Shown in pieces: positions 1 to 27,574 of a stretch of 27,574 nt of DNA. Under the pieces are notes generated by a model. The model made no database searches, was not told the DNA's origin, and saw nothing but the letters and a program-made list of their open reading frames with translations. The DNA is taken from IMG/VR virus record IMGVR_UViG_3300031601_000025, positions 1-27,574 of that record, one strand, 5' to 3'. This DNA comes from a virus. The translations under genes and the position numbers were made by a program. The first letter of the stretch is position 1, and every line of letters starts with the position of its first letter.

Positions 1-138
1 TTCACGGTGCCCGAGGCGGTGGCCCTGATGGGGAGCAACGGTTTGATGCTAGGCACAGGACCCTCAACAGGGACGCGGCAGGCGGAGGCACGTCGGGTGT
101 CCAAGAATGACCGCAATACGCTGACGGGAGGCCAGTGA
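1..138 (+). CDS. 3' end of an unidentified upstream gene (partial)
   Basis: The frame starting at base 1 is open for 45 codons and ends at TGA 136-138, which shares its last base with the ATG of the baseplate J-like gene. The visible C-terminus is Gly/Thr-rich (MLGTGPSTGTRQ), then basic and polar (RRVSKNDRN), and has no recognisable motif. The one-base stop/start overlap suggests it is translated together with the baseplate gene and is a structural or baseplate protein itself. That is inference from position only. The 5' end lies outside the window, so length and family cannot be judged. Confidence 0.7.
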   Translation, partial: FTVPEAVALMGSNGLMLGTGPSTGTRQAEARRVSKNDRNTLTGGQ

Positions 139-3100
139 TGGCGAATTACCCCGAGTTTCTGGGGCCTGACGGCACGTACCGGCAGAGCTACATCCTCTCT
201 ACGACCATCTCGCAGCAGTTTTTCACGGGCCAGATGCCTGCCGACACGGTGGACATGCAGGTGTCTATCCGAGGGGCAGAGTTCACTTCTGACCCGGACT
301 ACATCACCTTCGAGGGCACGAGTTTCACCATCCCCAACCCGTCGGCCTTTCCCGATGGGCTTCAGCTTCTTGCTGGGGATAATACGATCAAGATCCGGTC
401 CACCCTCTCGGCGGGCGGCACCACGCAGGAAGCTACCACGGCGGCCTACTTGTCCCTCGAAGCGGACATAGGTGCCCTGGCAGATGCCCCGACCGGCATC
501 CACATCGAGCGGTTCAACTCGACCGTGAAGATCACCGTCGAGGGCATCCCTGACGACTCCACTGTGGTCGGCTACCACTTCTACGCCAGCACGCAGCCGG
601 GCGGTGGGGACGTGGGCTACTACCGCATCACCCCTGCCATGCTCATTTCCGGTGAGGCTGTGGAGGTAGAGACCAGCCTTGCTTCGCTCGATGTGGACAC
701 CGATATCGCGGTGGACACTGATGGCAATCACCTTGCTGACCCGCTGTACTTCCGAATGCGGGGGTCACAGGAGGATTCGGACGACACAGAGTTGTCGGTG
801 GACTTCGACGAGCTGATGGAAGTGCCCGAGACGACCAGCAAGCTCCGGGTGGCGACCACGATCACGAGCGTGCAGGATACGTGGCAGTACACTTTCGAGC
901 ATGACCGGCAGGCCACTTTGGAGAGTGCCAAGCCCGCCCTCCCCCATTCGGCTTTGGCCACCGTGGCAGACAGCGACCCTCTCTACTACGTCGCTACAGC
1001 GGTTCACCTCATTGACGAAGTGGAGTTCGAGAGTTTCTTCTCGCCAGAGGTGGTTGGTTCTCCGCTCCGCATCATGCCGGAGGTGGGTTCCTTCCCCCAG
1101 GTGAGTCGGCAGAAGATGGTGCAGGCAGCCGTGCTATCCATCTACCGGAGCCAGCCCCAAGTGCGGGTGGACCCAGGCTCCGCGTTGCGAGACACGTTCC
1201 TCGACCCGTTCACGACCGAGAACGACCGTGTGCGGTTCATCATAGATTTCCTGCACAACGCCCAGAGCTTCGTCACCCTGTTGCTCATCGACGACCCTTA
1301 CCTGTCGGGGGAGAGCATCGCGGTCAACCAGTCGGCCTACAAGGTGGCTCTGCGTGAGGCGTTCCACCTGACGACCGATGATGAAGTCCAGACCATCATC
1401 GACAACTGCTTCGACAAGCTGGCGAGCAACTACGGCGTCATCCGAGACGGCGGCAAGCGAGCCCGAGGCGAGGTCACCTTCTACGTCACGTCTCAGCCGA
1501 CGACACCCATCACCCGGTCCATCGGCACGGGGCTGAATGGTGGGGTGTTCCGCACGACCTCGACAGCGGTAATCGTGGCATCGGGTGTGGCCCGGAACTA
1601 CGACCCATCCACAGGTCGCTATTTCGCACGGGCCTACGTCCAAGCGAATGAGGCGGGGTCGGCGGGCAACGTCTCGGCTGGCCAGATCACTAGCATCGTC
1701 AACAACACACTGAACGTGCTGGTGACCAACGAGTCTCGCACCTTCGGCGGCACCGACCGGGAATCCAACAAGGACATTGCTCTGCGGGCAATGCGGGTTC
1801 TTGCGTCGGTGGACTCGGGCACGCTCCAGGGCTACGTCAACAACGCCACGAACACGGCTGGCGTGGCTCAGGTAGCTGTTGTGGACTCTGGCAATAGCCT
1901 GATGATGAGGGACATGAACGACGAGGGCAGGCACGTCGGCGGCAAGGTGGACATCTACTTGCGAGGTGAGTCCGAAGCGAAGGTCACCGATACGTTCGCC
2001 TTCTCTTTTGAGACCCGAGACCACCACCAGTTCGAGCCTGTGGGCTCGACCACCGATCTGCGGTTCCGGGCGGTGGACCCGGCTCTGTCCGAGGACAACC
2101 CGCTCATCGAGATGATTGACTTGCCAGACCTGGACATGGTGTTCGAGGATGCCACCAAGGGCTTCGACTTCGACCTGACCGACGTGGCGTACATCGCCTA
2201 CGACCAGATCCAGCTCTCCCAGACCTACAATGACCCGACGGGCCACGACCTGACCGACGAGTTCCGAGGGGCCTACCGCTACCGCACATCCAACAGTTTT
2301 GTGCTGACCCGGCAGCCGGTTATCGAGGTGACCAGTTTCTCGGGCGAGCAGACGGGTGAGGTGCTGGAGGGTGTCTACGACCTGTTCCGGGCTTCGGACC
2401 CCTTGGTGCTCGGTAGGTCTACCGAGGCAGGCGACTACATCCAGGTGACGGAGCCGCTGACCAGTGGGGCGACCATCCCATCATCTACCCCCATTCAGGT
2501 GACGGGTGAAGAGCACACGATGCTGGAGAGCATCGAGTACCTGAACCAGCTCGGTGCCAATCCTTTGACGATCCAGGTCTTCAACAACGACCGGACCATT
2601 GAGTACAACGGCCCCTACTCGACCGGCACCCGCGACTTCACCTTCATTGACGGGGACGAAACGACCCCGATGGGCCTCCAGATCACGGACACGACGACCA
2701 TCACGGTGGGCCAAACAGTTCTCATCGACTATTCGCATGACGAGAACTTCACCGTTGCTTACACAAGCAACGCTGTGATCAATGTGGTGCAAGAAAACAT
2801 AGATGGGGACTCCCACATCACGGCTGACGCCATCGCCAAGTGGGCGGTTGAAGTTCCTGTGGACATCGGGGCTACCCTGGTCTTGCGGCCCAACAATGAT
2901 GCGGACACCGTGGACTCGGCAGCCAGGACGGATTTGGCCCGCCTCTTCGGGACATTCGGCCTCGGCACCCCGGTGCGGAAGTCCGATGTAAACCGGGTTC
3001 TCGACGCTGTGCAGGGTGTGAACTATGTGGTGAACCCCCTGACCAAGATGACCCGTGGGGATGGGGCACAGGTAGTTCGGGAGGTGGTCACCACCGACAC

Positions 3101-3620
3101 GGACAGCGACTCCGTGGCCATCAGTTCATGGTCCAGCAGCACGGTCACGGTCTACCTGCTGAACAATGCTCTGGACTCCGCCACAACCAACGCGGGCGGG
3201 GATGTCAATGAGTTCCGGGGCGTCTTCCAAGATGAGGTTCGCCTGATCCACCAGGAGACGGCACCCAACGTCAATGGCTTCCCGCTGCGGGGGACGACCG
3301 GCTCTGCCTTCATCATCGGAGCCGATGGGCTGAACATCCCTGGCTACTCGGACAACACCACCATCGAGGCGAATTACGTCCTGCCGACCGACCCGGATGA
3401 AAAGGAAGCGGACATTCTTCGCATCCGCAAGTTGCTCACGGCAGATCGGGTACTGGTGACGTACATGCCGGGCGGGGATGTGCCCGATAACCCCACCTTG
3501 CACGACTACGCCGTGACTTACGTTGTTGATGGAGATACGGGCGTGAAGAACATCGTGCCGGGACCCATCGAATACCTCGTCATCGGCAACCTGAACTTCG
3601 TGTATGACGAGGCGACCTGA
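138..3620 (+). CDS. Baseplate J / gp6-like wedge protein, enlarged
   Basis: This 1160-aa protein is a likely structural component of the tail baseplate wedge. Residues about 442-615 match the Baseplate_J pattern (Mu gp47, P2 gpJ, T4 gp6): GGVFRTTSTAVIVASG, then EAGSAGNVSAGQITSIVNN, GGTDRESNKDIALR and GTLQGYVNNA. Residues about 906-979 look like the usual J C-terminal part, including TPVRKSDVNRVLDAVQGVNY. Residues 1-235 are beta-rich and include a fibronectin-III/Ig-like stretch (about 118-230). A further beta-rich segment of about 290 residues separates the two J parts, which makes the protein much longer than typical J proteins (about 300-400 aa) or T4 gp6 (660 aa). I chose ATG 138 over the in-frame GTG at 135 because ATG 138 overlaps the previous stop by one base and has GGGAGG at 126-131. 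The family call is strong; the roles of the extra domains are inferred. Confidence 0.87.
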   Translation: MANYPEFLGPDGTYRQSYILSTTISQQFFTGQMPADTVDMQVSIRGAEFTSDPDYITFEGTSFTIPNPSAFPDGLQLLAGDNTIKIRSTLSAGGTTQEATTAAYLSLEADIGALADAPTGIHIERFNSTVKITVEGIPDDSTVVGYHFYASTQPGGGDVGYYRITPAMLISGEAVEVETSLASLDVDTDIAVDTDGNHLADPLYFRMRGSQEDSDDTELSVDFDELMEVPETTSKLRVATTITSVQDTWQYTFEHDRQATLESAKPALPHSALATVADSDPLYYVATAVHLIDEVEFESFFSPEVVGSPLRIMPEVGSFPQVSRQKMVQAAVLSIYRSQPQVRVDPGSALRDTFLDPFTTENDRVRFIIDFLHNAQSFVTLLLIDDPYLSGESIAVNQSAYKVALREAFHLTTDDEVQTIIDNCFDKLASNYGVIRDGGKRARGEVTFYVTSQPTTPITRSIGTGLNGGVFRTTSTAVIVASGVARNYDPSTGRYFARAYVQANEAGSAGNVSAGQITSIVNNTLNVLVTNESRTFGGTDRESNKDIALRAMRVLASVDSGTLQGYVNNATNTAGVAQVAVVDSGNSLMMRDMNDEGRHVGGKVDIYLRGESEAKVTDTFAFSFETRDHHQFEPVGSTTDLRFRAVDPALSEDNPLIEMIDLPDLDMVFEDATKGFDFDLTDVAYIAYDQIQLSQTYNDPTGHDLTDEFRGAYRYRTSNSFVLTRQPVIEVTSFSGEQTGEVLEGVYDLFRASDPLVLGRSTEAGDYIQVTEPLTSGATIPSSTPIQVTGEEHTMLESIEYLNQLGANPLTIQVFNNDRTIEYNGPYSTGTRDFTFIDGDETTPMGLQITDTTTITVGQTVLIDYSHDENFTVAYTSNAVINVVQENIDGDSHITADAIAKWAVEVPVDIGATLVLRPNNDADTVDSAARTDLARLFGTFGLGTPVRKSDVNRVLDAVQGVNYVVNPLTKMTRGDGAQVVREVVTTDTDSDSVAISSWSSSTVTVYLLNNALDSATTNAGGDVNEFRGVFQDEVRLIHQETAPNVNGFPLRGTTGSAFIIGADGLNIPGYSDNTTIEANYVLPTDPDEKEADILRIRKLLTADRVLVTYMPGGDVPDNPTLHDYAVTYVVDGDTGVKNIVPGPIEYLVIGNLNFVYDEAT

Positions 3621-3862
3621 TGGCGACATGGATCAAGCCCTACCGACCTTCCGACCTCATTGGGGGCCGGTATCACCAGACCCCCTCGTGCATTGATTGC
3701 GAGCACTTCCGTGTGGCGGGGATGCCCAACCATATGTGTGTCGAGCACCCTGCCAAGCACATCTGGGGGTGGGGGCCTGAGATCGAGCGGAGAGAGAACG
3801 GTGAGGTCCAGGCAGAAGAGTGCCCTGAGTGGCAGCTTGCTGCTGAGTGCGAGGAGACCTGA
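3620..3862 (+). CDS. Small Cys-rich protein, possible zinc-binding miniprotein
   Basis: This is an 80-aa protein of unrecognised family. Its cysteines are spaced C24-X2-C27-X12-C40-X27-C68, with His29, His38, His43 and His47 nearby, and a further Cys77. A CxxC pair plus two more Cys is compatible with a structural zinc site or iron-sulfur site, but the spacing matches no family I can name. Trp and Pro are common (W49-G-W-G, P69-E-W). There is no signal peptide or membrane segment. Its ATG shares a base with the stop of the baseplate J-like gene, with GAGG at 3609-3612, and its own stop overlaps the next ATG. This coupling suggests production in fixed ratio with baseplate parts, either as a minor virion part or an assembly factor. 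Being real is likely; the function is unknown. Confidence 0.75.
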   Translation: MATWIKPYRPSDLIGGRYHQTPSCIDCEHFRVAGMPNHMCVEHPAKHIWGWGPEIERRENGEVQAEECPEWQLAAECEET

Positions 3863-4659
3863 TGCGGGATTCAGTAGAGAGAGTAGCCCGAAGGTGGATG
3901 CGTCTGGCCCGCAAGGACCAGGAGAAGATCCAGGTTGCCGCTTCGATCTACACTGCTCTTCTGCGGCTCGTGAGTTCCGGTCGAGGGATGACGCTCAACC
4001 CCGCCAGGAACGAGGTGGTCATCCAGGGGAAAGCTCTGGGCTTGGGGAAGCTGACTGACAAGCTCTACTTCGATTTCAGTTCGGAGGCGGGGACGTTCTA
4101 TCAGGCGAGAAAGCAGCGGGTTCACAGAGAGAAGTATTACCTGTTTGCCTCCAACTACAAGGAAGAGATCAAGAAGGAAGTCACCCGCAACAAGAAGATA
4201 TTCATCCATGAGCTTGTCCACCACGTTGACGCCCTTCAGATAGGGGATGCCGCAGATAGGGGCTACAAGACCCCTGACGTAGACGAGGTGGCCTACTACA
4301 ACCACTCATCTGAGATGAACGCCTTCTTTCAGCAAGCGGCAGAGCCCTTTGTGAAGCGGCACCTGGACATCGTTTCCGATTTGGAAGACGACACGGGGCC
4401 GGAAAACAAGGGCTCCAATGCTCATTTGAGTGCGGTGTGGAAGCTGAGTGACCTATCCAAAGAGAAGTGGGGCCGGTTCTTCACGACTTGGAAGCGGAGC
4501 TTTGGGGCGCAATCGAAGTTCTGGGAGACGCTGACCCCCAAGAACCAACGACGGATGCAGAAGCGGGTCTACGACCTGTTCGACAAGACCGTGGGTGATG
4601 CCAAGAGGCGTATGGTGGACCTCAAGAATCGTGGGGACACGATGGCGGAGCAGATGTAG
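3862..4659 (+). CDS. Putative zincin-like metallopeptidase in the baseplate cassette
   Basis: This 265-aa protein has a hydrophobic-flanked HExxH motif, IFIHELVHHVDA, with His116, Glu117 and His120. This is the signature of zinc metallopeptidases (zincins). Glu151 in YNHSSEMNAFFQ lies 31 residues downstream and is a plausible third metal ligand in the gluzincin style. The N-terminus (1-40) and the C-terminal part (about 190-265) are strongly charged and helix-prone. There is no signal peptide or transmembrane segment. ATG 3862 is chosen because it overlaps the previous TGA by one base and has GAGGAG at 3851-3856; an in-frame GTG at 3847 is less likely. Seven of its 23 Arg codons are AGA or AGG, which look rare in the adjacent baseplate gene, a hint of separate origin. 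It could mature a virion protein, or be carried in the virion to cleave a host surface protein. Neither role is shown by the sequence. Confidence 0.78.
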   Translation: MRDSVERVARRWMRLARKDQEKIQVAASIYTALLRLVSSGRGMTLNPARNEVVIQGKALGLGKLTDKLYFDFSSEAGTFYQARKQRVHREKYYLFASNYKEEIKKEVTRNKKIFIHELVHHVDALQIGDAADRGYKTPDVDEVAYYNHSSEMNAFFQQAAEPFVKRHLDIVSDLEDDTGPENKGSNAHLSAVWKLSDLSKEKWGRFFTTWKRSFGAQSKFWETLTPKNQRRMQKRVYDLFDKTVGDAKRRMVDLKNRGDTMAEQM

Positions 4660-6302
4660 TGGCGGACCAGCCTGCTGACAAGACCTTGTTCCCGACCCTG
4701 CTCACGCAGAACCCTGCCCCTGTGGGTGGCACGGGGCAGGACCGCATCACCACGCAGCGTGAGCAGGTGGACGCCATCATGGCGGTGTTCCTCCAGATCC
4801 TCCCGTCCAACTACGTCTCGCAGGTGACTGGCCCGTTCTACACCATTCAGTTTCAGGCAGCGGCCGAGGCCATAGCTGATTTCCAGCTCACAGCGCAGGA
4901 GGTGTTCAGCGATGCCGACTACGACTACATGCGTGGCGAGTTCCTGTACCAGCTTCTAGGCGCTCTGGTGTTCCCCGATGCTACGACGGACGGCTACCCC
5001 GATTTGAAGGGGGATCTGACCTATCGAGAGTTCCTGAAGCAGATGGTCGTGCTGCTCCTTCAGGGGGCGACTAAGGACACGGTAGAGGGTGGCTTGGAGC
5101 TGTTGTCAGACGCCACCTTCACCGTAATCGAGAAGGTCATTGAGGCCCGGCACGCCACGAAGAAGGTTTGGAACGACGAGATGGGTCGGTACGACACCGT
5201 GCCCGGTTCTGCCTGGGGGTTCGACGACCAGTTCGAGTTCGAGGTCAACGCCTCATACACGGACCCGACTACTGGGATAGAGCGGTTCCCCGAGGATCCC
5301 TTCATCCTTCAGGAGAACGTCCGTATCGTGATGCGGGCTTTGAAGCCTGCCCACACGATCTATGAGTACCGCAACCTCTTCACCGAGGTCTTCGGCAGCT
5401 TTTTCTCGGCCAGTTCTTCTTGGGATCTGTCGAACTACTACTACGCGGACTTCCGCAAGTTCTGCTGTGGGGCTAAGAATGTCGCTGGTACGGCAGGCGT
5501 GACCTGGACCGACAAGAGCCTCTTCAGCGACACGGATCGGGAGTTCGACCAGATCGCTGTTGGTGCCGAGTTGGTCGTCATCTCCGGCCCCAACAGCATC
5601 AATGCGAGTGCTACCGACCGTGGGGAATTCGGCCGTTACCGGGTGAAGGACGTGCTGGCGTTTCCGCTGGGGACGGATTCGACGCCGAGGGCGTATACGA
5701 CCAGTCCTTCCGGGTTTGTCGGCAAGGCCACGGTGACGGCAGACGTGATTGAGGACACTGACTCCATTGGTGTCCTGGCCAACAACTTGCTGAAGGTCAC
5801 GAACACGACTTCGGTTCGGTTCTTGGCAGGCGAGTTCTTCATCCGCATCTCGACCGACCTCTTCACGCCGGTTGGGGTGTTGGCCTTCAGTGCCGACCCA
5901 GGCAGTGGCAGCGGGGTCGAGTACCTGACGGCCATTTCGGGCAGCGACCCTGTGGGCCGGTTGAAGTTCGGTTCCCAGCTCCTCATCGACTACGCGGATG
6001 CGGCGGTGGCCTACGTTGGGGACTGGACTTCAGCGGTTGAGGGGGAGGCTTTGACCTTCACCGAGGGGCTGAACGCCGGGACTTACCGGCTCAAAACTTT
6101 GCTTGGGACAAATGGTGGCCTCATAGGCGGGGCCACGGGGCCTGGAACGAAAGTTCGGGTCTCCCACAGCCTGATTCGGACGGAACGACGGATGAAAATA
6201 GCGGCGACTGGCCAGCAGTACACGGTGGTTGTAGACCGCTTGGGTGTGCAGGAGCCACGTTCCGTAGATGCCGAAGACGCTAGTAGCTACTTCGTCGCTT
6301 AG
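4659..6302 (+). CDS. Putative baseplate/tail structural protein in the tail protein I position
   Basis: This 547-aa protein starts at GTG 4659, which shares a base with the preceding TAG (4657-4659), with GGAG at 4647-4650. The N-terminal half is helical and amphipathic. It includes DYDYMRGEFLYQLLGALVF, a segment at about 122-160 (REFLKQMVVLLLQGATKDT, then GLELLSDATF) and DDQFEFEVN near 191. Such segments recall large-phage baseplate proteins encoded beside J proteins. Residues about 255-275 carry an aromatic and Cys stretch (YYYADFRKFCCGAKN). The C-terminal half, from about residue 275, is beta-rich with VGAELVVISGP- and FRYRVKD-like strands, perhaps one or two small beta domains. No catalytic motif is visible. 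The position after a J-like gene suggests a baseplate periphery component comparable to P2 gpI, but direct homology to gpI is not evident by eye. Confidence 0.7.
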   Translation: MADQPADKTLFPTLLTQNPAPVGGTGQDRITTQREQVDAIMAVFLQILPSNYVSQVTGPFYTIQFQAAAEAIADFQLTAQEVFSDADYDYMRGEFLYQLLGALVFPDATTDGYPDLKGDLTYREFLKQMVVLLLQGATKDTVEGGLELLSDATFTVIEKVIEARHATKKVWNDEMGRYDTVPGSAWGFDDQFEFEVNASYTDPTTGIERFPEDPFILQENVRIVMRALKPAHTIYEYRNLFTEVFGSFFSASSSWDLSNYYYADFRKFCCGAKNVAGTAGVTWTDKSLFSDTDREFDQIAVGAELVVISGPNSINASATDRGEFGRYRVKDVLAFPLGTDSTPRAYTTSPSGFVGKATVTADVIEDTDSIGVLANNLLKVTNTTSVRFLAGEFFIRISTDLFTPVGVLAFSADPGSGSGVEYLTAISGSDPVGRLKFGSQLLIDYADAAVAYVGDWTSAVEGEALTFTEGLNAGTYRLKTLLGTNGGLIGGATGPGTKVRVSHSLIRTERRMKIAATGQQYTVVVDRLGVQEPRSVDAEDASSYFVA

Positions 6303-6354
6303 AGTGCCTATACCCTGGAGCTTGGTGAGGGCCTAGCGACCCACGGAGGGATAA
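6303..6354 (+). promoter_or_regulatory. 52-base gap with possible promoter-like GCCTATA element
   Basis: This gap separates the baseplate cassette from the giant tail genes. It contains GCCTATA at 6306-6312, 43 bases before ATG 6355, and a strong ribosome binding site GGAGGG at 6345-6350. The same GCCTATA sequence occurs in the gap before 23073. A promoter here would allow separate transcription of the fibre block. There is no clear -35 hexamer and no terminator hairpin. Confidence 0.3.
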
Positions 6355-9300
6355 ATGCCTGCGGTTATCACGAGTGCTCTGTTCGATTCGCCCGGTGGTG
6401 CCCCCGTTGGTGTGGCGGCGATAAACAGCCGAGACGATCTGCAACTCGGCTATCAGGTGGCCCTGAACTCTGTTCATACGGCCAGCAGTTATTCGTGGTC
6501 CTTGAGCTTCGCCTCGGACTCGCCGGGTTCTGCGGCATCTCCGTTTGATGGTACGCAGTCGAATTCTGCCCTGCTTGCGCCCCTCGGGAGCACGAGCCGG
6601 ACTGCCCTCTTCAACGTGGACTATGATGGGGTGTACCTCATTCGTTTGACGACGGATGTTGGTGTGACTGGTGTTGAGGACACGCAGTTCGTCCGCTTGA
6701 GGGTGCTGACCATGTTCGGCTCTCTCAAACTCATCGCGGCAGGCGAGCGGCGTGACGAGAATGGTGTCATTCCGGTAGATGCCACGCCAGAGGGCTGGAC
6801 GAACGATCAGAACGCTAATGTCCAGCGATTGTCCATTCTTCTTCGGCGGTTGTCGCACACTGGGCGTGTCCTGTTCGTGGATTCTAACCGTGGACGGGAC
6901 ATCGCGAACACCCCGGACGATTACGACACCGTGATCTCCATCCCTGGCCCAGATACTGCTCAGCCAGTGGCGACGGGGATCAAGCTGCGGGCTCTGGCCC
7001 ATGGTGATTTCTCGACCATTAACGAAGCCATCACCTACGCTGCGGCAGCAGCAACACGGGGTGAGGCGGCCCTGAGTCGAGCGGAGCCCTACTTCATCGT
7101 GGTGCGGAAGGGTCTCTACAATGAAGACCTCGCCCTCCAGAGCTTCATCCACATCATCGGGGACGACACGCCGATCAATGACGAGATGAACTCCCTTGGG
7201 CTGTCCACCGAGAACGTGACAGTGCGGACGGTGAACGCGGGTGGTGTTGGTACGCACTCCTACAACCCTGGGGGGCTGGCCACCGCTCACGAGTGCTTCC
7301 TGTTCAACCTGAACTTGGAAGGCACCGCGACCACGACCCTGCCCGTGCTCCGGCAGTACGGCGGCTTGCTCAAGCTGTACCGCTGCACCGTGGATCAGAA
7401 GGGTGACTCAGCTACCCAAGGCGAAGCCCTCCGGTGCGTTGTCTCGAACATCCTCCACATTCCACAGCTCTGGCTGGAAGAATGTCTGATCAATACGGAC
7501 GCCACGACAGCTAGCCGTGTGGCTTTGCGGGTGGACGCCATCGGCTCTACCTGCGTCATGGATAGGACGAAGGTTACGGCGGCGGCAGCCAATGCGGTGC
7601 TGACCAATGAAAGTTTGTATGAGAACTGCGACTTCTATTGCCGGGACAATTCCCTGATTAGTGGGTTGGTCGGCTACTACGGTTATAGCTCTTCGCAGAC
7701 GTTCATTCACAGCCATGCTGTTTCTGGTACGACTACACCCGCTATCACGGTGGAACCTTTCAGTGGGGCTGCCGGTTCCAAGACAGGTAACGTGGCAGTA
7801 GCCCTGTCGGACATGCACGTCTCTCATGATGTGTCCTTCTCCACGGCTGGTGCAGCGGGCACTACCAGCTTGGAGATGTCGAATGTTCGGAACGACCAGA
7901 CGACGGGCGGTTCCCACGTCTTGTTCCCTGACGCTCCTGGTGATCTGCCTGATACCTACTACCCCCACCTTGATTCGGAGACGATCCGATACGTTGTTGA
8001 CCACTTTGACCCACTACTTGGTGTAGCGGCATCACCGACCATCCCTGTAGCTAATCGGCTCAACCGGGAGAATGTGCAAGAGGTCATTGACGCTATCCAG
8101 TTAGGTGCGTTCCCAATAGTAGGGGCTCCCTTCTGCTCGCTGGATTCTGCTTACGATGGCCTTTCTACTCTTACCCCCCCTACTCCGGGTCCAGGGTTGG
8201 GTCGCCGCATCATCGCGACAAGCGGTGCTGTGCAGGTCACGGGTGGTACGGCACCGTTTGGGGTGGATGACGAGTCGAAGCCGGGTGGTATCCAGGCAGA
8301 GGGCATCATCGACATCGGTGGCCTTATCAACGGAACGGCTGGGCAGACCATTGCTGATGTGGGTGGCAGCGAAATCCACCTGAACCCCAACATGATGGGG
8401 GTCGGCCCCTTCATCAGTCTCGGTCGAGCCGCTTGGACAGGCGGGGTCCTGGGTGGGGACCGAGGCTTCGGTGGAGCCGCCATCGTCGCCAACTACTCCG
8501 GCAGTGTGGGTACGGAAAATTCGTACAACTTACACCTTCGCACGAACTCGGGTCGTGCTTCTGGTACAGGCAAGCTCGGTAACATCTACGTCGTCGCTGG
8601 CTACATTCAGGACTCCACCAGTGGGGATGACCCAGGTGATGTCCACATTGTCGCTGGCGGCACGGTGGTCAATGGTGGGACGCCCGGTGATGTTTTCATT
8701 GCACCGGGTACTGAGGCTGGCGGCACAGGCGGGGTCGTCTGGATCTGTGGTGCGGGCAGCCGGACGTGGGCTTCGGTGCCTGCGGTCAATGCCTACGTCG
8801 GTAACGTGACGGGTGACGCATTCTTTGGCACCCCAACAGGCATCCAGAGCTTCACGTTTACCAGTGGGCAGAATATCGCAGCAGCTATCGCCGTGTTCAA
8901 CGCCACGGCTCGCGGGTTCGTAGCGTCCGAGGCCCCAGCAGGCAAGATCACTCTCACGAACGAGGACAACACCGCTGGGGATATTGTCTACGTCGGTGAC
9001 ACGACGAGCGGCACACTCAACACGTCCCTGGGCAACTTCCTGTCGTCGGATGTCACTTTTGTTCCTGGTACTTACGGAGATGTCGTCGCCTTGGATGTAC
9101 CTGTAGCTGATCGGCTCCGGGTGAATGGTGACCTCGAAGTCACGGGCGTTATCATCGCAGGCGGTTCCGGCTACACGCAGGTAACTTCCAACACCTGGAC
9201 CGATATTGTAGGTACGATCCACACGGTGGGCGTGGTCTTGAATGCAACCATCGACACCATCCTCCTTCTGGACGCCTCGTTGGTTTCTTACGGGCAGAAC

Positions 9301-9480
9301 ATCGTCATCAAGGACGAAGCCGGTTTGGCTAACAACATCGCTGCCCCAGCCGGGCAGAAGATCACCATTTCGGATATAGGTGCCCCCACCATCGACGGAG
9401 CCGCGACATTGGACATCATCACGTCTTTCGGCGCGGTGAAGGTCTACAAGAACGGTAACGGCAACTGGTCGGTCTTCTAA
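6355..9480 (+). CDS. Tail fibre/spike-like protein with predicted beta-helix
   Basis: This is a 1041-aa protein. ATG 6355 is preceded by GGAGGG at 6345-6350. The N-terminal 130 residues look like an Ig-type beta-sandwich. At about 213-260 the segment ALAHGDFSTINEAITYA, followed by FIVVRKGLYNEDLAL and IHIIGDD, matches the start of a pectinesterase/pectate-lyase-like right-handed beta-helix, which appears to run to about residue 520. VANRLNRENVQEVIDAIQ follows near 565, a short helical motif seen in phage tail proteins. Residues about 742-800 are a glycine-rich beta repeat (GDVHIVAGG, GDVFIAPG, GGVVWICGAG). The last 80 residues end in IVIKDEAGLANN, TIDGAATLDI and NGNGNWSVF, a familiar tail-fibre C-terminal pattern. 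It probably contacts the host surface or joins fibre to baseplate. No catalytic residues of a polysaccharide lyase could be assigned. Confidence 0.75.
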   Translation: MPAVITSALFDSPGGAPVGVAAINSRDDLQLGYQVALNSVHTASSYSWSLSFASDSPGSAASPFDGTQSNSALLAPLGSTSRTALFNVDYDGVYLIRLTTDVGVTGVEDTQFVRLRVLTMFGSLKLIAAGERRDENGVIPVDATPEGWTNDQNANVQRLSILLRRLSHTGRVLFVDSNRGRDIANTPDDYDTVISIPGPDTAQPVATGIKLRALAHGDFSTINEAITYAAAAATRGEAALSRAEPYFIVVRKGLYNEDLALQSFIHIIGDDTPINDEMNSLGLSTENVTVRTVNAGGVGTHSYNPGGLATAHECFLFNLNLEGTATTTLPVLRQYGGLLKLYRCTVDQKGDSATQGEALRCVVSNILHIPQLWLEECLINTDATTASRVALRVDAIGSTCVMDRTKVTAAAANAVLTNESLYENCDFYCRDNSLISGLVGYYGYSSSQTFIHSHAVSGTTTPAITVEPFSGAAGSKTGNVAVALSDMHVSHDVSFSTAGAAGTTSLEMSNVRNDQTTGGSHVLFPDAPGDLPDTYYPHLDSETIRYVVDHFDPLLGVAASPTIPVANRLNRENVQEVIDAIQLGAFPIVGAPFCSLDSAYDGLSTLTPPTPGPGLGRRIIATSGAVQVTGGTAPFGVDDESKPGGIQAEGIIDIGGLINGTAGQTIADVGGSEIHLNPNMMGVGPFISLGRAAWTGGVLGGDRGFGGAAIVANYSGSVGTENSYNLHLRTNSGRASGTGKLGNIYVVAGYIQDSTSGDDPGDVHIVAGGTVVNGGTPGDVFIAPGTEAGGTGGVVWICGAGSRTWASVPAVNAYVGNVTGDAFFGTPTGIQSFTFTSGQNIAAAIAVFNATARGFVASEAPAGKITLTNEDNTAGDIVYVGDTTSGTLNTSLGNFLSSDVTFVPGTYGDVVALDVPVADRLRVNGDLEVTGVIIAGGSGYTQVTSNTWTDIVGTIHTVGVVLNATIDTILLLDASLVSYGQNIVIKDEAGLANNIAAPAGQKITISDIGAPTIDGAATLDIITSFGAVKVYKNGNGNWSVF
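8578..8760 (+). repeat. Glycine-rich beta repeat within the 1041-aa fibre protein
   Basis: At protein level, residues about 742-802 contain four units spaced about 13-20 residues apart: GNIYVVAGY, GDVHIVAGG, GDVFIAPG and GGVVWICGAG. Each is Gly followed by alternating hydrophobic residues and ending in (A/P)G. This resembles the GGDVxIxAG repeats of phage tail fibres, which form compact intertwined beta or solenoid stalks. The repeat is not strict at DNA level, so it looks like a structural repeat and not a recent duplication. Confidence 0.6.
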
Positions 9481-9495
9481 TTGAGAGGGTGACTG

Positions 9496-12400
9496 ATGGC
9501 CTGGACTCCACCGACGAACCCCGAAGACAGCTATGAACTGAGCGTCTTCGGGTTTGGCCCCTTCCCACTACCGGGGGAGTCCGTAGATGTGATCCCACCG
9601 CACCCTATGAATGGGGGCTACGGGGGCTACGGGTTCTTGTCCGACGGTACCGAGGACGGGGGTGGGTCTCCCTATGGCCTGGGCTCCTACGGCTCCCGTT
9701 GGTTTTCACGTCCAGTCGTCAACATCTCTGGTGGTTACGGTGGTTACGAGTATGGCCTAAGCGGCTATGGCTCGACTGAGGTGACCCCTCCCTACATCTC
9801 ATCAGCCATATCGCTCAACGGTTACGAAGTGGAGATCCATTTCTCTGAAGAAATGGACACGGACAACCCGGCTCTGACGGATCCAACGAGCTACACGCTG
9901 GAGACGGTCATGGGGGCCGCCCCTGCAACCGCCGTTTCGGTCGTTATTGGGAGCTTGGGTACCGTTGTGGGGGCGACTTCGGTTGTTCTCACACACTCGG
10001 GCACGACTCTGGGTGGCATCTACAGGGTTCATGCTGTCGGGTTGACGGACATCGCTGGCAACCCCATTGGCGACATCGACATCTCGTTCCTCACTCAGGG
10101 TGAGCCGCCTGCCGTGGTGGCCGCCCTGGCGGCCCCGGACGCTGGCAATGAAGTGGTGGTCACCTACAGCCACGACATGCTGGCGAACGCCGGGGGCTAC
10201 ATCGCCCTGGCGTCCTACGAATTCGACTCGGGCACCTACCCGGTTGATGTGACTCCCTTGTCGATCACGGTGGACGGCCTCCAACAAGTGACCATGGTGG
10301 TCCAGGGGATGACCTCCATCCCTTATGAACTTCTTGTTGGTCCCTCCTTCGCCTTCTCGTTCAACACCACGGATGGCCTCGAAGGCTGTACCCGCACCGA
10401 TACAGGTACGGGCACGGTGGTCGCAGCGATGGGCTACCTCGTAGTCAGCAGGTTGAAGAACCTCGCCTTCGCGATGGAGTGGCAGGACACTAGCGGAACC
10501 ATCACCCCGTTGACCTCAACCTTGCGGGCGGACTGCACCTTCGACTTCAGTGCCGCCACTTACAGCCCTGCACTCTCGACGTTTGTTTCCCCGGAGGTGT
10601 GCGACATCACGATGCAGGACGGTGTGCCGGGCAACGGTTTGCTTGTTCGGTTCACGCTCCAGCAGAGCATCACCGGGGCGGATCAGATCCGCCTCCGGTC
10701 GGGCACCTTCGACGTGGTGGTGGACGCCACTTGGTCGAACGCGAGCCACGTTCTTTCATTCGTGCGGAACATGCAGGCGGGCATTGTGACCTTCCTGCTC
10801 GACGAAGCTCCACTCACGTCTACGCTAATCGCCAACGTGGATGGGAACCCAGACACGCAAGTGGGTGTTCGCCTCGCTCTGCTCGATGGTGGATGGGATG
10901 TCAGTGGTGTCCGGGTGGCAGGTTGCTTGCTGTCCAGCAGCACGACCGTCTTCTCGGCGGCGTGGAACTTCATCCACGGCACAACTACTTCCTTCACAGG
11001 TTCTTCTGTTCTTGCCCGAGACACGTTGCTGACGGATCGTGGTCCTCTGGTTAAGGGCTGGGGCGATGCAACCCCAGCTACAGATCAGGACGTGGAAGTC
11101 CGTATAAATGACGTGGCAGTCGTCATCGCTTCTGTGAACCCATACATCGGTGAGATCACTCTGGCTGTCCCCGTGCCGCTCCTCCCTGTAGGGACGACAA
11201 GCGTGGAGGTGGACTACCAGTGGTTCAAGTCGCCCACCATGGAGTTGGCCGGGCTCAACACCGAAGGGCTGGTGCTCAACAAGTTCGACTGCCCTCATCG
11301 TGGTCACCACGACCCGGCAGCTCACGGCGACCAGATCCAGACGCTCCCCGATTACCCCAAGGGTGCTCCTGACATCACCCGCTTCCCCATGAGCATCGTG
11401 CTCGGGCCGATAGACCGGACTGAACCGCTCTACATCGGCCACAGGTACATGGGATTCAGCCTGACCTACTCCGCTCTGCTCAACAGCCCAGACACCTTGC
11501 TGCTCAACCAAGCTCCGGGCAGGGCCAGCGTCCCAGGCTTCGAGCGAGAGGTTTCCGGGGTCAGCGTCGCCTATGAGGGGTTGGTCAAGCCCATCGAAGC
11601 AGCCCCCGCATGGGCTCTGGATGGGGCCGACTACGGTGGGGTAGACCACGACGGGACCACGGGACTGGATCTCGGAACGCTCACGGTCATCGACCCCAAC
11701 ATCAGTTCGTTGGGGTCGGGCCTGTCGGCTACCACCATGTACCACCGAGGGGTGGACTTGTCCTTCCCGTCCAGCATCAACTTGGTGGCCCGGTTCCATT
11801 TCTCCGATGTGCTGTTCGATACGGACTACCCTGCTCCGTTGAGTCCGCCGAGCACCCTGGTGCAAAGTCCTGAGTTGGATGGCGTGTTCACAGGTGTCGG
11901 CTTCGGTATCCACGATAATCGCTATCTCTACCTCGCAGGTGTTCTGAAGGTAAACGGCGTCTACCACGTCGGCCTGTTGCTCGACCCCAAGCGAGTTCAT
12001 GAGTGGGAATCCTGGGAGATTGGCCCGGCGGCTACCCTCACGGCGACTTCGCAGACAACAGGAACCTTTACATCGGGTTCAATACCGACGGGCTTCACGG
12101 TAGGCTCCCGTCTCCAGCGGCTTGAGGGGGATCAAGCAGGTGTCTACACGGCAACGGCTGTAGCAACTGCCTGCGACGGCACAACCACGGTGACCTTCTC
12201 CCCAGCTCTCCCGGCCCCTTGGGATACTTACGGCAATAAGTACATCGAGGTGGTCTTTGAGACAAACGTGGCGGACAAGCCGTTTACTTATCGCCTCGAC
12301 ATAGACACCGATCAGCGGGTGGCAGAACTTCGTATCTCTGGTGAGACGGGGGGCGTGGCGGCTTCTATCGTTTCCGACGTACCCGCTCTCCCATCAGCAT

Positions 12401-14895
12401 CAGAAATGACTCTCCAGCTCCCTGCGGAGATCGTGGGTCAAGCGTTCTGGGGTTCTCTGAGCCGTCAAGCGGCTTCCAGGGCAACTTGGTCTTTCATTCG
12501 TTACAGCGTAATTCCCGATCAGGTGTTCATTCAGGGGCATGTAGTCTCCAACTCGACAGACATGAGCGTTCTCCCTGAGAACAATCCGTTGTCCGAGTGG
12601 TGGCCCACACAGACGTTCGGAACGGCAGAAGTCTTGGCAGCGGACATTCTGTTGCTGAAGGCCACGTCTGCGGACACGGCAGTCGCCATGTCCTATGGCT
12701 ACGCGCGGGTGGAGCCTTTCTTTATCCCCGACACCATCCTTGATTTCAGCACGACGTTCCGGCTCGACACGACAAGTTCTGGCCGAGGGCTGGGATTGAG
12801 GTTTGACGACACACAGAGGCGGGTCGAACTGAAGGCTCTGCTTATCAGGGAGAACCTGTCTGTAGACGCCACCTTGTACCGGGGCATCGTAAGCCTGCCC
12901 GCAGTGAGCCTTGCGGGCCTTGTGTCGCCCGAGAACATGGGGTGGGCAGTTCCACCCGGTTCTACGCTTACAGGCTCTCACGAGGGCTCACAGCTCGTCA
13001 CACGGCAGACTACGACCAACCGAGGGCGGTGGACCAACGACATCGACTGGGGAGTCGCCACCGACCTGAGCATCGTCCGTGAAGATGTGGGTCGAGTTCT
13101 CGAAGCCCGGCTAGATGTGAAGGCCCTGACCCCCAACGCGAGCGGGGACTCAGGCATCATCTTCGGTTGCCAGTTGGATGCGGCAGCCGGGTACGCTGTT
13201 GTCCAGGTGGAGGTGGCAGGAACCTCCGGCAACGAGGTTCTTCGTTTGCGGACGGCTACCGGGGTTCCGGTAGCCTCTTACGTCTACGACTGGACGGATG
13301 CTCCTCACACCTACCGGGTCCTCATTGACCGGCTGGCCAACACCGTTACTTTGCTCGTTGACGACGTGGTGCAGGCCCCCCCAGCGGCCTTCGCCAGTTT
13401 CTCTGGTGGCGTCAACAACACGCAGGCGTTCTTCGGCAGCACGGGCCGGGACAGCAACGACCTCCACGACCCGACCATCATGGCCGAGGTCGAGTGGCAC
13501 TCGGTTCACTGCCACGCTCTCGCCCCTGCCGACTTGGTGCGGACGTTGGGTGTGCTAAGGGGAACGCAAGAATCCCTCGACACCCTGGACATCAACAACT
13601 ACGAGCTGCCCCGCACCGACTCATCCCCCAACCAGAACTCCTGGCAGGTTGGACCGGCTATCGAGTGGTGGGACTGGCGTTCGGACATCGAAGTTCAAGC
13701 CTATCGGGATCCAGGTTGGGGCATCACCATCCTCCGGCCGGACCTCCCGCTGACTCCTGGGGTGTCTCCGCCTTGGTATGTGGCTGGCGACTCGGTGACG
13801 GGTCCGACGGCTGGTTGGATCAATGTCGAGTACGTCGAGTTGCCCCGCAGTTCGGGTGGCGACCTGGGGACGATTGAGTGGGGCTCGCTAGATACGGACG
13901 CCATCACGCAGTCCCGCTGGGATGCTGTCAGCTACCAGCTCTCGCGGCATCCAACGACGGACCTCATTGCCCCCGAGCACATGGTCCTCAACCAGTACAA
14001 CATCGTCACGTCTGGGGAGTTGGGCCAAGACCGGGTGATGGAGACGGTCGCTGTCCAGACGATGGACACGACCCGTCTGACCCTGTTGCCGACGCACCTG
14101 TACGCCGACACGATTTACAAGATTGTGGACGGCACGACCATCTGGACAGAGGGCCACTGGGCATTCGACCAGGATGCCCAGCTCATCACCCTTCTACCGG
14201 ATCCCTTGACGGGTGTAGCCCGTGAGTTCTCATCCCCGCACGCCAACGTCACGGTTCTGTTCATTCCTGGCCTCCCGGTAACGAGCACCTATCTGGAGGA
14301 CCAACCGCTTCTTGATGGGGTGACGCTGCTCAACGCAGGCACGCCTCCCTACCCAAAGAGTCAGGTGTCCGCCACATCATCCGACCCCCTATATGATGAA
14401 CTGGAATTCATCGAGGTGGACAATGATGGGGAGACCGGCATCATCGCTTCCATCTGCGAAGGTGGCCCCGGTGAGGGCTTCTCCGGTCTGGCGACCGACG
14501 AAGGCGAGTTGGTCTACGACTCGGATGGTAACCCCACGGGCGATTACGTGGGCTTCCCTGTCGGTGCTGAAGTATTTCACTTCAGCGGGACGGAATTCTG
14601 GCAGGACGCCAGCGGCCTTTCCATTGCACAGCCCGACTGGCAACAAAAGGGCAGCAGTTCCTTTGGCAACGTCCTGTTCGCCTCTGGCGGCGACTTCTTT
14701 TCCACAGTAGCGGCAACAGGTGCTTTGGTCGCTAATGGCGGCAACTTGGGTCCGGGTTCCGCCGTGCTCCACCCGTCCTACCCGGCTTGGGGACCTGTGG
14801 GCGGGGATCAAGGTCGCATCTACCGTAGGGTTGAGGGGGTACTGTACGACACAGTGACCCACACCATAACCAACTTGATTTTCGAGCCGTTCTGA
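9496..14895 (+). CDS. Giant modular tail protein with several ConA/LamG-like domains
   Basis: This 1799-aa protein is the largest complete gene here. ATG 9496 follows GAGGG at 9485-9489. The first 95 residues are Pro/Gly/Tyr-rich. An Ig-like domain begins near residue 100 (ISLNGYEVEIHFSEEMD) and a second beta domain near 205. Jelly-roll, lectin-like patterns follow at about 290-490 (AMGYLVVSRLKNLAFAMEW), about 753-1010 (VDLSFPSSINLVARFHFSD, then AFWGSLSRQAASRATW and FIRYSVIPDQ), about 1080-1150 (FSTTFRLDTTSSGRGLGLRF) and about 1180-1336 (IIFGCQLDAAAGYAVVQVEV, then HTYRVLIDRLANTVTLLVDD). The last is the clearest ConA/LamG-like unit. Such folds bind carbohydrate or serve as structural beta-sandwiches in phage tails. 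The C-terminal 350 residues are beta-rich and unassigned. It is probably a long tail-tip or receptor-binding component. Domain borders are estimates. Confidence 0.72.
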   Translation: MAWTPPTNPEDSYELSVFGFGPFPLPGESVDVIPPHPMNGGYGGYGFLSDGTEDGGGSPYGLGSYGSRWFSRPVVNISGGYGGYEYGLSGYGSTEVTPPYISSAISLNGYEVEIHFSEEMDTDNPALTDPTSYTLETVMGAAPATAVSVVIGSLGTVVGATSVVLTHSGTTLGGIYRVHAVGLTDIAGNPIGDIDISFLTQGEPPAVVAALAAPDAGNEVVVTYSHDMLANAGGYIALASYEFDSGTYPVDVTPLSITVDGLQQVTMVVQGMTSIPYELLVGPSFAFSFNTTDGLEGCTRTDTGTGTVVAAMGYLVVSRLKNLAFAMEWQDTSGTITPLTSTLRADCTFDFSAATYSPALSTFVSPEVCDITMQDGVPGNGLLVRFTLQQSITGADQIRLRSGTFDVVVDATWSNASHVLSFVRNMQAGIVTFLLDEAPLTSTLIANVDGNPDTQVGVRLALLDGGWDVSGVRVAGCLLSSSTTVFSAAWNFIHGTTTSFTGSSVLARDTLLTDRGPLVKGWGDATPATDQDVEVRINDVAVVIASVNPYIGEITLAVPVPLLPVGTTSVEVDYQWFKSPTMELAGLNTEGLVLNKFDCPHRGHHDPAAHGDQIQTLPDYPKGAPDITRFPMSIVLGPIDRTEPLYIGHRYMGFSLTYSALLNSPDTLLLNQAPGRASVPGFEREVSGVSVAYEGLVKPIEAAPAWALDGADYGGVDHDGTTGLDLGTLTVIDPNISSLGSGLSATTMYHRGVDLSFPSSINLVARFHFSDVLFDTDYPAPLSPPSTLVQSPELDGVFTGVGFGIHDNRYLYLAGVLKVNGVYHVGLLLDPKRVHEWESWEIGPAATLTATSQTTGTFTSGSIPTGFTVGSRLQRLEGDQAGVYTATAVATACDGTTTVTFSPALPAPWDTYGNKYIEVVFETNVADKPFTYRLDIDTDQRVAELRISGETGGVAASIVSDVPALPSASEMTLQLPAEIVGQAFWGSLSRQAASRATWSFIRYSVIPDQVFIQGHVVSNSTDMSVLPENNPLSEWWPTQTFGTAEVLAADILLLKATSADTAVAMSYGYARVEPFFIPDTILDFSTTFRLDTTSSGRGLGLRFDDTQRRVELKALLIRENLSVDATLYRGIVSLPAVSLAGLVSPENMGWAVPPGSTLTGSHEGSQLVTRQTTTNRGRWTNDIDWGVATDLSIVREDVGRVLEARLDVKALTPNASGDSGIIFGCQLDAAAGYAVVQVEVAGTSGNEVLRLRTATGVPVASYVYDWTDAPHTYRVLIDRLANTVTLLVDDVVQAPPAAFASFSGGVNNTQAFFGSTGRDSNDLHDPTIMAEVEWHSVHCHALAPADLVRTLGVLRGTQESLDTLDINNYELPRTDSSPNQNSWQVGPAIEWWDWRSDIEVQAYRDPGWGITILRPDLPLTPGVSPPWYVAGDSVTGPTAGWINVEYVELPRSSGGDLGTIEWGSLDTDAITQSRWDAVSYQLSRHPTTDLIAPEHMVLNQYNIVTSGELGQDRVMETVAVQTMDTTRLTLLPTHLYADTIYKIVDGTTIWTEGHWAFDQDAQLITLLPDPLTGVAREFSSPHANVTVLFIPGLPVTSTYLEDQPLLDGVTLLNAGTPPYPKSQVSATSSDPLYDELEFIEVDNDGETGIIASICEGGPGEGFSGLATDEGELVYDSDGNPTGDYVGFPVGAEVFHFSGTEFWQDASGLSIAQPDWQQKGSSSFGNVLFASGGDFFSTVAATGALVANGGNLGPGSAVLHPSYPAWGPVGGDQGRIYRRVEGVLYDTVTHTITNLIFEPF
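9613..9774 (+). repeat. Gly/Tyr-rich low-complexity segment
   Basis: Residues 40-93 of the 1799-aa protein include GGYGGYGF, SPYGLGSYGSRWF and GGYGGYEYGLSGYGS. The YG/GGY pattern is imperfectly repeated three times across about 54 residues. Short YG-rich linkers occur near the N-termini of some phage tail proteins and may form flexible or self-associating connectors. The role here is inferred. Confidence 0.65.
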
Positions 14896-14955
14896 CCCGT
14901 TATCCAGCCTATCCCCAACAGAAGTAGAACAGGCCCGACCATAGGAGCTATCCGT
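14896..14955 (+). promoter_or_regulatory. 60-base gap with possible promoter-like GCCTAT element
   Basis: This is the longest gap in the window. It holds GCCTATC at 14907-14913 inside TATCCAGCCTATCCCC, where TATCC recurs, and a third TATCC at 14949-14953. Related GCCTATA sequences lie in the two other long gaps at similar distances from the next ATG. The element could be part of a late promoter. The ribosome binding site GGAG (14944-14947) sits inside a small inverted repeat ATAG-GAG-CTAT at 14941-14951, whose four-base-pair stem is weak. No terminator hairpin with a T-run is present. Confidence 0.3.
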
Positions 14956-15603
14956 ATGGCCCACAGCGAACGAATGAAACGGGCAAACCAGCAGGTCAGA
15001 ATGGGTCTGAGTGTGCAGCACGCAGACTCGGGTATCCGCACCTGCAAAGGAACCTTCATTTTCGATATGCGGGATGCCGCCACAGGCGAACAGCTCGCGT
15101 ATTTCGAGAAGGACAACATCATCACGCTCGACGCTGGCCTTGCCGCTGCGGCCCACTTCAAAGGGGACCTGACAGGCGGGTTGAAGATGTTGGCGGTGGG
15201 GACTGGTGCCACGGGTGCCATCCTTTCACCGGATGCTCCGACGAATGAACAGCGGAAGCTGAACACCGAGTGTGCAGTGGGGGGCCGGAAGCTCTTTTCA
15301 TCCTCGACTTACCGTACTGCGGCGGGTGTGGCGGTCAGCTACCGAACGAACATCGTGGATTTCACCACGACATTCTTGGAGGCGGACGCAGTTGGGGGAC
15401 TGAACGAGATGGGCCTTTTGGTTCCGCTCTCGATCAACCCAGCGTCCAAGAACCCGGTGGACAACGGGGCGGGGACAACCACCGCTTATGACCCCACCAT
15501 CGACATGAGTGGTTACGACCTGATGGTCAACTACTTGACGTTCAGCGTCCTGAGCAAACCTTCCACGGCGATCCTCGCGATAACATGGCGGCTGAGTTTC
15601 TAG
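14956..15603 (+). CDS. Conserved-type small phage structural protein (215 aa)
   Basis: This 215-aa protein starts at ATG 14956 with GGAG at 14944-14947. The N-terminus (1-25) is basic and polar. It is followed by a beta-rich body with the patterns FEKDNIITLDAGLAAAAHF, LKMLAVGTGATG, VSYRTNIVDFTTTFLEADAV and GGLNEMGLL, and the C-terminus is SKPSTAILAITWRLSF. I recognise this pattern (AVGTG, YRTNIVDFTTTF, NEMGL, ending ITWRLSF) as one seen in structural proteins of tailed phages, but I cannot attach a proven function. There are no catalytic motifs, signal peptide or membrane segments. It sits between giant tail genes and probably forms a repeated small subunit, such as a fibre-attachment or tail-decoration protein. 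Confidence 0.7.
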   Translation: MAHSERMKRANQQVRMGLSVQHADSGIRTCKGTFIFDMRDAATGEQLAYFEKDNIITLDAGLAAAAHFKGDLTGGLKMLAVGTGATGAILSPDAPTNEQRKLNTECAVGGRKLFSSSTYRTAAGVAVSYRTNIVDFTTTFLEADAVGGLNEMGLLVPLSINPASKNPVDNGAGTTTAYDPTIDMSGYDLMVNYLTFSVLSKPSTAILAITWRLSF

Positions 15604-15613
15604 GGGGCGACTG

Positions 15614-18600
15614 ATGGCGGTCAAGGACCACACACAGCATTTTGATGGGGTCCAGGTAGCACCCACCCCTATCGCCTTGCGGGTGCCAAACACGGTATCC
15701 CGATCAGCGGGTACGGGTGAACGGGCTTTCCTCGGCGTCATCTCGGAGTCCGGCAAGCCGGTTCTCGATGTAGAGCTGAACCTGCACCAAGACGTGCAGT
15801 GGATGGACGACTACCTCCTTCGCCGTTGGCAGACGCCTTCGGGCTGGCTTCGGGGAAGAACCCATCACGACGCCTACTGCGACTGGTCCTTGGAAACTGC
15901 TCCGGGGACGTTGGCGGACAGCTCCGCCAGCACGGACCCCGCAGGCCCCGGCACCTATATCACGACGGGTGTGCTGACCGGCTCCGTGGTGCTTCCTCGG
16001 CTCGAAGCAGTGGTAGCGGGGCACCCTGTGGTCGTGGAGTACACGAACACGACGACGGCTGGCTACAACCTCATCGGTCTGACTGATGCAAAGGTCTATG
16101 ACGGCACCACTGCCACCGTGAAGCGGACGGACATGCTGTTCTTGGAGGTCTGGCAAGCCCTTGTGGCACCGTCTCCCTTCGCTACTGGCTCGCTCCAAGT
16201 GGTCACCGTGGGCGGCATCACGGCAGGCGATACAATCAACGTCAACGCCACCCCGCTGACGGCGACGGCAGGTGCTCCAGCAGCCGATCAGTTCCAGGTT
16301 GGGATCACGGCGGATATCACAGCGGCGAACATCACGGCAGCCCTCAACCTTGGGACCAACTCGTTCACCACCATCATCTCCGCAAGGACCGTGGCTGACC
16401 GAGTTTTCCTGACAGCCGCCGTCCCTGGTGCTGGTACTGCCCCGTTGTCCTCGGGCAACTTCGTTACCTTGTCCGTCACGGTGGTCAATGCTGGTTGTAT
16501 CGTGGTCTCAGGTGCCACGCTGACAGGCGGGGCCAATAGGCCAAACAAGCCTTCCACGGGACAGGGGCAGATTTTCAGGCATGGCAACGTGATGTCGCCC
16601 TCTGCTGTGTGGCTCGATGACGAGATGGTCGACCCGACTATCGCTCTGGAGAGCAGCCAGCGGGTTCAGGTGCAGTACCGCATCCGGTCTACCAGCGACG
16701 CAGAGGCCCTGAACTACAAGAAACACCCCGACGGGTTCTCAAACCTGATTGCGGGTGGTGGTCCTCTCGCCGCCGCAATTTACGCTCAGGGCAACCGTGC
16801 TATTCCCGTGTGGAATGGCAACCCTGCTGGCGACACCCTCTCCTATCCCTTCGTTCCGGCTGACCAGACGAGCACATGGCTCGATACCTCTGCCGTGTCC
16901 TATGGGTGGGCGGATGATGGCCTCTACGTGGCAGGCGACGGGTCTGAAGCAGCGGCACAGGCTCTCGGGGCTATCGACGGTTTCGTCTACGCCATCCCCA
17001 TCGCCTTTGTGCATCGGCACAACGACGCCAGCGACCCGCTTTGTGCAACCAAAGGTTTTGGTCCAGCGGCCAACACCAACGGTGCCCCAAAATATGGTCA
17101 CGTTGGCTACAACAACGCGGAAATGGGCGTTGTTGTTGCGGCGGGACTTTCTGACCGCCCCGACAACCATTTCTGTGATGTAATCACGCAGGAGAATCTT
17201 CTGGATCTCCGACGGCACGTTGTCCCGACTGGGATGGATCTCGCCGCCGAGTTGAAGTACCAGATGCAGAGCCTCCTCGATGGGAACCTGCGAACTTGGT
17301 CGGTGGACACCGCCAGCAAGCAGACCCTCGGCGGGGACTCCGGCGACATGAGCACTCGCTACCTCATCTGCAACGAGATCGGCCGTACCGTCGCACAGGG
17401 GGGTGCGGCACCTGATTCTGGTGAGAGTACCGACAAGGGCGAGCTGATTCGCAGTTATGACCACGTTGCTCGCCGTTTCGGAGATCAGCCCATTGTGGAG
17501 CGGGTGCTTATTGGTTTCTGGCCGGGAGACCGGGCCGGACCCCCCGTGGTTCCGGGCTCGAACAACGCGGGCAAGTACGTCGTCAAGGCCGGTGGCGTCA
17601 CGATGACGGACACTTGGTACGAGGGGGACGTGCTCAACCTCAACTTGGGAGACCTGAACATCACGACGTTGGGCGGGCTGTTCGATAGCAGGCCGGGTGC
17701 TGGTACGGGTGGCGGCCCCTCGTTGGCTGCACTGAACTTCACCGACGTAGCCCCTGCGGGCACGGTCATCACCGACGTGCTCAACATCTGGCATGACGAC
17801 GGCCACTATGACACGCCGACCAACCAGAACGTGGAGATGGGCATCGTGAAAGGGCTGGGGACGACCCATCTGGAGGTCACCCTTGACGCCAACGACACGG
17901 CGACGACAGAAGGTCAGGACATTGCGGGGGCGAACATCGAGCACAAGATGGTCGGCTCCGACGTGAGTGGGGCTCCCCCCGTGGCTCCTGCGAATGTTGG
18001 GTCGCCTCGCCGCATCTTCATGGAGGTGGAGATCACCTACCCTGTAGGGGCGGGGACGACCGACACCCCTGACTACGATGTGGTACCGGACGCGACGATC
18101 TACTCGGATGCGGTGGCCCTCGTCACTGGCCCCGGCCCACTCATCGAGAATGATGACACCCGGCGACCGGATGACTTTGAGAACCTGTTGGCAGCCCGTT
18201 ATCGGGCTGCCTTCCGCGAGATTCAGAGTGAGTACGTTGCCAACGACGCCATCACCATTGCGTCCCCACTTGTGGGGACGGCGATTGGGGTCGTGACCCC
18301 AGAACAGATTGTCAGCACGGAGCGTTCATTGTTGCGGTTCCCTCGCCGGGTGTGGGGCGATGCTCTCGGAACAGGACTCGCTGTCAACGACATCCCTGGT
18401 GGGGTCATCATGGTGGTGGATACAGCCCTGTCTGAATTTGGGTCATCGTCGCGGGAGGTCCATCTTACGGGTTTGCTCTCGGGTGTAGGGCACACGCTCT
18501 GTGGCGTTCAGTATTTCGCTCAGGACCCGCTTCCGAACTACGGGCCAAATGGGGCTGGTTACCAGATCGCCTACTACTTCCGCTCGAATGCCCCTCAGAC

Positions 18601-19294
18601 GGCAGGCACGAAGGAAGGCGACATCACCTCGGCGGGTGACGGCACCTTGCCCACAACCCTCACGATAGAGCCGCTGATCTCCAGCCAGAGCGTTTGGTCT
18701 GGTCAGGTCGGCATGGGTGGTCACGAGAAGGGCTATCCCTATGCAGCTCCGCTCGACCAGATCCCTCTGAACGATGGGACTACAATTCCGGTGGCTCCCC
18801 AGGAGATCAGCGGGACAACGGAAGAATGGTACTTCTCTGCGACAGCAGAGATGGCTATCAGCGACTTCGATGTCGACACGGGCCTTATCAACTTGCACGC
18901 CTTCGTACAGCAAGACGTGCAGGGCGATGCTGTTTTTGGTGGCTCGGCTAATGACGAAAAGCCCCGTAAGGACGCAGAGTTCAGGGCTTACTATCCGTTT
19001 GCCGATGATTCTTCGTACCGGCCAACCGTCATGGCCCAGCATTTATCGGGTGCGGTGCGGCACAAGTGCTTCACGCCTTTCCTTGCGAGGGCGGCTGAAG
19101 ATGTGGCGGGTGTGGACGGGGGCCTCCTGTTCCGCAAGTCGGAATTGTTGCTCATCGTCCTGTCCCGGTTCGCTGAACTGGACGACGAGAACAACGTCCG
19201 CTTCGAAGACCCCATAGCGGACAACCGGACCTTGGCTGCGGTCTACCGCACCCGCAACCTTCTTCTGACCGTTGGAGACCGGACATGCCTGTAA
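15614..19294 (+). CDS. Large tail/baseplate structural protein with split FLEVW domain
   Basis: This is a 1226-aa protein. ATG 15614 follows AGGGGG at 15602-15607. Residues about 165-182 (TVKRTDMLFLEVWQALV) and about 312-360 (GQGQIFRHGNV, then DDEMVDPTIALESSQRVQVQ and YRIRS) are the two halves of a pattern I know from large-phage tail proteins, in which FLEVW is followed by RVQVQYRIR. Between them, residues about 190-312 look like an inserted beta domain (GSLQVVTVGGITAGDTINVN, ADITAANITAALNLGTNS, VSGATLTGGA), a type found in many phage virion proteins. The rest is beta-rich with ENLLDLRRHVVPTGMDLAAEL near 540 and VERVLIGFWPGDRAGPP near 630. No catalytic motif is visible. It is probably a fibre or baseplate-peripheral protein. 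Its stop overlaps the next gene by 10 bases. Confidence 0.72.
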   Translation: MAVKDHTQHFDGVQVAPTPIALRVPNTVSRSAGTGERAFLGVISESGKPVLDVELNLHQDVQWMDDYLLRRWQTPSGWLRGRTHHDAYCDWSLETAPGTLADSSASTDPAGPGTYITTGVLTGSVVLPRLEAVVAGHPVVVEYTNTTTAGYNLIGLTDAKVYDGTTATVKRTDMLFLEVWQALVAPSPFATGSLQVVTVGGITAGDTINVNATPLTATAGAPAADQFQVGITADITAANITAALNLGTNSFTTIISARTVADRVFLTAAVPGAGTAPLSSGNFVTLSVTVVNAGCIVVSGATLTGGANRPNKPSTGQGQIFRHGNVMSPSAVWLDDEMVDPTIALESSQRVQVQYRIRSTSDAEALNYKKHPDGFSNLIAGGGPLAAAIYAQGNRAIPVWNGNPAGDTLSYPFVPADQTSTWLDTSAVSYGWADDGLYVAGDGSEAAAQALGAIDGFVYAIPIAFVHRHNDASDPLCATKGFGPAANTNGAPKYGHVGYNNAEMGVVVAAGLSDRPDNHFCDVITQENLLDLRRHVVPTGMDLAAELKYQMQSLLDGNLRTWSVDTASKQTLGGDSGDMSTRYLICNEIGRTVAQGGAAPDSGESTDKGELIRSYDHVARRFGDQPIVERVLIGFWPGDRAGPPVVPGSNNAGKYVVKAGGVTMTDTWYEGDVLNLNLGDLNITTLGGLFDSRPGAGTGGGPSLAALNFTDVAPAGTVITDVLNIWHDDGHYDTPTNQNVEMGIVKGLGTTHLEVTLDANDTATTEGQDIAGANIEHKMVGSDVSGAPPVAPANVGSPRRIFMEVEITYPVGAGTTDTPDYDVVPDATIYSDAVALVTGPGPLIENDDTRRPDDFENLLAARYRAAFREIQSEYVANDAITIASPLVGTAIGVVTPEQIVSTERSLLRFPRRVWGDALGTGLAVNDIPGGVIMVVDTALSEFGSSSREVHLTGLLSGVGHTLCGVQYFAQDPLPNYGPNGAGYQIAYYFRSNAPQTAGTKEGDITSAGDGTLPTTLTIEPLISSQSVWSGQVGMGGHEKGYPYAAPLDQIPLNDGTTIPVAPQEISGTTEEWYFSATAEMAISDFDVDTGLINLHAFVQQDVQGDAVFGGSANDEKPRKDAEFRAYYPFADDSSYRPTVMAQHLSGAVRHKCFTPFLARAAEDVAGVDGGLLFRKSELLLIVLSRFAELDDENNVRFEDPIADNRTLAAVYRTRNLLLTVGDRTCL

Positions 19295-22200
19295 TCCGCA
19301 ATCCGGGCAGCCTGAGCACTGGGCATGGCAAGTCGGCTGCTGACGAGAAGGCCACACGGCCATCGCTCACGGGCACGGCTCTTTCCGGGGCCGGTCCCAA
19401 CATCGGGACCATCGTTGACGAGAACCAACCGTCCCTGCCGGAACAGCCGGTTATCGAGTCGGTGAACGCTCACGTAGACGACCCGAAGGCCGCTCACACG
19501 GCCAAGGCCATTGCCTTCGTCGGTGATTCCGAGATTCTTTTCTCATCTCACGTCAAAGGTGCGGTGAATGAGCTTTTCGGGACCGTTATGCAGCGTCCCC
19601 CGATGCTGGGCGAGTGGTCTCCCTTCATCGCCATGTCGGGTGTCCCCGATTGGGGATACTTGAAGCTACGGGATGGTGGTCTGGAGAACTATGGCGCGCT
19701 GACCTTCACCGATGCCACGGTGCAGAACGACGCCAACGTGTTCCCATACTTGTTGCAAAATGTGGGTCCTGCCATCGACACGGCAACGACGACCAACGAG
19801 TTCAGTACCATTCCAATGTCCGACCCTCATTCGGACTTCTACTTCAACAGCGGAGCTGAGAGCCTTACAGAGCCCGGTATGGGTTGGGGTCGCGCACACA
19901 TCGGGGCCTACACCCGTGATGGGAATGTGGGGCCTGCCCCCTTGCCCATTTACCGGAGTGCCCGGCTCTACCCCCGGCCCACCGGCATAGATGGCACAAC
20001 AACCCGGCCCTATCGTGTTCCGACCACCGTTTCTGGCACCATTTTCCCGGCTGACCGGGGTGTGCTGGCTCTGATCCACATGGCCCCTGACACGGCAGGC
20101 GATGCAAAGACCACTTTCCTCGCCCAGCCGCTCATCTCTGACGAGACGGCCCCTCTGGACCCGCAAGGTCGGGTGGTGGCGGCGCTGCTAGTTGGTACTG
20201 GGCTTCTTGGCGGCAATCTTGGCGGCAAGTGCAGCGAGTTCGGCACCTGCACCGGCGACAACACTTGTGACGGAAGCTCTGGCGGCGTTTTCACGGTAGG
20301 TGTGGATGCCGACGGCAAATCCGACTTGTTCGCCTACCCAGGTAGGGCTACAGGCCAGTACGACTTGGCGGAGATCCACAGTGGCGTGGATGCGGCAGCA
20401 AATCCTTTGCGGTCTCCCTGGGACGACTTCAACGCCTCGGGCACACCCGGCTCAGCCCGTGGTACCGCTGATGTAGTCCCGGCTCCGGGTCAGGTCCGTC
20501 TCGGCACTGATCCGAGAGCAGGCGAGACCCCAGTAGCCTACGGAATTCCGATTCTTGGCGGGACTGCGGCTTCTTACGACGTGGCACCTACGGCACAGAG
20601 TGGCAGCTTGACGTTGCCCATTCATGGTGACGCCATTGTCAACACCAACAACTTCTTCCGTTACCGCTTACCTGCCCTCAAGGACTATTCGCAGGCAACC
20701 GGGTTGAAGTGGACTCCTCGTGGAGAGGCAGCTACCACCACGGCGGAAACGAATCGCTACTTCGATGTGGCGACGAACTCGGCTCCGCTCTACCCGGATG
20801 GTTCTGCTGTGGGGGCCTACTGGACCGTCGCCGGGATGTACGACGAGTTTGACGACGACTACACCACTTGGCAGATTGCTCGTTACCGACAGACTTTCTT
20901 GATGCCGTCCATCGAGTTGACGGGGAGACGGGAAGAAATCGGCTGCTACGTGCTCATCCACTTCAAGACCGAAAAGGACTTCGAGCGGTGTGTTCGTGAT
21001 GGTGAATTCCCGTGGGCTGTGGCCGACCCCTACGAGGTCTACGGCGTCTCACTGGTCGAGGACCCCGAAGATGTGGACAACGTAGCGAATCCATGGCTGG
21101 CGGCTACGGCTCCGGTCCCGCCCAATGGCCCGGCTCCGTTGTTTGGCTACAACGCGAACTCATTCCACAACGTGCGTAGTCGCATCACCATGGACCCGGC
21201 TGGTACAGCATTGCCAGCAGTCTCCGTTTCGGCAATGAATTGGTCTACGCAGGCGAGTCCGACGACTGATGCCATCGTGTGGGTTTCGGGCGTGGCTTAC
21301 TTCACGCCGAGAATTTCGGACACGGGGGTTTCCAGCTTCGTTATCAGCCAGTGCGACATCAGCCTCGCCGCTGGCTTCTGGACTTCGTACCGGACTGACC
21401 AGCGCGATACTCATAAGTACAATGGATCCAGTCTCGTGGCGTCGCAGAACCCGGTCATGGTGGCGACAGCTCCTTGGGGCTACGAGACCCTGACTTCGAT
21501 GACGGTGCCTGCTCACTCCAACCCTGCGGTTGGGTTCATTCCGAGCACCGACTACCAGCTCGACTGGCGGCTCGAATTTCCGATCACGCACCTCGGCTAT
21601 ACAGGCGGCAACCCTTTCTACGATACCAATGCCCCTCTTGATGCCGACACCTTGGACTTGTTGCTGCCCTCGAACATCGTCCTGGTCGGAGACGTGGACG
21701 ACCCGTCTTTCAGCCGCAATGCTGAAATGCGGGCTCATTTCCGCCGTCCGATGAACCACATTGCAGCGGACGACGTGAACCTGCCCTACACGGCGGCAGA
21801 CGGACACGGCCAGATTCTTACCCACGTCACGTCGGGCACGGTGCTGATGCACACGTCCCTGTTTGATAAAACCAATCAAGTTGGGGCTTTTGGCAACTAC
21901 GTCGTGGCGGCTACGGGTAGCCCTGTAAACACATCATATGCAGCCCTGAGCGGTTCCGCGAAGGACACATCTGAACGATTCCTTGACGAGACGTACCGCT
22001 ACACCCCGCTTTTCGATGTGGCTTTGGATGTTTCTTACGGGGCTGGTGCATATCAGGCTTTGAATGGGCCTGGAATGCAGGGGTGGGCTGGTGGTCCTTT
22101 GGAGTGCCCAACTCGTATTTCTTTGGCATCAGCGGCGGGGCCTTGGGATTCTCAGTCGTGGTTACTGATGGAAATGCACTTGCTGGATCAGACAGGCGTG

Positions 22201-23025
22201 AATGCAGCTTCCGACAGCCTCCAGGTGGCCGGTCTACCTGACCGCAATCCTGCGATTTCGGCTGTGGCGACAATGCCTTTCCCCTCGGCCGGTATTCTCC
22301 AGTACCCGCAGATCGACTACTCCACCAGTCATGTGCCCGTCACGGTGACGCACATGACGGAAGTGCAGCCGGACTACTCGGCGGCGAGTGGTGTCCGCAC
22401 GTACCTTCGTTGCCTGGATGCCGCTTTCGTTCATAGTTCTGACCCTGTGGTTGCTGCTGGTCAGGCGTTCATCACGTTGCGACTAGACGGGGTGACTCTC
22501 ACGGACATCGGCCATATGGCTCCTGGTCCTGGCGGCCTGAGCAACACCCGTCTCGCTGTCGAGGTCAAGGTCCCAGGGCTCACGACCTGGATGGATGCTG
22601 GACGGCAGGACGGAGCAGGCCCGAGCAAGCAGGACCCCGTGTTGGACGGGGCTGGTTGCCTCATACTGGGAGATGAGACGTACACTTTCACGGACCCAGT
22701 TAGCGGTTACAAGGGTTGCTACCTGAAGGTCCATGTCGGGCCAGTAGCATCCTTGTTTGTTAGTTCTGCGGTGGTTGCCGCCTACACATCTGGTTCGCCT
22801 TCTGGTGAAGTTCCGGTGTTGGTGCGGATACGGGCGAATAGTGACACGTCTCGGTACAACCTGGAGAAGGTCAACACGGGGACGGGGACATTCGAGGCAA
22901 CCAGCAAGCCAGGGGCCGACCCGGATGAGGTTCGCGGCATCATTGGGATTCGTTTGGTTCATCCTGACGACACCCTGATTGTGACGGATGGCGGGCTTTA
23001 TCCATTGCCGTTGCCACTGCCGTAA
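19285..23025 (+). CDS. Large tail structural protein of unknown specific role
   Basis: This is a 1246-aa protein. ATG 19285 has GGAG at 19274-19277 and lies 10 bases inside the end of the preceding gene, a sign of coupled translation. Residues about 60-99 (VNAHVDDPKAAHTAKAIAF, then HVKGAVNELFG) match a short motif of phage tail proteins, in which AH-ASAI is followed by a V--AL-EL helix. The remainder is beta-rich and long, without a catalytic signature. A glycine-rich Cys cluster occurs at C316-X5-C322-X5-C328 (GGKCSEFGTC, then TGDNTCDGSSGG). The C-terminal 200 residues look like one or two beta-sandwiches (YLRCLDAAFVHS, ITLRLDGVTLTDIGH). The protein ends in a short Pro/Leu tail, LYPLPLPLP. 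It is probably a peripheral tail component acting with its neighbours. Confidence 0.7.
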   Translation: MPVIRNPGSLSTGHGKSAADEKATRPSLTGTALSGAGPNIGTIVDENQPSLPEQPVIESVNAHVDDPKAAHTAKAIAFVGDSEILFSSHVKGAVNELFGTVMQRPPMLGEWSPFIAMSGVPDWGYLKLRDGGLENYGALTFTDATVQNDANVFPYLLQNVGPAIDTATTTNEFSTIPMSDPHSDFYFNSGAESLTEPGMGWGRAHIGAYTRDGNVGPAPLPIYRSARLYPRPTGIDGTTTRPYRVPTTVSGTIFPADRGVLALIHMAPDTAGDAKTTFLAQPLISDETAPLDPQGRVVAALLVGTGLLGGNLGGKCSEFGTCTGDNTCDGSSGGVFTVGVDADGKSDLFAYPGRATGQYDLAEIHSGVDAAANPLRSPWDDFNASGTPGSARGTADVVPAPGQVRLGTDPRAGETPVAYGIPILGGTAASYDVAPTAQSGSLTLPIHGDAIVNTNNFFRYRLPALKDYSQATGLKWTPRGEAATTTAETNRYFDVATNSAPLYPDGSAVGAYWTVAGMYDEFDDDYTTWQIARYRQTFLMPSIELTGRREEIGCYVLIHFKTEKDFERCVRDGEFPWAVADPYEVYGVSLVEDPEDVDNVANPWLAATAPVPPNGPAPLFGYNANSFHNVRSRITMDPAGTALPAVSVSAMNWSTQASPTTDAIVWVSGVAYFTPRISDTGVSSFVISQCDISLAAGFWTSYRTDQRDTHKYNGSSLVASQNPVMVATAPWGYETLTSMTVPAHSNPAVGFIPSTDYQLDWRLEFPITHLGYTGGNPFYDTNAPLDADTLDLLLPSNIVLVGDVDDPSFSRNAEMRAHFRRPMNHIAADDVNLPYTAADGHGQILTHVTSGTVLMHTSLFDKTNQVGAFGNYVVAATGSPVNTSYAALSGSAKDTSERFLDETYRYTPLFDVALDVSYGAGAYQALNGPGMQGWAGGPLECPTRISLASAAGPWDSQSWLLMEMHLLDQTGVNAASDSLQVAGLPDRNPAISAVATMPFPSAGILQYPQIDYSTSHVPVTVTHMTEVQPDYSAASGVRTYLRCLDAAFVHSSDPVVAAGQAFITLRLDGVTLTDIGHMAPGPGGLSNTRLAVEVKVPGLTTWMDAGRQDGAGPSKQDPVLDGAGCLILGDETYTFTDPVSGYKGCYLKVHVGPVASLFVSSAVVAAYTSGSPSGEVPVLVRIRANSDTSRYNLEKVNTGTGTFEATSKPGADPDEVRGIIGIRLVHPDDTLIVTDGGLYPLPLPLP

Positions 23026-23072
23026 GCGGTGAGGAGCCTATATCTGCGTTGAGGCAGACGGAGTGAAGATCA
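23026..23072 (+). promoter_or_regulatory. 47-base gap: GCCTATA element and small stem-loop before the last gene
   Basis: GCCTATA is at 23036-23042, 31 bases before ATG 23073. It is followed directly by a perfect five-base-pair stem, TCTGC (23043-23047) and GCAGA (23054-23058), with a six-base loop. The ribosome binding site GGAG is at 23060-23063, two bases after the stem. The hairpin could hold the leader open or slow ribosome entry. It lacks a T-run, so it is not a typical terminator. The regulatory role is inferred. Confidence 0.3.
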
Positions 23073-26000
23073 ATGGTTGATTACCCCACGACGAAGATAA
23101 AGAAGGCGTTGGCCCAGAGGGGTGATTCGTCTGCGGAAAAGACCGCATGGCAAGAATTAATGGAGCGGCACAATACCGTCCCATCAACTCAGGCCCTTCA
23201 GGCTCCTGACGTGATCAAGGGCTTCAGCGGTTCCTGGGCTGCGTCCTACGAACTTGGTGATTCCATTCGCAATACGGATCAAGGGGAGAGCCCAGCTCCG
23301 GTGCAGTTGCGGACGAACCGCCTTGGTCAGCCCGGCATGGCTGAGATCAACTTTCGTCCCTACGACTATGGGACGACTCGTCACGGAAAGTATGGCCCGT
23401 CCCTCGTTGGCCACCCGATCTCCTTCGAGGTAGTTGGGCCGACTCTCAAGAATCGGGACTGCGTCCACCAGTGGATCGTGGACGCTTCTGGTAGTGCGGA
23501 CGTTCTGGCCCTTGATGCCGTCACAGCGTTGAGCACGACAACATCTGAGGTGGCTTTGCCCGCCACTCAAAACTCAATGGCGGAGATTTACAACCTTGCC
23601 GCTATCCCCAATGGGGGCCTGTACCTTGTCGTGAGCATGACGGGTTCTCCAGGGACGATCACAGATGGTATAGGTGGTGTGGGAGATGGGCAGATTGGTG
23701 ACAGCACTATTGCCCTGGTCCCGCCTAGAGCAGCCATTGTTCCTACCACGGAATCCTCCAAGTATGAGATTTTCCGAGTCACGTCATTCACCACTACCAG
23801 CGTGACCCTGGATTCCAGCAAACGGTTGTCGGACTACTTCACATTCAATTCCGCCACAGGCACTCCGGTTATCCGGGCAGTTACCCTGATCAAGCCTGCG
23901 GCAACTCGTCTTGTAGCAGTGCCCGGAAGTGGGGCCAGAGGGCTGGAAAAGGTCTTTGCCTTTGTTCCTCCCAAGGTGGCCCTTACCGATGACATGCGGC
24001 CCGTTTACACGTCATGGCTCTCTTTGGGCCGGTTTGACCCATGGACGTGTGGCCCGGACATGGCCACGATGATAGCCCCCGGGGGAGTAGGGGTTCCGAC
24101 TTACTACCCGCAAGATTATGCCCTGCCAGTCCCGAATCCTGTGGCCAAGGGCTTCGGTCGGCTCCAGGGGATCAATGGCGAGGCCACTACGATTCTCGGC
24201 ATGTCACAGGTGTTGGTTGTTTCTGATGCCTTGGACACCAGTTTCTCTACATTGAACATCGGCAAAATCCTCCGCATTTTCGATGTACGGCGTGTGGGGG
24301 ATGGGACTTGGGCTACGGGAACTTCTGAAGGTGCTCCTTATGAAGGAGATGCTTCTGAAGACCGGCTACTTGGCTACTTCGAGATCATGGATGCTGGGGT
24401 ATGGGGGGCTCTGGGCGCTCACTACTATAGCCTACGAGCTGTTTCGCAGTTCGACCCTGAGACGGGCGTGCCCTTCTATTTCAATGGGGACCTGACTCGG
24501 ATGGCGACCGGCTCCGCAGCCGGTCAGTCCGTGAACCTTCAGTGGACTCTTCATGACCCCATCGAGACGTTGTGGACGGACGCCTACCTGAATCCAGCCA
24601 AGTTGGAATCCGCCCGGCTGAAGAACCTCATCGATCCTCGTTGGGCTCGCCCTAGCTTGAAAGCCCGTAGTGGGGCGGCTTTCGGTCATCCATCTTTACC
24701 TGACCGGGCAGCATTCAGCACAGCTACCAGCAATGGTGGAGCCCCCGGTAGCAACGCGAACCCCGGTAACCTGATGGATCTGGGGTTTCGGGTGGTCCTG
24801 TACCCGGCCCTTGATACGGGCACCGACCTGATCCCCGATTTCGATCACCCCGTCGATTGCAATGAGGTGATCATTGACCCCTTTTCGACGGACACCAACC
24901 AGTTCATCGAGGTGGACTACTCAGCCGGTTTGGTGACCCTCTCCCATGCGCCATATCAGGAGGGTCAACTCCTCAGAGACACCGCAATTTGGGGGAACCC
25001 GTCCAACCCACGAAACGAAATGGTCATCTTCGCCTCGTGCGTGCCCTTCAGCCAAGAGCCCGGTCAGATGGGGGCCAACCCCAGAGTCACGGGGGGTATC
25101 ACCCCAACTACTGACAACAACTCTTGTGAGACCCCTGAACAGGCAGATGCTTTTGGTGGGCGCGTCTACTGGCCCGCCACCACGCAGACCCTCACGAGTG
25201 GTACGCAACAGTCCATCAGGCTGGACGTGCAACTCTCACCCATCGACATCCCGCCAACGGGTTTTGTGGATGTGGTTCTCGGGACTACTCCAGCGGGTGC
25301 CCCCGCATTCACCTCCGTTGCGGGAGAAGACCGGATCTGCACCTTCGGGTACACGCAGGTGGACTATGATAACGGTGGGGGTGGCACCACGTTGACCGGC
25401 ACCTTCGGTGGTGCTGTGTCGGCATCAACCTACGGTATTGTTGCCGGGGTGACTCCGGCAACGGTGGTTCTCCGCAAGAACATTGTCACGCCCAATACAC
25501 TCGATGGGACGGCGGGAACGGACTACCGTTTCGACACGACTTATGGGTTTGCCAAGCGGTCAGAGGCCATCCGATTCAAGCACGGGACCATCACATCTGA
25601 GACCGACGGTTCCCTGACCATAGACGTGACCAACCCGAAGACGGAGGCTCAGGAAGACCTTTTTGGGGACCTGTTTTCGTCCTGGTGCCTCAGTGGCGGG
25701 GTGATGACGACTGTGCTCCCGGCTACTAAGCTGGATTTCACCGCCTGCACGGTTCTTATCGCTGGCGTCCGCTCTGTGCTACCTGCACAGCGGGTGACTC
25801 CTTCGTACTCATCCTCCCTTTATATCTACATTGACGGCACCAACCCGAACTGCCCGGTCTATGCCACGACGGCAACCCTGGCCTTGCCGTCATCCAACGA
25901 CGTGCTCATCGGCCGGTACACGGCATCCGCCCCGAACGTGTTGACTTATTTCGATCTGCGCCAACCCCTCGCAGATATGGACAAGCGGCTGGACATCACG

Positions 26001-27574
26001 GTCGGTGCCCCCACAGGCCACGCACAGCCGGGCACTGCCCACTTCAGTGAGCTGGCGGACGCTATTCAGTTCGTGGCTGAGACGATGGACCCCGTAGGTG
26101 CTGGTGGTGGCGGTGACTATGGGCAGTTCCGCCGCATCAAGGTCATTGGCCCGACTCTCGAAGACGCAACCAAGCTGCCCATTGCCTACCCGGACATCAG
26201 CGGGATCATCATCGAGGGTGCGGGGTGGCCACAAGATGGCACTGCTGTTGCTCCTCGTGGAATCCAGTGGGACGACAAAACTGTAGCCCTGTTTGACTTG
26301 TCAGACTGCTCCGGTTGGGTTTTCCGTGATCTGGTGTTCCGCAGCCCCGTCACATGGGAGCCAACGAACATCTGGGGTAAAACCCTGTTCGTGGTGGAAA
26401 CGGGTTCGGCTGAAGACATCCTTTTCGAGAACATTCTCCTTCAGGGCTACGCCCATGGGTTCCTCTACGTTTACACCAGTGCCGCAGACTATGACCGCAT
26501 CACGTTGCGCAACTGCATCGCTACCGACCTGACGGACTTCGCCGTGCTGGTGGGATCCACTGTGACTGCCAGTTACGGCCTGCGAATCGAGAACTGCCAC
26601 TTCGAGGTGGAGAAGGGAGTTCTTCGAGAGGTGGCAGCCCTCACTGACACCGGCATCATCCACATCGGAGATAGCGACACAGACGAAACTCACATCTTCG
26701 ACACGACCCTGATTGGTGGGCAGGTAGGCATCGTCGTTTTTGGTGACAGGGTGTGGATCGACAACTGCCAGATCAGCGACACGGAAACTGCTGGAATCTG
26801 GCTGAATCAACCAGATTTCGGGGCCATCCGGTCCTGCTCGCTGGCTCTTGTCCACACGACATTGGGTACTTCGGGACCGGCAACCCCCGCTAAATCTGGC
26901 ATCTATATGTACCGGCCGGACCAAATCTCGGTTCTGAACAACGGCGTCACCCTGTCTGGGGGCACTGCTGGCGACCAAGCCATCTACATGGAGACCACTG
27001 CGGGGCAGGCCAACAAGATCAGTGGCAATGAAACCGATTACGACATCGACACCCAAGGCGATACCGTGATTCGGGACAACACCATCACTGCTGGTGGGAT
27101 CACCGTCATTGGGGATGATTCAGTCGTTAGCGGTAACGATTGCCCCGCAGGGTTGGCGGTGACTGGGGACAATAACCGACTTGACCACAATTACTCGTCC
27201 GCAGGCACTCTGAGCATCACGGGGGATGACAACCTCTGCACGAGTTTCATGTCGGATGCCAGTGTCGGCGGTATCTGGGGGGCTAACAACCGTCTCGTCA
27301 GTAGCCGTTTTGATGACACGTTTGTCGTGAGCGGGGCCGATAACGTCCTTATCGGTAACGATTTGACATCGATCCTCATCAATGGGTCGCGGTTGATCGT
27401 CAAGGGCAACACCTTGAGCGGGTACATCTTTTCTGGTGGTGAATCTGAGACTAATGCGCCGAACAGCATCATTTCTGATAATGAAGTGGGTTCGTACATC
27501 GAAATCGGCAAGGGTAGCGATGACTGCATCATCAGCAACAACAGGTGCGTTGGGCAAATTGCTACAGCACAAGC
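23073..27574 (+). CDS. Giant tail spike-like protein with C-terminal beta-helix (partial, runs off window)
   Basis: From ATG 23073 (GGAG at 23060-23063) the frame stays open for 1500 codons to the window end with no stop, so the 3' end is missing. Residues 1-1000 are beta-rich with no family I can name, starting with a charged helical stretch (MVDYPTTKIKKALAQRGD). From about residue 1040 (IIIEGAGWPQDG) the sequence becomes a right-handed parallel beta-helix: VFRDLVFRS, ILFENILLQGYAHG, ITLRNCIATD, LRIENCHFEV, VWIDNCQISDTETAGIWL. The N-C/N-x-x pattern recalls pectate-lyase-like parallel beta-helix repeats. From residue 1329 the rungs become very regular. It is probably a spike or fibre that binds or degrades host surface glycan. 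Catalytic residues cannot be assigned, and enzymatic activity is not shown. Confidence 0.75.
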   Translation, partial: MVDYPTTKIKKALAQRGDSSAEKTAWQELMERHNTVPSTQALQAPDVIKGFSGSWAASYELGDSIRNTDQGESPAPVQLRTNRLGQPGMAEINFRPYDYGTTRHGKYGPSLVGHPISFEVVGPTLKNRDCVHQWIVDASGSADVLALDAVTALSTTTSEVALPATQNSMAEIYNLAAIPNGGLYLVVSMTGSPGTITDGIGGVGDGQIGDSTIALVPPRAAIVPTTESSKYEIFRVTSFTTTSVTLDSSKRLSDYFTFNSATGTPVIRAVTLIKPAATRLVAVPGSGARGLEKVFAFVPPKVALTDDMRPVYTSWLSLGRFDPWTCGPDMATMIAPGGVGVPTYYPQDYALPVPNPVAKGFGRLQGINGEATTILGMSQVLVVSDALDTSFSTLNIGKILRIFDVRRVGDGTWATGTSEGAPYEGDASEDRLLGYFEIMDAGVWGALGAHYYSLRAVSQFDPETGVPFYFNGDLTRMATGSAAGQSVNLQWTLHDPIETLWTDAYLNPAKLESARLKNLIDPRWARPSLKARSGAAFGHPSLPDRAAFSTATSNGGAPGSNANPGNLMDLGFRVVLYPALDTGTDLIPDFDHPVDCNEVIIDPFSTDTNQFIEVDYSAGLVTLSHAPYQEGQLLRDTAIWGNPSNPRNEMVIFASCVPFSQEPGQMGANPRVTGGITPTTDNNSCETPEQADAFGGRVYWPATTQTLTSGTQQSIRLDVQLSPIDIPPTGFVDVVLGTTPAGAPAFTSVAGEDRICTFGYTQVDYDNGGGGTTLTGTFGGAVSASTYGIVAGVTPATVVLRKNIVTPNTLDGTAGTDYRFDTTYGFAKRSEAIRFKHGTITSETDGSLTIDVTNPKTEAQEDLFGDLFSSWCLSGGVMTTVLPATKLDFTACTVLIAGVRSVLPAQRVTPSYSSSLYIYIDGTNPNCPVYATTATLALPSSNDVLIGRYTASAPNVLTYFDLRQPLADMDKRLDITVGAPTGHAQPGTAHFSELADAIQFVAETMDPVGAGGGGDYGQFRRIKVIGPTLEDATKLPIAYPDISGIIIEGAGWPQDGTAVAPRGIQWDDKTVALFDLSDCSGWVFRDLVFRSPVTWEPTNIWGKTLFVVETGSAEDILFENILLQGYAHGFLYVYTSAADYDRITLRNCIATDLTDFAVLVGSTVTASYGLRIENCHFEVEKGVLREVAALTDTGIIHIGDSDTDETHIFDTTLIGGQVGIVVFGDRVWIDNCQISDTETAGIWLNQPDFGAIRSCSLALVHTTLGTSGPATPAKSGIYMYRPDQISVLNNGVTLSGGTAGDQAIYMETTAGQANKISGNETDYDIDTQGDTVIRDNTITAGGITVIGDDSVVSGNDCPAGLAVTGDNNRLDHNYSSAGTLSITGDDNLCTSFMSDASVGGIWGANNRLVSSRFDDTFVVSGADNVLIGNDLTSILINGSRLIVKGNTLSGYIFSGGESETNAPNSIISDNEVGSYIEIGKGSDDCIISNNRCVGQIATAQ
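27057..27434 (+). repeat. Seven regular beta-solenoid rungs of 17-19 residues
   Basis: Residues 1329-1454 of the last protein divide into seven consecutive units beginning with Gly: GDTVIRDN, GDDSVVSGND, GDNNRLDHN, GDDNLCTSF, GANNRLVSS, GADNVLIGND and GSRLIVKGN, each continuing to the next Gly. Their lengths are 18, 18, 19, 19, 18, 17 and 17 residues. Each carries G(D/A)(D/N)N-like turn residues followed by alternating hydrophobic positions. The regularity suggests a narrow beta-solenoid continuing the upstream beta-helix. The DNA repeats are diverged. Confidence 0.7.

Follow-up and report, generated by a model that had tools for sequence, protein, structure and literature searches.

The window analysed here is a 27.6-kb IMG/VR record that probably represents part of a larger genome; in it, two genes lie between a baseplate J-like gene and a tail gene (Table 1). 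The second of them, a candidate zincin, carries HELVH at residues 116–120 and Glu151 exactly as stated in a preliminary description of this DNA, which had read it as a metallopeptidase belonging to a baseplate cassette. The one-base overlaps reported there on both sides of this ORF are also present (TGATG at 3860–3864 upstream, TAGTG at 4657–4661 downstream), and a third overlap, TGATG at 3618–3622, links J to the gene for the Cys-rich protein. No Pfam match was found for the Cys-rich protein, whose only distant match was in Tunturiibacter phage Tunturi_5 (33%, 9e-6). The downstream tail gene had no Pfam match and no significant PHROG match.

Table 1. Features at the J-to-tail-gene junction of the window.
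Feature	Coordinates	Strand	Basis
Baseplate J-like protein, upstream edge of the slot	135..3620	+	Pfam Baseplate_J 9.8e-18; phrog_6 baseplate wedge 5.3e-25
Two-gene insert in the J-to-tail-gene slot	3620..4658	+	Slot comparison across related loci; J tree
Cys-rich protein, 80 aa, CxxC and two further Cys	3620..3862	+	ORF, slot comparison
HExxH zincin-like metallopeptidase, 265 aa	3862..4659	+	Motif, 22-sequence alignment, AF2 model, viral structure matches
N-terminal extension MRDSVERVARRWMRLARK ahead of the conserved domain	3862..3915	+	Alignment, model
HELVH, residues 116–120: predicted zinc ligands His116/His120, general base Glu117	4207..4221	+	Invariant in 22/22
Asp123, three residues past HExxH, invariant	4228..4230	+	Alignment
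Tyr145, invariant	4294..4296	+	Alignment
Glu151-x-Asn153-Ala154: predicted third zinc ligand and invariant neighbours	4312..4323	+	Start of helix 149–176
Conserved tail gene, downstream edge of the slot	4659..6302	+	Follows J in nearly all relatives

The codon bias noted earlier was confirmed by counting. AGA and AGG account for 7 of the 23 Arg codons in the zincin ORF, versus 38 of 372 in the window's other genes (Fisher p = 0.009), and the GC content of the ORF is 55.8%, versus about 57–61%. The gene was probably acquired later, as had been proposed.

A lone HExxH may occur by chance within 265 residues, and the window protein alone matched no profile in Pfam, PHROG or NCBIfam. Relatives were nevertheless found. 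A tblastn search of phage records gave a distant pair in the uncultured 484-kb phage LR756508, from which a member in Salicola phage SCTP-2 (gp462) was reached, and a profile-based IMG/VR scan gave L007/L025, a 50% identical relative located at the same point of the baseplate operon. A scan of IMG/VR with the family alignment then returned 23 loci, two of them on already-known contigs, thus 21 further contigs. In an alignment of 22 members, from jumbo-phage contigs, LR756508 and Salicola phage SCTP-2, residues H116, E117, H120, D123, Y145, E151, N153 and A154 are invariant (22/22), over sequences only 15–50% identical to the window protein. Since His116, Glu117, His120 and Glu151 are identical in all of these diverged members, the motif is real and not due to chance. 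Homologues lacking HExxH, which the preliminary description had named as evidence against its reading, were not encountered among the 22 members found.

The family was found here in phages only, mainly in jumbo-phage contigs. Two scans of bacterial-genome contigs revealed no bacterial relative and identified no donor, and no plasmid copy was found. Among known families, Peptidase M76 (PF09768) gave weak matches, covering the HExxH region, to 5 of the 22 members (best 0.0037); the best score, 17.5 bits, lies below the Pfam cut-off of 25.2, and these matches were in relatives only, not in the window protein. None of the 22 members matched the SprT Pfam profile at E 0.05, nor the ArdC profile.

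An AF2 model of the window zincin built from a 19-sequence alignment reached a pLDDT of 86.4 and a pTM of 0.82 (an earlier model from four sequences, with a pLDDT of 67.9, was discarded as too poor). In the model, an N-terminal helix is followed by strands, then by the HExxH helix (111–132) and a further helix (149–176) with Glu151. HExxH and Glu151 thus stand on consecutive helices, which bears on the structural check proposed in the preliminary description. The extension MRDSVERVARRWMRLARK was modelled as a basic helix with reduced confidence. No significant fold match was found among solved structures in the PDB (best Foldseek E 2.3, VIA Z at most 4.9). The weak PDB matches were mostly HExxH peptidases, selecase among them, and IrrE/PprI. 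VIA-align matches with Z <5 were given no weight in assigning the fold, and a family missing from that list is not thereby ruled out. Among predicted viral structures, two unnamed phage proteins were matched at 8e-6 and 2.6e-5 with a TM of about 0.6, the only viral matches below 0.001. As no PDB match was significant, the fold call rests on topology, on the conserved residues and on the weak agreement among HExxH proteins; on these grounds, a zincin-like layout is probable for the modelled protein.

To place the insert, the J-to-tail-gene slot was compared across 47 IMG/VR loci with a J relative, some of which are near-identical copies. Most of these have no insert, and the stop codon of J overlaps the start codon of the tail gene (TGATG or TAATG). 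No zincin is present in relatives with about 70–80% identity to the window in J and the downstream tail protein: the two genes either touch or are separated by unrelated inserts. Six loci (L010, L014, L015, L021, L022, L024) hold a family of 80–85 aa proteins starting with MIY(D/V)R, for which the L014 copy gave no Pfam match. Other occupants are a 95-aa Cys/His-rich ORF (L026), an 84-aa ORF (L028), a 69-aa ORF (L051) and, at 8453–9310 of L050, a GIY-YIG/NUMOD3 homing-endonuclease-like gene. Cargo may have reached the slot by way of the latter.

Among the J loci compared, only the window and L025 hold a zincin at this place, and the L025 slot does not have the Cys-rich gene. On the J tree, L025 belongs to a different clade from the window, and the window's sister, 83% identical, has an 85-aa ORF in the slot instead. 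Between the window and L007/L025, identity is 50% for the zincin, close to the 54% of J and the 60% of the tail gene. The zincin at the slot may therefore be ancestral with repeated loss, or may result from separate gains. An assembly chimera was ruled out by the presence of the gene at the same place in the independent contig L025/L007.

Conservation together with the baseplate genes, expected of a structural protein, was not observed for the zincin, and its optional presence across related J loci gives no support to its being a component of the baseplate cassette. The zincin is thus one of the optional cargo genes of a hypervariable slot, and most likely neither a baseplate subunit nor an obligatory maturation protease. 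Because the insert is optional, its location is weak evidence about function.

At the window's junctions, GAGG(C/A)GACCTGATG occurs at the end both of J and of the Cys-rich gene (3609–3622 and 3851–3864), and it also matches the empty junction in several relatives. Microhomology is one possible reading; a ribosome-binding site together with the stop/start overlap would be a simpler one.

Outside the slot, zincins are patchily distributed in unrelated contexts. They are absent from most window-family contigs, and one 332-kb contig (G027, IMGVR 3300037851_000141) has six copies between 101954 and 243088, one of which is interrupted by stops. Two members adjoin head or connector genes, a terminase in L184 and a head-tail adaptor-like gene in L186, which fits a virion role but does not point to injection specifically. 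The members of L009, L192 and L198 are longer ORFs. That of L009 has an in-frame ART-PolyVal domain upstream (2.2e-8); in the other two, the additional segments match PHROGs without an assigned function.

At the position of MRDSVERVARRWMRLARK, many other family members carry a peptide resembling the T4 capsid-targeting sequence described for packaged proteins (PMC3012670, PMC5694885); examples are MKLSNLLFED, MKLEQLFEDP, MNLYDIFES and MKLQDLLEA. The likeness was judged by eye and by pattern, and the two papers are not about these phages. The motif was present on 11 of the 20 family members outside the slot, several of the carriers being closely related to one another, versus 0–5% of genes in window-family contigs; in LR756508 it was present on 30 of 621 predicted genes, versus 1 of 1230 internal Met positions. 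Because the sequences had been inspected before the patterns were drawn up, all these figures are descriptive. The window copy and its 50% relative L007 do not have the motif, and packaging therefore cannot be assumed for either.

In LR756508 (W01), about 30 genes share an N-terminal M(x)(L/F)KxLLxE-like motif while their sequences are otherwise different, and clusters of them lie near 177–183, 212–224, 255–265, 297–300 and 327–338 kb. One of the tagged proteins is zeta-toxin-like (8e-9), and nine others that were scanned had no Pfam match.

Several known systems offer points of comparison. In phage zincins, the HExxH helix is followed by a helix with the third-ligand Glu, and the phage-type polyvalent MPTase class has an Asp three residues after HExxH and a His ending strand 2 (PMC5512222). 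The present family resembles these domains by its HExxH, the Glu on the next helix, Asp123 in 22/22 members, the ART-PolyVal fusion of one member and a phage conflict context. The topology of the model agrees with theirs, strands flanked by an N-terminal helix and then two C-terminal helices, but no PDB fold match was significant. As for the strand-2 His, 4 of 22 members have a His at the His88 column, where strand numbering and alignment are uncertain. In contrast to the MPTase domains, most members are small stand-alone proteins without a Pfam match, the window copy lies in a baseplate slot, and it is a single-domain protein, whereas polyvalent proteins are recognized by several domains. The SprT- and ArdC-like zincins of jumbo phages are likewise patchy, sometimes multi-copy, and were proposed to cut host proteins (PMC7824862), but the present members match neither profile. 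With the internal head proteins and Alt of T4, which are packaged by way of a short N-terminal peptide that is cleaved after Glu, the family shares a similar short N-terminal peptide on many non-slot members, and in LR756508 such a peptide is common to many proteins; it differs in that the window copy lacks the peptide. The resemblance to Peptidase M76 is confined to the sub-threshold matches given above.

The ART-PolyVal fusion, the tagged zeta-toxin-like protein, the N-terminal peptides and the patchiness together point to host-directed effectors, in line with earlier proposals (PMC5512222, PMC7824862). We therefore favour, with somewhat better than even confidence, a phage family of host-directed accessory effector zincins which in relatives are packaged in the head and injected, and of which one copy was inserted into a hypervariable slot. 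In this scheme, the protein would be a soluble enzyme in which His116, His120 and Glu151 would hold zinc, Glu117 would activate a water molecule, and a peptide bond of a host protein would be cut. Head packaging followed by injection with the DNA would be the best-supported delivery in relatives. The gene would have been inserted, alone or with the small Cys-rich gene, between J and the next tail gene, where the stop/start overlaps would keep the operon translated. An extended version is more doubtful: the family would consist of unnamed stand-alone effectors packaged by means of N-terminal peptides common to dozens of cargo proteins, and one lineage, having moved its zincin into the cargo slot of the baseplate operon, would deliver it through a different signal or with the tail.

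An unpackaged peptidase, expressed late inside the cell and directed against host, competitor or defence proteins, appears unlikely. Patchy distribution and the lack of a capsid-targeting-like peptide on the window copy would suit it, and the operon location would give late expression, but the peptide-bearing relatives suggest that packaging is common in the family. The main idea of the preliminary description, a virion-borne baseplate enzyme cutting a host surface protein during adsorption or penetration, is in our view improbable. The gene does lie inside the baseplate operon and would be co-expressed with it, and a 50% relative occupies the same place; however, the slot is hypervariable, elsewhere accommodates a homing endonuclease or unrelated ORFs, and holds no insert in most relatives whose J is about 70–80% identical, and other family members lie in unrelated contexts. 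The enzyme may still be virion-borne, but as an injected effector rather than as a baseplate enzyme that cuts surface protein.

It is highly improbable that the protein is a different metal enzyme, for instance an iron/alpha-ketoglutarate oxygenase with HExxH, or a degenerate protein without enzymatic function. An HExxH oxygenase domain (8s5f, E 2.3) was the top PDB Foldseek match, but it was not significant and the other weak matches were mostly HExxH peptidases and IrrE/PprI; HExxH and Glu151 are fully conserved in the alignment, which speaks against a degenerate protein. Still less credit can be given to a maturation protease processing a neighbouring structural protein, a role proposed for a different jumbo-phage zincin (PMC7824862) and favoured here by those members that adjoin head or connector genes. 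The zincin is lacking in close relatives, although their J and downstream tail proteins are highly similar; six copies are present in one contig and none in most window-family contigs. Of the preliminary reading, the metallopeptidase, its third ligand and a probable later acquisition are thus supported, whereas membership of the cassette and maturation of the neighbours are not.

The proposed effector family has invariant active-site residues and no Pfam match above the cut-off. The junction where one copy lies is a site of a jumbo-phage baseplate operon at which cargo genes come and go while the operon stays unbroken, and it cautions that location within a structural cassette should not be taken as evidence for a structural function. 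Were the tagged relatives packaged, they would provide a list of candidate injected host-modifying enzymes.

Two other N-terminal patterns were inspected. VAxRW showed no enrichment when considered as a virion tag shared within the window family. An LRxxLIRLAHENPxxxxxxLLPLLK-like motif is common to several different proteins of contigs G013 and G012, and the string LIRLAH was not found in the literature searched. The window N-terminus resembles LRxxLIRLAHENP only weakly, the pattern having been written after that N-terminus was seen. The motif occurs, for example, at 244559, 251902 and 300362 in G013, and at 35969, 39142 and 41539 in G012.
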